From assembly GCF_900473935.1 (NCBI RefSeq), contig NZ_UCNN01000009.1:1-64000 (forward strand): DNA of 64,000 bases. Direction: 5' to 3'. The notes below the pieces were generated by a model. The model saw only the letters and a program-made list of their open reading frames with translations. It made no database searches and was not told where the DNA came from. Positions 1-64,000 of the stretch are shown piece by piece (within the stretch, counting starts at the first letter, position 1; each line of letters begins with the position of its first letter). The position numbers were made by a program, and so were the translations under genes. Origin of the DNA: Synechococcus sp. UW105 (lineage in GTDB: Bacteria > Cyanobacteriota > Cyanobacteriia > PCC-6307 > Cyanobiaceae).

Positions 1-53
1 TGGAAAAGCAGGGCAGTCAGTGGAGGTGAGGACTGATCCATCCCCCGGCACAA

Positions 54-90
54 CACCACAAAGCCCCGCTACAAGCGGGGTTTTGTGGTG
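54..90. terminator. Long bidirectional hairpin, probable terminator
   Basis: Two 17-base arms (54-70 and 74-90) pair with a single G-T wobble around a 3-base loop. The GC-rich core is flanked by A- and T-rich arms on both strands, so it could end transcription in either direction. It lies just beyond the 3' end of the minus-strand gene at 140-349 and probably also ends whatever lies left of the window. Confidence 0.8.
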
Positions 91-139
91 CCTTATGGCC
101 TGCCAGCAAGACTGCAATTGATGCAGTGCTGCTTTGATA

Positions 140-349
140 TCAGTGCTTGTGCCCACCCTGATCATTCTGTGCAGGCGGATCACGCCAGATCATCCCTTCA
201 TGCGCCATGTCATGAATGTGATGACTGAGGTGAATTCCCGTTGCAGCGATCACCACAAGCGAGGCCGTTTTGAGCAGATCAAAAACGATCGGAAGATGCG
301 CTCTCACCATCTCGCGTGGCGTGAGTTTCTGACCCTCGTGTTCCGCCAT
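140..349 (-). CDS. Small His-rich single-span membrane protein, unknown function
   Basis: A 69-residue protein with a charged N-terminus, one likely membrane segment at about residues 20-42 and a His-rich tail (about residues 40-69: several HH and HxxH pairs, ending GGHKH). The His-rich face could bind a metal, but this is inference. The ATG start is clean and the gene ends 50 bases from the hairpin at 54-90, which would serve as its terminator. I do not recognise the family. It is the only convincing gene in the first 1.9 kb. Confidence 0.5.
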   Translation of the reverse strand: MAEHEGQKLTPREMVRAHLPIVFDLLKTASLVVIAATGIHLSHHIHDMAHEGMIWRDPPAQNDQGGHKH

Positions 350-373
350 GACCAGTTCGTCACTCCTGCTTAG

Positions 374-1910
374 GTAGCCATGAACCCTCGAGACGAATCC
401 AAAATTCGCCTGGATTTAACAACATCGATCACCACGTGAGAGCGGCATCCAAATGATCGCGCGTAGGCGCCCATCATTGACTTCTTTGCGACGCTCACGT
501 GGGATAGGAGTAGGTGTATCAACAGCTCGGTGTTCTCTTGCCGTCATCATCTCCATCGAGTCCTGCCAATCGTTCCACAGACACCACTCTTCGCAAACAA
601 GAGATCTCAATCAAGGTTGAACTGGCTTACGGCTGGGGATTCTCTCTTTGCGGCGCCCAGTTTGAGAATCACGCCTATTTCTGTCTGTAGAGCTCGAGCC
701 AGTCCACCGCATGAATCGGCTCTCTCGAGATTGTTGGTCGTGAACTCAGGCCTACCTGACAAGCCAAGGCCCGAAAGGGCTTGTGTCGGCCGTCATGGAT
801 GAATTCGCCAATGGGTTCGGCGTGAGCGGTGTGGATTTCCATCGGGATTAGATCCTTAGGTTTCTTCTAGTGGTTTGAAGGGTCTAGTCGTGGTGCGGAT
901 CACTACCTTCTGGCTGTATGGCAGCAAACATTCCACCTCTCCCGGCGAAACACAGTGTCATCACTTGGCTCAGACTTCTGCTGCGAATGTCTCCGGAGCT
1001 AGCTTCATCATTTCATTTCTATGAAACCAACTTAACCGTAAAGCGTTATTGCCGACAAGAACAGCCCTGGGGCGAAGCCATCAAATCAATCCAAATCATT
1101 TGACGCATATTTAGACCCGCGCGAATATCACAATCAAAACAAAGTCAGCTAGCAAGCGTTTCTCTGACTTCTACATGCCAATTTTAAATATCTATAGAAA
1201 TCCTCATTGGGATCCCACCGCCAAAGCAATGGAGCCGCTGGTTCCACATCAAGCCAGATGCACAGACGAGCCAAAGCCTTGGCAGTGGGCAAGCTCAACC
1301 CAATGCCTGCCAGCCCTACGAAGCCCTGTGCAGCATGACGACAGCAGCTTGCCGACGATTGCAAAGCCAAGCACCATCCGGGCAAGACTCGACTTCTCTA
1401 CCTAAGGCATGATTCATAAAACTCAAAGGCCATGCGGCATCGCAAACTTTGCTGATACCTGGAATTATGTTTGAATATACTCAACCTTATAATTAAACTC
1501 GCCACTGAAGGATGACTAGCAAGTAAGCCCAAATCATGCAGGTCTTTAGTTCATGACTGGGTAGAGAGGTAGACGACGCATTGGCATCAGCTGACGAGGG
1601 AATTCGCTCAGTTGGACACAATTCCATCCCAGCCACCGAGTTGACGTCGAACGATCACGACAACTGGGTGAAACCGATTTAAACAAATGGTTGGAGCAAC
1701 AGTCCTTGCGCCGGTTGCATGGCTTGAATGCTCGAACGAACCCCGAAGGTCATTGTTAAGACTCGGCTGGTTCAGAAGCTGTGCCCAAGCGAAGAGCTCA
1801 CAGCCTTTGACGACTCGCACACGTAGATGCGCCAAGGGATGTGGCGGGATTGAAAAGTTGTGTTGAGCAGCGCTCTCGACAGGCCCAGAGCAGGGGTAGA
1901 TTCTTAAGGA
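374..1910. other. 1.5-kb stretch without a convincing gene
   Basis: Only short open frames occur on both strands (all below about 95 codons). None has a recognisable motif, a plausible ribosome-binding site and a sensible composition together. No tRNA, long repeat or strong hairpin was found by eye. It may hold decayed genes or small RNAs that cannot be recognised without comparison. Confidence 0.5.
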
Positions 1911-2420
1911 ATGGTTAAGGAGGCGGTTGTGACTGATGTCGCGTTATCGATTTTTCTTGTTCTTTCAGGTGTGACGGTGGTGGAGGGAGGTCGCGAATGT
2001 CAAAACAACCAATCACTGATGGGTGAGTACATTTCTCACACCAACTTGATTGAGCTATGTCAAAGCAATGCTGCACGAGCCGGACATGATCTCCAACACG
2101 TGCTCCGTCATGAAATGGTCCATGCCGTTCAAGAAAATCTCAATCTCACAAGAGCCGCGATACCAGAGCCTTTGCTGACTTGGCTAGTGCGCGGCTATCT
2201 AACAGATTCAGAAGTAATGACTGTATTGGCAATGTACGATGAGAAAGATATTGATCAAGAGTTTGAGGCTCGGCTTCTAGCCTTGCTCCCTAATTGGTTG
2301 ATTGGAAGTCTTCTTTGGACAAGTGAGCAGCATCAACGATTTGTCAGTGGCCAGCGAATGCTTCCTGCTCCTTGGGAAATACTTCCTGTTCAAGCAATTG
2401 CATGGGATTATCCTTACTAA
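1911..2420 (+). CDS. Orphan protein with HEMVH zinc-metallopeptidase motif
   Basis: A 169-residue protein. Residues about 8-25 are hydrophobic and look like a signal peptide or anchor. Residues 67-71 read HEMVH, which fits the HExxH motif of zinc metallopeptidases, followed by AVQENLN. A third zinc ligand cannot be fixed by eye; acidic residues around 97-115 are candidates. The middle resembles the picocyanobacterial secreted hypotheticals in which an N-terminal leader is followed by a HExxH helix. It is monocistronic with no same-strand neighbour nearby. ATG start at 1911. Whether it cleaves anything is unknown. Confidence 0.65.
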   Translation: MVKEAVVTDVALSIFLVLSGVTVVEGGRECQNNQSLMGEYISHTNLIELCQSNAARAGHDLQHVLRHEMVHAVQENLNLTRAAIPEPLLTWLVRGYLTDSEVMTVLAMYDEKDIDQEFEARLLALLPNWLIGSLLWTSEQHQRFVSGQRMLPAPWEILPVQAIAWDYPY

Positions 2421-2862
2421 TGTGCTCTAAGTGATTAGTTCTTGGCATTGCAGTCTACCTGTGCTTTGACTATTGCTCTATTGAAGGGGGCATGGCTGGA
2501 AGCCATGGGAGTTTTAAACCGATTCCGCACCGTTTCAGCTATCTGTGATCTGTGGTTCGTCTTCAGGTCGACGTTTACAAGTGAGACTCCTAACGACTGT
2601 TTCGGTCAGCCAGCTCTTGCAGGCTTAACACTCGATCCGCGTTGTCCATACCCAGTGGAAAGTCTTCAGTGTGTCCATATTTGCCTGTCAGCGAGCACAG
2701 AAGAATCGTGGCCACATGCAGCCGCAACGACCGTAGATGCATCATTCACTGAGATGACGAGCTTGTTTGAGCCTGGAACCCATCGCCAACCGCCACGGTG
2801 ATCTAGGCAACCGACAGGATGGATGGGTTTCAACAAGAGTGCCTGCACAGCGCGATCTGTTG
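2421..2862. other. Intergenic stretch, no supported gene
   Basis: An open frame at 2442-2801 begins with TTG and has no recognisable motif or hydrophobic pattern. I see no hairpin with a T-run after the HEMVH gene. Confidence 0.4.
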
Positions 2863-3111
2863 ATGAGCTCTGCAAAAACGGCCCTCACGATTGGTGATCT
2901 GGAGGCCGGCTTCCCCAGCTATTGCGTCGCCCTTCGCACTTTGGTCTCTCAGGGAGCAGACCTCGAAAGAATTCGAAGAACGCGCTGTTGGGATTACTTG
3001 CAGCGCCTCCATACCAGCCTTCCTCGGAAGCATCGCTCGCCTGAAGATCTCATCCGTCGCTATCAGCGCGACCTGCAGCCTTCGCCAATCGCTCAGTCTT
3101 GGCTGTCGTGA
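2863..3111 (+). CDS. DUF3136-like small protein
   Basis: From the ATG at 2863 the frame encodes 82 residues beginning MSSAKTALTIGDLEAG. The pattern TIGDLEA..YxxALRxLxxxG, then RRTxCWxxLxxLHxSLP, then a basic YQRDL tail, matches my memory of the DUF3136 family of small marine Synechococcus/Prochlorococcus proteins. Function unknown. The frame is open further upstream to 2767, but similarity begins at 2863. The internal region RTRCWDYLQRLHTSLP is the best conserved. The gene is isolated in gene-poor sequence and the family assignment comes from memory, not a search. Confidence 0.6.
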   Translation: MSSAKTALTIGDLEAGFPSYCVALRTLVSQGADLERIRRTRCWDYLQRLHTSLPRKHRSPEDLIRRYQRDLQPSPIAQSWLS

Positions 3112-3135
3112 TGGAAAATCAGGTGTTTGATGGCC

Positions 3136-3163
3136 GTCATCCCAAGGCAGTCGTCCCAAGGCA
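3136..3163. repeat. Two-copy 14-base tandem repeat
   Basis: Units 3136-3149 and 3150-3163 differ at one base (CATCCC versus CGTCCC). It sits in non-coding sequence just after the DUF3136-like gene and may be a replication-slippage product. Confidence 0.6.
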
Positions 3164-3922
3164 GCCATCCACGCAACCAAACACTTTGGCCGGTTGGACC
3201 TAATCGACTGAAGTGTTTCGTGTTTACAGCTATACGCAAGGCGTTCTCGTGGATGACGGGTGACGATCGCTTCATTTTGCATTCAGCAACTGTTTTTTCG
3301 AGTGGTGATAGGGATTCCCTACTCCGCCCCAATGAGCGGTTCGCCTCTTGATGGCCGTGTAATGGTGGCTACCTACTATCTGTAACGATGCCTGCAGCAC
3401 TTTGCCAAGCAAATAAGTTGTTTTGAATAGCATCCGTTTGGATGGATCACTCTTTTGCGGGGATGCCAGCCATTCCAATCCACCCGCACAGCATTATTTG
3501 GTGCGACAGGCGGGTCGACTTCCTCAAGTTTCGGGGTAGGGGGCGGGATGCAGCAGCATTGATCATGGAATTTGCCGATGACAAGGAGCTTGGCCTGCCT
3601 GAGCAATATTGAGCATGGAGCACTGAAGGTAGTGCTGGATGGTCTGAATTTCTTCGTTTTTTTGGCTTGAACTTGAAACTGACCGGTTCTCTGAACTCAT
3701 TGCAGCAAAAAATACAGATTGCGCTGGCCTATGTTGGTTGGATTCCTAGATGACGACTGATCAGTCATTTGATTTCAAAGGCTCTTGGGGATATCTACTC
3801 ATTGATTGCCAAAGGTATTTTGGCATACCAATTTGAGGCGTCGGTGTTTTGAAAGAGTAGTCATTGTCACGCAAGCCTCCCTGGCTGAGGTTGAGGATTA
3901 AGCAAGTCACACTCCTTTTGTC

Positions 3923-4122
3923 ATGGAAGCCTTGGTCGGTCTTGTATTTGTCATTACAGCGCTTTCAGTTCAGGCATTTGAAAGGGAGGATGACATCGAG
4001 GATTTCCTATAAAAAGCATTCAGCGCAAGCCAGCACAGGCCATCAGCTGCAGCGGTGGATTCGGAGATGGTGACGGCTTCGGAGGCAGAGATACCACGGT
4101 ACGGGTGATCAAATCTTTCTGA
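3923..4122 (+). pseudogene. Possible frameshifted small secreted Gly/Asp-rich protein
   Basis: ATG 3923 opens a 29-residue frame that looks like a signal peptide (MEALVGLVFVITALSVQA) followed by an acidic EREDDIEDFL and a TAA at 4010-4012. A different frame, open from about 3993 to TGA 4120-4122, encodes a Gly/Asp-rich segment (CSGGFGDGDGFGGRD) and ends TTVRVIKSF. Joined by one frameshift in 3993-4012, they would form a roughly 65-residue exported peptide. No clear ribosome-binding site precedes 3923. This may be a decayed gene, a sequencing slip, or chance. Confidence 0.3.
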
Positions 4123-4127
4123 TCACC
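4104..4127. repeat. 8-base perfect inverted repeat
   Basis: GGTGATCA at 4104-4111 faces TGATCACC at 4120-4127 across an 8-base spacer. No T-run follows, so it is not a typical terminator. It could be an operator, but no adjacent regulator supports this. Confidence 0.4.
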
Positions 4128-4497
4128 GATCACTCTGATGTGTTCTTGATATCGCTGCTTCCGGTTCGTTCAGCTTCTGAACGAACCTCTGGCACGGTCA
4201 GTACACAGTCACGCCATCAGTAGATCCTTGCTGAGGTGTCGACTTCTCTGCCAAACAGCCCGTCAAAACCAACACTGATCCAGCGAAAAGGCCGTTGACG
4301 TAAGACTGACTAGGTCCGTCACAGCGCCGCTAACTGCGTTGTGAAGCCTCTGAGACTCTGAGACCTTCTTGCCAGGGTTGCTGTCATGGAAAAGCTTCTA
4401 GACAGGGGGCTCTGAATCTCTGGAGTGTTGCGTAGCGAGCTCTCCATTTCGTTTCATCATCTTTGATCGCTTTTGGTCAGTCTTTTCCGGTGGAGGC

Positions 4498-5553
4498 TTG
4501 CGGCGACATAAGCTCATCGCGCGAAGTCTTCTTGATGCTTCTTTGGGCTTTTTCGAACGTTATCTCTCTCTTTGGGTCGGTTTGGCGATTATGGCCGGGG
4601 TTGCTCTTGGCGGGCTGCTCCCTGGCCTTGGGGTAGGTATCGCCTCATTGGAGGCTGCTGGGATCAACCTGCCGATTGCAGTTCTGATCTGGGGAATGAT
4701 TTTCCCGATGATGCTGGCCGTGGACTTCTCATCGATTGGTGGAATCTCTCAGCAACCGCGTGGTCTTCTGATTACAGCTGCGGTCAATTGGCTGATTAAG
4801 CCCCTCACCATGACAGCCCTGGCTTGGCTGTTCATTCGCGGCCTCTTTTCCGCCTGGATACCGGAAGCGATCGGTCAGGAGTACGTGGCCGGAATGATTC
4901 TTCTTGGGGTCGCACCCTGCACTGCAATGGTGTTCGTGTGGAGTCGCTTGAGTGATGGCGACCCCAACTACACCCTTGTACAGGTGGCGGTGAATGACTT
5001 GATCATGGTGTTCGCTTTCGCACCCATTGCTGCACTCTTGCTCGGTGTATCGGATGTGCTTGTGCCTTGGGACACAATGCTCACAGCGGTAGGGTTGTTC
5101 GTTGTTGTTCCACTGGTGGCCGGTTGGTTGACCCGACTGTGTCTGCGTAGCAGCCGCAGAATTGAGCACTTGGAAGCTCGACTCAAACCGCTGGCGATGA
5201 CAGCTCTGATCGCCACTGTTTTCTTGCTGTTTGTGGTGCAAGCCCAGGCGATTCTTGCCAATCCGCTGGCAATTGTGTTGATCGCAATTCCACTAACTCT
5301 TCAGACCTATCTGATCTTCTGGATCACGGCCTCTTGGATGCGTTTTGCAGGACAACGTCGCTCGATCGCGGCCCCCGGCGCCATGATCGGAGCCTCCAAT
5401 TTCTTTGAGTTGGCAGTTGCAGTGGCGATCAGTTTGTTTGGATTGAATTCAGGAGCGGCGCTTGCCACCGTGGTGGGAGTGCTGGTTGAGGTGCCAGTGA
5501 TGTTGTCGCTCGTGGCGATTGCCAATCGCAACCAACGCTTGTTTCCCAATTGA
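4498..5553 (+). CDS. ACR3-family arsenite efflux permease
   Basis: An inner-membrane exporter of the bile/arsenite/riboflavin superfamily that expels arsenite, and possibly antimonite, using the proton gradient. The 351-residue length and about ten hydrophobic segments fit ACR3. Two residues essential in characterised ACR3 proteins are visible: the Cys of the [11 protein letters not shown] motif (Cys141) and the Glu of [10 protein letters not shown] (Glu304). The start used is TTG 4498, preceded closely by GGTGGAGG; no in-frame ATG lies near the N-terminus, so the exact start is uncertain. No arsR or arsC is adjacent. With chrA 356 bases downstream it forms a small oxyanion-export locus. Confidence 0.9.
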
Positions 5554-5909
5554 GATTCAGTAACGCTATTATTAAAACAACTGCGCGTGTTCCGACTCGA
5601 ATACTTAATGCTGAGTCAACCCAGGTTGATGCCAACCTGGGCGTCTGAGCTAGACGGATGAACTGAATTTACCTCCTGTTAATGATCTCTGCTCAACGCG
5701 GCATTGATGTCGCTTAGGTTTCAGCGGTGACTCCTCGATCAAAAGATGGTTCTCGTTTATCTTCCCTCAAAGAAATTAATAGCGAATGATCTTGATTGTT
5801 CGAGAACAATGTTTAGAGGTTTTACGGGATGGTGAGTGGGGGGTGTGTTCTACGCATCCGACGGTCTGACTTGGCCTTAATAGCGTCTTGAGGAGAAGTT
5901 TGTTCCGTC
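5554..5909. other. Gap between arsenite and chromate transporters
   Basis: No gene is apparent. It holds one 8-base hairpin (listed separately) and AT-rich sequence likely to contain the chrA promoter, though no confident -35/-10 pair can be chosen. Confidence 0.4.
5620..5641 (+). terminator. Hairpin downstream of the ACR3 gene
   Basis: CCCAGGTT (5620-5627) and AACCTGGG (5634-5641) form a perfect 8-bp stem with a 6-base loop, 67 bases past the ACR3 stop. A T-run is lacking, so intrinsic termination would be weak. Confidence 0.4.
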
Positions 5910-7094
5910 ATGCCTGCCCTACTGGAGGTGTTTCTTCAGTTTTTTGTATTGGGTTCCACGTCCTTCGGGGGACCAGTTGCGCACCTTGGCTACTTCCATG
6001 AGCGCTTTGTGCAGCGCGAGCGTTGGATCACGCCTGAGGCCTATGCCGACCTGGTTGCGCTCTGTCAGCTGTTGCCAGGTCCTTCGAGTTCTCAGGTGGG
6101 TATGGGCCTGGGTCTGATTAGGGCCGGCTGGCTTGGGGGGCTGGCGGCCTGGATTGGATTCACATTGCCGTCTGCTGTGTTGATGGTGCTGGCGGCCGCC
6201 CTACTGATGGCCCATCCCACTTGGATTGAAGGTGGCTGGCTGCAAGGCCTGCTGGTGGCCGCTGTAGCCGTGGTAGCACAAGCTGTTCTTTCCCTTCAGC
6301 GAAAACTCGCGCCTGATCGGCAGCGGGCCAGCGTGATGGTTGTGGCAGCTGTTCTGGTGCTGCTGGCGCCTCGAGCCTGGGCTCAGGTGCTGGTCCTGGT
6401 GTTGGGTGGCCTCGTGGGTTTGTTATTGCTCACGCCACCTGGCCAGGAGCCTTCGGCACCTGAACGTCTCATTCTTCCGCTTCAGCGCTCAGTGGCCGTG
6501 GTTTTGCTTGGATTGGCGGTGGTGCTGTTCATGGGGCTGCCTTGGCTCTCAGCCATCGCCAGGCCGCTTGTTGTGCAGCAGCTCAGTGGATTTGTGCGCA
6601 CAGGATCCTTAGTGTTTGGCGGCGGTCATGTGGTGCTGCCTCTCTTGGAACAAGCGCTTGTGCCAAGCGGTTGGATCGATCTGGAGCAGTTTTTAGCGGG
6701 TTACGGCGCAGCTCAGGCGGTGCCGGGGCCGATGTTTAGTTTCGCGGCTTTTCTTGGCTTTAATCTGCAGCCTGGGCTTGAGGGTATCGCCGGTTCTGTG
6801 CTGGCACTCATCGCTCTCTATTGCCCTTCCTTCTTGCTGCTCGGAGGGATCCTGCCCTTCTGGAGCGATCCTGGCCGTCTCCGCACGATGCGTCGCGTCA
6901 TGCTCGGGATCAATGCTTCCGTGGTGGGCATCCTGCTAGCTGCCTTATTTCAGCCCGTCTGGCAAGCGGGGATCAGAAGCAGTCTTGAGTTGAGCTTGGC
7001 ATTGGTGGCTTTTTTGCTGTTGGTGTGTTGGCGTCAGCCGGCCTGGCGTGTAGTGCTGTTTTGTGCCGTGGTGGGCGGATTGACCCTTTCGTGA
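5910..7094 (+). CDS. chrA: Chromate transporter, long-chain ChrA
   Basis: A membrane chromate exporter of the CHR family that pumps chromate out in exchange for protons or via the membrane potential. The 394 residues contain two CHR halves. The N-half has GSTSFGGPVAHLGYFHERFV (about 16-35) and LPGP (55-58); the C-half has VFGGGHVVLPLLE, AVPGP and an array of hydrophobic helices. GAGGAG about 12 bases before ATG 5910 gives a good start. Its neighbour is the ACR3 exporter on the same strand. Export of chromate specifically is inferred from the family; some ChrA homologues carry sulfate-like anions. Confidence 0.92.
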   Translation: MPALLEVFLQFFVLGSTSFGGPVAHLGYFHERFVQRERWITPEAYADLVALCQLLPGPSSSQVGMGLGLIRAGWLGGLAAWIGFTLPSAVLMVLAAALLMAHPTWIEGGWLQGLLVAAVAVVAQAVLSLQRKLAPDRQRASVMVVAAVLVLLAPRAWAQVLVLVLGGLVGLLLLTPPGQEPSAPERLILPLQRSVAVVLLGLAVVLFMGLPWLSAIARPLVVQQLSGFVRTGSLVFGGGHVVLPLLEQALVPSGWIDLEQFLAGYGAAQAVPGPMFSFAAFLGFNLQPGLEGIAGSVLALIALYCPSFLLLGGILPFWSDPGRLRTMRRVMLGINASVVGILLAALFQPVWQAGIRSSLELSLALVAFLLLVCWRQPAWRVVLFCAVVGGLTLS

Positions 7095-7625
7095 CCCACG
7101 GATCTAAAGAATCACCTCAGTGGAAGAAGATCGATGTGGTTGGGGCAGGTGTGATTCCTGCCAACCAGCATTGGCGCTGGTGGCCGCGGCTGCCCCCAAC
7201 TAGCTCGTGATGGCAGTGGGTTGATGGGCTTGTCCTTCTCTTTTCAATGTTTTTTTTTGCGAGACGAGCGGAGTCTGTACAAACGGAGATCATTCTTTTT
7301 CGTCTCTAAGAGGGGTCAGTTCTCGATGAACTGGCACATAGGTAGTACCAACCTTCAAAAGCATTGGTACTTCTGGATTGCTGAGTTGTGAAGGCGGGTT
7401 GGCACTTAGCTGGTCTCTCCATGATTGATGGAAGAAATCAGCAAGTCAGAAACGTTGCTACCAATGAGTCAACAGCACCTCATGATTGGACCCATTCATC
7501 GCGATCCTATTGACACTAGGCATAGCATCAACAGCCACCATAATGGCAACTAGAACGCCAGATATAGAAGTCAATCTGTCTACAGATAGCGCGACAGAGG
7601 CAATCAGACTCCCAAGAAGCACCAA
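7095..7625. other. Gene-poor gap after chrA
   Basis: No supported gene. A run of nine T occurs at about 7250-7258 without a clear preceding stem. A 28-codon frame at about 7543-7629 overlaps the next start codon as ATGA, but has no motif. Confidence 0.35.
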
Positions 7626-7925
7626 ATGAAGTCTCTGCTTATCCCAGTCGCGGCAATGCTTTTGACAAGTTGTTCAACATCAGCAGTTGTCTGTCAGCGG
7701 TGGCGAAATAAGCAAATAACTGACGAGAAGGCGCTGGCGATTCTTGGTGTGCGTCTACAACCCAAGACGCAGACTACCAAGGCACCCGTTGAATTTTCTG
7801 ACGGGACAAAGACAGAGATCAATGCGACGGTAACGACCTCTGACGGGGCCAATGTCTACTTCTACTGCGACCTCATTAAGCACGGACTACTTGATTCATC
7901 GCCCGTTTGGACTTTAGGGAAGTAA
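7626..7925 (+). CDS. Small putative lipoprotein, unknown function
   Basis: A 99-residue protein with a short basic start, a hydrophobic core and a lipobox LLTSC (cleavage before Cys at about residue 16), so probably lipid-anchored and periplasm-facing. The mature part contains a VCQRW motif, a central stretch with DGTKTEINATVTTSDG of beta-strand character and a second Cys near FYCDL. The codon and base composition is poorer in GC than the core genes to the right. It is followed after 37 bases by a small membrane protein and the two may be co-transcribed. Family not recognised. Confidence 0.55.
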   Translation: MKSLLIPVAAMLLTSCSTSAVVCQRWRNKQITDEKALAILGVRLQPKTQTTKAPVEFSDGTKTEINATVTTSDGANVYFYCDLIKHGLLDSSPVWTLGK

Positions 7926-7962
7926 GCTGGAGACCTCATACCCTCAGCTTGAGGCAGTATTA

Positions 7963-8268
7963 ATGACAGTGATGATTCTTTTCTTCCTTATATTACTTGC
8001 CGTTTTCATTGGAAGCATTACAACTTCAATATTGCTGCTTTACATAGGATGGCGAAGAGGGCCAAAATGGAGGAAAGACAATATCTTTTGCCTCCTATCC
8101 ATAGTTCTTGGCGTGTATCTTTGGGTGATTATATTATCGGCTTTGTATGACCCAGCCTGGGGCTCTGCCGACCTAACCATCTATGCGCTTTATACCGCTG
8201 CAGCTGGTGTCACTCCATTAGCCGCATTTCCTGGAATTCTATTATTCAGCGGCAAGAGAAAGGCTTAG
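7963..8268 (+). CDS. Small membrane protein, about three spans
   Basis: A 101-residue hydrophobic protein with segments at about residues 3-28, 44-62 and 74-96, separated by a basic loop (WRRGPKWRKDN) expected to be cytoplasmic. It ends in a basic FSGKRKA tail. The ATG lies 37 bases after the putative lipoprotein. Family not recognised; the pair looks like accessory gene content. Confidence 0.5.
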   Translation: MTVMILFFLILLAVFIGSITTSILLLYIGWRRGPKWRKDNIFCLLSIVLGVYLWVIILSALYDPAWGSADLTIYALYTAAAGVTPLAAFPGILLFSGKRKA

Positions 8269-8463
8269 CCACAACAAAGAAAACAGCAGCAATAGGTTCG
8301 ATTTCAAAAGGAACTGCCTCCCTCGCCTGAGCTTTACCAGAAGCTGCCTGGAGAATCACAAGAGTGCAGCGATGTGGTTCTCCAGATGGGTGAGAACATG
8401 AAGGCATTGAGGAGACAACACCTGAACGCAACGAATACCCTAATGAATTGCAAAAGTTGACGA

Positions 8464-8646
8464 GTGTCAACCCTGACTAGATCAGCACAGAATGAGCCGA
8501 TCAAGAAGCCGAGCATCGAAGACCTATCGGAATTATTTGGTGGGATGGGTCGTGCTGCTCAACTGGGCAGGCTTGCAGAAAAACAAGTCAGACAAAAACA
8601 TCTGGAGAGGAGAAGAAATTACATCAACAGACAAATCGAAAAATAA
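8464..8646 (+). CDS. Short charged hypothetical protein
   Basis: A 60-residue frame with GTG start, an amphipathic acidic segment (SIEDLSELFGGMGRAAQLGRL) and a basic C-terminal helix (KHLERRRNYINRQ). Composition resembles a small DNA- or ribosome-associated helical protein, but no family is recognised. Another open frame overlaps it (8492-8674); this one is preferred because of its helix-like periodicity. Confidence 0.35.
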   Translation: MSTLTRSAQNEPIKKPSIEDLSELFGGMGRAAQLGRLAEKQVRQKHLERRRNYINRQIEK

Positions 8647-8883
8647 AGGCATCGATCAAAAAGAAACTCATTGAAGAGCACCCAGAAGCTGGTATTTGAG
8701 AATGACTCGCCTGGCAAGTCATCCGCCGATTAAGACGGTCAAGATCCACAACAATGAACAGATGGTGCGCAATCGAAATCCATTGACATGGACCAAGCCC
8801 CACCTCTCATCCATGAAGAAAGTTGAGGGTGTCATGCGAGCCGACTGCAACTCCATCAGCCTGCAGCCACTTAGAGCAAAGTC

Positions 8884-9066
8884 ATGACCCTCGGAGAATT
8901 GTTCCTCGAAGCGATGTCCACTGGGGTGATCACCGAAAACGAGGTTGACTGGCTCACCAGCCATCAGCCAAACTTCAACCGCACGGAGGAAGCCACGGCC
9001 CTACGCCTTGGCCGCCTAATCGATCAGGGCAACATCCAACTGGGTTGCCGCATGCCTCTGGGCTGA
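8884..9066 (+). CDS. Conserved picocyanobacterial small protein
   Basis: A 60-residue protein starting MTLGELFLEAMSTGVIT. The pattern of an N-terminal helix, then EVDWLTSHQ, then RTEEATALRLGRLIDQG and a final GCRMPLG corresponds to a short hypothetical that I recall as widespread in marine Synechococcus and Prochlorococcus. The helix-turn-like layout suggests a small folded domain; no catalytic motif is visible. It stands alone, convergent with the DUF1330-like gene on the other strand. Confidence 0.65.
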   Translation: MTLGELFLEAMSTGVITENEVDWLTSHQPNFNRTEEATALRLGRLIDQGNIQLGCRMPLG

Positions 9067-9154
9067 GCAATCACTAGGGTCATTGACTTCGAGCCGCACA
9101 GTCTGAGAATCCATGCTGACGTGACGTTGATAGACATCACCTCCTAGAAGTTGA

Positions 9155-9535
9155 TCAGAATTTCGCCTGCACAAGTCGGAACTGCCAGTTGGTGTAGGGA
9201 GCACGCAGCTCAATCAGCTCCTGATATTCAGGGCTATTAAAGAACGCCACTCCTTGATCCTTGGTGGCGCCCTTGCAGCCAACGATGACAGTCATGGGAC
9301 CGCCTTTCCCCTCCATATAGAGAGTGTCGTAGTCGCGGCTGACATACGCACAACCGGCCTTTTCAAGCAGGGGTTGCAACTTTGACACGTAGTCCTTCAT
9401 GACAGGCGTCTTTTCAGTGGTGCCAGTCACGACAGCGAGACCATAAGCCTGCTCTGGCTTAGGGAGAAGTGCTCCAACGATCAGCCCAACAGAACCAGCC
9501 GCAATAGCAACGACAGCGGTCACATTCACTTTCAT
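9155..9535 (-). CDS. DUF1330-like exported or anchored protein
   Basis: A 126-residue protein with a hydrophobic N-terminus (about residues 5-25) suggesting a signal or anchor. A ferredoxin-like DUF1330 domain follows: AYGLAVVTGTT, a central YVSKLQPLLEKAG, and the family-typical C-terminal SPEYQELIELRAPYTNW (about 102-118). The function of DUF1330 proteins is unknown. The start ATG at 9535 is supported by the leader. Confidence 0.75.
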   Translation of the reverse strand: MKVNVTAVVAIAAGSVGLIVGALLPKPEQAYGLAVVTGTTEKTPVMKDYVSKLQPLLEKAGCAYVSRDYDTLYMEGKGGPMTVIVGCKGATKDQGVAFFNSPEYQELIELRAPYTNWQFRLVQAKF

Positions 9536-9571
9536 GGTCTGAGCACAAAACCCACAGGTCTTCTAGGCAGA

Positions 9572-9605
9572 AAAGCCCCAACGCGCCACAACGCAGCAAG
9601 GCTTT
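9572..9605. repeat. Weak inverted repeat upstream of the DUF1330-like gene
   Basis: AAAGCC at 9572-9577 and GGCTTT at 9600-9605 enclose a 22-base loop; shortly after comes GGAAACA (about 9616). It could belong to a leader or small RNA, but the evidence is thin. Confidence 0.2.
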
Positions 9606-9751
9606 GAGACTCACGGAAACAACCAAGGGGACTGGGGGTACACCTCCACAATCTTGATCAAAAGAATACGCATTCCCGCAAGCATGCTGAGCGGGAGACT
9701 CCAATCCTCAATTCACTCAACGCCCAAAAAGATCAACCCTAAATACGCTGA

Positions 9752-9913
9752 CTAGAGATTATTAATATTGAGCTTCTGCTCTAGCTCAAACTCTTCAAAC
9801 AGAGCAATTGCGTGATGCACTTCTCTCTCCCGCATCAACGTCCTCAATCTTTCCTGCCACCAAAATTCAAGACGCTCGCTGTCTTGCTCCCTCCAGTTGC
9901 GCGGTAGATCCAT
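9752..9913 (-). CDS. Short helical hypothetical protein
   Basis: From ATG 9913 it encodes 53 residues beginning MDLPRNWREQ. A Trp/Arg/Glu-rich amphipathic region (LEFWWQERLRTLMRE) is followed by an acidic helix (ALFEEFELEQ). The first 47 bases overlap, in another frame, the end of the Cys-rich peptide at 9867-9995. Family not firmly recognised; the helix periodicity argues for a real gene. Confidence 0.45.
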   Translation of the reverse strand: MDLPRNWREQDSERLEFWWQERLRTLMREREVHHAIALFEEFELEQKLNINNL

Positions 9914-9995
9914 GCTCGAGGTACTGCTTGGCAATGTCTAGGCAGTTCAAGCAGCCACCGCAACACCCCATCACAACAGCAAGCAGAAACGACAC
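9867..9995 (-). CDS. Tiny Cys-rich peptide (CCGGCLNC)
   Basis: From GTG 9995 the frame gives 42 residues: a short hydrophobic start (VSFLLAVVMG), then CCGGCLNC, then DIAKQYLEHG and a polar tail. Four cysteines in eight residues suggest metal or iron-sulfur binding or redox chemistry, but this is inference. An upstream in-frame GTG (10007) is an alternative start. Its 3' end overlaps the start of the gene at 9752-9913, so the two may be translationally coupled. Confidence 0.4.
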   Translation of the reverse strand: MSFLLAVVMGCCGGCLNCLDIAKQYLEHGSTAQLEGARQRAS

Positions 9996-10173
9996 ATGAC
10001 GTGACACCTCAATCCTGATCAGGGTCGTCATACCTGTCATGCCAAGGGACTTGACTGACCCTGAACGCATGATTCGAAGAGAAACAGACAACAGCAGCTT
10101 CAGAAACGTACAAGACTCAAAGAGACCCCACAAGACAAACAAGAAAAATGATCTAAAGAGCTTTGAATCAAAG

Positions 10174-11205
10174 TTAATCGTAAGGATATGCATTAGGGAC
10201 AAAGAACTGTTCATTCATTGGCGGCCTGGTGTACGCCCCTTGCTGCGGACGATCCGGCAACGTAATCGCTGCTGGGGTCATGTCTTTCCAGGGAACCTTA
10301 CTGAGAACATGGCGCAAACAATTGAGTCTTGCCCTACGCTTATCATCGGCTTCGACCGTAAACCAAGGTGCCTCAGGAATGTTGGTGTGTGCAAACATCG
10401 CATCCTTCGCTTTCGAAAATTCAACCCAGCGATTGCGCGCCTCAAGGTCCATCGGGCTGAGCTTCCAGCGCCTTGTGGGATCATCAATCCGGGATTGAAA
10501 ACGAACCTCCTGCTCCGTATCACTGACAGAAAACCAATACTTGAGCAAAAGGATGCCGCTGTTCACAAGCATCTGCTCAAACCGAGGACAATCATCGAGA
10601 AACTGTTCAACTTGTTCTTCTGAACAGAAGCCCATGACCCGCTCCACTCCTGCGCGGTTGTACCAGCTGCGATCAAAGACGACGATCTCACCAGCGCTTG
10701 GGAAATGCTCCACGTAGCGCTGGAAATACCACTGTGTTTTTTGTTGGTCAGACGGTGTTCCCAGAGCGACCACACGGCAGCCCCTGGGATTCATCGGCTC
10801 AGTCAAACGTTTAATCGTGCCACCCTTGCCTGCGGCATCGCGCCCCTCAAACACCACGATGATGCGGAAGCCTGTGGCTTTCACCCAGTACTGCATCTTC
10901 ACCAGATCGGATTGCAGTCGTTCCAGTTCAGACTCGTAGATTTTCTTCTTGAGCCTCTTCCTTTGGCGGCTCCCAGTCTCCAAACGATCGTCGAGACGTT
11001 CAGAAGAGTGATGAAGTTCCTGTTCGCTGCCATCGAGCCCAGCGATCATCGTTTCTGAAAGTTTGATCCGCTGGTCATCGTCTTGATGGGGCTGGTGCCT
11101 GGAGGGGTGTTTGTGCTGATCCTTCTTAGCCATTGTCTTCTTACTCATTGTCTTCTCACTCATTGTCTGCTTGCACGTGTTGCGAAGCCTGACTGGATGC
11201 GCCAT
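10174..11205 (-). CDS. ppk2: Polyphosphate kinase 2
   Basis: It transfers phosphate between polyphosphate and nucleotides, usually in the direction of NTP or NDP formation. The 343 residues have a basic low-complexity N-terminus, Walker A GRDAAGKGG (121-129), the family motif DRSWYNRAGVERVMGF with its Asp (178), and a C-terminal region with DPTRRWKLSPMD. This is the single-domain PPK2 architecture. The start is uncertain: ATG 11205 is followed by three further in-frame ATGs 15 bases apart (11163, 11148, 11133). It lies 58 bases downstream of a histidine kinase gene on the same strand and may be co-transcribed with that two-component pair. Confidence 0.93.
   Translation of the reverse strand: MAHPVRLRNTCKQTMSEKTMSKKTMAKKDQHKHPSRHQPHQDDDQRIKLSETMIAGLDGSEQELHHSSERLDDRLETGSRQRKRLKKKIYESELERLQSDLVKMQYWVKATGFRIIVVFEGRDAAGKGGTIKRLTEPMNPRGCRVVALGTPSDQQKTQWYFQRYVEHFPSAGEIVVFDRSWYNRAGVERVMGFCSEEQVEQFLDDCPRFEQMLVNSGILLLKYWFSVSDTEQEVRFQSRIDDPTRRWKLSPMDLEARNRWVEFSKAKDAMFAHTNIPEAPWFTVEADDKRRARLNCLRHVLSKVPWKDMTPAAITLPDRPQQGAYTRPPMNEQFFVPNAYPYD
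11131..11175 (-). repeat. 15-base tandem repeat carrying three in-frame ATGs
   Basis: On the minus strand a 15-base unit encoding M(S/A)(E/K)KT is repeated with ATGs at 11163, 11148 and 11133. Copies differ by a few bases. It falls at the N-terminus of PPK2 and multiplies potential start sites. Confidence 0.7.
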
Positions 11206-11263
11206 CGCGTCAAAGGACTTCCTGTCTCTATCTGACCAACAGGATCAACTCCAGTACGGGATC

Positions 11264-12601
11264 TCAGCTTTTCTCAACCATTGGCAAGACAGCTGCCGCT
11301 GGTCGCGTGGGCAGATGCAGCCGAATGACAAAGGTGCCCGGGGCATCCCCATCCGCAGATGCGCAACTGATCTGACCGCCGTGGGTGCGAACCACATGAG
11401 CCACGATTGCCAAACCAAGACCGCAGTGCCCTTGTTCACCACGAGATTCATCCAGACGTTGAAACGGCTGCAAAGCCCGTTCCCACTGATGGGCAGGCAT
11501 GCCTTCACCCTGATCCCAAACTTCAATCAAAGCTCCATCCGCAACGGATCGAAGTCGAACCACAACAGGCGCCAGGCCATAGGTGAAGGCGTTATCGATC
11601 AGATTGCCAACAGCGCGGCCAAGGGCAACCGGCTTCACGCAAGCCAGAACAGGCTGGAGATCGAGCTGGAGCCGTTCAGGCGGGTGACTGGTGGAGACTT
11701 CCGCAAGCAGCTGATCAAGGGGAAGGTCCACAGGGTCTTCACCATCGGCACCACCTGCAAACAGGAGAAACTGTCCAGTGATGCGCTCCAACGATTGGAG
11801 ATCGCCGGCGCAACGATCTCGATCCTCAGAGGAGAGTGCCGGCATCGACAGCCTGAACTGCAAACGCGTGATTGGGGCCCGCAAATCATGGGCAATGCCG
11901 GCCAACATGGTGTCTCGGTCGCGGCGGTTGGCCGCCAGGCGATCGAGCATGGCATTGAAATGATGGGTGATGCGCTGGACTTCGGGTGCTCCTCTTGCAG
12001 GAACGGCATCAGGGTCGTCTCCATCGCCGACAAGAGCTAACGCCCTCTCAAGTCCGCGCAAAGGCCGTTCCACTTCAAGAAGCAGAAACAACGCCCCACA
12101 GCTCAAACCAGCACCCAGAAGCGAAAGGAAGAGCAACGTCGGTTCCGGCGGCCAAGCCATTGGAGAACGAAGTGACACCCTGAGCCAGATCGGTTCCAGG
12201 GGCGAAATCAGCTCGACCCAAACGTCCCAACTGCGACCATTGGCGACCACCATCGGGCAATGGGCTAGACGGCGGCAGAGTTCGGCTTGAAGCGCCTTCG
12301 CCTGCTGAGCCAGAGCGGGAGACAGCGGGGACTGGCTTGAAGGCTGACGCACCACAGCCAGATCCAGACCGGTCAGTTCTGAGACCAAATGGGGTGGATA
12401 TCGCTCAAGTGCGAGCTCGGCAAGACGGACATTGAGAGCAAGGTCACGGCCCAGTTGCACCGTCTGCAACGACTCCACCTGACGACCGAACAGCACCTGA
12501 AGCAGAAGCAGACAGAGCGCCCAACTGCCAAAACCGAGACCGCACCATCCCAGCAGCGCTCGAAGCACAAACGGCCAGGGGCGCCGCGAGGTCATCGACA
12601 A
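11264..12601 (-). CDS. Two-component sensor histidine kinase, EnvZ-like layout
   Basis: A membrane sensor kinase of 445 residues. It has TM1 at about 12-37, a periplasmic loop of about 115 residues, TM2 at about 155-175 and a HAMP linker to about 225. HisKA follows with GIAHDLRAPITR (phospho-acceptor His238), then HATPase_c with N-box GNLIDNAFTYG (Asn333, Asn337), G1 DQGEGMP and G2 GLGLAI. The periplasmic domain has two cysteines but no recognised ligand fold. The cognate regulator lies just upstream (7 bases) on the same strand and ppk2 just downstream. Signal unknown. Confidence 0.92.
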   Translation of the reverse strand: MSMTSRRPWPFVLRALLGWCGLGFGSWALCLLLLQVLFGRQVESLQTVQLGRDLALNVRLAELALERYPPHLVSELTGLDLAVVRQPSSQSPLSPALAQQAKALQAELCRRLAHCPMVVANGRSWDVWVELISPLEPIWLRVSLRSPMAWPPEPTLLFLSLLGAGLSCGALFLLLEVERPLRGLERALALVGDGDDPDAVPARGAPEVQRITHHFNAMLDRLAANRRDRDTMLAGIAHDLRAPITRLQFRLSMPALSSEDRDRCAGDLQSLERITGQFLLFAGGADGEDPVDLPLDQLLAEVSTSHPPERLQLDLQPVLACVKPVALGRAVGNLIDNAFTYGLAPVVVRLRSVADGALIEVWDQGEGMPAHQWERALQPFQRLDESRGEQGHCGLGLAIVAHVVRTHGGQISCASADGDAPGTFVIRLHLPTRPAAAVLPMVEKS

Positions 12602-12607
12602 GCGCCC

Positions 12608-13333
12608 TCAACGCGTCCGAGGTGTCCCATCAGGCACGAACACATAGCCGTAGCCCCAAACGGTCTGGATATAGCGCGGCCGCGTCGGATCTGGTTCCAC
12701 GAGTTTGCGAACCCGAGACACCTGCACATCCATGCTGCGACTATCGGTTTCGCAACCCGGGCCACGGGCAAGCTCGATCAAACGCTCCCGTGACAACGGT
12801 CGATGAGGGTGCTGTGCGAAGGCCGCCAAAAGACTGAACTCACCACTGGTGATCACGGCAGGAACACCCGAACGACTGAGGGTGCGGGCTGCGAGATTGA
12901 GCACATTCTCACCGAAACTGACATCGCCACCTTCTGCCACTGGCGTGCCAGCCGGTAGAGCACTCCGACGCCGCAGAACCGCCTCAATGCGGGCAGAGAG
13001 CTCACGCGGAAGGAAAGGTTTACCAAGGTAATCATCGGCCCCCTGCTCAAGGCCAATGATGCGATCGACGCCTTCACCGCGGGCAGTGAGCATCACGATC
13101 GGCAGATCATCTCCGCCATCTCGCAATCGGCGCAGAGCGGTGAGACCATCATCCCCTGGCATCATCAGATCCAGCACCACCAAATCGGGTCGCTGGAACT
13201 CCAATCTGGCCTCAAACTGCTTGACATCACTGAGGCAACGCACGTCGTAGCCCTGGTCGATCAGATAGGTACCAACCATCTGCCTCAGTTCGGGGTCATC
13301 ATCCACAACCCAGATCATTGATGCACGCGCCAT
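12608..13333 (-). CDS. OmpR-family response regulator
   Basis: Receiver plus winged-helix DNA-binding regulator. With the start at ATG 13333 (MARASMIWVVDDD), the acidic pocket is at residues 11-13, the phospho-acceptor is Asp55 (LVVLDLMMPGDDG) and the conserved Lys is Lys105 (LGKPFLPREL). The effector domain ends with the OmpR signature SRVRKLVE..RPRYIQTVWGYGYVF. An upstream ATG at 13411 is in frame but adds an unconserved Ser/Pro stretch. It is followed after 6 bases by its kinase. Targets cannot be read from the sequence. Confidence 0.92.
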   Translation of the reverse strand: MARASMIWVVDDDPELRQMVGTYLIDQGYDVRCLSDVKQFEARLEFQRPDLVVLDLMMPGDDGLTALRRLRDGGDDLPIVMLTARGEGVDRIIGLEQGADDYLGKPFLPRELSARIEAVLRRRSALPAGTPVAEGGDVSFGENVLNLAARTLSRSGVPAVITSGEFSLLAAFAQHPHRPLSRERLIELARGPGCETDSRSMDVQVSRVRKLVEPDPTRPRYIQTVWGYGYVFVPDGTPRTR

Positions 13334-13476
13334 GGCGACCGGGAACGACGACGACTGAGGAGATCGTATGCAGCGAGATGACGGCTGTCCGCAGAAATTG
13401 GACCCTGTCACAGCTCACAGCACTCCGGTCATGATTAAGTCATGACCTTCCCAAAGAAACTCCATAGGCTGGATCA

Positions 13477-13953
13477 ATGATCAGCCTCACCGGTATCTCT
13501 CGCTCGGGGATAGGCATTCTCCTGTCAGGTCTATGGCTGCCACTGAGTGGTTTTTGGGCGCCAGCGACAGGCCAGGACGAGATCCATCAATACGGGCAGC
13601 GAATGGAAGCGATGTTTGTGCGCATGGATGTGAATGGAGACGGGCGTCTCGTTCCTGCAGAGGTACGGGGAAAGCCCTTTCTGGAACGACGTTTGAGGCG
13701 TCCGAATTCTCGTGGTTTCTTGCTGATTGAAGATCTACATACCCGCTCTCCGCACCACAGCGGCCCCAGGCTCCAGCAACACTTCACGCGCGCTGACCGC
13801 AATGCCGACGGTTACCTCAACCGCCAGGAATCCAGAGCATTGCCCTGGGTCCATCGGCATTTCACGGGCCTAGACCTCAATGGCGATGGCCAAATCACCC
13901 TGGCGGAACTGTGGTCACTGCAAAAAGCGCTCGCTCCGCGCATGAGGCCCTGA
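13477..13953 (+). CDS. Exported EF-hand calcium-binding protein
   Basis: A 158-residue protein with an N-terminal hydrophobic leader (about residues 10-33, ending near ATGQ) suggesting export. Three EF-hand loops are intact by spacing: DVNGDGRLVPAE, DRNADGYLNRQE and DLNGDGQITLAE, with Asp/Asn at positions 1, 3 and 5 and Glu at 12. This predicts Ca2+ binding in the periplasm or outside. The overall layout resembles bacterial EF-hand domain hypotheticals. It is divergent from the response regulator. Confidence 0.8.
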   Translation: MISLTGISRSGIGILLSGLWLPLSGFWAPATGQDEIHQYGQRMEAMFVRMDVNGDGRLVPAEVRGKPFLERRLRRPNSRGFLLIEDLHTRSPHHSGPRLQQHFTRADRNADGYLNRQESRALPWVHRHFTGLDLNGDGQITLAELWSLQKALAPRMRP

Positions 13954-13963
13954 TCCGATTCAG

Positions 13964-14389
13964 TCAGCGCCGCAAGGAACTAGGGCCTCGCCTCACCCTG
14001 ACTGGTCGCTTTCGCCTGACAGGTCGTGGCGGCGCCTTGAGGATCCGCACAAGCGAACGCACAATCCTGATGAGCCCTCCGAGCAGAGCAAGCAGACCAG
14101 CAAACAGCACTGCGGCAATCAAGAGCACTGAGGCCAGGCCGAGTAATGCCTCAAGCAGCTGTGCAAGACCTTGGATCAGATCAGCAATCGTTTCGCTCAC
14201 CATCACCAGCGCATCAACGCGTTGTGGGAGCCAAACGAGAAAGGCGAGCAATCCGACACCAAGGAGGGTCATGAGCACCCCCTCTAATCCTTGTCTCCAA
14301 GGAGGTGGAAGTGGACGCTGACGACGCCGGCGGAAGACACGACGCTCGGCATCCCTTGAATTCGAAGCTTTGAATCGCACCGTATTCAT
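13964..14389 (-). CDS. Two-span membrane protein with basic termini
   Basis: A 141-residue protein with Arg-rich N- and C-termini (RRVFRRRRQRP; RPVRRKRPVRVRR). Hydrophobic segments lie at about 37-56 and 85-110 with an amphipathic region between. The strongly basic ends would lie in the cytoplasm. Unknown function. Its start overlaps the stop of the upstream gene (14386-14640) by four bases, indicating translational coupling. Confidence 0.6.
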   Translation of the reverse strand: MNTVRFKASNSRDAERRVFRRRRQRPLPPPWRQGLEGVLMTLLGVGLLAFLVWLPQRVDALVMVSETIADLIQGLAQLLEALLGLASVLLIAAVLFAGLLALLGGLIRIVRSLVRILKAPPRPVRRKRPVRVRRGPSSLRR

Positions 14390-14640
14390 GGCACGAAGAC
14401 GTGACCAGCACCGCGCATCCAGCGCTCAAATTCCATGACCACGAGTTCGTTAGGGCAATCAATCAAGGTGAGCACGCCAACCGTGCAATCGCCGTAACCG
14501 CTGTGATGGAGGGTGAGGTGATAGCCAGAGCCACTCAAACCACAGACCTCAGGGTCACTGCGTACGACCACATCCAAGGACGCACCGATTCTGGCCACAC
14601 GTCGCCTGAGATCAGACCAAGTGGCTGCCATCCCGAGCAC
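14386..14640 (-). CDS. Conserved hypothetical protein, 84 residues
   Basis: A soluble alpha/beta-type sequence: an N-terminal helix (TWSDLRRRVARIG), then strands around DVVVRSD and YHLTLHHSGYGDCTVGVLTLIDCP, and a final helix (ELVVMEFERWMRGAG). The pattern is consistent with a small conserved cyanobacterial protein, but I cannot name the family. It overlaps the downstream membrane protein gene by four bases (ATGA). Confidence 0.6.
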   Translation of the reverse strand: MLGMAATWSDLRRRVARIGASLDVVVRSDPEVCGLSGSGYHLTLHHSGYGDCTVGVLTLIDCPNELVVMEFERWMRGAGHVFVP

Positions 14641-14692
14641 AGACGATTCACTTGCACAATTCTCTCCCGCAACCGGAGAACGTCAACGTTCC

Positions 14693-15331
14693 CTATTCGG
14701 CTTTCGGGACAGGTTGGGCTGCATTCCCTGGGGATTCGGCACTCTCGGTCGGCACAACCTCTTGCTTGGGTTGCTTACTCTCAGGCAAAGGCACAAGGGC
14801 TGAGAGCAGAGCTACGACCAGCAGAGCTGAACCACCCATCACCGATGGCGCCAAACGCTTCATCAGTGGCACCCGCTCAGCAAGCTCTCGGCGAGCGAGG
14901 GGCCGATCACGTTGATCAGCCCAGGCAATCTGTACGCGTGAATCCAAACGCATGGCGTCTAGGCATCGCACCAGATCAGCCAGTTCCGCGTCATCAAGTG
15001 CGATGGTAAGCGGCGAGACGCCTGGCTTACTGCTTCGCAGCTCAAGTTGATGGCCACCGTTGTCGGCAGGGGCCAGACTCACTGGAGAATCAGCATCACC
15101 GAAAGGGCGGGCAACTCCTGAGAGCAGATAGCGCGCATAGGGCAAAACGGTGGCAAGCATCGCCTCAAGGTGTTCTCTCTTGCCCTCAAGCTCTGGCGAA
15201 CCGACAAATTGCAGTTTCCAGGACGACAAAATTCCGATGACTCCCTGACCATGGCCGGCGGAGATATCAGGGAGTCCCTCCACCATCAAACGTGCCGCCG
15301 TCTGGTCGTAGCGATAAGAGAGATTGAACAT
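14693..15331 (-). CDS. DUF4335 protein
   Basis: A cyanobacteria-specific family of unknown function. From ATG 15331 (MFNLSYRYDQTAARL) it has 212 residues with the typical motifs DISAGHGQGVIGILSSW, ELEGKREHLEAML and YARYLLSGV in the first 90 residues. A single transmembrane segment follows at about 165-185, then a Pro/Glu-rich tail. The longer frame to 15412 would overlap DUF3038 and adds unconserved residues. Adjacency to DUF3038 on the same strand is the usual cyanobacterial arrangement, suggesting a shared role. Confidence 0.8.
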   Translation of the reverse strand: MFNLSYRYDQTAARLMVEGLPDISAGHGQGVIGILSSWKLQFVGSPELEGKREHLEAMLATVLPYARYLLSGVARPFGDADSPVSLAPADNGGHQLELRSSKPGVSPLTIALDDAELADLVRCLDAMRLDSRVQIAWADQRDRPLARRELAERVPLMKRLAPSVMGGSALLVVALLSALVPLPESKQPKQEVVPTESAESPGNAAQPVPKAE

Positions 15332-15371
15332 GCGAGCGATGCGGGAAGCGGAGAAGACGAAAGCGTGTGGC

Positions 15372-15947
15372 TTAGGGGGTTGGATCCTGAAGACTGGCGC
15401 GCAGACGATCAACGCCTCCTGCTCCGGCAGCCAGAGCCAGGGTGATCACCATCTGACGCTGCACTGACGAAGAGCTCTCGGTCTCGAGAAGACGCTGCAC
15501 AGAGCCCCTGCGCAGATTCATCCGTTCTCCAATCAAATCACGCAGACGCTGATCAAACTTTGCCCAGCGTTGGTCCTGCAGAGCTGATGGCTCACGGCTC
15601 CAGAGCAATTGATGCAGCATGGGATAGAGACGATCCGCCATGGCGCAGATCACACGGATCAGCGCTTCGATCTCCTCGCCAGTGAGAGCAGTGCGTCGGG
15701 TGGAACGTCGCAGGGGGTTGGTGCAACGGCGCTTCCAGAGTTCCACTCGGTTGGGGAACAAGGATTCGTATCCCAGTTGCTGTGTGGCCCAGAGCATGAC
15801 CTCACCACCATTGATGGCAAGAGCCTCAACAGTGAGCAGCAGGAGATCAAGCCTTTCCAGTCCCCGACGGTCCAGGGCGGTGTTGACAACGGCTATCGCC
15901 TCGCCCGAAGCAGCCGAGAGGACAGGTGGAGCGATGGCATCGGTCAT
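15372..15947 (-). CDS. DUF3038 protein
   Basis: A cyanobacterial family of unknown function, 191 residues, mainly helical. Typical blocks are [20 protein letters not shown] near the N-terminus, [13 protein letters not shown] in the middle and helix-rich [16 protein letters not shown] later. It is encoded immediately upstream of DUF4335. Its start overlaps head-to-head with apt on the opposite strand, so each gene's ribosome-binding site or leader lies inside the other. Confidence 0.8.
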
Positions 15948-16509
15948 GGCTGCGATGATGCCAGTACTCAGGCCTCCGCGTCACCCTTCGTTGGATCTTC
16001 GCCAGTTCATTCGAGACATTCCTGACTTCCCGAAACCAGGAATTCTGTTCCGTGATTTCACACCTCTGCTGCGAGACCCTGAAGCTTGGCGGGCCGTCAT
16101 GAAGCAGATGGGAACCATCTGCGAGGCTCTCAAGCCAGACCTGATCGTGGGCATCGAATCCCGTGGTTTCATCGTGGGGACGTCCCTGGCGACCGATCTG
16201 GGACTCGGATTTGTGCCGGTTCGCAAGCCTGGAAAACTGCCTGGTGAGGTCTTCGGAATCGACTACGCCCTGGAATACGGCAGCGATCGTCTGGAGATCC
16301 ATGCCGATGCGTTGACAGGCAATCCCAGGGTTTTGCTAGTAGACGATCTACTGGCAACCGGTGGAACCGCCGCCGCTGCCGCTCAACTGATCAATCAGGC
16401 CGGCGGCACCCTTGTGGGGACCAGCTTCGTGATCGAACTGGAGAGCCTGGGAGGACGGCGCCGCTTGCCCGAAGCGATCCCGGTGGAATCTCTCGTGATC
16501 TATTCCTGA
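15946..16509 (+). CDS. apt: Adenine phosphoribosyltransferase
   Basis: It salvages adenine to AMP using PRPP in the cytoplasm. Key motifs are present: [15 protein letters not shown] near the N-terminus, GIESRGFI, the KPGKLPG loop, and the PRPP-binding loop [16 protein letters not shown]. With start ATG 15946 it has 187 residues; ATGs at 15934, 15955 and 15958 are alternatives, since conservation begins around [11 protein letters not shown]. The upstream open frame to 15640 is antisense to DUF3038 and not part of the protein. It converges with DUF2949, overlapping by 10 bases at the 3' end. Confidence 0.95.
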
Positions 16510-16712
16510 TCGCTGGTCCAATCCAGCACCTCCTGGTACTGCGCCAAGTTGAGCAAACCAAAGGTCCAAAGAACCACCGGAAGAGGAGCCTGCTCGATTT
16601 CGGCCTGACGCTGGCCCAGCTGCAAGGCGTTATCGCTTAGACCAAGCCGCTCGCGCAGATACTTGAGAAGAAGAGGAGACGCCGGAGGCTGGGGATCACT
16701 GCTGAACACCAT
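16500..16712 (-). CDS. DUF2949 small protein
   Basis: A 70-residue cyanobacterial family of unknown function: [25 protein letters not shown] followed by [25 protein letters not shown], which is the family signature as I recall it. It is the last gene of a minus-strand unit (Hli, UbiH-like, DUF2949) and overlaps the UbiH-like stop by 17 bases. Confidence 0.8.
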
Positions 16713-17955
16713 GGCGGAATCCTCGCTGTTTCCACTCTGGCGGAGCCTTCAGAATTGTCATCGGGCCATCGGTCATGACCTGAAGCGCGATTCGCCGCAG
16801 CAACGGCAGCCGCTGAATCAAAAGCAAAATCACGAATCGAACCGGTCGGAGACCTCTCCAGCTGTTTGAAAACAGCCGCAACAGCACGTCTGTACCAGCA
16901 CCAATCAAGAACAAATCAACCAGACGTCGGCAGCTGTACCGGGCGGAGACCTGATGCAGAGCCAGCCCGGCATGTTGATGGGCAGCAACGAGCGCAATCA
17001 GTTCGTCGACATCACGCCAGCAGAGATTGAGACCCTGACCACCAACAGGGTGACAACGGTGCCCCGCTTCACCAAGAAGGATCTTCCGGCCTCGCGCCAA
17101 TTTGGGCGCAAGACTCCATTGCAGGGGCACCGCGACAGGCTGATCAAGCAAAGCCTCGGGCTCCAGGCCAGAGGGCAACACGGTGGCCAACAAATCCAGA
17201 AGCGTGGAAGGATCAAGCGCTGCACGCTCTCGGCAACGATTCAGGGGAGCACTCCAAACCAACTGAAAGGCCTGCCCCCCCAGTGGCAAGACAGCAAAAG
17301 GCCCTTCAGCTCGGAAATACTCATGCGCCGTGGCAGGAGCTGCTCCGCGCAGAGATACCTTCAGGGTCAGACATCCCTGCCGGTAAGGGAATGACCAAAG
17401 TGGCAGTCGCCAGGCCTGCCGATGCGACGACTTGGGGCCATCCGCGGCAACAATCAGATCAAAACCCGCATCGCGAGCTTGGCCAACACCTGAAGAGGCC
17501 CTGTCACCCAACTGGAGAGCAACATTCGCTTCCCGATCCAACCGCTTCAGAAGCTCCTGCATCAACGGCTGATGGTCCAAGATCCAACCGATGGCATCAG
17601 CGTTGCGATTGGCAGGCGCCAAATCTGCGATTCGAAACCACACGGACGGCTTGCTCCACTGATCTTGGAGACAAAGCTGGCGGAACGGCACCAGATAAGG
17701 CTGCAACGAAGTCCAGAGATCAAGGCGCTCAAGCAACCGCCGTGAAGAATGCGTGATCGCGTAGGCACGACTGCGTGAACTGATCTGATCCGCTGACAGA
17801 GGATCGTGGATCTGAACCCGACAACCCAGCCGACTCAGACCTAACGCCAGGAGCGCGCCAGTCGGTCCGGAGCCCAAAATGCCCACCGACAAGGCGTCAT
17901 TGACGTCCTTGTTGGTGGGCGAAAGCTCGTCTGTGAGCATGGGCAGGGTGACCAT
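16696..17955 (-). CDS. UbiH/Coq6-like FAD-dependent monooxygenase
   Basis: A flavoprotein of the aromatic-ring hydroxylase class; in cyanobacteria such proteins are suspected in quinone or carotenoid-related hydroxylation, but the substrate is unknown. From ATG 17955 it has 419 residues. It shows the dinucleotide-binding GILGSGPTGALLALGLSRLG, the mid-chain FDLIVAADGPKSS (DG motif) and the second FAD motif ILLGEAGHRCHPVGGQGLN. A hydrophobic, basic C-terminus may touch the membrane. The upstream extension to 18000 is unlikely because Hli ends at 18001. Confidence 0.82.
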   Translation of the reverse strand: MVTLPMLTDELSPTNKDVNDALSVGILGSGPTGALLALGLSRLGCRVQIHDPLSADQISSRSRAYAITHSSRRLLERLDLWTSLQPYLVPFRQLCLQDQWSKPSVWFRIADLAPANRNADAIGWILDHQPLMQELLKRLDREANVALQLGDRASSGVGQARDAGFDLIVAADGPKSSHRQAWRLPLWSFPYRQGCLTLKVSLRGAAPATAHEYFRAEGPFAVLPLGGQAFQLVWSAPLNRCRERAALDPSTLLDLLATVLPSGLEPEALLDQPVAVPLQWSLAPKLARGRKILLGEAGHRCHPVGGQGLNLCWRDVDELIALVAAHQHAGLALHQVSARYSCRRLVDLFLIGAGTDVLLRLFSNSWRGLRPVRFVILLLIQRLPLLRRIALQVMTDGPMTILKAPPEWKQRGFRHGVQQ

Positions 17956-18000
17956 GTCGTGAGGATCAAGCACCAAGGTGCTGAAACTCCATCTATCCAA

Positions 18001-18258
18001 TCAGCCCAGGCCGAGCAGTCCATGGGTGAAAGCTTCACCACCCAAGGCCAATTCGGTGGCCAGGAGTGCAACGAACCCCAGCATGGCCATGCGGCCATTG
18101 AGCTTCTCTGCACGATCGTGGAATCCCCAGCCACTCTCAGCCTCGACAACCTCCATGCGGGGCTCGGTGGCAAAGGCGTTCAAGCGGCCGCCATCTTCAG
18201 TAGTGATAGTGGCGCCACGAATCACAGGAGCGGCGGAGGCAGAGGTGGCTTGAGTCAT
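18001..18258 (-). CDS. hli: High-light-inducible (Hli) chlorophyll-binding protein
   Basis: A small thylakoid protein of the CAB/ELIP/HLIP superfamily that binds chlorophyll and carotenoid and protects photosystem assembly and pigments under stress. From ATG 18258 it has 85 residues. The C-terminal helix contains the generic motif [20 protein letters not shown], with Glu and Asn-Arg as chlorophyll ligands. The longer frame to 18309 adds a doubtful N-terminus. It lies directly upstream of the UbiH-like gene with almost no gap, so the two are probably one transcript. Confidence 0.92.
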
Positions 18259-18325
18259 CTGTTTTTGGCTTCTTTGCGAATTGTAACGCAAGTTTGCGAA
18301 GTTTTGCAAAGATGCTCAACTTGCC

Positions 18326-18985
18326 TCAGCGGCCCCTTCGAGAGGACAAGCGCATCTGACAGAGCTCCTCGAAGGCAGGACGCAGCAGAAATGGATACTC
18401 ACCAACCCACAACCGAAGCGTTGGCAGCCAGGCATCGCTGATCGAGGCGACACGGGAGAAGTCTTTTCGATCGCTCAAGACCAAACAGCGCACGGGCGTA
18501 CCAGGCCGTATCTGCCCATGGGGCTTGAGCATGGGGAAGCTCAGCCTGGCGAGATAGCCGTCTTCATCAGCCAGCTCGAGCACCATCCAGGTGCGTCTGT
18601 TCTCCACCAACTCAAGCGTGCCGCGCTCGTTGGCCTGCTCACGCCGGCTTTCCACTCGCTCCTGAGTGAAGGCGTCGACCACTTCACCGTCGAAGAGCGC
18701 GGCGGATGGATAACGGCGCAAGGTGGCGTTACGGCGGCTCGCCTCAAGGATCGGCCCCCACAGCACGTAGAGAAGAAATGCCACAGCGATGATCAGCCAA
18801 ATCGAGCCCCATCCGCTTGAAAACTGCCTCTGGCTAATCAGCAGCGTGATGACGCCACCAATGGCTGCGATCAACACCCGTTGAAGAATCTTGCGCGGGT
18901 CTCCCAGAGCAGCCGCGAACTGGGTGCCAGTCGCCACTGCCGGAATCAGACGTTGAAGTTCACCGGGCCGCAGGGGGATCAGCAT
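18326..18985 (-). CDS. Conserved cyanobacterial membrane protein, unknown function
   Basis: From ATG 18985 (MLIPLRPGELQRLIPAVATG) it has 219 residues. Two adjacent hydrophobic segments (about 35-75) precede a soluble domain rich in beta pattern (LFDGEVVDAF, MVLELADEDGYLARLSFP) and a WLPTLRLWVGEYPFLLRPAFEEL block. It follows dapB by 28 bases on the same strand. The family is conserved in cyanobacteria as I recall, without an assigned role. Confidence 0.7.
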   Translation of the reverse strand: MLIPLRPGELQRLIPAVATGTQFAAALGDPRKILQRVLIAAIGGVITLLISQRQFSSGWGSIWLIIAVAFLLYVLWGPILEASRRNATLRRYPSAALFDGEVVDAFTQERVESRREQANERGTLELVENRRTWMVLELADEDGYLARLSFPMLKPHGQIRPGTPVRCLVLSDRKDFSRVASISDAWLPTLRLWVGEYPFLLRPAFEELCQMRLSSRRGR

Positions 18986-19013
18986 GGATCGGAGGAAGGC
19001 CGCATTACGGATG

Positions 19014-19868
19014 TCAGAGCAGCCGTTCAAGGCCGTATACAAGAGCCTCAAGCTGCCGCACCTTACGGATGCTCAGCAAGACCCCAGGCATATAGGCAGA
19101 GCGGTCGATCGTGTCGTGGCGGAGGGTGTAGGTCTCTCCAGGAGCCCCAAACATCACCTCCTGATGTGCCACCAGACCAGGAAGCCGAAGGGAATGCAAC
19201 CTCAAGCCACTGGCTCTTACGCCGCCACGACTGCCCGCAAGGGATTCATGCTCATCGACTTCAGCCGGGTTAAACGCTTTGCCGAGTTCCTCCATGAGCT
19301 CGGCTGTTTTGATGCAGGTGCCACTTGGAGCATCCGCCTTGCGGTTGTGATGCAGCTCCGTGAGCTCCGCATGGTCATAGAAGCGTGCAGCAGCGGCGGC
19401 CGCTTGTTGCAGCAGCACCATGCCCACTGAAAAATTTGGAATCACAGCGCCCCCTACGGACGCTTTGTGGGCAAAGGACTGCAGATCCTCCAACTGCTCC
19501 GGGGACAGACCGGTGGTACCGATCACGGGATGCACCCCATAGGCAATCGCTGCCCTGGTGTTCGCATAAACAACCGATGGGTGAGTGAAATCCACCATGA
19601 CGGCACCGCCACCAGGACCACGATCACGAACGGCCTGACTGGCCGAACACAGACAGCCCTCGAGATCGGCCGTGATCGCAACGTCCAGACTTCCGAGGCC
19701 GAGGGCTTCACCCACATCCACCCCCTCTTGACCAGGTGTGTTGTCGATTGCACCGACCAATTCACAATCCGCGGCTCCTTGCACAGCCTTGACAACCTCA
19801 GCCCCCATCCGACCGAGAGCACCGGCAACAACCACGTGGATGGGATCAGCGGAGCGAACCTCAGACAT
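19014..19868 (-). CDS. dapB: 4-Hydroxy-tetrahydrodipicolinate reductase
   Basis: An NAD(P)H-dependent reductase of the lysine/diaminopimelate pathway. The 284 residues show the nucleotide-binding [10 protein letters not shown] near the N-terminus, [14 protein letters not shown], the catalytic [14 protein letters not shown] (His-His and Lys) and the C-terminal substrate region [19 protein letters not shown]. Length and order match the family. The start ATG 19868 is well placed. A membrane protein gene follows closely. Confidence 0.96.
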
Positions 19869-19993
19869 CGCGCACAGAGCAGCACTGAGCTCGAATCATG
19901 CCTGATCCCCACGATGAAACCTGAAGGGGAGCTGCACCTCAACGCTCTTCAAAGTCTTCAACAACACCATGAAGTGGAGCTCTCTCCACACCG

Positions 19994-21274
19994 ATGAGCA
20001 TGTTCGCCACCGCCTCGATCAAGGTCACGGCCACGACGGAAACAGCAGCTGTGTTTACAGCTCTGGCGATTGTGATCATGGTGTCCCAACTTTTTGGACA
20101 AGTGCTGGCGCGGCTGGGGCAACCCCGCGTGATGGGAGAGATCCTCGGGGGCATCGCACTAGGTCCGAGCCTGCTCGGTTGGATTGCCCCCAACCTCGAA
20201 GAACAGTTATTTGGCGGTGGCATCATCGATGAGCTCAGCTTGCTGGGCCAGCTGGGGCTAGCGATGTTCATGTACTTGGTAGGGCTCGAACTGAGACCCT
20301 CCATGCTTCGCGGCCAGGCGGCTTTAGCGCTGCGAATTTCCCTGAGCGGGATTGTGGTGCCGATGGCCATGGGCATCGCCCTCGCCTATGGCCTGAACGT
20401 TTGGGACACCAGCCTCTTCCCTGGAGAGCGCACCTTGGATGGGGCCTTGTTCATGGGCACAGCGATGGCAATCACCGCCTTTCCTGTGCTCGCCTGCATT
20501 CTCAAAGAACGCGGCCTGCAAGAACACAAGATTGGAAGCCTGAGCATCGCCTGCGCCGCGATTGATGATCTCTTCAGCTGGGTGATCCTCGCGGGTGTAG
20601 TGGCCTTTGCCCGCTCAGGGTCAGCGATCGCCTGCCTGATCCCCCTCGGCCTAACCGCAGCCTGGGCCTTTGTTCTGCTAGTGCTCCTCCGCCCAGCGAA
20701 ACGCTATCTGGTCAAGCATTTCGAGCACCAAAAGGAGATTTCACCGCTGGTGCAGGGAGCCCTTTTTGCAGGCCTTTTAATCAGCAGTGTGGTGACCGAT
20801 CAAATTGGCGTTCATTTGATTTTTGGAGCCTTTCTGTGGGGGCTGGCGATGCCACGCCACAACGAGCTCCAGACGCGAATGGAGACAAAGCTGGAAACCG
20901 TTGTCATGCGCCTGCTTTTACCAATGTTCTTCGTGGCGAGCGGGCTGGAAACCGAGCTCACCAAGCTCGGACGGGGCGACCTGCTGCTCATCACAGCTTT
21001 GGTGCTTGGCGTCGCTGTAGCAGGCAAATATTCAGGCACGTGGGCCAGCGCTCGCCTTGGGGGGGTCCCGGAACGAGACGCACAGGCATTGGCCTGGCTT
21101 GCGAACACACGTGGGATGACCGAGCTTGTGGTGCTGAATGTGGGGCTCAAGCTCGGGGCCATTAACGCCACCCTCTTCGGCATTGGCGTGGTGATGGCCG
21201 TGGCAACAACACTGATGACAGGACCAATGCTGGACCGGCTCGGCCTCGCCAAAAGCCGCTTACAGACTGTGTAA
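19994..21274 (+). CDS. Cation:proton antiporter, CPA2/NapA type
   Basis: A Na+(K+)/H+ antiporter of the inner or thylakoid membrane, 426 residues with about twelve hydrophobic segments. Family blocks are GQPRVMGEILGGIALGPSLLG, the AITAFPVLACIL unwound helix and the acidic pair in CAAIDDLFSWVILA (ion-binding Asp-Asp). The C-terminus includes NTRGMTELVVLN. There is no cytoplasmic TrkA-N domain. ATG 19994 lies in the 125-base interval opposite dapB. Its physiological ion is not evident. Confidence 0.9.
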   Translation: MSMFATASIKVTATTETAAVFTALAIVIMVSQLFGQVLARLGQPRVMGEILGGIALGPSLLGWIAPNLEEQLFGGGIIDELSLLGQLGLAMFMYLVGLELRPSMLRGQAALALRISLSGIVVPMAMGIALAYGLNVWDTSLFPGERTLDGALFMGTAMAITAFPVLACILKERGLQEHKIGSLSIACAAIDDLFSWVILAGVVAFARSGSAIACLIPLGLTAAWAFVLLVLLRPAKRYLVKHFEHQKEISPLVQGALFAGLLISSVVTDQIGVHLIFGAFLWGLAMPRHNELQTRMETKLETVVMRLLLPMFFVASGLETELTKLGRGDLLLITALVLGVAVAGKYSGTWASARLGGVPERDAQALAWLANTRGMTELVVLNVGLKLGAINATLFGIGVVMAVATTLMTGPMLDRLGLAKSRLQTV

Positions 21275-21345
21275 AGCCTTGAGCCCAAAGCGCACGCGGG
21301 GGCCGTCATCCCCGTAGGCTTCTTCATATTCCTCAATGCACGCAG

Positions 21346-24300
21346 ATGTTCACGCAGGTCCGCTCCGCCGATCGCCGGGTTGTTCCTGCTGAGCCCAATA
21401 ACCACAAGTCAGTCATGAAGGCTGTGTATGTGGTGCTCGAACCGCAATATCAAAACGCCCTAACCCAGGCCGCCACCAGCCTCAACGCGATGGATGGCCC
21501 CCTCGGGATTGAACTCAGCGGCTATCTGATTGAAGAGCTTCGTGATGACGATAATTTCGCTGATTTCCAGGCCGATGTTGCCTCAGCTGATGTCTTTGTG
21601 GCGTCTCTGATTTTCATTGAAGATCTGGCCCAGAAAGTTGTCGAAACGGTGACCCCCCACCGTGATCGCCTCAAGGCCGCAGTGGTCTTTCCCTCCATGC
21701 CTGAGGTGATGCGCCTCAACAAGCTCGGCAGCTTCTCAATGGCCCAGCTGGGTCAAAGCAAGAGTGCGATCGCCGGCTTCATGAAAAAGCGCAAGGAGTC
21801 GGGGGGAGCTGGCTTCCAAGACGCCATGCTCAAGCTGCTGAACACCCTCCCCACGGTGCTCAAGTATCTGCCCGTGGAGAAGGCACAAGACGCTCGCAGC
21901 TTCATGCTGAGCTTTCAGTATTGGCTTGGCGGTACTCCAGACAATCTCCGCAACTTCCTGTTGATGCTTGCGGACAAATATGTCTTCCCCGCAGCAGCGG
22001 GTGAGGAACGCCCTGCAATCGATGTCGCCGATCCCGAGGTCTTCCCCGACTTGGGCATCTGGCACCCGATGGCTCCGGCAATGTTCGAAGACCTGAAGGA
22101 ATACCTGAACTGGACCAACAGCCGCAATGATCTCTCGGAACAAGCGCGTCAAGGTCCTGTCATTGGTCTCGTGCTTCAACGCAGCCACATCGTCACCGGC
22201 GATGACGCTCACTATGTGGCCGTGATTCAAGAACTCGAATTCAGAGGAGCAAGGGTTCTTCCCATCTTCTGCGGTGGTCTTGATTTCTCGAAGCCTGTCA
22301 ACGCCTTTTTCTACGATCCACTCAATCAGGATCAGCCCCTAGTGGATGGGGTGGTGTCTCTCACTGGCTTCGCACTGGTTGGGGGACCGGCAAGACAAGA
22401 TCACCCCAAGGCAGTCGACGCCCTCAAGCGACTCAATCGTCCTTACATGGTGGCGCTTCCACTGGTGTTCCAGACCACCCAAGAGTGGGAAGACAGTGAC
22501 CTCGGTCTGCACCCAGTACAGGTTGCACTGCAAATCGCCATCCCCGAACTGGACGGCGCCATTGAACCCATCGTGCTCTCAGGCCGTGATGATGCCACCG
22601 GCAAGGCTCACACCCTTCAAGACCGGGTGGATGCCATCGCGGAACGCGCAATCCGCTGGTCGTCACTGCGAATCAAACCACGGCAAGAGAAAAAGCTGGC
22701 AATCACGGTCTTCAGCTTTCCACCCGACAAAGGCAACGTCGGCACCGCCGCCTACCTCGATGTCTTTGGCTCCATCCATCGCGTCCTCGAGGAAATGAAG
22801 GCCAAGGGGTACGACGTACAGAACCTGCCCCGCAATCCAAAGGCGCTGATGGAGGCGGTCATCAATGACCCCGAGGCGATGGAAGGTGCTCCAGAACTGT
22901 CAATCGCTCACCGCATGAGCGTTGAGGAATACGAGCGCCTCACGCCTTATTCAGAACGGCTTGAAGAAAACTGGGGAAAACCGCCAGGAAACCTCAATAG
23001 TGATGGACAAAATCTGCTGATCTACGGCCGTCACTTCGGCAACGTCTTCGTGGGTGTTCAACCCACATTTGGCTACGAGGGAGATCCAATGCGACTCCTT
23101 TATTCCCGCAGCGCCAGTCCTCATCATGGTTTCGCCGCTTATTACACCTACCTAGAGAAGATCTGGAACGCCGATGCTGTGCTGCATTTCGGCACCCACG
23201 GTTCGCTGGAATTCATGCCCGGCAAGCAGATGGGGATGAGTGAAACCTGCTATCCCGACTCCCTCATCGGCGCACTGCCAAACCTCTATTACTACGCCGC
23301 CAATAATCCTTCAGAAGCCACCATCGCCAAGCGCCGTGGTTACGCCTCAACCATCAGTTACCTCACCCCTCCTGCAGAAAATGCAGGCCTCTACAAGGGG
23401 CTGAAAGAGCTTGGTGAACTTGTCGGTTCCTACCAGCAGCTCCGCGAGGGTGGGCGTGGAATCCAAATTGTCAACACGATCGTTGAGACGGCACGCCTCT
23501 GCAATCTCGACAAAGATGTCGATTTGCCCAACGACGACTCCTCTGCGCTTGATCTCGAAGGCCGTGATGCCCTCGTCGGAGCGGTGTATCGCCAATTGAT
23601 GGAAATCGAGAGTCGTCTACTTCCCTGTGGTCTGCACACCATCGGCAAACCACCCACGGCGGAAGAAGCGATTGCCACTCTGGTCAACATCGCGGCACTG
23701 GAGCGAGAGGAAGATGGGCTGCGCTCCTTGCCTGGCCTCTTGGCAGAAGCCATGGGCCGATCCATCGAAGACATCTACAAAGGCAACGACGACGGTGTAC
23801 TCGCTGATGTGGAACTCAACCGCACCATCACGGAGACCTCCCGTGCTGCAGTTGGCGCGATGGTGCAATCTCTGACCGGTCGCGATGGTCGCGTCAGCCT
23901 GCGCAACAGCTTTGCCTGGTTCTACGAGTTGCTAGCCAAGTTTGGCTTTAAGCCTTCCTCCCCTTGGCTACGCGCATGCTCCAGCGCCGGCTTCCCGAAT
24001 ACGAATTCAGCAGAACTCGACAAACTGTTTGCTTACTTGCGCTTCTGCCTTGAACAGGTCTGCGCAGACATGGAGATGGGCAGCCTTCTGCGCGCCCTCG
24101 ATGGCGAATATGTACTTCCCGGGCCAGGTGGGGATCCGATTCGCAATCCCGGCGTGCTTCCGAGTGGGAAAAACATCCACGCGCTTGATCCCCAGGCCAT
24201 CCCAACCCGTGCCGCCGTGGCTGCGGCCAAAGGTGTGGTGGACAAATTGATCGAGCGGCAAAAACAGGAAGAGGGCACATGGCCGGAAACGATTGCCTGC

Positions 24301-25350
24301 GTTCTTTGGGGCACTGACAACATCAAAACCTATGGAGAATCGCTAGCCCAGATTCTCTGGTTCATCGGTGTGCGCCCAGTTCCTGACTCCCTTGGTCGCG
24401 TCAACAAGCTGGAACTGATCAGCCTCGAAGAGCTTGGACGTCCTCGCATCGATGTGGTGGTGAACTGTTCAGGTGTGTTCCGAGATCTCTTCATCAACCA
24501 GATGGCATTGATCGATCAGGGAGTGAAGATGGCAGCGGAGGCTGAAGAGCCACTGGAGCAAAACTTCGTGCGTAAGCACTCACTTGAGCAAGCAGAAAAG
24601 GATGGCACCAGCCTCCGAGATGCCGCCTGTAGAGTTTTCTCAAATGCCAGCGGCAGCTACAGCTCCAACGTCAATCTCGCTGTGGAGAACAGCACCTGGG
24701 AAGAAGAAGGAGAGCTTCAGGAGATGTACCTTTCTCGTAAAACCTTCGCCTTCAATGCTGACAACCCTGGTGAAATGAATCAAAAGCGAGAGGTGTTCGA
24801 ATCGGCAATGAAAACTGCTGACGTCACCTTCCAAAATCTTGATTCAGCAGAAATCTCCCTCACAGATGTGAGCCACTACTTCGATAGTGACCCTACAAAA
24901 CTGATTCAAGGCTTGCGGGATGATGGCAAGGCCCCAACCAGCTACATCGCAGATACCACCACTGCGAACGCACAGGTACGTTCCTTAAGTGAAACCATCC
25001 GACTGGATTCACGCACAAAGCTTCTCAATCCCAAGTGGTACGAAGGAATGCTCGACTCCGGCTATGAAGGAGTGAGAGAGGTTGCCAAGCGCCTCAACTT
25101 CACCCTGGGCTGGAGCGCAACGAGCGGCAGTGTTGACAACTTCGTTTACGAAGAGGCCAACGAAACCTTTATCAATGATCCAGAGATGCGCAAGCGTCTG
25201 TTAGAACTCAACCCCCACAGCTTCCGTCGCATCGTCGGAACACTGCTTGAGGTCAATGGACGCGGCTACTGGGAGACGTCTGATGAGAACATCCAACAAC
25301 TGCAGGAGCTCTATCAAGAAGTAGAAGACAAGATCGAGGGCGTGAGCTGA
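21346..25350 (+). CDS. chlH: Magnesium chelatase subunit H
   Basis: The large porphyrin-binding subunit that, with ChlI and ChlD, inserts Mg2+ into protoporphyrin IX in the first committed step of chlorophyll synthesis. The 1334 residues fit full length. The N-terminal DUF3479-type region has [16 protein letters not shown]; the CobN/Mg-chelatase core contains [13 protein letters not shown] and [20 protein letters not shown] 21346 gives a short extension before the conserved [10 protein letters not shown] (ATG 21415). It is monocistronic, closed by a strong terminator. No sign of damage. Confidence 0.97.
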
Positions 25351-25390
25351 AATAATTCAGCATTCACAACGCACTAATCCATAACGAATC

Positions 25391-25422
25391 AACCCTGCTT
25401 TAAAGCAAAAGCAGGGTTTTTT
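25391..25422 (+). terminator. Intrinsic terminator of chlH
   Basis: AACCCTGCTT (25391-25400) pairs with AAGCAGGGTT (25409-25418) across an 8-base loop, followed by a run of six T. It sits 40 bases past the chlH stop. Confidence 0.9.
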
Positions 25423-25428
25423 ATTGCA

Positions 25429-25923
25429 TCAAGCAGTGCTTTGATTCCTGCAATCACAAAGGGAATTCAAGTCGCAACGTCCCGTCAGGCGAAGTCGTTG
25501 AGCAGCCCATAGTCCATAAAAACGATCGACCCAACCAGACAGGACGGGCCAGGTTGTCGGTGCGTACAACCAACCCATACCGATCAACCGATAGCACTCC
25601 CTAAAAACAGCGACATCCGTAAGCACTGAACCATCGTTCCGGATGGCATGAATCCGCGTCATCGCTGCGCGATAACTGATCCCCGCCCAAAGAGATGGGT
25701 CGTAGTCATCAGCATCAACATCCACAAAATGAATGCGGTGATGGTGATCACGGCGACGCAGAAATCGCACCTCGCGCAAACACAACGGGCAAGCGCCGTC
25801 ATACAGAAAGGTGAGTTCGGCCGCTGGGCTGCTCACAACAGAAGGCGCGTCAGAGGCAATCGTTCTAGCGAATCGGAAGGATTGCAGAGGACATCTGAAC
25901 CAACTGACGAATCGGGGCAACAT
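25429..25923 (-). CDS. DCC-family (DUF393) thiol oxidoreductase-like protein
   Basis: It contains the DUF393 hallmark LTFLYDGACPLCLREVRFL (DxxCxxC), suggesting thiol-disulfide chemistry, followed by the family pattern IHFVDVDA and MTRIHAIRNDGSVLTDVAVFRECYRLIGMGWL. The long frame (164 residues) overlaps the folP 3' end by 59 bases; a GTG at 25836 would give a 135-residue protein beginning just before the conserved strand and leave no overlap. I consider the shorter form quite possible. It is the last gene of the S4/tpiA/folP unit. Confidence 0.8.
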   Translation of the reverse strand: MLPRFVSWFRCPLQSFRFARTIASDAPSVVSSPAAELTFLYDGACPLCLREVRFLRRRDHHHRIHFVDVDADDYDPSLWAGISYRAAMTRIHAIRNDGSVLTDVAVFRECYRLIGMGWLYAPTTWPVLSGWVDRFYGLWAAQRLRLTGRCDLNSLCDCRNQSTA

Positions 25924-26710
25924 CGTGCACCCTCAAGACTCCAACACCAGCTGCCGCAGCTCGGCAGCACACAGCCGCCGTGCCCCAGATGCGGGCCTTG
26001 GCACGTTTCTCATTGAGCACATCACCGATAAAGCGTTTTCGAGAGGGGCCGAGCAACAGTGGCACTCCAACGGCCACCAATCGCTCCAACTCCCGGAGTA
26101 ACAACAAATTCTGTGTTGTGGTTTTAGCGAAACCCAGGCCCGGATCCCAAATCAGCTGATTGCGGGCGACACCTGCCGCTGCAGCACGATTGCTCGCCTC
26201 CTGGAGAGACTGGAGCACGTCACTAACTACATCGTGGTAGGTGGTCATGGCATCCATCGTTTGGCTGTCACCACGGCTGTGCATCAGCACATAAGGACAA
26301 CCTGCAGCAGCGATGAGGGGAAACATGCCCGGATCACGCCGCCCACCGCTGACATCATTGATCCAATCAGCCCCTGCCTCAAGAGCAGCTTCCGCCACAG
26401 GAGCAAGAAAGGTGTCGACGGAAATTAACGACTGCGGATAGGCAGAACGAATGGCCTTCAAAGGCGGAAGCAATCGACTGATCTCCTCAGTAGCCCCCAC
26501 CTCCTCCGCGCCGGGTCTGGTGCTTTGGGCACCAAGATCCAGCAGATCAGCACCATCAGACAACTGGCGACTGGCCTGTCTCAGTGCCAGCTCCGGTGTA
26601 TTAAAGCGACCGCCATCACTGAATGAGTCGGGGGTGAGATTGATCACCCCCATCACAGCCGTACGCGTTCCCCATGCTGCTGGCCAAGGAGATCGAGGCT
26701 GCGTCATCAC
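25865..26710 (-). CDS. folP: Dihydropteroate synthase
   Basis: A folate pathway enzyme condensing p-aminobenzoate with the pterin pyrophosphate. The 281 residues show GVINLTPDSFSDGG, DLGAQSTRPGAEEV (the usual Gly-Glu before STRPG reads Ala-Gln), SVDTF, WINDVSGG, DPGLGFAKT and GPSRKRFIG. The tpiA stop lies 5 bases upstream, so the two are co-translated. The Ala-Gln variant occurs in picocyanobacteria as far as I recall. Confidence 0.95.
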   Translation of the reverse strand: MMTQPRSPWPAAWGTRTAVMGVINLTPDSFSDGGRFNTPELALRQASRQLSDGADLLDLGAQSTRPGAEEVGATEEISRLLPPLKAIRSAYPQSLISVDTFLAPVAEAALEAGADWINDVSGGRRDPGMFPLIAAAGCPYVLMHSRGDSQTMDAMTTYHDVVSDVLQSLQEASNRAAAAGVARNQLIWDPGLGFAKTTTQNLLLLRELERLVAVGVPLLLGPSRKRFIGDVLNEKRAKARIWGTAAVCCRAAAAGVGVLRVHDVAPIRQLVQMSSAILPIR

Positions 26711-26715
26711 ACCGT

Positions 26716-27447
26716 TCAGGCAGCCTGATAGTTGGCAATCCGAGCGAAGCTTTCCGCCTCCAGAGACGCACCACCCACAAGCACTCCATCAATGTCGCTC
26801 ATCGACATCAATTCATCGATATTGCCGGGTTTCACCGATCCTCCGTACTGAATAATGAGATCTGGGGATCCAACCCAGCTGCGAATCAGCCCACAGATAC
26901 GGTTCGCCTCAGTGGATTCACATGTTTTGCCCGTTCCGATCGCCCAGATCGGCTCATAGGCCACGATCAGCTTGGCGGGATCAAGGCCCTCAAGCCCCTG
27001 TTCAACCTGACGACGGATCACCCGTTCCGCCTCTCCACGGGTGCGCTGCTCGTCTGTTTCACCAACACAGACGATCGGGATCAATCCATTCGATTGGGCG
27101 GAACGGGCACGATGATTGATTTGTTCGTCACTTTCGCTGAAATATTTGCGAGGCTCACTGTGGCCAACAATGGCGTAGACAACGTCATGCTCCAGAAGCA
27201 TTCCAGGAGCAATTTCGGCGGTGTAAGCACCGTGCCCTTCCCAGTGCACATTTTGGCTGGAAAGTTCAAGCGTCGACCCCTTCACCAAATCAGCCATGGT
27301 GGAGATCGCCGTGAAGGGTGGCGCCACCACGAGTTCTCGATCATTTGGGGTGGCAGCGATCAACGGTAGAAACGTGGCCATCCATTCCCTGGCCTGAGCA
27401 CAGGTCATGTGCATCTTCCAGTTGCCAGCGATCACCGGTTTACGCAC
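26716..27447 (-). CDS. tpiA: Triosephosphate isomerase
   Basis: It interconverts dihydroxyacetone phosphate and glyceraldehyde 3-phosphate in the Calvin cycle and glycolysis. The 243 residues have the catalytic set intact: Asn9 and Lys11 in GNWKMH, His96 in [10 protein letters not shown], Glu165 in [13 protein letters not shown] and the phosphate loop [12 protein letters not shown] start at 27447. Grouping with folP and an S4-domain gene is a compact minus-strand operon. Confidence 0.97.
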
Positions 27448-27507
27448 GCTCGGGTCCTCGGACGGTCAGCAGCAGACAACTTACGTTCCAGCGCGAGCTT
27501 TTTGGCC

Positions 27508-27690
27508 TCAGACCGCAGTGACTTCGGAATGATCGCAGCCCATCGTCACGCGATCACCAACCTGAAGCTGGAGACCACGACGGGTTTCTACAACGTCATT
27601 CACCTGCACTTCTCCCGCCTGGATGCGCATCTTGGCCTCTCCACCGGTCGCGACCCAGCCTTGCCACTTCAGGAATTGATCGAGCCGCAT
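27508..27690 (-). CDS. S4-domain RNA-binding protein, YbcJ-like
   Basis: A 60-residue stand-alone S4 fold: MRLDQFLKWQGWVATGGEAKMRIQAG, then a strand pair VQVNDVVETRRGLQLQVGDRVTM. Such small proteins bind structured RNA, probably in ribosome or tRNA metabolism. It is 60 bases upstream of tpiA on the same strand and 41 bases from the divergent ABC exporter start. Confidence 0.88.
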   Translation of the reverse strand: MRLDQFLKWQGWVATGGEAKMRIQAGEVQVNDVVETRRGLQLQVGDRVTMGCDHSEVTAV

Positions 27691-27731
27691 GGGCGACGGA
27701 TTGCGAGAAAGAGCATTGATAGTCTGACGCG

Positions 27732-29483
27732 ATGCTGAAACCCTCCGAGGCAGGCTTTCGCAGGCTTCTGCCCCTGCTCCGACCCCATCTGCGGCAGTTG
27801 GTGCTGGGGGTGTTGTGCATGCTCGTTTACGTGAGCAGTTTTCTATGGCTGCTCAATCTGGCGGGTGCTCTCTTCCCTGCACTCGGATCACGGGATCTCG
27901 GGCGGGTGCTCGGCCTGATTGGGCAAGGCGTGCTGATTTTTGCGGTTCAGAAGCTGGCCCAGTTCGGTCAAGACTCCCTGCTTGCTGGACCGGCTCTACA
28001 GGTGAGCAAGACCCTGCGCAGCAATCTGTTCAGCCGTTTGCAGACGGTTGAACTAGGAGCATTGGAAAAGCTGTCAGCAGGAGATCTCACCTACCGACTC
28101 ACCGAAGACGCAGATCGCGTCAGCGAGGTGCTCTACAAATCCATCCACGACACGCTTCCAAGCGTCCTCCAGTTGCTGGCCGTGCTCGGCTACATGCTCT
28201 GGCTCGACTGGAAACTGACTGCATCCATCCTGCTGCTCGCCCCGGTCATCATCTGGCTGATCAGCTTGTTCGGAGCACGGGTGATGGCCGCCACCGAACG
28301 CAGCCAGAAAAAAGTGAGCGAACTGGCCGGTCTGCTGGGAGAAGCAATCGAAGGCCTTCCGCTTGTGCGTGCCTTCGCCGCCGAACCCTGGCTGCAGGGA
28401 CGTTTCGAAGAGGAGATTGACCAACACCGTCAGGCCCGGCACCTCACCTACAGCCTTGTGGCACTCCAGCACCCCGTCGTGGGAATGATCGAGGTTGTCG
28501 GGCTCTTCTCCGTGCTGGGGCTGGCTGCTTGGAGGATTCAGAACGATGGCCTAAGCATTGCTGGCTTGAGCAGCTATCTCACGGGTCTGGTGGTGCTGAT
28601 TGACCCGATCGCACACGTCACCAACAATTTCAATGAATTCCAGCAGGGTCAGGCCTCATTGAGGCGACTGCGACAGATCGAGAAGGAACCCCAAGAAGCC
28701 AAGGATCCATCACCAGCCCTTTCACTCGGTCGTCCCCAGGGCAACCTGCGTCTCCAGCAGGTGAACTTTGCCTATGGAGATGGCAAACCGGTGCTGCGCG
28801 ACATCAACCTCGCCATTCAGGCCGGACAGGTGGTTGCCCTGGTGGGACCATCAGGCGCTGGTAAGAGCACCCTATTTTCCCTGCTGCTGCGCTTCAACAC
28901 AGCCCAATCTGGCGAGATCTGCCTGGATGGGAAGAATCTCAGTCAAGTGAGAGCACGTGAGCTTCGCCAACAGGTGGCACTGGTGCCACAACGAACCACG
29001 GTGTTCTCAGGAAGCGTCGCCGATGCCATTCGTTTCGGGCGTTCGATCAGCCACGACCAACTGATCGAAGCGGCTCGTCTGGCCAATGCCCATGACTTCA
29101 TCATGGCCCTACCGAATGGCTATGACACACAGCTTGAAGAGCGAGGCACCAATGTCTCGGGTGGCCAGTTACAGCGGATCGCCATTGCCAGGGCGGTGCT
29201 TGGCAATCCTGCGGTGTTGCTGCTGGATGAAGCAACAAGTGCACTCGATGCAGAGGCGGAAGCCGCTGTGCAACTGGGGCTTCGTCAGGCAATGCAAGGG
29301 CGAACTGTGCTGGTAATTGCCCACCGACTTGCAACCGTTCAGGAAGCGGACCAAATTGTTGTTCTGGAGAAAGGAAGCATCCGTGAGCAAGGAAGCCACG
29401 ACCAACTGATGGCCAGCAACGGTCGCTACCGCGAATTGTGTGAACGGCAGTTCATCCGGGTCAATGCCATCGGAAGCAACTAA
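27732..29483 (+). CDS. ABC exporter, fused permease-ATPase (MsbA-like)
   Basis: A half-transporter of 583 residues: six membrane segments in the first 320 residues, then an ATP-binding domain with Walker A VGPSGAGKST, Q-loop VPQRTTVFSGSV, signature VSGGQLQRIAIARA, Walker B VLLLDEATSALD and H-loop AHRLAT. It acts as a homodimer or with a partner. Candidate substrates are lipids, lipid-linked sugars or peptides; the sequence does not decide. The stop overlaps the next start (TAATG), tying it to two small downstream genes. Confidence 0.9.
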   Translation: MLKPSEAGFRRLLPLLRPHLRQLVLGVLCMLVYVSSFLWLLNLAGALFPALGSRDLGRVLGLIGQGVLIFAVQKLAQFGQDSLLAGPALQVSKTLRSNLFSRLQTVELGALEKLSAGDLTYRLTEDADRVSEVLYKSIHDTLPSVLQLLAVLGYMLWLDWKLTASILLLAPVIIWLISLFGARVMAATERSQKKVSELAGLLGEAIEGLPLVRAFAAEPWLQGRFEEEIDQHRQARHLTYSLVALQHPVVGMIEVVGLFSVLGLAAWRIQNDGLSIAGLSSYLTGLVVLIDPIAHVTNNFNEFQQGQASLRRLRQIEKEPQEAKDPSPALSLGRPQGNLRLQQVNFAYGDGKPVLRDINLAIQAGQVVALVGPSGAGKSTLFSLLLRFNTAQSGEICLDGKNLSQVRARELRQQVALVPQRTTVFSGSVADAIRFGRSISHDQLIEAARLANAHDFIMALPNGYDTQLEERGTNVSGGQLQRIAIARAVLGNPAVLLLDEATSALDAEAEAAVQLGLRQAMQGRTVLVIAHRLATVQEADQIVVLEKGSIREQGSHDQLMASNGRYRELCERQFIRVNAIGSN

Positions 29484-29935
29484 TGGAGAACCCGCAACCC
29501 ACACCCACCGATCCCCAAGAGAGTGAGCAACGGCCAACGACGGACAACGAAACCAACAACCCTCAACAGCGCTGGGAATATCGCGTCGTTCATATCAACA
29601 TCAACAATGATGCTCCACCCAAGCCATCCACCCCTGAGGCAGCCAGCAAAAAACTGCAGGGTTCTCTAAGTCCGGAATTCATTAAGCGTGAATTCCCCCA
29701 GATGTATCAGCAACCACCCCTGGAGCAGAAGCACCCTGCAGCCCAGCTACAGCATTTCCTCAATCTGCTCGGCAACGAAGGATGGGAGCTTGTGGAAACC
29801 AGCCAAGTGGGAGGTTTGCTGATGTTTTTCTTCAAACGGCTTCAGAGGGCCAAACCAGATCAGACAACCGGCCAACCCAATGAAGCTGACAAGGCCGACG
29901 CCGGTAAAATCCCGCAGAGCGAAAAAGAATCATGA
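29483..29935 (+). CDS. Small acidic/polar hypothetical protein
   Basis: A 150-residue protein. A disordered Pro/Thr/Asn-rich N-terminus (about 1-30) leads into QRWEYRVVHININ. The C-terminal half carries LNLLGNEGWELVETSQVGG and LMFFFKRLQ, resembling the DUF4177 style of beta-sheet proteins. Start ATG overlaps the ABC exporter stop, and its own stop overlaps the next ATG. A role linked to the exporter is inferred only from this coupling. Confidence 0.7.
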   Translation: MENPQPTPTDPQESEQRPTTDNETNNPQQRWEYRVVHININNDAPPKPSTPEAASKKLQGSLSPEFIKREFPQMYQQPPLEQKHPAAQLQHFLNLLGNEGWELVETSQVGGLLMFFFKRLQRAKPDQTTGQPNEADKADAGKIPQSEKES

Positions 29936-30171
29936 CCACCTCAGACCTCTCCCAGGATCAGAACCCGGTACTCACCTTCGAAGGCAAGCGTTATGACCTC
30001 AATGCACTGCCCGACGAGCTGAAGGAACTGGTGCGTGGCATGCAAGTTGCTGATGCTCAGTTGCGCATGCACGAAGACACTCTCAAGGTGCTGGCAGTGG
30101 GTCGTCAGTCGATGGCGATGCAGTTGAACGAACGTCTCAACGACGTCACCCCTCTGCCTGAGGAAGGCTGA
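29932..30171 (+). CDS. DUF6447-like small protein
   Basis: A 79-residue protein: VLTFEGKRYDLNALPDELKELV followed by a helix MQVADAQLRMHEDTLKVLAVGRQSMAMQL, matching my memory of DUF6447. Function unknown. It is the third gene of the exporter unit, with a four-base overlap (ATGA) with its upstream neighbour and a terminator 37 bases past the stop. Confidence 0.72.
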   Translation: MTTSDLSQDQNPVLTFEGKRYDLNALPDELKELVRGMQVADAQLRMHEDTLKVLAVGRQSMAMQLNERLNDVTPLPEEG

Positions 30172-30207
30172 ACAACAGCAAAAACTGCATAGCCAAAACG
30201 ACCAAGA

Positions 30208-30239
30208 AAAAGCCTCCGCAAATTCGGAGGCTTTTTTGT
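30208..30239. terminator. Bidirectional intrinsic terminator
   Basis: AAGCCTCCG (30210-30218) pairs with CGGAGGCTT (30225-30233). It is followed by T-runs on the plus strand and preceded by A-runs that become T on the minus strand. It serves the exporter unit from the left and the alanine symporter from the right. Confidence 0.92.
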
Positions 30240-30271
30240 TGTTTCAGCCAGGGAAAATCAGCTTGTCAAGC

Positions 30272-31630
30272 TCAACCTTCAGAAAAGCGATGGGCACGTG
30301 TGAGCTTAAACACGGTTCCAGACAGAAGCAGGAGCGCAAAAAGATTCGGCAGAGCCATCAAGCCATTAAGGGTGTCAGAAACATCCCAGACAAGACCTTT
30401 CTCTCCGGCGATAGCGGCACAAACAGCAACTGCTATCCAAACCAGACGGTAGGGAAGAATGGCCTTCTCTCCAAACAGGAACTGAGTGCACTTCTCTCCA
30501 TAAAAACTCCATCCCAGAATTGTCGTAAAGGCAAAAACAACAATGCCTGCAGTCACAATCACTCCACCACCATTAATGCCAAGTCCAAAAGCCGTGATCG
30601 AAATGTCAGATCCAGACAAAGCTTTCCTTGCCTTATCAGTCATCTCCAACAGAGTTTCAGAATAGTTTGTGATCACGACAAGGGCTGTCATCGTGCAGAC
30701 CACAAATGTGTCAATGAAGGTGCCGAGCATGGCAACTGATCCCTGACGAACTGCGCTGGTGGTTTTGGAAGCAGCATGGGCTATCGGAGCACTACCCAAA
30801 CCAGCTTCATTGGAGAAAATGCCCCGCTTGAGGCCTTGCAGCACAACGGCTCCAAACACACCACCAACAGCAGCCTGACCACTGAATGCGGAACTAAAGA
30901 TCAGGCCAAAAGCACTTGGGATTTGATTGATGTGCATCGAAAGGATGACAAGGCATGCACCGATGTAGAGGATTGCCATCACAGGAACAATCGCAGAAGC
31001 CGCTCTCGCAATCCGACGGACACCACCGATCACAACCAGAAAAATCAGTACACCAAGTACAACGCCAGTCGCACTGCGGGGGATTTGCGTGGTCTTTTCG
31101 AGGGCTTTAGCCAGTTCAAATGCCTGAACACCATTGCCGATTCCAAAGCCGGCGAGCATGCCAAAAAAAGCAAACAAGCCTGCCATCCAGGTCCAACCAT
31201 GGCCCAATCCATTGCGGATGTAATACATCGGGCCGCCAACATGATTACCTTCCGCGTCAGTTTCACGGAAATGGACAGCCAGCACTGCTTCTGCATATTT
31301 AGTCGCGATCCCGAAGATGGCGATCAACCACATCCAAAAGATTGCCCCCGGACCACCAACGGCGATCGCCGTGGAGACCCCAGCAATGTTTCCGGTCCCA
31401 ATGGTGGCCGCCAACGACGTCATCAAGGCCTGGAACGGAGAGATCTCTCCCTCACCACGCTGATCAACAGGCTCAAAGAGGAGCTTGAAGCCATATCCGA
31501 GCTTGCGCAGCGGAATACAGCGAAGCCCAACCATCAAAAAGATGCCTGTAATTGCGATGAGAGCCACAGTCCATGGCCCCCATGCGAATGCACCTACCTT
31601 GGAATTAACAAGCGTGATGAAATCTTTCAT
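30272..31630 (-). CDS. Sodium:alanine symporter (AGCS family)
   Basis: An inner-membrane symporter taking up alanine or glycine with Na+. The 452 residues contain about eleven membrane segments and the AGCS blocks PFQALMTSLAATIGTGNIAGV (about 65-85), GGPGAIFWMWL, HVGGPMYYI and KRGIFSNEAGLGSAPIAHAA. Length is normal. A long plus-strand frame antisense to it is a shadow. It follows DUF3386 by 60 bases and ends at the shared terminator. Confidence 0.95.
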   Translation of the reverse strand: MKDFITLVNSKVGAFAWGPWTVALIAITGIFLMVGLRCIPLRKLGYGFKLLFEPVDQRGEGEISPFQALMTSLAATIGTGNIAGVSTAIAVGGPGAIFWMWLIAIFGIATKYAEAVLAVHFRETDAEGNHVGGPMYYIRNGLGHGWTWMAGLFAFFGMLAGFGIGNGVQAFELAKALEKTTQIPRSATGVVLGVLIFLVVIGGVRRIARAASAIVPVMAILYIGACLVILSMHINQIPSAFGLIFSSAFSGQAAVGGVFGAVVLQGLKRGIFSNEAGLGSAPIAHAASKTTSAVRQGSVAMLGTFIDTFVVCTMTALVVITNYSETLLEMTDKARKALSGSDISITAFGLGINGGGVIVTAGIVVFAFTTILGWSFYGEKCTQFLFGEKAILPYRLVWIAVAVCAAIAGEKGLVWDVSDTLNGLMALPNLFALLLLSGTVFKLTRAHRFSEG

Positions 31631-31690
31631 CTTAAAAACCAGAAAAACGCAATCGAAAAATTCTCAAAAACTAAAAAGAGAAGCCAAGAT

Positions 31691-32362
31691 TCAAAGCGAT
31701 TGAAGTGATTCAAATCGGAAGATCTGATGACCAAGAGTGTCATCGCCATCGGCAGCGGTCTTGATCACACGTTGCTGAAGAACCCAGAAACCATCGGGCT
31801 CTAGGGGCACAAATGTGTCTTCAAATTGGTTTTCAGGGCCACGCGCTTCACCCGTCGCCGGGTCGGAGTACTGACTGGTGTAGGTATGGCTGAGGTAGCC
31901 GGCTCCGGTGTCGGTGGTACTGCCGGTGTGAATGGTCACCACCGTGCCGTGAATATGGCGATGAACCATCGTCACCACATCGTTCTTGATCCGATAACGA
32001 TCACCTTCACCCTTGCCGCCGATGATCACTTCCACTCCAGCATCGGTGCTCTCACCAGCCGTGAACGTGTTGTCGCCATGCACTTGGTCGAAACTGCGAC
32101 GCACACGGTGGATGGCGACCTCCCAGAGCTGAGAGGCAAGCGCTTTCTGCACTTCAGCATCATCAACACCGTCCACAGAGGCCTTCAGATCGGCTCCCAC
32201 GCTGAACGTGCCCTCCACACGACGGTCGCCTTGCTCCCAGATGCAACGACCCTTGTAACCAGCGAAACCAGGATCCCAGGTGTAGCGATTGGCGTAAGCG
32301 GCTTGAAACGCCTCCCGACAATCACTGCCGGGTGCAATCTGGGTGGGAAGGGCCTGGGTCAC
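31691..32362 (-). CDS. DUF3386 protein
   Basis: A cyanobacterial family of unknown function, 223 residues. It shows CREAFQAAYANRYTWDPGFAGYKG near the N-terminus and a WEVAIHRVRRSFDQVHGDNTF segment. Beta-rich middle blocks with MVHRHIHGTVVTIHTG follow, ending in DGFWVLQQRVIKTA. It sits 29 bases downstream of carB on the same strand. No signal peptide is evident. Confidence 0.85.
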   Translation of the reverse strand: MTQALPTQIAPGSDCREAFQAAYANRYTWDPGFAGYKGRCIWEQGDRRVEGTFSVGADLKASVDGVDDAEVQKALASQLWEVAIHRVRRSFDQVHGDNTFTAGESTDAGVEVIIGGKGEGDRYRIKNDVVTMVHRHIHGTVVTIHTGSTTDTGAGYLSHTYTSQYSDPATGEARGPENQFEDTFVPLEPDGFWVLQQRVIKTAADGDDTLGHQIFRFESLQSL

Positions 32363-32391
32363 AACGAGAAGGGATGTCGTTGAAGACGACC

Positions 32392-35300
32392 TTAATGGCT
32401 TGGCATTGTCTGGTGAACATCTTGCAAGGCATGGATCGAAAGGGTCTCTGCCTGCAGGGCTGCAATCGCTTCAACTGCAGCCCTAGCCCCTGCCAGGGTG
32501 GTCACGGTTGGCACTGAGTAATCCAGCGCAGCTCTACGGATGTAACGATCATCGTGGGCTGCCTGACGGCCGATCGGCGTGTTGATCGCCAATTGGATCC
32601 CGCCCGAACGGATCAGATCTTCAATATTGGGTCTGCCTTCGTGAACCTTCAAAACGGAGCTGACCTCAAGGCCGGCCTGCTGGAGCGCTTGAGCAGTACC
32701 GGACGTGGCCGTGAGCTCAAAGCCAAGTTCGATCAGTCGCAACGCCACCGGAACAAGGGCCTGTTTGTCACGATCGTGAGTGGAGAGAAACACGCGTCCA
32801 GAGGTTGGCAGTGCATCCCCAGCCGCGAGTTCAGCCTTGGCATAGGCCATCCCGAACTCGCGAGCTGAGCCCATCACCTCACCGGTGGAACGCATTTCGG
32901 GGCCGAGCACGGAGTCAGCACCAGGGAATCGCCGGAAGGGCAGAACCGCTTCCTTCACTGCCTGCAACGGTGGTTGCGGCTCTGCCAATAAGCCAACGTC
33001 AGCGAGCGTTTCTCCAGTCATCAGCCGGGTGGCGATACGGGCAAGCGGAACACCTGTGGCCTTGGCCACAAACGGCACGGTGCGGGAAGCGCGAGGATTG
33101 GCCTCGATGATGTAGACAACCTCTTTTCCCTCGGCATCGCGCTGCACGGCGAACTGCAGGTTGATCAACCCCTGAACCTTGAGCGCTAGGGCCAAGGATT
33201 CGGTCCAACGACGGATGAGTTGGAGCGCCTGCTCACCAAGCGAAACCGATGGCAGACAGCAGGCTGAGTCACCTGAATGGATGCCTGCGGGCTCGATGTG
33301 CTCCATGAGTCCACCGATCACCACGGCCCCATCCCGATCGCAGAGGGCATCAACATCCACCTCGACTGCGTTCTCCAGATACTGATCGATCAGCACTGGA
33401 TGATCAGGCTCCACCTGCACAGCTTCCACCATGTAGCGATTGAGCTCCTGCTGATCGAAAACCACCTCCATCGCCCGACCACCGAGCACATAGGAAGGAC
33501 GCACGACCACCGGATAACCAACCCGATCCGCCACCGAACGAGCCTCTTCTTCACTTCGAGCCAGACCATTCCGAGGCTGACGAATCTCCAACTCGCGCAG
33601 AATGGCCTCGAACTGTTCCCGATCTTCCGCCCGGTCAATCGAAGCAGGCGACGTACCCAGAATTCGGCTACCGGTCTGGCGTCCAGCTTCACTGTCAAGC
33701 CAGCGCAGTAAAGGCAGGGCCAGCTTGAGAGGGGTTTGACCACCAAACTGAACAATCACCCCTTCAGGACGCTCGGCCTCGATCACATTGAGCACATCCT
33801 CGAGGGTGAGCGGCTCAAAATAAAGACGGTCACTGCTGTCGTAGTCAGTGGAAACCGTCTCAGGATTGCTATTGACCATCACCGTGGCGAAGCCCCGTTC
33901 CTGGGCGGAGAAGGAAGCGTGGCAACAGCAATAATCAAATTCGATGCCCTGGCCGATCCGATTAGGCCCACCGCCGAGGATCATCACCTTGCGGCGTTGC
34001 TCCGATTGCACCTCATTCATCGGCGGCAGAGTGTCCAGTTCTCCAGCGTCGTTAAGACGCTGGACGCGTCGCTCATAGGTTGAGTAGTGATAGGGAGTGG
34101 TGGATGCGAATTCAGCAGCGCAGGTATCAACGGTTTTGAACAGTGGCGTGATGCTCAGTTGATGGCGTCGACTGCGTACATCCAGCTCATCACAACCTGT
34201 GGCCCAGGCGATCTGACGGTCGGAATACCCCAATTGCTTGAGCTGAAGCAGATCATCAGCACTCAGTTCTGCCAGGTTGCGGTTGCTTAAAAGCGCTTTC
34301 TCACAATCAATCAGCGTGCGCAGCTTGGCGAGGAACCAAGGATCGATACGACTGAGTGCATGGATCTCAGCATCACTGCGACCTTCCACCATCGCCGCTC
34401 GCACAGCAAGGATCCGGTCGGGAGAAGGGGTTCGCAAACTGCGTTCGAGTTCAACGGCCGTAACAGGCGCATCAGGGCGATCACATCCCCAGCCCGATAG
34501 GCCGGTTTCCAAAGAGCGCAATGCTTTCTGAAACGACTCTTCGAAGCAGCGACCAATCGCCATCGCCTCGCCCACGGATTTCATCGCAGTGGTGAGAACC
34601 GCAGGAGAACCGCGGAACTTCTCAAAGGCGAAACGAGGGATTTTGGTGACCACATAATCGATCGTCGGCTCAAAACAGGCCGGCGTCTGACCCGTGATGT
34701 CGTTGAGGATCTCATCGAGGGTGTAACCAACGGCTAATCGGGCAGCGATCTTGGCAATCGGAAAACCTGTGGCCTTGCTCGCTAAGGCCGAGGATCGACT
34801 CACCCGAGGGTTCATCTCGATCACCACAACATCGCCATCCGCAGGATTGATGGCGAACTGGATGTTGCTGCCCCCAGTGGCCACACCGATCTCGCGAATA
34901 ATGGCAATCGACTGATCGCGTAAGCGTTGATATTCCCGATCGGTCAGAGTCTGAGCAGGAGCCACGGTGATCGAATCGCCGGTGTGCACCCCCATCGGAT
35001 CGAGGTTTTCGATGCTGCAAACGATCACGACGTTGTCGACCTGATCGCGCATCACCTCCAGCTCAAATTCTTTCCAACCGAGCAGAGACTGTTCAATCAA
35101 GATTTGGGAAACAGGGCTGGCCTCCAGTCCGCTTTTGCAAATTGCGGCGTACTCCTCAGGGTTGTAGGCAATGCCCCCTCCACTACCGCCGAGGGTGAAG
35201 GCTGGTCGAATAATGCGAGGAAACGTCGTGATCGCCGCACCCACGGCTTCAGCTTCCTCAAGACTTGAAGCGATCCCGGAAGGACACACCTTCACGCCAA

Positions 35301-35715
35301 TGCGCTCCATGGCCTGCTTAAACAGTTGGCGATCCTCCGCCTTGCGAATAGCAGGGAGGTCGGCACCGATCAGTTCCACGCCGAAGCGATCCAACGTTCC
35401 GTTCTCAGCCAAGGCAACGGCAAGGTTGAGAGCCGTCTGTCCACCCATGGTCGGGAGCAGAGCATCAGGGCGCTCCTGTTCGATCACCCGGGTGACAACC
35501 TCCGGGGTCAGGGGCTCGATATAGGTACGATCCGCCAGCTCCGGATCGGTCATGATTGAGGCGGGGTTGGAATTCACCAACACCACTTCGTAACCATCGG
35601 CCCGAAGAGCTTTGCAGGCCTGCGTTCCGGAGTAATCAAATTCACAGGCTTGTCCGATCACGATCGGACCGGAACCCAGCAGAAGGATGCGACGAAGATC
35701 AGACCGCCGGGGCAT
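32392..35715 (-). CDS. carB: Carbamoyl-phosphate synthase, large subunit
   Basis: It makes carbamoyl phosphate from bicarbonate, ammonia and ATP for arginine and pyrimidine synthesis, with CarA supplying ammonia. From ATG 35715 ([22 protein letters not shown]) it has 1107 residues, the usual size. The two homologous synthetase halves are seen from repeated [26 protein letters not shown] motifs and paired ATP-grasp domains. The C-terminal MGS-type allosteric domain carries [12 protein letters not shown]. The ORF extension to 35781 adds unconserved residues. carA is not in the window. Confidence 0.97.
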
Positions 35716-35825
35716 GGGCCTTTGCAAGTAGCCAAACCTGTACAGCCTCCCACGCGACACCCCCAACACGGCGGCTTTCAACCATCACTCGCTAGCGTGA
35801 ATGGATAGGGAAGTAAGCGAGGACT

Positions 35826-36461
35826 ATGAGCGAGCTCCAGCGCCTCAAGGGGCTGCTGCCACCGGAAATGCAGAGCTGGGTGTTCGTGGAGGCCGCAGCT
35901 GCCGTTGAACCGCCGCTGATCACCCTGGAGGAGATCGGCAGAGATGAGGTGGAAATCCAGGTAGATCTGGAGCATTGGGACAACCTCGCCCTGGATCACC
36001 GCAATCTGCTGTTCTGGCATGAAGTGGGTCGGGTTCAGAACGACACCATCCCTCGAGACGGCTGGGAGATGGCGGCGTTGGCAATCGGCCTGGGCGGTGC
36101 CATCGGTGAGCTGTGGGTCCAAGACGGACTGCTACTGGTGATGGCACTGGGTCTCTCCGGCTTTGCCGGCTACAGGCTTTATCTCAAAAACAATTCAGAG
36201 AAACGTTTGCAGGACGCGATCGCGGCCGATGAAAGAGCGATTGATCTCGCCTGCCGATTCGGCTACAGCGTTCCCAATGCCTACAAAAGTCTTGGCGGTG
36301 CGTTGAAAGAATTGGTGGAGCTGACGCGCAAGAAGAAAAAGCGCAGCTTCTATGAAGATCGTCTGGAGGCCCTGCGCAAAAGCGCCAGCAAAGCAAGGGC
36401 TGAAATGGCTCAGCAACAGGGGTCGAGAGAGTCTGTAACCAGTGAGAATGTTTATGGATAG
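35826..36461 (+). CDS. DUF3318 membrane protein
   Basis: A cyanobacterial family, 211 residues. The N-terminal soluble part has SELQRLKGLLPPEMQSWVFVE and NLLFWHEVGRVQNDTIPRDG, with a HEVGR block resembling a metal site. A hydrophobic pair at about 82-120 and a charged coiled C-terminus (ELTRKKKKRSFYEDRLEALRK) follow. It diverges from carB. Its 3' end overlaps the start region of rsfS. Confidence 0.82.
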   Translation: MSELQRLKGLLPPEMQSWVFVEAAAAVEPPLITLEEIGRDEVEIQVDLEHWDNLALDHRNLLFWHEVGRVQNDTIPRDGWEMAALAIGLGGAIGELWVQDGLLLVMALGLSGFAGYRLYLKNNSEKRLQDAIAADERAIDLACRFGYSVPNAYKSLGGALKELVELTRKKKKRSFYEDRLEALRKSASKARAEMAQQQGSRESVTSENVYG

Positions 36462-36822
36462 CGAGCAGCTGGCCCAAATGGCTGCCGATGCCTGTGATGA
36501 TCGCAAGGCAACCGACATTGAATTGATCCGGGTGGACGAGGTTTCGAGCCTGGCCGACTGGATGGTCTTCGCCGGTGGCCAAAGTGATGTTCAAGTGCGT
36601 GCCATCGCCCGCTCCGTGCAGGACAAGCTGGAAGAAACCACAGGCCGACTTCCTCTGCGCAAAGAAGGGGTGAACGAAGGCCGTTGGGCTCTACTCGACT
36701 ATGGGGAGTTGATCGTTCATATTCTTCAGCCGGGTGAACGCAGTTTTTATGACCTCGAAGCCTTCTGGGGTCACGGAGAACGCAAAGACTTCGTAGCGTC
36801 ACCAAGCGAACAGGCACTCTGA
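36442..36822 (+). CDS. rsfS: Ribosomal silencing factor RsfS
   Basis: It binds ribosomal protein L14 and blocks subunit joining when nutrients are scarce. The 126-residue frame has KATDIELIRVDEVSSLADWMVFAGG, VQVRAIARSVQDKL, the W(A/V)LLDYGELIVHI block and FYDLEAFWG, all typical. Starts GTG 36442, ATG 36448 and ATG 36454 are in frame; the last (MDSEQLAQ) fits conservation best. It overlaps the DUF3318 stop, indicating coupling. Confidence 0.95.
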   Translation: MRMFMDSEQLAQMAADACDDRKATDIELIRVDEVSSLADWMVFAGGQSDVQVRAIARSVQDKLEETTGRLPLRKEGVNEGRWALLDYGELIVHILQPGERSFYDLEAFWGHGERKDFVASPSEQAL

Positions 36823-36828
36823 TCAGCG

Positions 36829-37326
36829 TTGATGGCCAGCACCAGTGCCTGCCCAGTGCCTCATGAGCAACGCCCCCAGGAGGAATTCCAGCAGCTGTGT
36901 GAGTCCTGGTTCTTCACCTGGCCCACAACATCCCAGCGCAGTCTTGATCTGGCTCTGCTGATCAGCTGGCTTGGGATCATGCCGATCACCATGACCGTGG
37001 CCAGTGGCAGCTGGCTCCTGCGTAACGACCTACCAAGACTGTTGTCAGCCGGGGCAGTTTCAGCCCTAGTACTTCCCATGCTGCTGCTGGTGCGTCAGTG
37101 GTTGGGATGGAGTTACGTGCACAAACGCCTGCTCTCAGAACAGGTGGAATACGAGGAATCAGGTTGGTATGACGGTCAGGTGTGGGAAAAGCCGCTTGCA
37201 TGGCGGCAGCGTGACCTGCTGATGGCACGCCATGAAGTGCGACCAATCCTTGGACGACTCGCGCGAGCCATGGCCTGGACTGCTGGACTCATGCTGATTG
37301 GCGCCAGTCTCTGCCAGGCTCTCTGA
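36829..37326 (+). CDS. CGLD27-family protein (DUF1230)
   Basis: A membrane protein conserved in cyanobacteria and plastids. The 165 residues include CPVPHEQRPQEEFQQLCESWFF at the N-terminus, a double-hydrophobic region (about 40-90) and the block WLGWSYVHKRLLSEQVEYEESGWYDGQ. The last segment is again hydrophobic. In algae this family is tied to photosynthetic acclimation; the cyanobacterial role is not established. TTG 36829 precedes ATG 36832; the latter is the more likely start. Confidence 0.88.
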   Translation: MMASTSACPVPHEQRPQEEFQQLCESWFFTWPTTSQRSLDLALLISWLGIMPITMTVASGSWLLRNDLPRLLSAGAVSALVLPMLLLVRQWLGWSYVHKRLLSEQVEYEESGWYDGQVWEKPLAWRQRDLLMARHEVRPILGRLARAMAWTAGLMLIGASLCQAL

Positions 37327-37348
37327 ACACACCGAACCAGCCGTTCCC

Positions 37349-38329
37349 ATGGCACTGCCCTCAAGCCTCGGCGGCGGTCCTTCCTCCACGGGCATGCCCC
37401 CTCTAGAAGTGAGGCTGAAACGCGGTTCCAGCGTGGAATCCGTGCACCGCGTTCATGCCGTGGTCTGTGACCAGCGCGGTCGGATTTTGATGCGGGCTGG
37501 ACGAGCTGACTATGAAAGTTTCATCCGCTCCGCCCTCAAGCCATTCCAGGCACTGCCATTTCTCAGTAGTGGGGCGGCAGCCCAAGTGCAATGCGGCGAT
37601 AAGGGCTTGGCCATCAGCTGCGCCTCCCATTCCGGCACTGCAGAACATGCCCGCGAAGCCTTCAAGATTCTCTGGAATGCCGAACTGGAGTCTTCACAGC
37701 TGCAGTGTCCGATACCTGATGGAGCGAGCAGTCCGCTGGAACACAACTGCTCAGGCAAGCACGCTGCCTTTCTGGCAACCTGTCGAAAGATGGCCTGGCC
37801 CACAGAGAGTTATCTCCAAGGCGATCATCCCTTGCAGCAAGAGGTGAACCGACGGGTTGCCGAGCTTTTGGGCCTACCGCCTGATGAACTGATCGCCGCC
37901 AGGGACGACTGCGGTGCACCAACACTGCGTCTCCAACTCCCGCAAATGGCCTTGCTTTACGCCCATCTCGGAGCATCCACCCAGGCAGAACTGGAGCAGA
38001 TCAGCAGGGCGATGCTGGCGCACCCCCACATCGTGGCGGGCGAGGGGAGATTCGACACCGAACTGATGCGCCGTAGCCATGGTCAGGTACTGAGCAAAGG
38101 TGGTGCCGAAGGCATTCAGTGCCTCAGCAGGATCGGCGAAGGAATGGGCGTCGCGATCAAGGTGGAAGACGGTGCCAGACGTGCCAAACAAGCCGTCGCT
38201 CTTCATCTGCTTCAACAACTGGACTGGTTGACGCCCGGGAGCCTTCAAGAGCTTGAAGAGCAGGTGCTAATCCTCAATCCAGGAGTGCATCTAGAGGTGG
38301 AGGGAGCCCTGCGCTTCCAGGAGAGCTGA
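37349..38329 (+). CDS. L-asparaginase II-family protein (PF06089)
   Basis: An amidohydrolase related to the rhizobial-type asparaginase. From ATG 37349 it has 326 residues with RGSSVESVHRVHAVVCD, ESFIRSALKPFQALPF, SCASHSGTAEH, HNCSGKHAAFLATC and the DDCGAPTL motif. It probably converts asparagine to aspartate and ammonia, from the family. The frame extends upstream to 37298 inside the CGLD27 gene; that part is unconserved. The tRNA-fMet follows. Confidence 0.88.
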   Translation: MALPSSLGGGPSSTGMPPLEVRLKRGSSVESVHRVHAVVCDQRGRILMRAGRADYESFIRSALKPFQALPFLSSGAAAQVQCGDKGLAISCASHSGTAEHAREAFKILWNAELESSQLQCPIPDGASSPLEHNCSGKHAAFLATCRKMAWPTESYLQGDHPLQQEVNRRVAELLGLPPDELIAARDDCGAPTLRLQLPQMALLYAHLGASTQAELEQISRAMLAHPHIVAGEGRFDTELMRRSHGQVLSKGGAEGIQCLSRIGEGMGVAIKVEDGARRAKQAVALHLLQQLDWLTPGSLQELEEQVLILNPGVHLEVEGALRFQES

Positions 38330-38364
38330 AGGATTGAGTAGCGGCGGCGGCGAACCACGGGATG

Positions 38365-38370
38365 TATACT
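38365..38370 (+). promoter_or_regulatory. Possible -10 element of tRNA-fMet
   Basis: TATACT lies 12 bases before the tRNA 5' end, preceded directly by TG (extended -10). No good -35 is found at the usual distance. Confidence 0.45.
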
Positions 38371-38381
38371 TTTTGAGTCAT

Positions 38382-38458
<77 letters not shown>

Positions 38459-38462
38459 ATTC

Positions 38463-38498
38463 AAAACCCCCGAGGCCAAACGCTTCGGGGGTTTTTTG
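38463..38498. terminator. Terminator after tRNA-fMet
   Basis: AACCCCCGA (38465-38473) pairs with TTCGGGGGTT (about 38484-38493), followed by six T. A-rich flank on the left gives possible activity on the minus strand too. Confidence 0.9.
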
Positions 38499-38572
38499 TT
38501 GTTTGTCCAAGAGCCTCTGCTGCTGTCAACGAGAGAGGCGCAGATCCTGCGACATTGTTCTTAGCGGAGGGC

Positions 38573-40249
38573 ATGGATCAACACACAATGGCTTCAGGAT
38601 TCAGCACTGCCATGAACCAAAGCCCATTTGAGGCAATTGTGGTTGGCTCAGGCGCCACCGGAGGGGTGGCAGCGATGACTCTGGCGGAGGCAGGGGTCCG
38701 TGTTCTGGTGCTTGAGGCGGGTCCTGATCTCACCCCCCGGAAGGCGATGGGAGGAGAACCTGGCAACAGCATCCGCAGGCTGGAAGGACTCATCGGGGGC
38801 ACCCATCGCCGACAGGCCCAACATCCCGGTTATTGGAAACAAAATCCCCTGCTCTATATCGATGAGCAGAAGCATCCCTACAGCCATCCCCATCAGCGCC
38901 CATTCCTCTGGACCCGCGGCCATCAGGTGGGTGGCAGAAGCCTGACCTGGGGTGGCATCACCCTGCGACTATCGAATCGTGAGTTCAAGGCTGCCGCCGA
39001 GGATGGTCATGGGTCGGAGTGGCCGATTGACTACGACGATCTGGCACCGCACTACACCGCCCTGGAACAACTACTGGCGGTTCATGGTCGTCGCGACGGC
39101 CTCGAGCAACTGCCCGATGGGTGGGCGACTACTGCACTGCCCTCCACCAAAGAAGAAGAGGCGTTCGCCTCCAAAGTGCAACGAGAGCTTGGCTTCCCCT
39201 GGATAGCTTCTCGGGGCTTTGAACAACCGTACAAAAACCAAAAGGCCGCTTGGCCCCGTTCAAGCAGCACGGGAAGCACCCTGAAACGCGCCCTGGCCAC
39301 GGGGCTTGTGGAGGTTTGTAGCAATCAGATGGTGGAGAAGCTGGTGATCGCGCCAGGCCAAGATCGGGCCACGGGCGTGATCGCAGTGAACCTGAGCGAC
39401 GGCAGCCGCTGCCGCCTTGAAGCCCCCCTGATCGTGCTTTGCGCCTCCACGATTCAAAGTTTGCGCATTCTGCTGAATTCAGAAGAGCAACACTGCAGCG
39501 AAGGCTTCAGGGATCCCTCCGGGCGGCTAGGCCAATACCTGATGGACCACGTCTCCAGCTGTCGATTTTTCGCGATTCCAGCCCAGTCGGACGTGATCAA
39601 TCCCGCACCACTCTCAGGGGCGGGAAGCTTTTTCATCCCCTTTGGACCCTGTCTGGAAGGCACGAGGTCCGTGAATTTCCTTCGGGGCTATGGCCTGTGG
39701 GGAGGGATCAATCGCTTTGACCCTCCTGAAGCTCTAAAGCGCCAATCACACTCTCGTCTGGGCTTCTTGATCGGCCATGGCGAGGTGCTTGCACAGGCCC
39801 ATAACCACGTCAGCCTGTCCACCCAAACCGATCGATGGGACGTCCCCATCGTTCACATCGACTGTCGTTGGGGGTTGAACGAAGAAGCGATGGTGGAGCA
39901 CATGCAGAGCACGATGAAACAGGCCATCGAAGCCGCTGGTGGAGAGATGAGGCCACTCCAGGATCTTGTTCACATGCCCCTGATCGAACCACTGGTGGCG
40001 GGGAGTGCCGCGCTCGCCAGTGGAGCACCGCCCCCGGGGTACTACATCCATGAAGTGGGGGGTGCCGCCATGGGCAGCGATGAATGCACCAGCGTGGTGG
40101 ATCGATGGAACAGGCTCTGGCGCTGCCCGAACGTTCTAGTGGTCGACGGTGCCTGCTGGCCCACTTCAGCCTGGCAAAGCCCGACGTTGACAATGATGGC
40201 TGTCACCCGAAGGGCCTGCCAGCAAGCAATCAAAGGCGGGAACGACTGA
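38573..40249 (+). CDS. GMC-family FAD oxidoreductase
   Basis: A glucose-methanol-choline oxidoreductase type flavoprotein. It has an N-terminal dinucleotide fold VVGSGATGGVAAMTLAEAGVRVLVLEAGP, a central GGRSLTWGGITLRL and the C-terminal GMC block HEVGGAAMGSDECTSVVD..WRCPNVLVVDGACWPTS. Substrate unknown; alcohols or sugars are typical. With ATG 38573 (preceded by GGAGGG) it has 558 residues; an upstream TTG at 38555 is less likely. No partner gene sits next to it on the same strand. Confidence 0.9.
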   Translation: MDQHTMASGFSTAMNQSPFEAIVVGSGATGGVAAMTLAEAGVRVLVLEAGPDLTPRKAMGGEPGNSIRRLEGLIGGTHRRQAQHPGYWKQNPLLYIDEQKHPYSHPHQRPFLWTRGHQVGGRSLTWGGITLRLSNREFKAAAEDGHGSEWPIDYDDLAPHYTALEQLLAVHGRRDGLEQLPDGWATTALPSTKEEEAFASKVQRELGFPWIASRGFEQPYKNQKAAWPRSSSTGSTLKRALATGLVEVCSNQMVEKLVIAPGQDRATGVIAVNLSDGSRCRLEAPLIVLCASTIQSLRILLNSEEQHCSEGFRDPSGRLGQYLMDHVSSCRFFAIPAQSDVINPAPLSGAGSFFIPFGPCLEGTRSVNFLRGYGLWGGINRFDPPEALKRQSHSRLGFLIGHGEVLAQAHNHVSLSTQTDRWDVPIVHIDCRWGLNEEAMVEHMQSTMKQAIEAAGGEMRPLQDLVHMPLIEPLVAGSAALASGAPPPGYYIHEVGGAAMGSDECTSVVDRWNRLWRCPNVLVVDGACWPTSAWQSPTLTMMAVTRRACQQAIKGGND

Positions 40250-40508
40250 ACAAATCATCCAAATAGCGCTCAGTGACTGCACGGTCTTCACAACCGTTCT
40301 GAAAGAGGAAGTTGGCCAGAGCCGAGCTCATCACCCGGTACTGATCCCAGCTGGGATGACGACCAATGAAGTCCTTCATGCCGCGGTACAGCAGCTCGGG
40401 AATTTCAGCTTCAAGACTGACAAAGGTGGAGGGAGCAGGCAAAGCAGAGCTACCGACCTCGAGAGTTTCTGCCGCTTCAACACAAAGTTCGAGATGGTTG
40501 CGATCCAC
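40230..40508 (-). CDS. DUF2811 protein
   Basis: A 92-residue cyanobacterial family of unknown function. The core FVSLEAEIPELLYRGMKDFIGRHP with SWDQYRVMSSALANFLFQNG (about residues 30-72) matches the family. The N-terminus, from GTG 40508, is variable; the conserved part could start later. It overlaps the GMC gene tail by 20 bases on the opposite strand. Confidence 0.8.
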   Translation of the reverse strand: MDRNHLELCVEAAETLEVGSSALPAPSTFVSLEAEIPELLYRGMKDFIGRHPSWDQYRVMSSALANFLFQNGCEDRAVTERYLDDLFSRSRL

Positions 40509-40898
40509 TTAGGCCCCTCAGTCGGTCATTGCTGTCCCACTAAGAAGCCACAAACCAAGGGGGAACGTCAAAGGGTGCGAGCAAAATCGACCATGCCCCA
40601 ATCTCTAGTGAGACTCACTGCGGCGCAGGGGGGCTATTAGCGACGACTTGCGATCAGCAAAGACGAGACCAAACCCGCCGAAGCTGTCAAGAAGTGTCCG
40701 ATACAGAAGCGTCCAACCGAAGCATTCCCCAGTTTCCGGCGCAAACGCCTAGGTGTCGTGGAAAACAACCGCAAAGCTGTGGAAAACACCGAAAGAATGT
40801 CCGAGAGCTAAAACCGATAAGCTCTTCTTATCGGAGAAAGTCTCAAGAGACCAGGGCAAGACTGAGATCGTCGAGGCCCACAGATCCACTGGTTTCCT
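40509..40898. other. 390-base intergenic stretch with two DnaA-box-like sites
   Basis: No gene is supported. It holds CGTGGAAAA (40757-40765) and TGTGGAAAA (40778-40786) in direct orientation, 12 bases apart, and the hairpin at 40814-40834. Open frames here lack ribosome-binding sites. Confidence 0.4.
40808..40836 (-). terminator. Probable terminator of the CbiX gene
   Basis: CCGATAAG (40814-40821) and CTTATCGG (40827-40834) form a perfect 8-bp stem with a 5-base loop. On the minus strand four T follow, a modest T-run, 60-90 bases past the CbiX stop. Confidence 0.6.
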
Positions 40899-42005
40899 TC
40901 AGGTTTCGGTGTCAAAAGGTTCGCCTTTTGCAGACACCTTGCGAAGAGTCTCTGGCCCTAGAGGGTGATCGGCATGGGGATAGGGGTGGTGTCCGTGTCC
41001 ATGCTCGTGCGCATGATCATGGCTGTGCTGATGCCCTCCACCCAGAGGAATGGGAATGCCGTCGGGTTGACACGCACCTGTGCACTCGTGTTCGCAGAGC
41101 TCACATCCATCGGTGAGGCCCTCAACGTGGTGGTGGTGACTTTCCTGTGCGAGGCCAACCTCAGCCTCGAAGCCAAGAACCTGAGCCCGGTACTTGCAGA
41201 GCGAGCAATTCATGGCCGTCTCGCCACCCAGAACTTCCTGCACCCGTTCCACAAAGGTGTCGAGCACAAGCGCGTGATCTCCGAGATAGCCGGCTGAAAC
41301 AAAATCCACATCCGGATGGTCAGCAGCCACTAAGGCGGTGTGCTGACGAATGCGGCTCACCAAAACGCCTGAAAAGAGGAAATAGGGGAACACGACGATT
41401 CGTTTAAAACCCAGACGCACCACATGCCGCAGGCCTGGCTCCACCAAAGGGAACGTCACGCCGGAATACACCGTTTCACCCCACCCGAAACCGAGACCCT
41501 CAACAAGCATGCGGGTGATCTTGGTGACGTTGGAATTCGCATCCGGATCGGAAGAGCCACGGCCCACCACCACCAGAAGCGTTTCTTCGAGCGAAACGTC
41601 ACTGGGGGACTGGGCCAAAGCTTCCTGAATGCGCGCGCCGGCCGCAGCGATCATCAAGCGATCCACCCCAAGCTCACGGCCGTAATCGATGGTCAGTCCC
41701 GTTTCGGCGCTGTACGTATTGAGAACCGAAGGAATGTCGTTCTTGGCATGACCGGCGGCGAACAACATCGCAGGCACCGCCAGAACACGCTTCACCCCCT
41801 GAGCCCGCAGTCGATCAAGGGAGTCTCGAAGGATCGGCTTGGCAAATTCGAGATAACCATGCTCTACCGGAAGGCCTCCCATTCTTGGCCTGAGTCCATC
41901 AGCAAGGCTGGCGAACTCCTCCACCGCCTGGCGGTTGCGACTGCCATGACCACAGATGAGGACGCCCACATCTTCTGCCTTGAGCTCAGACAAACCCGCA
42001 GTCAC
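40899..42005 (-). CDS. Two-domain CbiX/sirohydrochlorin chelatase with Cys/His-rich tail
   Basis: A chelatase of the CbiX/SirB type, inserting Fe2+ for siroheme or Co2+ for cobalamin. Domain 1 has the metal-site His20 in CGHGSR and a second site at AGHAKNDIPS; domain 2 (about 135-260) carries VVVGRGSSDPDANSN and FPYFLFSGVLV. The tail after residue 268 has MNCSLC, HHHH, CELCEHECTGAC and a run rich in His/Gly up to PHADHP, similar to long-form CbiX proteins with an iron-sulfur cluster and metal-storage tail. The 368-residue length fits that long form. Transcribed divergently from the FAD oxidase. Confidence 0.85.
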   Translation of the reverse strand: MTAGLSELKAEDVGVLICGHGSRNRQAVEEFASLADGLRPRMGGLPVEHGYLEFAKPILRDSLDRLRAQGVKRVLAVPAMLFAAGHAKNDIPSVLNTYSAETGLTIDYGRELGVDRLMIAAAGARIQEALAQSPSDVSLEETLLVVVGRGSSDPDANSNVTKITRMLVEGLGFGWGETVYSGVTFPLVEPGLRHVVRLGFKRIVVFPYFLFSGVLVSRIRQHTALVAADHPDVDFVSAGYLGDHALVLDTFVERVQEVLGGETAMNCSLCKYRAQVLGFEAEVGLAQESHHHHVEGLTDGCELCEHECTGACQPDGIPIPLGGGHQHSHDHAHEHGHGHHPYPHADHPLGPETLRKVSAKGEPFDTET

Positions 42006-42070
42006 ACGTCTTTCTCACCTGAGGTGACCCTATCGCCAGCAATGACGCGATGATTTCTTTAGAGCGCTGA

Positions 42071-43345
42071 TTGCCAGTGGCCCCGGTTCGCAATCCCCTC
42101 GCTGCTGATTGCCTGACGAAGGGAACGCTATTCCCCTCATCAACGGAAGTCGAATCGATTCTGCGCAGCGCACCACAACCGTTACCCCTGAGAATCTGCA
42201 GCGGTGGCACCACCAGTCGCTGCACAGAGGATCAGCATTGGACGCTTGATCTGAGCGACGGGCACCGAACCCTTGTCCTGAACAACGATCACACCAGTGT
42301 CCGCTTGGGTGCTGGCCTGACCATGGGTGAGATTCAAGCGGAGCTGGCCATCCACCGGAGAATGATCCCCACCGGACTCTCGGGCCTGCCCGGCGCTGGG
42401 TTCCTGATTACTGGTGGCATGGGCCCCCTCAGCCGCAGCCTCGGTCTAGCCATCGACCACATCGAGGGGATCAGAGGCATTTGGGGCAATGGACACCGCT
42501 TCCGCATCACCCGACCCGGTGATGCCCTGCTGGAGCACAGTCCCGAGCACATGGAATGGCGGGGACTGCTTGGAGCTGCGCTCTTTCTCGGGGTGGTGCA
42601 GGAACTCGATCTGCAAACGACCCCACTCCTATCCGTGGAGATCCTTCAAGGCTGTGTGACCCCTCAAGAGCTCGAGGCGCTGATCTTGGAGGCAGAGGGC
42701 TTCCCGAACGGAATTAGCCTGCAATGGTGCTGGGGAGCACGGCTTGAAGTCATGCTTGTGGCCAGATCAGACGATCGTTTAGCCCTCCAGATTCTCAGGC
42801 ATCAACGCGAGGCGCGAAAGCTCTCACAACCGCTGTACACGCACCTAAGCGGGATTCATCAGCTTCCAGCCTTGGGGGCGATGAGTCTGGCCCTCACCGA
42901 TGAAGCGCCTGTGCATCAAGAGGTTTTAGGCCTGCTTGGACCACGATGGAGCGACCAAAGCCAGGCCATGATCACGGCCCTGGGGGTTGCCATGGCCAAT
43001 CGCCCTCACCACCGATGCACGATCGCTTGCCAACAGCTGGGAGGCGCCGTGAGCCAACAGCCCTGCAACAGCAGCTCGTTCATCCACCGCCAAGCCGAGT
43101 GGAAACCGTGGATCACCGCCAGCTGGCCACCTGGAGATCGGAGCGGTCGCCAAGCCAGTCTGCGCTGGCTCGAGCAGGTTCGAGACTGCCTCCATCCCCT
43201 TTGCCCCGGCGTGCATCTGGCTCAGCTTCACGACCATCTGCCTTGGCACGCGCGCGAACTCGAGCAAGCCTTCGGATCCTGGCTGCCGCATCTACGGGAT
43301 CTAAAGCAACGACTCGATCCCAACGGGGTGCTGCCGATGCTGTGA
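42071..43345 (+). CDS. FAD-linked oxidase (PCMH-type FAD-binding)
   Basis: A 424-residue flavoprotein. The N-terminal FAD-binding part shows [29 protein letters not shown] and [17 protein letters not shown]; the C-terminus has the berberine-type ending [14 protein letters not shown]. The His normally carrying covalent FAD in such proteins is replaced around CSGGTTS, so non-covalent FAD is expected. The start is TTG 42071, or possibly GTG 42077; no ATG is near. Substrate unknown. It lies 40 bases before the SulP gene and may share its transcript. Confidence 0.8.
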
Positions 43346-43385
43346 ATGCGGGGAGGGGATAGGGGCAGTGAGATACGGTCGCCGC

Positions 43386-44966
43386 ATGACGAACAGCGTT
43401 GGCATGCGGCAGTGGTTCGACAATCCAGCCAAGGAGGTTCTCTCTGGCCTGGTGGTGGCTTTCGCCATGATTCCGGAAGCGATTGCCTTTTCCGGCATCG
43501 CTCATGTTGACCCACAGGTGGGCCTCTTCGGGGCGTTTTGCCTATCAGTGACGATCGCGTTCGTGGGCGGTCGCACAGCCATGATCACCTCGGCCACAGG
43601 CTCCACGGCCCTGCTGATGACCAGCCTGGTGGCCAGTGGGAATGCCCGCGGCCTTGAGCTTGGTGTGGAAGGCCTTGGCCTGCAATATCTACTTGTGGCA
43701 GGCATTCTCACCGGTGTGCTGCAAATTCTCTGGGGCTATCTGCGCCTGGCCCACCAGATGCGTTTTGTCCCCCAGGGGGTGCTGAGTGGATTCGTTAATG
43801 CCCTAGCCCTGCTGATTTTTCAGGCACAGCTTCCTCAGTTGGGAATCAATCTGCAATTCGGAGAGCATGGCGAGCACGGTGGTCAGGCAGTGCTGGCTAC
43901 AGCACAAATTCCGACGGTTGGATTGCTGGTGGTCCTGGGCTTGGTGATCATCTACGGACTCCCCAGGCTGACCCGGCTTATCCCCTCCCAGCTGGTGGCG
44001 ATCGTGGTGCTGACCATCATCAGCATCAACCTCAATCTGGACATCCCCACGGTCAAAAGCCTGGGGCAACTGCCTGGCAATCTGCCGATCCCCAGTCTTC
44101 CTTTCGGGGCCTTTGCCGATGGCAAGGTTCCCTTCAGCCTGGCGACGTTGGGCATCGTCTTGCCCACAGCCCTGTCGATCTCTCTCGTTGGCCTGATGGA
44201 GACGTTCCTGACCCAGGACATCCTGGACGACAAGACCGACACCACCTCCAATAAGAACCGTGAGGCGCAGGGGCAGGGCATTGCCAACCTCGTCTCATCG
44301 CTGTTCGGAGGCATGGCGGGCTGCGCACTGGTAGGGCAGTCGGTGATGAACATCGACAACGGAGGACGGGGTCGCTTTTCGACCCTGTTCTCTGGCGTCA
44401 GCCTGATGGCCATGATCCTTCTGGCCAGAGGCTGGGTACAGCAGATCCCGATGGCTGCTCTGGTGGCAGTGATGATCAGCATCGCCGTCAGCACAGCAGA
44501 TATCAATGGGCTGCGTGCCATCGGCCGCCTTCCCAAAAGCGACACCGCTGTGATGGTGATGACCTTTGCGGTGACGATGCTCACCACCCCCCACAACCTT
44601 GCCCTTGGCGTGTTGGCAGGTGTAGCGCTCGCCGCTCTGCTGTTCAGCAGAAAGGTGGCGAAGGTGATCAAGGTGGATGTCGAGGACATCGCCCCAGACC
44701 ACCGGCGTTATCGAGTCACCGGCCAGCTGTTCTTTGTCAGCAAGGTGTATTTCCTCCAGGGCTTTGATGTCCATCAACATCCGCCGCGGATCACGATCGA
44801 TCTCAGCAACCTGCATATCTGGGACCAGACCGGTGTCGCGGCTCTCAATCAACTCACCCGCAAGCTGGAACGTGGGGGATCAGAAGTGACCGTGGAGGGC
44901 CTCAACCCTGAAAGCCTTGATCTGCTCAAACGGATCGGCTCTCAGCCAGAAGCTGCTCACGGTTAG
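43386..44966 (+). CDS. SulP-family anion transporter with STAS domain
   Basis: A membrane transporter for sulfate, bicarbonate or related anions. From ATG 43386 it has 526 residues with 10-12 segments and the family blocks [22 protein letters not shown] (start), [19 protein letters not shown] and [15 protein letters not shown] followed by [14 protein letters not shown]. The STAS domain covers about residues 425-515 ([20 protein letters not shown]). In Vibrio and cyanobacteria relatives carry bicarbonate, but this protein is not the BicA subtype by sequence memory; the substrate stays open. Confidence 0.9.
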
Positions 44967-45030
44967 AGAACGACCGGAGGCCTTGCCTGGCCTCCACAAC
45001 AATCAGCGCAATCTTCAGCAGTCACGCTGA

Positions 45031-45354
45031 TCAATCGGCTGTTGGAAGACCAACGAGGCACGTGTCGAGATCAGCTTTCATCACCTGATGCCGTTCTTGA
45101 AGGGCCGGATCTTCATCGAGGGCCTGCAGATATTGATCGGTCACGTCAACACCAATGCCAAGAATCAGACAGAGCGTTTGAAGATCCCCACTGGCAACGG
45201 CCCGCTCTCGGGCGCTCTCTCTGAGCACACCAATCAGAGCCATCTTGTTGTTGTAAGTGCTCCGTTCTGAATCTTCTGTAGAAAAACCAGCAGCAGGCCA
45301 AGTGAAGGCCATCAGCATCAACGCCAGCGCTGGCCAGGATCGGCTGGCGTTCAT
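45031..45354 (-). CDS. Exported small hypothetical protein
   Basis: A 107-residue protein with a signal peptide (MNASRSWPALALMLMAF, cut near AAGFST) and a helical mature part with two cysteines (LQTLCLILG; DLDTCLVG), likely disulfide-linked in the periplasm. No family recognised. It diverges from the amino-acid transporter operon, 108 bases away. Confidence 0.65.
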   Translation of the reverse strand: MNASRSWPALALMLMAFTWPAAGFSTEDSERSTYNNKMALIGVLRESARERAVASGDLQTLCLILGIGVDVTDQYLQALDEDPALQERHQVMKADLDTCLVGLPTAD

Positions 45355-45462
45355 TCAGGCACCCAAGAGCGGAATTCTGATCACGCTAAGGAGGTTGATC
45401 GTGTCTGACCACCAAGCAAATCCACAAAGCGTCTGAGACACTTGGGGTCGCAGCAGTTGAGC

Positions 45463-46512
45463 ATGCCGTTCCGCACCCTCTGGGTCTCGCTCGCCGCTGC
45501 ACTGATGCTGCAGGCTTGCGCCACCCTTGGCGAAGGCGGTGCCTCTCGCCTGGGTCTGATCCAACAGCGTCAAACGCTCCGATGTGGCGTCAGCGGCAAG
45601 ATTCCTGGCTTCAGCTTTCTGAGCTCAGACGGCGACTATTCCGGCCTCGACATCGATCTATGTCGAGCCTTTGCCGCAGCCTTCATCGGTGATGCCGATG
45701 CCATCGAGTTCCGGCAGCTCACCGCTCCAGAACGCTTCACAGCCCTGAGGACTGGCGAGGTCGACCTGCTCTCGCGCAACACCACCTTCAACCTCAGTCG
45801 GGATGCGGCTGGCGGCAATGGCGTCAGCTTCGCGCCGGTGGTGTTCCACGACGGTCAGGGCTTGATGGTGAAAACCTCTCGAGGGATCCGCACGATCGAC
45901 GACCTCAACGGTGAGACCATCTGCGTGGGCTCAGGCACCACCACGGAACAGAACCTCAACGATGCCTTTGAAGCACGCGGAATTGCCTACACACCAATCA
46001 AATACCAAGACCTCAACCAGGTTGTAGCCGGCTACCTCCAGGGTCGATGCGCGGCGATGACCTCCGATCGCTCACAACTGGCTGCGGCCCGTTCAGGCTT
46101 CGCCAAGCCAAAGCAACACCAGATTCTCGAAGCCGTATTGAGCAAAGAACCACTGGCTCCCCTGTCGGCGGGTGGGGACCAACGCCTTGGAGATGCAATG
46201 CGCTGGGTGGTGTATGCCCTGATCACGGCAGAGGAACTAGGGATCACCAAGGCGAATGTGGGGGATTGGCTCGACAAGGCAAACAAACAGACAGAGCTAA
46301 CGCGTCTGCGCCGTTTCCTTGGAGTTGATGGAGATCTGGGCATGAAGCTCGGTCTCGAAGCGGATTTTGTCGTCAAGACGATTGCAGCCACCGGCAACTA
46401 TGGCGAGATCTACAACCGTCATCTCGGCCCGAACAGCGCCGTCCCGATTCCACGAGGGATCAATCAGCTGTATCGCGATGGGGGGGCAATGACAGCTCCG
46501 CCCTTCCAGTAG
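45463..46512 (+). CDS. Polar amino-acid ABC transporter, solute-binding lipoprotein
   Basis: The periplasmic binding protein of a polar amino-acid importer of the AapJ/NatF type. From ATG 45463 it has 349 residues. It has a signal with lipobox LQAC, then GVSGKIPGFSFLS, YSGLDIDLCRAFAAA, the block FTALRTGEVDLLSRNTTF, IRTIDDLNGETICVGSGTTTEQN and, near the end, KTIAATGNYGEIYNR. Starts an operon that continues with both permeases and the ATPase; its TAG shares one base with the GTG of the next gene. By family it recognises general polar amino acids. Confidence 0.92.
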   Translation: MPFRTLWVSLAAALMLQACATLGEGGASRLGLIQQRQTLRCGVSGKIPGFSFLSSDGDYSGLDIDLCRAFAAAFIGDADAIEFRQLTAPERFTALRTGEVDLLSRNTTFNLSRDAAGGNGVSFAPVVFHDGQGLMVKTSRGIRTIDDLNGETICVGSGTTTEQNLNDAFEARGIAYTPIKYQDLNQVVAGYLQGRCAAMTSDRSQLAAARSGFAKPKQHQILEAVLSKEPLAPLSAGGDQRLGDAMRWVVYALITAEELGITKANVGDWLDKANKQTELTRLRRFLGVDGDLGMKLGLEADFVVKTIAATGNYGEIYNRHLGPNSAVPIPRGINQLYRDGGAMTAPPFQ

Positions 46513-47420
46513 TGGCCGTTATGAAAGGGACACGCCGCTGGCTGCTGCAACTCGCCGTGGTGGTGCTGCTGCTCACCCTGATGGGGGTGCTGATCAACAA
46601 CCTGGCGGTCAACCTGCTCCGCACAGGTTTGGGCCTGAGTTTCAGCTGGCTGAGTCGTCCCACAGGCTTTGCCCTTGCCGAACACGCTCTGCCTTATTCG
46701 CCCTCAGATAGCTATGCCTGGGCGTTGTTCGTGGGTTGGATCAACAGCCTCAAGGTGATTAGCGCTGGCCTTGTCGCCGCCACAATCCTCGGAGTACTAG
46801 CGGGTTCGGCGAGGAGAAGTACCAATCCTCTGCTTCGAGCTCTAGCTGCGCTCTATGTGAGTGTGATTCGCCAGATCCCCCTGCTGCTGCAGCTGTTTTT
46901 CTGGTATTTCGTGGCCCTGCTCGGGCTACCGCAATCGAATCCATCACCGCTGGGCTCCCTCTTCACTCTTACAAACCAGGGGATCGCTGTTCTGGGAGTG
47001 CATCTCAGCGTGGAATTCACCGCTGTGCTGTTGGCACTCAGCGTGTTTACAGGTGCTTCGATCGCCGAAGTGGTGCGTGGTGGCCTCGATTCGGTCCCGC
47101 GCGGGCAATGGGAGGCCTTCAGAAGCCTGGGCCTCTCCGAGCGCTTGGGTCTGCGAAAAGTGGTGCTCCCCCAGGCTCTTCCAGCAATCCTTCCAGGTCT
47201 CAGCAGTCAGTACCTCAATCTCGCCAAAAACAGCACTCTGGCCATCGCTATCGGTTACTCCGATCTCTACTCAGTCAGTGACACCAGCATCACCCAGACA
47301 GGCCGGGCGATTGAAGGTTTTCTGCTGCTGTTGTTGAGCTTCCTGCTGCTCAATCTGCTCATCAATGGCGTGATGCAACTGCTCAACCGAGCCGTGATTC
47401 GGCGTGGGCAGCGCTCTTAA
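46512..47420 (+). CDS. Amino-acid ABC transporter permease 1
   Basis: A 302-residue inner-membrane permease of the AapQ/NatG type (HisM family). One N-terminal segment lies at about 13-35. The conserved core follows with VSVIRQIPLLLQLFFWYF, the EAA loop AEVVRGGLDSVPRGQWEAFRSLG and LPQALPAILPGLSSQYL. GTG 46512 overlaps the binding-protein stop; ATG 46521 is the alternative start. Pairs with permease 2 to form the channel. Confidence 0.92.
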   Translation: MAVMKGTRRWLLQLAVVVLLLTLMGVLINNLAVNLLRTGLGLSFSWLSRPTGFALAEHALPYSPSDSYAWALFVGWINSLKVISAGLVAATILGVLAGSARRSTNPLLRALAALYVSVIRQIPLLLQLFFWYFVALLGLPQSNPSPLGSLFTLTNQGIAVLGVHLSVEFTAVLLALSVFTGASIAEVVRGGLDSVPRGQWEAFRSLGLSERLGLRKVVLPQALPAILPGLSSQYLNLAKNSTLAIAIGYSDLYSVSDTSITQTGRAIEGFLLLLLSFLLLNLLINGVMQLLNRAVIRRGQRS

Positions 47421-47447
47421 GCTTCGCCTGACACCTCGGGCAGCATC

Positions 47448-47954
47448 ATGCCTTCCAAGCCGAAACTCGCAGCAATTCTGCTCACGATCGCTGCCGTGGC
47501 TGCAATCCTGCTTCCCTTCCTCTCAGCCACGCTGCTGACGGTGGGCTTGGGTGGCATCGCCTTCGCTGCGGGAATCGGCCAGTTCCTCCGACTGAGTGGT
47601 CCGGAAGCTGCCTCAGCCAAACTGTTCCGGGCGCTTTCCGGCCTTTTGTATTGCGCCGCTGCCGTCTGGGTACTGGTCGACCCGATCGACAGTGAGATCA
47701 GTCTCACCCTGTTCGCTGGTGTCCTGATGTTGGTGAATGGAGTGATGGAACTGGCGGCCGGTGCCAGCGCTGGAGGCCAGAGTGGTGGTTTTGTGCTTGT
47801 GGATGGCCTGATCACCTCTCTACTGGGTCTCTTTCTTGTTCTGGAATGGCCGAGCGACAGTCTCTGGGCCCTCGGCACACTGTTTGGCGTTGGTCTGTTC
47901 ATGACCGCCCTGAATCTGTTCAGAGCTGAGCAATCGGCACCGCCAGCGGGCTAA
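47448..47954 (+). CDS. HdeD-like (DUF308) membrane protein inside the ABC operon
   Basis: A 168-residue protein with about six hydrophobic segments, the repeated two-segment pattern of DUF308/HdeD proteins (GLGGIAFAAGIGQF, LFAGVLMLVNGVMELAAG, LFGVGLFMTALNLF). HdeD in enterobacteria is linked to acid stress; the role here is unknown. It stands between the two permease genes, 27 bases after the first, with its stop overlapping the second permease start (TAATG). The coupling suggests co-expression with the transporter rather than a chance insertion. Confidence 0.8.
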   Translation: MPSKPKLAAILLTIAAVAAILLPFLSATLLTVGLGGIAFAAGIGQFLRLSGPEAASAKLFRALSGLLYCAAAVWVLVDPIDSEISLTLFAGVLMLVNGVMELAAGASAGGQSGGFVLVDGLITSLLGLFLVLEWPSDSLWALGTLFGVGLFMTALNLFRAEQSAPPAG

Positions 47955-48976
47955 TGCGTGCATGCAAAGCCTTGATCAGGCACTGTCGTTTCTATCCAAT
48001 CGACAGTGTGTTGAGCCTTGGGGTGATCGCACTGATCATCTGGGTTCTCTGGGCCAGCATCAGCTGGATTGTCCAGGCAGCTGACTGGTCTGTTGTCAGT
48101 AGTCATCTTCCTTTGTTCGCTAGCGGCAGTTACCCGCTTGATCAACGCTGGCGCCCGCTGCTCTGGATATCCCTGCTCGCTGCTCTGACCCTGATCACAT
48201 TGATCGTTCCAATCAAGCGTGGGTCCAATCGCTGGATGGGGATGGTCCTGCCCTGGTGCTGGGTCTTCATGATCCCGCTCGGCCTTGTCCTCATGGCTGG
48301 TGGTCTCGGTCTCACCCCTGTCCCCAGTCGTGCATGGGGGGGCATCAGCCTCACCCTGCTGCTCACCGTCTGCAGCGCAGTGCTCGCTCTCCCTTTCGGA
48401 ATCCTGCTTGCGCTGGGGCGCACCAGTGACCTTCCGGTGCTCCGCCACAGCAGCCGTCTGTATATCGATGTGATGCGCGCAGTCCCTCTGATCGCCGTGC
48501 TCTTCTTCGGGAAACTGCTGATCCCCTTGTTTTTGCCCATGCAACTGGAAATCAATCAGGTGCTCAGAGCGGTTGTCGCATTCGCCCTCTTCGCAGCGGC
48601 TTATGTGGCTGAAGACGTCCGCGGCGGACTACAGGCCATTCCAGAGACGCAGCGTGAAGCTGCTGCGGTGCTTGGCCTCTCGCCCCTCCAGAGCCTTCAG
48701 CTTGTGGTGCTTCCACAGGCTCTGCGCATCGCGATTCCCGCCCTGACCAACCAGGCCATCGGCCTGCTACAGAACACAAGCCTGATGGCCCTGCTCGGAT
48801 TGGTGGAACTGTTGGGCATCGCTCAAAACCTGCTCGCCAACCCGGCGTTCATCGGCCGCCACCTCGAGGTGTATGTATGGCTTGGAGCGCTCTACTGGCT
48901 CTTCTGTACTGCCATGGCCCTGCTGGCACGCAAGATCGAACACAGTGGTCCAACCCTCAACGGCCGCTCCGCCTGA
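47954..48976 (+). CDS. Amino-acid ABC transporter permease 2
   Basis: A 340-residue permease of the AapM/NatH type. An N-terminal extension with several segments (about 17-125) precedes the core: IDVMRAVPLIAVLFFGKLL, the EAA loop AEDVRGGLQAIPETQREAAAVLG and LPQALRIAIPALTNQ. Starts by overlap with the HdeD-like gene and is followed after 15 bases by the ATPase gene. Confidence 0.92.
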   Translation: MRACKALIRHCRFYPIDSVLSLGVIALIIWVLWASISWIVQAADWSVVSSHLPLFASGSYPLDQRWRPLLWISLLAALTLITLIVPIKRGSNRWMGMVLPWCWVFMIPLGLVLMAGGLGLTPVPSRAWGGISLTLLLTVCSAVLALPFGILLALGRTSDLPVLRHSSRLYIDVMRAVPLIAVLFFGKLLIPLFLPMQLEINQVLRAVVAFALFAAAYVAEDVRGGLQAIPETQREAAAVLGLSPLQSLQLVVLPQALRIAIPALTNQAIGLLQNTSLMALLGLVELLGIAQNLLANPAFIGRHLEVYVWLGALYWLFCTAMALLARKIEHSGPTLNGRSA

Positions 48977-48991
48977 TCCCTGCCTGCGCTG

Positions 48992-49744
48992 ATGACGCAT
49001 TCCATGACCACTGCTATCAAGGCTGACCACATCTGCAAGACCTATGGCGCTGAGCATCGCGCCCTCGACGATGTCTGCGTTGACGTCATCAGTGGCGAAG
49101 TTCTGGTGGTGATGGGTCCATCCGGGTCAGGCAAGAGCACATTGATCCGCACCTTCAACGGTCTTGAAGAGATCGATTCAGGTGAGCTGGATGTGCTCGG
49201 CATCAAACTCGACAATGAGGCAGACCCTCGCCATGTTCAGCGCATCCGCAGGCGAGTGGGGATGGTTTTTCAGCAGTTCAATTTGTTTCCCCACCTCTCC
49301 ATTCTCGAGAACATCACGCTCGCACCAATGCGTGTTCAGAAGCAGACAAGGGTTCAGGCCGAAGCAAAAGCGCGCAGCCTTCTAGAGCAGATGGGCATCT
49401 CAGAACAGGCAGACAAATATCCTGCACAACTCAGCGGAGGACAACAGCAGAGGGTCGCCATTGCCAGGGCTTTAGCGCTCAATCCTGAGATCATGTTGTT
49501 TGACGAACCGACCAGCGCACTCGATCCCGAACGGGTAAAAGAAGTATTAGATGCGATGCGAACGCTCGCGAACCAAGGGATGACAATGGTTGTCGTCACC
49601 CATGAACTCGGATTTGCCAGGGAGGTTGCAGATCGGGTTCTGTTTATGGATAGTGGGCGCGTGATCGAAAGCGCAGACGCCAAAACCTTCTTTAATCAGG
49701 CACAACAAGAGCGCACCAGAAAATTCCTCAACCAGATCAACTGA
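48992..49744 (+). CDS. Amino-acid ABC transporter ATPase
   Basis: The cytoplasmic ATPase of the same importer, GlnQ/AapP type, 250 residues. Walker A GPSGSGKST, Q-loop MVFQQFNLFPHLSILEN, signature LSGGQQQRVAIARAL, Walker B IMLFDEPTSALDPE and H-loop VVTHELGFARE. ATG 48992 or 49004 (MTTAIKAD) can serve as start. Completes a full importer operon of binding protein, two permeases and ATPase. Confidence 0.95.
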   Translation: MTHSMTTAIKADHICKTYGAEHRALDDVCVDVISGEVLVVMGPSGSGKSTLIRTFNGLEEIDSGELDVLGIKLDNEADPRHVQRIRRRVGMVFQQFNLFPHLSILENITLAPMRVQKQTRVQAEAKARSLLEQMGISEQADKYPAQLSGGQQQRVAIARALALNPEIMLFDEPTSALDPERVKEVLDAMRTLANQGMTMVVVTHELGFAREVADRVLFMDSGRVIESADAKTFFNQAQQERTRKFLNQIN

Positions 49745-49761
49745 TCAAATAATCCAATCAA

Positions 49762-49802
49762 ATAAAAAGCCTGACAGCTGATGAACTATCAACTATCAGG
49801 CA
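49762..49802 (-). terminator. Terminator of the cyAbrB gene
   Basis: GCCTGA (49769-49774) and TCAGGC (49796-49801) pair, with an imperfect inner stem. On the minus strand the stem is followed by five T. It lies between the converging ABC operon and the cyAbrB gene and may also slow the operon's transcripts. Confidence 0.7.
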
Positions 49803-49823
49803 ACGCTCAAGGCGACGATTTAA

Positions 49824-50189
49824 TCACTCTTCAACGTCACTAGACCCTTCAGGGATTAAACGAATCACCTTTCGACCAAGCTTAATCTCGAAGTTATCAC
49901 CTGGATTGAGGTCGAGCATGGCGGTATAAGCCTTGCCGATCAGAAGATTGCCATTGCCCTGCACCTTGGCGATGTAAGAGAGCTTGCGACCGCCTTTTCC
50001 GATACCCGCACTGCCGGCACCTAAATCGATTCCTTTCGCATTGAGAAGGGCATCATAGAAGGCCGTGAAATTGACACGGTCTGATCCATCCTTTTTCTGG
50101 GAGACGTAACCGCATGCTGTGGCCAGGTCTGTCTTGGAGGCATCTCCCATCTTCTTCACTTTCGCCAGGAGCTCTACGCCAGTCAGCAT
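49824..50189 (-). CDS. cyAbrB-family transcriptional regulator
   Basis: A cyanobacterial AbrB-like DNA-binding regulator. From ATG 50189 (MLTGVELLAKVKKMGDASKTDLATACGYV) it has 121 residues. The N-terminal block TDLATACGYVSQKKDG, the middle VNFTAFYDALLNAKGIDLG and the C-terminal AbrB-like fold LSYIAKVQGNGNLLIGKAYTAMLDLNPGD fit the family. Relatives control nitrogen and carbon metabolism genes and the hydrogenase in other cyanobacteria. The frame extends to 50255 with unlike residues. It converges with the amino-acid transporter operon, a link that may be coincidental. Confidence 0.92.
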   Translation of the reverse strand: MLTGVELLAKVKKMGDASKTDLATACGYVSQKKDGSDRVNFTAFYDALLNAKGIDLGAGSAGIGKGGRKLSYIAKVQGNGNLLIGKAYTAMLDLNPGDNFEIKLGRKVIRLIPEGSSDVEE

Positions 50190-50352
50190 TGAAAAATAAG
50201 CAACCCGATTGTTATAGCGCTCAATAATCGGCCAGCAAGGGTATGTTTTCACCAACCCAAATGAGATTCAAACCCATCCAATCAGGATGCCAAACGTTGG
50301 GCCAGATATCGCTTCGCCAACGCTTCGAATTGGCTCCAACTGGAGCCAGAAC

Positions 50353-50520
50353 TCAGCACTCCAAGCTTCGCAGTTGGCGAAGCGCCTGCTCAGCCGCCAC
50401 CAGCTCCCGCTCGGTCTGCATCCACGCTTCATTGCCGAAAGGCAGAGACTCAACCTGATCAGACAAGGTGAGCCGCAACTGATCCAGACGTCGCATCAAC
50501 GAAGCCCGCAAGTGGATCAC
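50353..50520 (-). CDS. Possible small coiled-coil protein
   Basis: From GTG 50520, preceded by GAGG-like sequence, 55 residues of helical, charged sequence (MRRLDQLRLTLSDQVESLP; TERELVAAEQALRQLRSLE). It resembles short hypothetical coiled coils in picocyanobacteria. Another start is ATG 50496. No family assigned. Confidence 0.4.
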   Translation of the reverse strand: MIHLRASLMRRLDQLRLTLSDQVESLPFGNEAWMQTERELVAAEQALRQLRSLEC

Positions 50521-50690
50521 CCTCAGCGGGATGGAACAGGAAGGAGCTGAAGCGAAAGCCACGACCGAAGCTCATCAATGGACAGTAGCGACTTTGGCAC
50601 AGGGGGCAACAGGTTTTTGTTTAGGTTTCCAATGCTTAACGGAATCCTCTCATCCTCAGACTCTTCGCAGAACTGATTCCCTGCCTGGGC

Positions 50691-51644
50691 TTGGGGTTCT
50701 GGATCGGCAGGCTCAGACCGGGCTGGACCCAACCGCTCGCCATTCCTCTCGTGCGTTTCGGCGTGCCAGTGAGCGTGATGGGCTTACTGCTCAAGGGCGG
50801 ACTGAATTGGAGCCTGGCCGCCATCGCGCTCACTGCCGCCCTGGCCATCAGCACCTGGATGTTGGTCCTGCAAGGACTTCCCCCGGCCTGGCGACCGGTG
50901 AGCAGCCCTGCGCTTCAGATCGGCTGCGCCCTGGGGAACACCGCCTATTTCGGTATTCCCGTTGCCCTAGCCCTACTCCCCAGCGAAGCCCTTCCGATCA
51001 GCATTGGCTATGACCTCGGGGCGACGCTGTTGGCTTGGAGCCTCGGGCCTTTCTGGCTGCGGCGCAAGGCTCCAGCTGGCAGCTCCGCGCCAAGCAGTGC
51101 AGACGATCTGTCAACGGGACGCCAAGGCACCGTCAGCGAACTGCTCCGTCAGATCAGCGCCAGTCCGGCCAGTCGCGGTCTGGTCGGCGCCCTACTCGTA
51201 CAGAGCACTCCATGGGGCGAGGCAATCGCCTCAGCCCTGTGGCTGCCTTCCCGGATTGTGATTGTGCTTGCCCTAGTGGTGGTGGGGATGCGCCTGGGAG
51301 CCATTCCTGACGATGGGAACACGTCCGCCTCTGACCTCGACAAGCGTTCGGAGCTTGATCAACAGCGAGGCGGGGAACTCCGAGCCGCCCTGATTTGCAA
51401 GCTGCTGCTCTTTCCATCCTGGGTCTGGCTGCTGTGCAGTCTGCTACCCCTCTCCATACTCAGCCGTCAGGCCTTGGTTCTGCAGGGCGCGGCCCCCGCC
51501 GCCATCTCCGTGCTGCTGATGGCTGAACATGCCGGCACAGATGCTGATCGGGCCGCGCGTTTGATTTTGAAAAGCACCCTGCTGGCCCTGATCAGCGTCC
51601 CGCTTTGGTGGTATTTGCTGTTGCAACCGAGCGGAACACTCTGA
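50691..51644 (+). CDS. AEC-family transporter, N-terminus disrupted
   Basis: An auxin-efflux-carrier family permease, 317 residues from TTG 50691, with about nine hydrophobic segments and the family-like FGVPVSVMGLLLKGG and GCALGNTAYFGIPVALALL. Substrate unknown. The usual first helix is missing from this start but is encoded in frame upstream (LRLFAELIPCLGLGFWIGR, 50658-50714). That frame begins after a stop at 50637-50639 without an ATG, GTG or TTG. An ATG at 50632 opens MLNGIL in another frame, so a one-base shift at about 50644-50656 would restore a normal protein. Confidence 0.8.
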   Translation: MGFWIGRLRPGWTQPLAIPLVRFGVPVSVMGLLLKGGLNWSLAAIALTAALAISTWMLVLQGLPPAWRPVSSPALQIGCALGNTAYFGIPVALALLPSEALPISIGYDLGATLLAWSLGPFWLRRKAPAGSSAPSSADDLSTGRQGTVSELLRQISASPASRGLVGALLVQSTPWGEAIASALWLPSRIVIVLALVVVGMRLGAIPDDGNTSASDLDKRSELDQQRGGELRAALICKLLLFPSWVWLLCSLLPLSILSRQALVLQGAAPAAISVLLMAEHAGTDADRAARLILKSTLLALISVPLWWYLLLQPSGTL

Positions 51645-52215
51645 ATGTGAGGTTGAGACGAGCGCACGCCACGCGCTTTCGCACTGGAAGAGCGTGCAGC
51701 CAGTCCCTTTGGCAGGGAGGGGTCATCACCAGCAGATCGCCATCCGCCAGCTCAAGAGAATGGCTGGCAGAACCATCGCGGCGGCGCAGCTGAAAACTGC
51801 GAGTGGCTCCGAGCGACAGAGAGGCGATCGATTGGCTGGGATCGATCTCCGGCTCGTCATCGGCATGCCAGCCCATGCGGTCGTGACCATCGCGGTAGTA
51901 GTTCAAGAGACAGCCGTTGAAACGTGTTGCGCAGCGGGCATTCACCTGCTGCAACAAGGGCAGGAACCAATCCGGCCACCCCTGGCCGCGGTGAACGACA
52001 CCGCTATAGCGATATGACACACCACACTCAGCCAAAAAAGCCGCCAATCGAGGTGTGGGATAGCGGCGGCCATACACGAGAACCTGCGGCTGTCCCCAAG
52101 CAAGCTGTTGGATAAGCGTTCCCTGCCAGAGGCGGGCTTCCGAGGCCTGCAGCCAACCGCTGTACAACCTCCAAGGCACGCCTGACATCGAACGAAATGA
52201 GACAACTGGCACCAT
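51592..52215 (-). CDS. AlkB-like 2OG/Fe(II) dioxygenase
   Basis: An oxidative demethylase-type enzyme that would repair alkylated bases in DNA or RNA. From ATG 52215 it has 207 residues. The Fe(II) ligands are visible as His117 and Asp119 (MGWHADDE) and His174 (DWLHALP); the 2OG-binding arginines lie in RLNLTFR (about 186-192). The NYYRDGHDRMGWHADDE block is typical. The longer frame to 52449 would run through the divergent kinase gene and is rejected. It overlaps the AEC gene end by 53 bases, tail to tail. Confidence 0.9.
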   Translation of the reverse strand: MVPVVSFRSMSGVPWRLYSGWLQASEARLWQGTLIQQLAWGQPQVLVYGRRYPTPRLAAFLAECGVSYRYSGVVHRGQGWPDWFLPLLQQVNARCATRFNGCLLNYYRDGHDRMGWHADDEPEIDPSQSIASLSLGATRSFQLRRRDGSASHSLELADGDLLVMTPPCQRDWLHALPVRKRVACARLNLTFRVFRSVATANTTKAGR

Positions 52216-52239
52216 GCTGAAGGCTGTTGGGATCGAGTC

Positions 52240-53853
52240 GTGGTGAGCGCCAGAGAGGCACAACCGACGCTGATCCTTTCGCTTCTGCGTCCTGAGGCCT
52301 ACCCCCACCCGGTGGGGGCGATTGAGCTGATCGAAACCCATATCTCTTGGGTGCTTCTCACTGGGCGCTTCGCTTACAAGATCAAGAAGCCGATCAACCT
52401 GGGATTCGTGCAGGCGGCCAGCCTGAGCCAACGCCAGCACTACTGCCAAGAAGAACTCCGCCTGAACAGGCGCTTAGCACCCAAGCTTTATCTCGGGGTG
52501 GTGCCTGTAGTGGGCCCAGAAGAGGAGGCACGCATCCTCTCGGATGACATCGCGACCGAATCCGGTCAAAGCGGAACCGTGATTGAGACAGCGGTCAAGA
52601 TGCGCCAATTCCAGCCGCAAAAGCTGCTGGGCAAGCTCCTTACGAAGGGAGCGATTGAAACCAAGCAACTCACAGCACTGGCCTGGGATCTAGGGCATTT
52701 TCATCAGAGCGCGATTCCCGCCGCCAGCGACAGCCGCCTCGGGAGCCCAGACCAAGTGTGCGAGCCGGTATTCACCAACCTGGATGTGCTCAAGCGCCTT
52801 GCCTGCAAGGCTGATCAGCAGCAGCTGCTCAGCCGGCATTGCCACTGGGTTGAGCAGCAACGGCAACAGCTCAGGCAACGCTTTGCCGCGCGGCAGAGGC
52901 ATGGCGCCATCCGTGAATGCCATGGCGACCTGCACTGCAGCAACATTCACCTCACCTCCCAAGGGCATCTGGAGGTGTTTGACTCGATCGATTTCAACCC
53001 TTCACTGCGCTGGATCGATCCGATCAGCGAAATGGCGTTTCTGGTGATGGATCTGCAGACGCTTGGCCACCAAGAACAGGCGATCGATCTTCTCAATGCC
53101 TGGCTGGAATGCACCGGGGCCTACGACGGGATGGATCTCTGGCCCTGGTATCACGCCTATCGGGCCATGGTGAGGGCCAAAGTGAGCGCAATCCAGGCCG
53201 AACAGTGCATCGACCCTCAACGGAAGCAAGGCTTACTCCAAGATCTGGATCGCTACCTCAACACTGCTTGCACCAATGAGAGGCAAGCGCGGGGAGGCCT
53301 CGTGCTGATGCATGGTCTCAGCGGCAGTGGCAAATCAACAGTCAGCAAACAACTCTGCAGCAGTCTCGGTGCCGTGCGCATTCGCTCCGATCGGGAACGA
53401 GCCCGGGCCTTCACCTCCACCGCAAGGCATCCAGCGAGGTATTCAGGGAATCGCTATCGCCAGGAAGTGAACTCCTGGCTGTTTGAGACACAACTGCCTC
53501 AACTGGCGGAGCACTGCCTGATGAGCGGCTTCCACGTGATCATTGATGCAACGTTCCTGCGTCGCCACGAACGAGACACCATGGCCGCTGTGGCCCAACG
53601 GTTGGATCGCCCCCAAGCGATCGTTGACTGCCATTGCGCAGAGATCACGGCACAGACTCGGATCAAGCAGCGCCAGGAACGAGGAAACGACCCCTCTGAA
53701 GCCGACAGTGCTGTCAGAGAACGCCAGAAGCGATGGCTGGAGCCCTTAGATACAGACGAGCAAAAACGCACCGTTTTTGCTGATGAGACAACCTCATTCG
53801 CAGCGATTAACACCGCCTTGGCAAAGCTGCTCCAAACCGAGAACGATGCGTAA
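52240..53853 (+). CDS. Bifunctional APH-like and AAA P-loop kinase
   Basis: A 537-residue fusion. The N-terminal two thirds is an aminoglycoside-phosphotransferase-like fold with catalytic ECHGDLHCSNIHL (His228-Gly-Asp) and VFDSIDFNPSLRWIDP. The C-terminal part is a nucleotide kinase-like ATPase with P-loop HGLSGSGKST (358-367), IRSDRERAR and HVIIDATFLRRHERD. This architecture is known in many bacteria without an assigned substrate. The start is GTG 52240, 24 bases from the divergent AlkB start, so both promoters must lie within the opposite coding sequence. Confidence 0.88.
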   Translation: MVSAREAQPTLILSLLRPEAYPHPVGAIELIETHISWVLLTGRFAYKIKKPINLGFVQAASLSQRQHYCQEELRLNRRLAPKLYLGVVPVVGPEEEARILSDDIATESGQSGTVIETAVKMRQFQPQKLLGKLLTKGAIETKQLTALAWDLGHFHQSAIPAASDSRLGSPDQVCEPVFTNLDVLKRLACKADQQQLLSRHCHWVEQQRQQLRQRFAARQRHGAIRECHGDLHCSNIHLTSQGHLEVFDSIDFNPSLRWIDPISEMAFLVMDLQTLGHQEQAIDLLNAWLECTGAYDGMDLWPWYHAYRAMVRAKVSAIQAEQCIDPQRKQGLLQDLDRYLNTACTNERQARGGLVLMHGLSGSGKSTVSKQLCSSLGAVRIRSDRERARAFTSTARHPARYSGNRYRQEVNSWLFETQLPQLAEHCLMSGFHVIIDATFLRRHERDTMAAVAQRLDRPQAIVDCHCAEITAQTRIKQRQERGNDPSEADSAVRERQKRWLEPLDTDEQKRTVFADETTSFAAINTALAKLLQTENDA

Positions 53854-53906
53854 CAAGCCATAACGCCGTATCGATCGCGTCTGGTTTCTGCCCATAGATT
53901 CATTGC

Positions 53907-54200
53907 ATGGGAGCTCGGATCACTGAACAGCAGTTTCTTGAACGCGCTAAGCAGCGCTTCGGGGATCGCTTTGATTACTCCGAAATTCATTACCGCAGCT
54001 ACAAGAGCCCGATCAAAATTCGCTGCCGCAAGCATCCAGTGCAGTTGATCTGCATTACTCCTGAGAAACATCTCCAGACAACCGGGGGCTGCCGGCACTG
54101 TTTGCGGGAGAAACGGGTTGAATTCCTTGAGCGTGAGCTCAACCGCAGCAGCCTGGCAAAACACCCGACAAGCAAAGACAGAACTGCTACCAAGGCATGA
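53907..54200 (+). CDS. Stand-alone DUF723-type zinc-finger-like protein
   Basis: A 97-residue protein. TEQQFLERAKQRFGDRFDYSEIHY, then SPIKIRCRKHPVQLICITPEKHL, then GGCRHCLREKR, match the domain I recall from intron endonucleases and phage proteins (F..RA...HGDKYDYS..Y, I.C..H, GC..C). One Cys-His pair plus CRHC could bind zinc and contact DNA. Here it stands alone with a basic tail. Start ATG 53907. It overlaps no neighbour and lies just before a small secreted protein. Confidence 0.65.
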   Translation: MGARITEQQFLERAKQRFGDRFDYSEIHYRSYKSPIKIRCRKHPVQLICITPEKHLQTTGGCRHCLREKRVEFLERELNRSSLAKHPTSKDRTATKA

Positions 54201-54231
54201 GGACCGTCTGACTGCATTCGCAGTCTCTGCC

Positions 54232-54471
54232 ATGCCAAATTCCAGCCTGGTGAACGCTTTAGGGCTTTTCATTCCCCTGCTTTGTTCTGCAATCACACCA
54301 CTGCCTTTGATGGCAGGAAGTGTGACAGCAGAGTCAATCTGGGATGAAAACAACGCCTTGGAGCGTGCTCAGGAGCAGGTGCCCAAAGGTCGGACGATCA
54401 CCGGACAGCACTGCAAAGAGTTTCAGGTGCGAGAAAGCTACCGCTACCGCTGCACTGTCACCTTCAACTGA
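54232..54471 (+). CDS. Small exported protein with Cys pair
   Basis: From ATG 54232 it has 79 residues: a signal peptide (MPNSSLVNALGLFIPLLCSA to near MAGSVTAES), then WDENNALERAQEQVPKGRTITGQHCKEFQVRESYRYRCTVTFN. The two Cys near the end may form a disulfide. It looks like a conserved marine picocyanobacterial exported protein. The longer frame to 54118 overlaps the upstream gene and is unlikely. Confidence 0.65.
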   Translation: MPNSSLVNALGLFIPLLCSAITPLPLMAGSVTAESIWDENNALERAQEQVPKGRTITGQHCKEFQVRESYRYRCTVTFN

Positions 54472-54500
54472 ACCCGAACCAGTGCAACAGAGCACGTCGC

Positions 54501-55394
54501 CTAGGTATTCAGGCTGACCCTTTGATAACAGAACCATACCCATTGCTGGAACAGCAGATTGCGGTGTGATCTCCAGAGCGTCTGCGCCTGGTCAGAGTCA
54601 AAGTTCTCAGGTGGTGGCACATCGCCACGAGCCTTATCACGCTCCATCTCGGCCTGAATCCGACCAGCGTTGTACTCCGGATGCCCCAAGTGCATCAACT
54701 GGCGCTGGTCAGTGGTTTCAAAAATGGTGTATCCCACCTGCTCACCATGGGCAAGAAGGCGCAATCGGCCCTGACGCTGCGCTGCTTCCATAGCCGCATC
54801 CGGCAAGCCAGCATGACGACTCTGGGGGCAGAGGAACACGTCATCCTGTGTGCCCATCAAGGCATGGCCAGGAACAAGACTGCGCATCGGATAAACACCG
54901 AACAACTTCTGCTCAAACGGAATCTTGTCAACTCCAGCGAGATAGGCCAGCGCGAATCCCGCCCAGCAGAGGCCAAGGGTGCTTGCGCAGTTGCGGCGAG
55001 CATCCTCAATCAACTCAACCAGCTCAGGCCAGTAGTTGACCTGCTCAAAAGGGAGATGCTCCACTGGCGCACCGGTAATGATCAGGCCATCAAGCGGTGC
55101 ATGAGCGGTGGCCTCCTCCCAGCTCACATAGAGCTGATCCAGGTGACGTGTGTCCCAAGTCTTGTACGAGTGACTCCGCAGCCGAATCCAGATCGGCTCA
55201 ATTTGCAGGGGTGAGAGGCCAAGAGGATGCAGCAAGTTGAACTCGTACTGCTTTCCCAAAGGCATGATGTTGAGAATGCCGATCCGCAGCGGGCGGATGT
55301 CCTGGCGTTCAGCCAAAACAGGCTCAATCCAGGAGATCCGGTTTCGTTCAACCGCGGCGATTTTGTGATAACTACGCGGAAGAATTAGAGCCAT
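54501..55394 (-). CDS. metA: Homoserine O-acyltransferase (MetA), predicted acetyl type
   Basis: It acylates homoserine at the start of methionine synthesis. The 297 residues have the catalytic Cys143 (TLGLCWAG), His238 and Glu240 (LMHLGHPEY), typical of the MetA family. Residues 108-112 read GAPVE. In characterised MetA enzymes Glu at this place goes with acetyl-CoA (Bacillus type), whereas Gly goes with succinyl-CoA (E. coli type). The protein is therefore predicted to make O-acetylhomoserine, which fits the adjacent metY (12 bases upstream, same strand). ATG start at 55394. Confidence 0.93.
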   Translation of the reverse strand: MALILPRSYHKIAAVERNRISWIEPVLAERQDIRPLRIGILNIMPLGKQYEFNLLHPLGLSPLQIEPIWIRLRSHSYKTWDTRHLDQLYVSWEEATAHAPLDGLIITGAPVEHLPFEQVNYWPELVELIEDARRNCASTLGLCWAGFALAYLAGVDKIPFEQKLFGVYPMRSLVPGHALMGTQDDVFLCPQSRHAGLPDAAMEAAQRQGRLRLLAHGEQVGYTIFETTDQRQLMHLGHPEYNAGRIQAEMERDKARGDVPPPENFDSDQAQTLWRSHRNLLFQQWVWFCYQRVSLNT

Positions 55395-55406
55395 GACTGC
55401 AATGAA

Positions 55407-56741
<1,335 letters not shown>

Positions 56742-56762
56742 TCAGGCGAGCGTGATCCTGTT

Positions 56763-57467
56763 CTAGCTGTCGGCATCAACAGCACCACTCCAGTCGTCAG
56801 CTGGCTCTGGCTTGTCGGACTCAGCCAGGGACGGCAAGGTCTGACGCACGAGGGGAACGAAGCGGCTGCGAACCTGCTGCCGGAAGGACACCGCCGTTGG
56901 GCCATCCAGGACTGGATAGGGCTGGGCACCGTCTTGATCCAACAAGTGGCGCCAACGACTGGTTTCCGTTGCCTTGAGGGTGTCCAGCGCTGCTTTGAAG
57001 TCGTACTGCTGCATCGAACCACCATCGGCAGCGAGGCTGACTGCATCAGCGGCCATCTCGGCGCGCACAGCATCGAACCCCTTGGCCTTCAGGGTGTCGG
57101 GGAGACCAAGCACAGGTTGGTAATAGTCCAGCAGGCGTAGCTCCTCCTCAAGCAGCATCGCCCATGCTCCGCGGGAACCGTCGGATAGTCCGAATCCCTG
57201 CTCCGCCGCGGTCATCGCATCAAGGTGGAACCGCAACCAGAGGTAGTAGGACTTCTCCCGAATGTTCTTCTTGGCTGCCGCCTTACCGGTCACAATCGCC
57301 GGCAGAGCAGCCTCGGCCTTGCGCAGAAAGAGTCGGTCCTCCCGCTCGAGGTTCATGGCACCCCAGCGCTGGCGATAATCCCAGAGTTCGGCATAACGAG
57401 CCACGTCATCAGCAGACCAGCCGAGGGCCTGAAGTTCATCGGCGCGATGGGTCAGTTCCTTCGCCAC
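56763..57467 (-). CDS. Conserved hypothetical protein, 234 residues
   Basis: A soluble helical protein without membrane segments. Notable blocks are TLKAKGFDAVRAEMAADAVS, LWDYRQRWGAMNLEREDRLF and EKSYYLWLRFHLDAMTAAEQG. Residues after 215 are acidic. The start is GTG 57467, touching the stop of the transglycosylase gene. I recall similar hypotheticals only in picocyanobacteria; function unknown. Confidence 0.7.
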   Translation of the reverse strand: MAKELTHRADELQALGWSADDVARYAELWDYRQRWGAMNLEREDRLFLRKAEAALPAIVTGKAAAKKNIREKSYYLWLRFHLDAMTAAEQGFGLSDGSRGAWAMLLEEELRLLDYYQPVLGLPDTLKAKGFDAVRAEMAADAVSLAADGGSMQQYDFKAALDTLKATETSRWRHLLDQDGAQPYPVLDGPTAVSFRQQVRSRFVPLVRQTLPSLAESDKPEPADDWSGAVDADS

Positions 57468-58487
57468 TCAGCTCTGTGTGTTTGTACTTAAGGGCAGCGT
57501 AGAGGGCGGTTTGCTGAACGGCTGCTCTCGGGTGTGCTGATGGGCCGATGCAGGCTTGCTGCGGTGATAGCCCTCATGCAACCAAAGGTCACCAGCAGCA
57601 GAGGCGTAATGGATCTGCCAGTAATAGAGCCCCCTATAGGCCCGGGGATCGCGATCAAGCAGCGCGGCGTAGCGCAGCACCGCTTCGCCGTAATGATTGC
57701 TGTTGTTGTATCCCCACAGTCCCTGGCGAAGATCGCGCAGGCCGCCACGACGCACCAAATACCGAGCGGCAGCATGAATCGAATCCCAGGGATCGCGGAT
57801 GTCACCCCCTTGGCCGATGCCCGCCTCAGCCCAAGTTGTGGGCAGGAACTGCATCGGGCCTTGGGCATTCGCCACAGACACGCCGTCGATGCGGCCCATT
57901 CCGGTCTCCACCAAATTCACCGCAGCCAGAACAGTCCAGGGAATTCCTGTGGCCTCAGCCGCGCTGCGATAGGCCCTGAGGAGCTGCGCCTCAGGGGCTG
58001 GCGATTGAATCCGCCAAGCAGGAACACGAGCAGAAGCCGGACCGCGATGCATCGCTAGAAACTCCCGACGCGCAGCGATGTGCTGATCGAACACCCAGCG
58101 CCATTGGTCTGGGAGGGCGTTGCGCACAGCGATTGCGCGCTCAGGCTCGTGAGACAAAACCCGATAAATCACCTGCTGCTGATGGGCGAGCTGGGGGATC
58201 TGATCCAAGGGGGTAGCCGGATTACGGATTGCCTCCTCTAAAACACTGATCAGCTGGGCAAGCACATCGCCCTGAGCTGGGACTAGGGGGTAGTGACGGC
58301 CGCTTGGGCTGAGGGGCAAAGAAGGATCGGTTGGCAGCGTCGGGCCTTCAGCCGGGCTCGAGACCGGAACCGAGGTTGGGGCCATCTCCTCACCTGACGG
58401 GATGGCAATCCGCTGCTGGGCGACGAGGGCGAGGGGCACGCCACACCCGGCAACAAGAATGCCAATCCAGCGCCTCAGGGAGGTCAT
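57468..58487 (-). CDS. Exported SLT-type lytic transglycosylase
   Basis: It cleaves peptidoglycan glycan strands in the periplasm. The 339 residues begin with a signal peptide (LVAGCGVPLALVAQQ), then a Pro/Ser-rich linker (about 30-70) and the SLT domain in the second half. The catalytic Glu194 is in NLVETGMGRIDGVS, followed by NAQGPMQFLPTTWAEAG, and the aromatic region AARYLVRRGGLRDLRQGLWGYN. A poorly conserved tail follows. Probably co-transcribed with the downstream hypothetical. Confidence 0.88.
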   Translation of the reverse strand: MTSLRRWIGILVAGCGVPLALVAQQRIAIPSGEEMAPTSVPVSSPAEGPTLPTDPSLPLSPSGRHYPLVPAQGDVLAQLISVLEEAIRNPATPLDQIPQLAHQQQVIYRVLSHEPERAIAVRNALPDQWRWVFDQHIAARREFLAMHRGPASARVPAWRIQSPAPEAQLLRAYRSAAEATGIPWTVLAAVNLVETGMGRIDGVSVANAQGPMQFLPTTWAEAGIGQGGDIRDPWDSIHAAARYLVRRGGLRDLRQGLWGYNNSNHYGEAVLRYAALLDRDPRAYRGLYYWQIHYASAAGDLWLHEGYHRSKPASAHQHTREQPFSKPPSTLPLSTNTQS

Positions 58488-58501
58488 AGGGAGAGCAGGA
58501 A

Positions 58502-59089
58502 TCAGGGAACGAGGAAGCTGCGGCGATCGTGAAAATCTGCCTGATCTTCAGGATGGGACAAGGCCCAGTAGCTGAGGGCACCCGTGGGATCTTCCGCCAC
58601 CATGGTCAGACCAATCTCAGGCACAGCCGAGGCTGGCCAGAACCCTCGGGGATCCAACTGCACAGTGCAGCGAAGCCCCAGGCCCTGTCGCTTGATCGAG
58701 ACAAGAGGCGGAACAGCCGCCATTTCGGCCAACCCATCCCTGCGGTAACCGCTGAAGCGATAAAGATTCCAATCCCCACCAGGAGACACATTCAGCTCCC
58801 AATAGGCCTCACTACCAGGGAGTCCAAGGAAGGCCTCAAAACAGGTGTGCTGCCATAGCTGATCGCGACGCTGGCCCTGCGGGCAACCCCACTGCCAGGG
58901 ACCGACCAGCTGTTGATCGAGTGGCTCAGCAGCCTTGCGATCACCAACTGGCAAAACGCCATAACTGAGAAGGATCGTGCCGGCCTCCTGCCAGATGATC
59001 TCTGCAGTGATCGCAAGGGATGGAGCTGGGTCCAGGCAGTGAGGTTGCAGCCTGCAAACCTGGCAAACCATCGTTGAGTGGCGCGCCAT
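58502..59089 (-). CDS. DOMON-like domain protein
   Basis: A 195-residue protein whose body matches the DOMON-like family: DQLWQHTCFEAFLGLPGSEAYWELNVSPGGDWNLYRFSGYR, then a beta-rich half ending ALSHPEDQADFHDRRSFLVP. Such proteins may bind sugar or heme; the function is unknown. The N-terminus (MARHSTMVC) carries several Cys. It lies 14 bases upstream of the transglycosylase on the same strand. Confidence 0.8.
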   Translation of the reverse strand: MARHSTMVCQVCRLQPHCLDPAPSLAITAEIIWQEAGTILLSYGVLPVGDRKAAEPLDQQLVGPWQWGCPQGQRRDQLWQHTCFEAFLGLPGSEAYWELNVSPGGDWNLYRFSGYRRDGLAEMAAVPPLVSIKRQGLGLRCTVQLDPRGFWPASAVPEIGLTMVAEDPTGALSYWALSHPEDQADFHDRRSFLVP

Positions 59090-59100
59090 CGTGGCTCAGA

Positions 59101-60294
59101 TCAGGTGGTGCTTGTCAGTTCAACAACGAGGGCCTCAATCGCCTCGAATTGGTTCTCAATTGAACGCATCAAGGCGAACTGCACAAGAGCGCGATCCAGA
59201 TTTTGACCGCGACGCTCCACCTTGAAATACCGATCTCCCTCCAGATGATCCGTCAGAAAACGAAGACCAAGCTCGAACGGAATCAGGCGAATGCAAGCAG
59301 GCAGATAAGCCAGATCAGCAGACGAGAGGAAAGCGCGTGCCACCGAGAAATACCCCTCAAGGATGGAGCGACACAGACCGAGATCAAAACGAACCTTGCT
59401 CAGGTCGCTGACCTCCTCTCCGACAGGATTGCAACAGGATCGCAGGCAATCACCGATGTCGTAGTGCACCAAGCCGGGCTTCACGGTGTCGAGATCGATC
59501 AAGCCCACGGCCTGACCACTGCTCTCATCGATCATCACGTTGTTGATTTTTGGATCTCCATGGATCGGCCTGCGCTGCAGCTCCCCCCTGGAACAGGCTG
59601 CTTCCAGCACATCCGCCCCGGCTCGACCTTGGGCGACATAAGCGAACGCCTCCGACAAGCGAGTCGCATCAACATCGACATCTCCATCGACATCGCAATT
59701 AGCGCCAGGCCAAGCAGATAGCACGCAGTCGTAACGCTTTAGGTACGCAGGCGTGACATGAAATCCTTCAAGGGTGTCAGCAAGGGCCTCCACCGGAAGA
59801 TCACTGATCAAATGGTGAAACATGCCCAGGCCATAGCCCACCTCTCGAGCATGCGCACAGTCGCTAACAACATCGTGGGCGGTGGCGGCGCCGATGTAGC
59901 TGATCGATCGCCAGAACTGACCTTCATGCTCCACCCAGTGACGGTCCTCACTGAGGGTGGACAGCACGCGTGGAACCTCCCAACGGCGGCCATCCAATTC
60001 CGGAAGCCCCGAGGCGATGCGGCGCTGCACGTGCCGACCCAGGGCGATCAGATTGCCCATCACGAGATCGGGTCGTGTGAACACCTGGGTGTTGATGCGC
60101 TGCATCACAAAGGCATCGGGATTGGACTCCCGTGCCAATCGCACTAAAAACGTGTCGTTGACATTGCCTGAACCGATGGCATCGATGGCATCAATCTGAT
60201 CCGGAGGGTGGAAACGACCGGCAATCACCTCCAGAGAGCGAGTGGCAGAGGAGGAAGCCAGGGTCACACGATTCGCATGCGTCTCAGACCGCAA
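59101..60294 (-). CDS. NahK-like sugar/aminoglycoside-type kinase
   Basis: A phosphotransferase of the APH fold, 397 residues, similar to N-acetylhexosamine 1-kinases. It shows IGSGNVNDTFLV, a nucleotide-lysine-like FVMQRINTQVF, the catalytic RRPIHGDPKINNVMID and the metal-binding IDLDTVKPGLV. A short Asp/Val repeat (CDVDGDVDVDA, about residue 195-207) breaks an otherwise regular fold. Substrate unproven. Upstream and divergent to no other gene within 90 bases on this strand. Confidence 0.82.
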   Translation of the reverse strand: MRSETHANRVTLASSSATRSLEVIAGRFHPPDQIDAIDAIGSGNVNDTFLVRLARESNPDAFVMQRINTQVFTRPDLVMGNLIALGRHVQRRIASGLPELDGRRWEVPRVLSTLSEDRHWVEHEGQFWRSISYIGAATAHDVVSDCAHAREVGYGLGMFHHLISDLPVEALADTLEGFHVTPAYLKRYDCVLSAWPGANCDVDGDVDVDATRLSEAFAYVAQGRAGADVLEAACSRGELQRRPIHGDPKINNVMIDESSGQAVGLIDLDTVKPGLVHYDIGDCLRSCCNPVGEEVSDLSKVRFDLGLCRSILEGYFSVARAFLSSADLAYLPACIRLIPFELGLRFLTDHLEGDRYFKVERRGQNLDRALVQFALMRSIENQFEAIEALVVELTSTT

Positions 60295-60384
60295 CCATGG
60301 CGGGTTCAGGCCAGAGATTCAGGCCGGAGTGTGCAGAAACTCAGGCGTTATAAGGGCAAGCGAAAAGAGAATCAGCGCCAGTGG

Positions 60385-60609
60385 TCAGTCTTTCGCCCAG
60401 CGCTGATTGCAACGGCTGCTGCATTTCATCTCGCCATCGGGGTAGTCGAAACCAGCTCGCCGCGCGTTCTTTTCCACTTCAGCAGGGTTGGAACCGCTGA
60501 AAGAACGGGTCGTTTTGGCTTCAACAGGAGACACCACTGCTGATACGACCCCAACACTGATCGCCAGCGACAGCGTTCCAGTGGTGAGAAGACGGTTAAG
60601 GACCATCAC
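60385..60609 (-). CDS. Small exported protein, unknown function
   Basis: 74 residues: a signal peptide (about 1-30, ending near VEAKTT), then SFSGSNPAEVEKNARRAGFDYPDGEMKCSSRCNQRWAKD with a CSSRC pair. The tail is strongly basic. No family recognised. It diverges from the SbcD-like gene. Confidence 0.6.
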   Translation of the reverse strand: MMVLNRLLTTGTLSLAISVGVVSAVVSPVEAKTTRSFSGSNPAEVEKNARRAGFDYPDGEMKCSSRCNQRWAKD

Positions 60610-60701
60610 CGAGATTTCGAGGCTCTTTCATCTTCGCCCCATTCGCCAACCATGACAGCGCAAGGCAGCATGGGCGCAACTCCGTCGTTCCTCGTTCCAC
60701 C

Positions 60702-61943
60702 GTGCCTCGTCTGCTTCACACCGCTGACTGGCAGATCGGCAAGCCCTATCGATGGATCACTGATCCGGAACGCCGCAGCCGTCTGCAGCGGACCCGACTC
60801 GTCGCGATCGAGCACATCATTGAACAAGCCGCAAACCATGCGGCTGATGTGGTGATGGTGGCTGGCGACCTGTTCGACAGCAGCACCGTGGACGGTGCCC
60901 TGGTGATGGAGGTGCTGGAACTGATCGGGTCGATCAGCACGCCGGTTCTGGTCATTCCCGGCAACCATGACCACGGTGGTGCTGGTGGCGTCTGGCGGCG
61001 AGACGACGTGCAGGCGGAAATGCAGCAACGGGCCGCCAATCTCCATCTGCTCCTCGAGCCCGTTCCGTTGGAGATCGCTGGCTTCACCGTGCTCCCTTGC
61101 CCCTTACGACGCCAGCACGAGAGCGTCAGTCCTGGTGCCTGGATCGAGACTCTTGACTGGAGCCAACTCGATCCAGATCTCGCCCGCATCGTGCTGGCCC
61201 ATGGCTCGATCCAAGGTTTCCAAGCCACCGACTACGCATCCATTCACAACGAACAAGACGTCGCCCAGGCAGACAGCAAACGCCCCCAGGCCGTCAATCA
61301 ACTCAACCCATCCCGTTGGGATGTCGATGCTTATGACTATCTCGCCCTCGGCGATTGGCATGCTCTCAAGGCAGTAGGTCCAAAAGGCTGGTATTGCGGG
61401 ACCCCCGAACCTGACCGCTTTCCCACCAGCAGCGATGACCAACGCAGCCAGGTGCTGATCGCCGATGTGGAGCGAGGTCAATCCCCTGACGTCCAACCGG
61501 TGTGCACCGCTGGGATGCACTGGCATAGCGAACGGATCAGCCTCCGCAGCGGCAAGGATCTCGAACGCGTCAAACAACGGATCAGAGCCCTCACCGGCAG
61601 CAGAGTCGGACGGGACCTACTCCGCCTGGAGCTCGATGGTCAACTGGGCCTTGAGGATCACCACGAGCTGCAGCTGTGGCTCGATCGACTGCACACCCGG
61701 CTGCTCCACCTCAGGATCCGCGGACATTGTCATCGCCGCCCTGAGGCCTCGGAACTCTCCGAACTGTTGGATCGCAGCAACGCTCCCCTGATGCGCTCCA
61801 TTGCCCATACGCTTCAGACCAAGCTCGAACAGACCGACCCCACGGACGCTGAACAGATTTCCCTGCTGGAAACATCACTGTGCGAACTGCACAGGCTTTA
61901 TCAGGCGGCGGAAGCTGAGGAAGCGCTGGAGGTCGCCGCATGA
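60702..61943 (+). CDS. SbcD/Mre11-like DNA repair nuclease
   Basis: A calcineurin-like metallophosphoesterase of 413 residues that with an SbcC-like ATPase processes DNA ends. Visible metal motifs: HTADWQIG (His6, Asp9), VMVAGDLFD, IPGNHDHGG, LAHGS and ALGDWHA. The position that is normally His in DxH is Gln11, a variant I recall in this subfamily. The C-terminus is helical and may bind the partner coiled coil. The start is GTG 60702; its stop overlaps the next ATG by four bases (ATGA). Confidence 0.85.
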   Translation: MPRLLHTADWQIGKPYRWITDPERRSRLQRTRLVAIEHIIEQAANHAADVVMVAGDLFDSSTVDGALVMEVLELIGSISTPVLVIPGNHDHGGAGGVWRRDDVQAEMQQRAANLHLLLEPVPLEIAGFTVLPCPLRRQHESVSPGAWIETLDWSQLDPDLARIVLAHGSIQGFQATDYASIHNEQDVAQADSKRPQAVNQLNPSRWDVDAYDYLALGDWHALKAVGPKGWYCGTPEPDRFPTSSDDQRSQVLIADVERGQSPDVQPVCTAGMHWHSERISLRSGKDLERVKQRIRALTGSRVGRDLLRLELDGQLGLEDHHELQLWLDRLHTRLLHLRIRGHCHRRPEASELSELLDRSNAPLMRSIAHTLQTKLEQTDPTDAEQISLLETSLCELHRLYQAAEAEEALEVAA

Positions 61944-64000
61944 AACTGCTGCATTGCAGGCTCAGCAGCGTTCGCAGACATCGAGAGCTGACGCTGGCCT
62001 TTGATCCTGGCCTCACCCTGATCACAGGTGCCAACGAAACCGGCAAGAGCTCCCTGGTGGAAGCGCTGCACCGCACCCTCTTCCTTCGGGCCACTGCGAC
62101 AGGGGCCCCAGTGCAGCGCATGCGCTCCCTTCAGCACCCTGGCCATCCGCAGGTGGACCTCCAGTTTCAAGCCCGCGGACGAGAGTGGGCCCTCCAAAAA
62201 CGGTTCAGCGGCCAGAGCGGCACGACCAGTCTGAAGGGGACTGGCGAGGCACCTCGGCTGGGGTCAGAGGCCGAGGAACATCTAGCCACCTTGCTCGGTG
62301 TGGAGGAGATCGTCGGCAGCCGCCAAGCCGGACGTGTCTTACCCAGCCGCTGGGCCCATCTGTGGGTCATGCAAGGGGAGGCCGGCAAAGATCTACTCCA
62401 ACTCGGTGGTGAGTATTACGACCTCCATGGCCTGATTGAGCAATTGGAGCAACGGGCAGATGCCGCGTTGCAATCCCCTCTTGACCAACAGCTGCATCGT
62501 CAACTGGAACAGTTGGTGAGTTCAAGTCTCACCAGCCGCGGCACACGCCATCAGAGTCGCCTTTGGCAGTGCGAACAGGCGGTGGAGGAGCGTCGCCTCC
62601 AGCTGGATGCTGCGACCGCGAACCTGGAGCGTTATGAGCAGGCCAGCGCCGAGTTGGATGCGATTGAAGACAAGCACCGTCAACTCGAGCAGGTCCAGCG
62701 TCCGAGATTGGAAGCGGAACGTCAGCGGCTCGTTGCTCTGCAGCAGCAACAGGACAAGGCCTTGGCAGAGCGCAAGGGCGTGGAACAACAACTCATCCCC
62801 ATGCAGCAACAGCAGAGCCAATTGGCGATGCAGCAACGCAATCTGCGCCAGACAAAGGAGAGCCTCCAGCGGCAGCAGACACAACTGAAGCAAGTTGATG
62901 TCGAATTAAACCGCCTCTGCGAAACGATCAACAAGGCGGAGGAGACGGTGAACACTGCGCGGCGCAACCGTGACCAGAGCGAAGCAGAGCGCAGTGCATT
63001 GGAACAGCAAGGCCAAAGGCTCAGGCGCCTGGAAGAACACAATCAACTGCAAGAACGTCTGCGGCACCTGATCCAACAACGTCAGCAGCAACAGGCCTGG
63101 CAACAGGAGCTCGTCGACATCACCAAAGCCCTGGCCGGGCTAACGGCACCAACGCAAGAGGAACTGAACACCCTCAAGGATCAACATCGCCAACTGGAGG
63201 CCGTCAAGGTCCGCCTTGAGGCCATGGCCTCGGTGGTCACCCTCGAACGCAGCGATCAAGAGGTGCGCCTTGATGACGAATCGCTGGCAACAGGTGAATC
63301 ACAGCGTCGCTCCAGCACCTTTGCTCTATCCATCGGTAAGAACGTCAGGGTGCGCATTAGCCCCGGGGGAGGAGCTGGCCTCGGAGAGCTCTGCCAGGAC
63401 AGACAGGCGCTGCAGGATGCGATTGAAACAAGCCTCAAGACGTGGCAGGCCACCAGCCTTGAGGAACTCGATGGGCGCTGCCAAAAGCGAATGCAGCTGC
63501 TCACCCGTGAATCCCTGTTGAAGCAGCAACGATCGTCCGCAGGTACTGAAGAGGGCTTGGAGAAGGACGAACAGACCCTGCGGCAGCGGCTGCGTGATCT
63601 TGACGAGGAACTGACAGACGAAGAACTGACAACAGTGGATCCCTCACTCCCAGAACCCAGCACCAGCCAAAATGGGGACACACTCCAGCAGCAGCTTGAG
63701 CACTGCCGCAGCCGCTACCGCCAGGTGAAGGATGAAGGCCAGAAGGCCCAACAAGGGTTGCAGGAGCTGGAACAGAGGTTCGCAACCGTCCGCAACGCAC
63801 ACCAGGCTTTGCAACTCAAGCGCGAGGGGTTGCTAGCCGAAACCCGCAGCCTCCACCAGCAAGAGCAGACCATGATTCGCGACCACGGCGATGGAACTGT
63901 CCTGACGGAGACGCTGCGGCAGCTCACCGATCAGATCGAACAGTTGCGCTCCAAGCTCTCGGCCTTCGCAGACACCGCAGGCAGCGATGACGATCAGCCA
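61940..64000 (+). CDS. SbcC/Rad50-like ATPase, partial at the window end
   Basis: The ATG at 61940 overlaps the stop of the SbcD-like gene. The frame runs without a stop to position 64000. The start encodes an ABC-type N-half with LTLITGANETGKSSLVEALH (Walker A, about residues 33-40), then from about residue 190 a long Gln/Glu/Arg-rich coiled coil typical of SbcC/SMC proteins. The C-terminal ATPase half lies beyond the window. It forms the nuclease-ATPase pair with its neighbour. Confidence 0.88.
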   Translation, partial: MKLLHCRLSSVRRHRELTLAFDPGLTLITGANETGKSSLVEALHRTLFLRATATGAPVQRMRSLQHPGHPQVDLQFQARGREWALQKRFSGQSGTTSLKGTGEAPRLGSEAEEHLATLLGVEEIVGSRQAGRVLPSRWAHLWVMQGEAGKDLLQLGGEYYDLHGLIEQLEQRADAALQSPLDQQLHRQLEQLVSSSLTSRGTRHQSRLWQCEQAVEERRLQLDAATANLERYEQASAELDAIEDKHRQLEQVQRPRLEAERQRLVALQQQQDKALAERKGVEQQLIPMQQQQSQLAMQQRNLRQTKESLQRQQTQLKQVDVELNRLCETINKAEETVNTARRNRDQSEAERSALEQQGQRLRRLEEHNQLQERLRHLIQQRQQQQAWQQELVDITKALAGLTAPTQEELNTLKDQHRQLEAVKVRLEAMASVVTLERSDQEVRLDDESLATGESQRRSSTFALSIGKNVRVRISPGGGAGLGELCQDRQALQDAIETSLKTWQATSLEELDGRCQKRMQLLTRESLLKQQRSSAGTEEGLEKDEQTLRQRLRDLDEELTDEELTTVDPSLPEPSTSQNGDTLQQQLEHCRSRYRQVKDEGQKAQQGLQELEQRFATVRNAHQALQLKREGLLAETRSLHQQEQTMIRDHGDGTVLTETLRQLTDQIEQLRSKLSAFADTAGSDDDQP

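Follow-up and report, generated by a model that had tools for sequence, protein, structure and literature searches.

A candidate gluzincin-type metallopeptidase with a Pho-box-like repeat ahead of its start codon in Synechococcus sp. UW105

We propose that a gene in a 64,000-nucleotide window of the 2.66 Mb genome of Synechococcus sp. UW105 (the window being the whole stretch of DNA analyzed) encodes a small, gluzincin-like metallopeptidase and is subject to PhoB-type control. From the sequence comparisons, we hold this joint reading to be fairly probable, and the peptidase half taken alone was rated above it. The sequence-only reading of this DNA had pointed to a 169-codon ATG frame with a HEMVH motif at 1911-2420 on the forward strand, and this was borne out, with H67 and H71 of the motif encoded at 2109-2111 and 2121-2123. 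The start codon is probably GTG 1929 and not the upstream ATG 1911, because AAGGAGG (1917-1923, +), by its sequence a probable ribosome-binding site, lies five bases ahead of the GTG, and because the orthologue starts agree: in genome G043 (locus L069), the upstream ATG was out of frame with the protein when the sequence was read by eye, and in genome G228 (L072), an ATG was found at the position matching GTG 1929. The probable coding sequence of this metallopeptidase-like protein is therefore placed at 1929-2420 (+), giving 163 amino acids. The closest named record was that of Synechococcus sp. UW140 (L015), with 97% protein identity, which marks the source as a marine picocyanobacterium. The two genes differ at 12 positions, a small number, of which 7 are synonymous (dS 0.063) and 5 non-synonymous (dN 0.013), giving a dN/dS of about 0.2. 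The pattern is as would be expected under purifying selection, few as the differences are. A spurious open reading frame was ruled out, and the gene was taken as real, because there are few amino-acid changes relative to UW140 and the motif is kept in distant homologues.

The gene had been described as an orphan, and this did not hold. The window protein itself matched 8 of 40 genomes at E 0.01 or better (its own genome counted), and a profile built from 12 members (alignment A2) reached E 0.001 in 140 of the 201 genomes that make up the taxonomic family. The close, window-type copy was patchy: of the genus's 25 genomes, 2 have it. In the collected loci, removal of identical sequences cut the 73 profile matches to 57 distinct members; a further relative, L071, was found later and stands outside the 57, and the profile did not pick up L017, an HExxH protein of the flagellin type. 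Seven residues were invariant in the 57 members, namely C30, H67, E68, H71, Q74, E117, and A120. The HEMVH motif (2109-2123, +), followed by Q74, thus belongs to an HExxHxxQ signature kept in every member, and about 50 residues further on there is an ExEA motif, which in the window protein reads EFEAR (2259-2273, +; E117 in 57/57, E119 in 56/57, A120 in 57/57, and R121 in 49/57). Loss of the motif in relatives, which had been named as an observation that would refute the zinc-peptidase reading, was looked for and not seen, although this retention is somewhat overstated because the members were gathered with a profile that itself holds HExxH.

This layout, HExxHxxQ and a later ExEA, is suggestive of the gluzincin zinc peptidases. 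The corresponding second motif of M48 peptidases reads ExxAD, and on that pattern E117 would be the third ligand, making EFEAR its probable source. The gene product may then be a single-domain metallopeptidase of about 163 amino acids, in which a zinc ion would be held by H67, H71, and a glutamate, probably E117, of the ExEAR motif further on, with E68 activating water. When the window protein was compared with Pfam and NCBIfam, no model reached its cut-off, and calling the class unknown was fair in that sense, in spite of the many relatives. The matches below the gathering cut-off included Peptidase_M76 (PF09768; 17.2 bits against a cut-off of 25.2), eCIS_core (16.6 against 22), DUF6647 (13.8 against 24.1), and SprT-like (13.7 against 25.6); DUF6782 was absent from the Pfam matches of this protein. 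Among 27 members, weak matches were to M76 in 12 (at E 0.01 or better), DUF6782 in three, Zn_peptidase_2 in two, and SprT in one. BepA, an M48 peptidase, topped the PDB list at E 0.1, and in the alignment HExxHxxQ was common to both. What M76, M48 (BepA), other HExxH gluzincins, and DUF6782 share with the window family is an HExxH motif with a conserved glutamate motif after it; the matches cover mainly the HExxH region, and the window protein stays under the M76 cut-off.

An HExxH fold may also serve a non-proteolytic role, e.g., as a hydroxylase-like or purely structural metal site, since HExxH alone proves no peptidase. Non-peptidase models did appear among the weak matches, with eCIS_core in 3 of the 27 members and the aKG-HExxH peptide hydroxylase model in one of them, at 8.1e-4. 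We give little credence to this explanation, as the catalytic glutamate E68 is invariant (57/57) and the weak Pfam matches went mostly to peptidase families. Structure prediction was attempted with a four-row alignment (window, UW140, L016, and Syn5; L071 was left out of the folding because it was misaligned at the C-terminus), and the AlphaFold model had a mean pLDDT of 57.6. In this low-confidence model, HExxH and ExEAR both lay in helices. Searches with the same poor model gave no match at E 0.001 in Foldseek, no Z of 5 or more in VIA-align, and no peptidase in either; the CARD domains and helical bundles listed by the fold searches were set aside on account of the model quality.

The label of a small secreted, leader-bearing zinc peptidase divides into a part that stands, the peptidase-like active site as judged by sequence (H67, E68, H71, Q74, and E117, all 57/57), and a part that lacks support, the secretion. 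The N-terminus counted from GTG 1929 (MTDVALSIFLVLSGV) is hydrophobic and has no positive n-region, and in alignment A2, inspected by eye, it aligned with the mature-part helix 1 of signal-peptide-bearing paralogues. No classical signal peptide was evident in the 163-amino-acid protein when the alignment and the sequence were read by eye. There are also two conserved cysteines, C30 and C50 (1998-2060, +), found in 57/57 and 55/57 members, respectively, the remaining two having gaps at C50. They may form a disulfide that braces the fold, and since both are near-invariant, an oxidizing compartment is plausible for the protein; it is this pair that would suggest a location outside the cytoplasm.

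Next, the region ahead of the start codon was compared. A tandem repeat, CTTAAGGA-atg-GTTAAGGA, occupies 1903-1921 (no strand assigned), with TTAA-N7-TTAA at 1904-1918, and it is listed as Pho-box-like on the basis of clade conservation and profile rank. In a quick tree, midpoint-rooted and with several long branches, the window protein fell in a clade of 13 with an SH-aLRT support of 98; of its members, five are close (window, UW140, G043, G228, and L016), five come from genomes belonging to the same genus, two from other genomes in the family, and one from the phage S-CREM2. Upstream regions were defined by rule from the codon of the second conserved cysteine, not from verified starts, and reached back at most 400 bases. 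TTAA-N7-TTAA was found near the start codon in 12/12 cellular clade members and was absent from the phage member S-CREM2 and from 44/44 members outside the clade. Other spacings between 0 and 25 were scattered: inside the clade N18 in 3/13 (a 22-bp phase), N11 in one, and N22 in one; outside it N9 and N20 in 1/44 each. The distance from the end of the repeat to the start codon was 6 to 11 bases in ten members and about 20, judged by eye, in L047 and L048, where the start is uncertain. The 12 members with the repeat do not count as independent, because window and UW140 are 97% identical, G006, G010, and G009 are close to one another, and so are G017 and G213; grouping by eye from the tree gave about seven lineages. 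In the 64-kb window the pattern occurred once against 0.08 expected, and YTTAA-N7-TTAA was found at nine places in the whole genome.

The repeat was then set against published Pho boxes. As described in PMC1906773, a cyanobacterial Pho box consists of 8-mers like CTTAACCT, arranged in tandem with linkers of 3 bp and with a TTAA core, and PMC11126600 gives TTAA as the core that PhoB needs, with all three repeats required in Synechocystis. The window site shares with this SphR/PhoB regulon the tandem 8-mers, the 3-bp linker, the TTAA core, and the 11-bp period; it differs in having two clear repeats and not three and in overlapping the ribosome-binding site. With a profile built from 27 distinct rows of Table 1 of PMC1906773, the site ranked 2 of 127964 positions when two repeats were used and 88 of 127942 when three were used, no clear third tandem repeat being found there. 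The same TTAA-N7-TTAA pattern was observed ahead of pstC in G043 and G228, pstS in G228, and ptrA next to pstS in the own genome, all of these genes scoring above their NCBIfam cut-offs; PtrA is described as PhoBR-regulated in PMC11098088. Once the peptidase's own sites were excluded, the pattern lay beside phosphate genes at 3 of the 14 sites examined in sister genomes and at 1 of the 8 examined in the own genome. Seven further places had no locus, and of the three sites in G017 that are identical, one represents the others (L100, L109). Moreover, genome-wide, the pattern was not commoner than a reversed control in five of six genomes. The Pho case therefore rests on conservation, not on counts.

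Two further sites were recorded in this survey. Three tandem TTAA-core repeats in 11-bp phase lie at L084 1501-1550 (own genome, C29:140291-140318), shortly before a 43-amino-acid open reading frame that starts MNAEKQHKK, and they resemble the repeat in front of the peptidase gene. Another set of three tandem TTAA-core repeats (L093; G043, C4:222230-222257) precedes a frame that, by eye, reads like a P-loop kinase.

The position of the window repeat complicates the regulatory reading. At the ribosome-binding site there is no room for the promoter element that, by eye, apparently follows the pstC boxes, and ordinary activation through this repeat is therefore doubtful, although boxes as close as -23 to the first codon are listed in Table 1 of PMC1906773. 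Such a placement would be unusual for PhoB, which may possibly act here as a repressor, or the start site may be a different one. It also suits a different explanation, in which the metallopeptidase is the same but the gene stands outside the phosphate response, its repeat serving as the site of a different OmpR-type response regulator or working at the mRNA level beside the ribosome-binding site: the repeat is ill placed for ordinary activation, its second half overlaps AAGGAGG in window, G043, and G228, and 10 Trans_reg_C proteins are encoded in the own genome (E 1e-10 or better). Against it, the repeat is kept in L016, G006, and G017 with no AAGGAGG overlapping it, the 11-bp phase and TTAA core match the published Pho box, and the same pattern precedes pstC, pstS, and ptrA. 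We regard this explanation as rather unlikely. Under the preferred reading, PhoB would be the protein binding the repeat, with a sign of regulation that may be negative, and the tandem 11-bp-phased TTAA repeat ahead of the start codon would tie the clade to phosphate status; the repeat suggests, without proving it, a role of the gene in phosphate starvation.

The gene had also been portrayed as isolated in a gene-poor region with no neighbor suggestive of a pathway. The stretch is indeed gene-poor, but it is not empty. Downstream, on the forward strand, there are a DUF3136 gene (2884-3072; Pfam PF11334, E 1.9e-28), the gene acr3 for an ACR3 family arsenite efflux transporter (4498-5553; TIGR00832, 362 bits against a cut-off of 282.8), and chrA for a ChrA chromate transporter (5910-7094; TIGR00937, 303 bits against a cut-off of 171.7, and Pfam Chromate_transp). 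A weaker Pho-like repeat, CTTAATAG-cgt-CTTGAGGA, was detected 15 bases before the chrA ATG (5876-5894, +) and is identical in UW140; a match to the three-repeat Pho-box profile, at 5865, is the third best of the window. Having acr3 and chrA nearby fits the phosphate reading, as PMC10119275 places pumps for chromate and arsenate among the phosphorus-related genes of low-phosphorus waters; the ArsB named there may or may not be this ACR3 protein. Elsewhere in the window, a 69-amino-acid frame without a Pfam match was seen in the gene-poor start (140-349, -), and a polyphosphate kinase 2 gene (above its NCBIfam cut-off) lies at 10174-13411 (-) next to a sensor kinase and a response regulator that form an EnvZ/OmpR-like pair.

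The surroundings were different in other clade members. In L016, the peptidase relative stands near a chrA fragment with 79% DNA identity to the window over 594 bases; this contig is binned as an uncultured proteobacterium, yet its chrA fragment looks picocyanobacterial, and it is probably misbinned. In G043 and G228, the gene lies beside 5-oxoprolinase, an ArsP-type permease, a DUF1980 protein, and metal-uptake-like genes, labels that were given by Pfam and NCBIfam for G043, with the zinc-binding protein below its cut-offs, and by eye for G228. At these loci (L069 6542-11693; L072), the ArsP-type permease and the DUF1980 protein were accompanied by a His/Asp-rich protein and a metal ABC binding protein with a Zur-like palindrome. 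Zinc regulation of the peptidase gene was considered and rejected, as a Zur-like palindrome stands by the znuA-like gene and none was seen by eye before the peptidase in G043 or G228. In G006, G017, G010, G009, and G213, the peptidase gene follows four small genes, the first for an ExbB-type protein, and this row adjoins GMC oxidoreductase and cytochrome oxidase genes; the ExbB-type label comes from Pfam for G017, and ExbD-like and TonB-like are guesses from order and length, with no family support. The ExbB-type gene and three small unnamed genes form a conserved row (L060 4053-6450, L061 5923-8296, and also L062, L063, and L066). Gene neighbors thus vary across the clade, while the upstream repeat stays.

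Relatives of the protein were also sought in phages. S-CREM2 was the only phage record matching the window protein, with 38% identity, and its own protein matched three of 50,697 phage records, namely itself and two of Syn5. In Syn5 the relative is gp14, directly ahead of the RNA polymerase gene. Beyond Syn5 itself (L070), scans of viral contigs yielded a single, distant relative (L071, on the same contig as L073). The PHROG family phrog_16003, judged by E-value because PHROGs have no curated cut-off, matched the window protein at 7.3e-9 over residues 18-124 and was matched by all 12 family members scanned, and its profile was found in 49 of the 292 genomes of the phylum; it carries no function, and the window gene differs in being cellular and having an upstream repeat of its own. 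On these relatives, on the 12/12 matches to phrog_16003, and on the patchiness of the close group (2/25 genomes) one could build the view that the gene is mainly a phage-derived accessory with a role in the contest between phage and host, its upstream repeat being a secondary acquisition. We find this very improbable, as the family is far commoner in cells (140/201 genomes) than in phage records (3/50,697), and no phage genes were recognized by eye beside the cellular copies read. Predicted Pho boxes in phage genomes are called unreliable in PMC10976474, a caution for the Pho reading proposed here. Near the peptidase relative in the S-CREM2 record (L018; OR473000.1), genes annotated Cas9/Csn1 (virion protein) and APH-like kinase (virion protein) were noted at 1-1287 and 1553-3820.

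A non-exhaustive literature search, covering few subscription journals, brought up no work that stood out, among the matches listed, dealing with this family or with a comparable peptidase under phosphate control, and likewise no such peptidase was found there as part of the cyanobacterial Pho regulon. The one metallopeptidase passage found in PMC4949707 does not identify this gene, which may well be present under a locus tag in published phosphate-stress gene lists.

Phosphate limits marine picocyanobacteria across large ocean areas. Given the tandem repeat before the start codon, the likeliest role of the metallopeptidase would be limited proteolysis within the phosphate-stress response, probably at the cell envelope. 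More tentatively, and with somewhat less than even confidence, we suggest that it could represent a new arm of that response, in which a small PhoB-controlled envelope metallopeptidase trims envelope proteins when phosphate runs out, in picocyanobacteria where its surroundings shift (acr3-chrA, metal uptake, or the ExbB-led row adjoining a second terminal oxidase), one relative being found in a cyanophage. Should the proposed reading hold, a family without a curated name would gain a likely chemistry, a likely trigger could be assigned to one of its branches, and regulated proteolysis would join a phosphate response that has so far been framed mostly as transporters and phosphatases.
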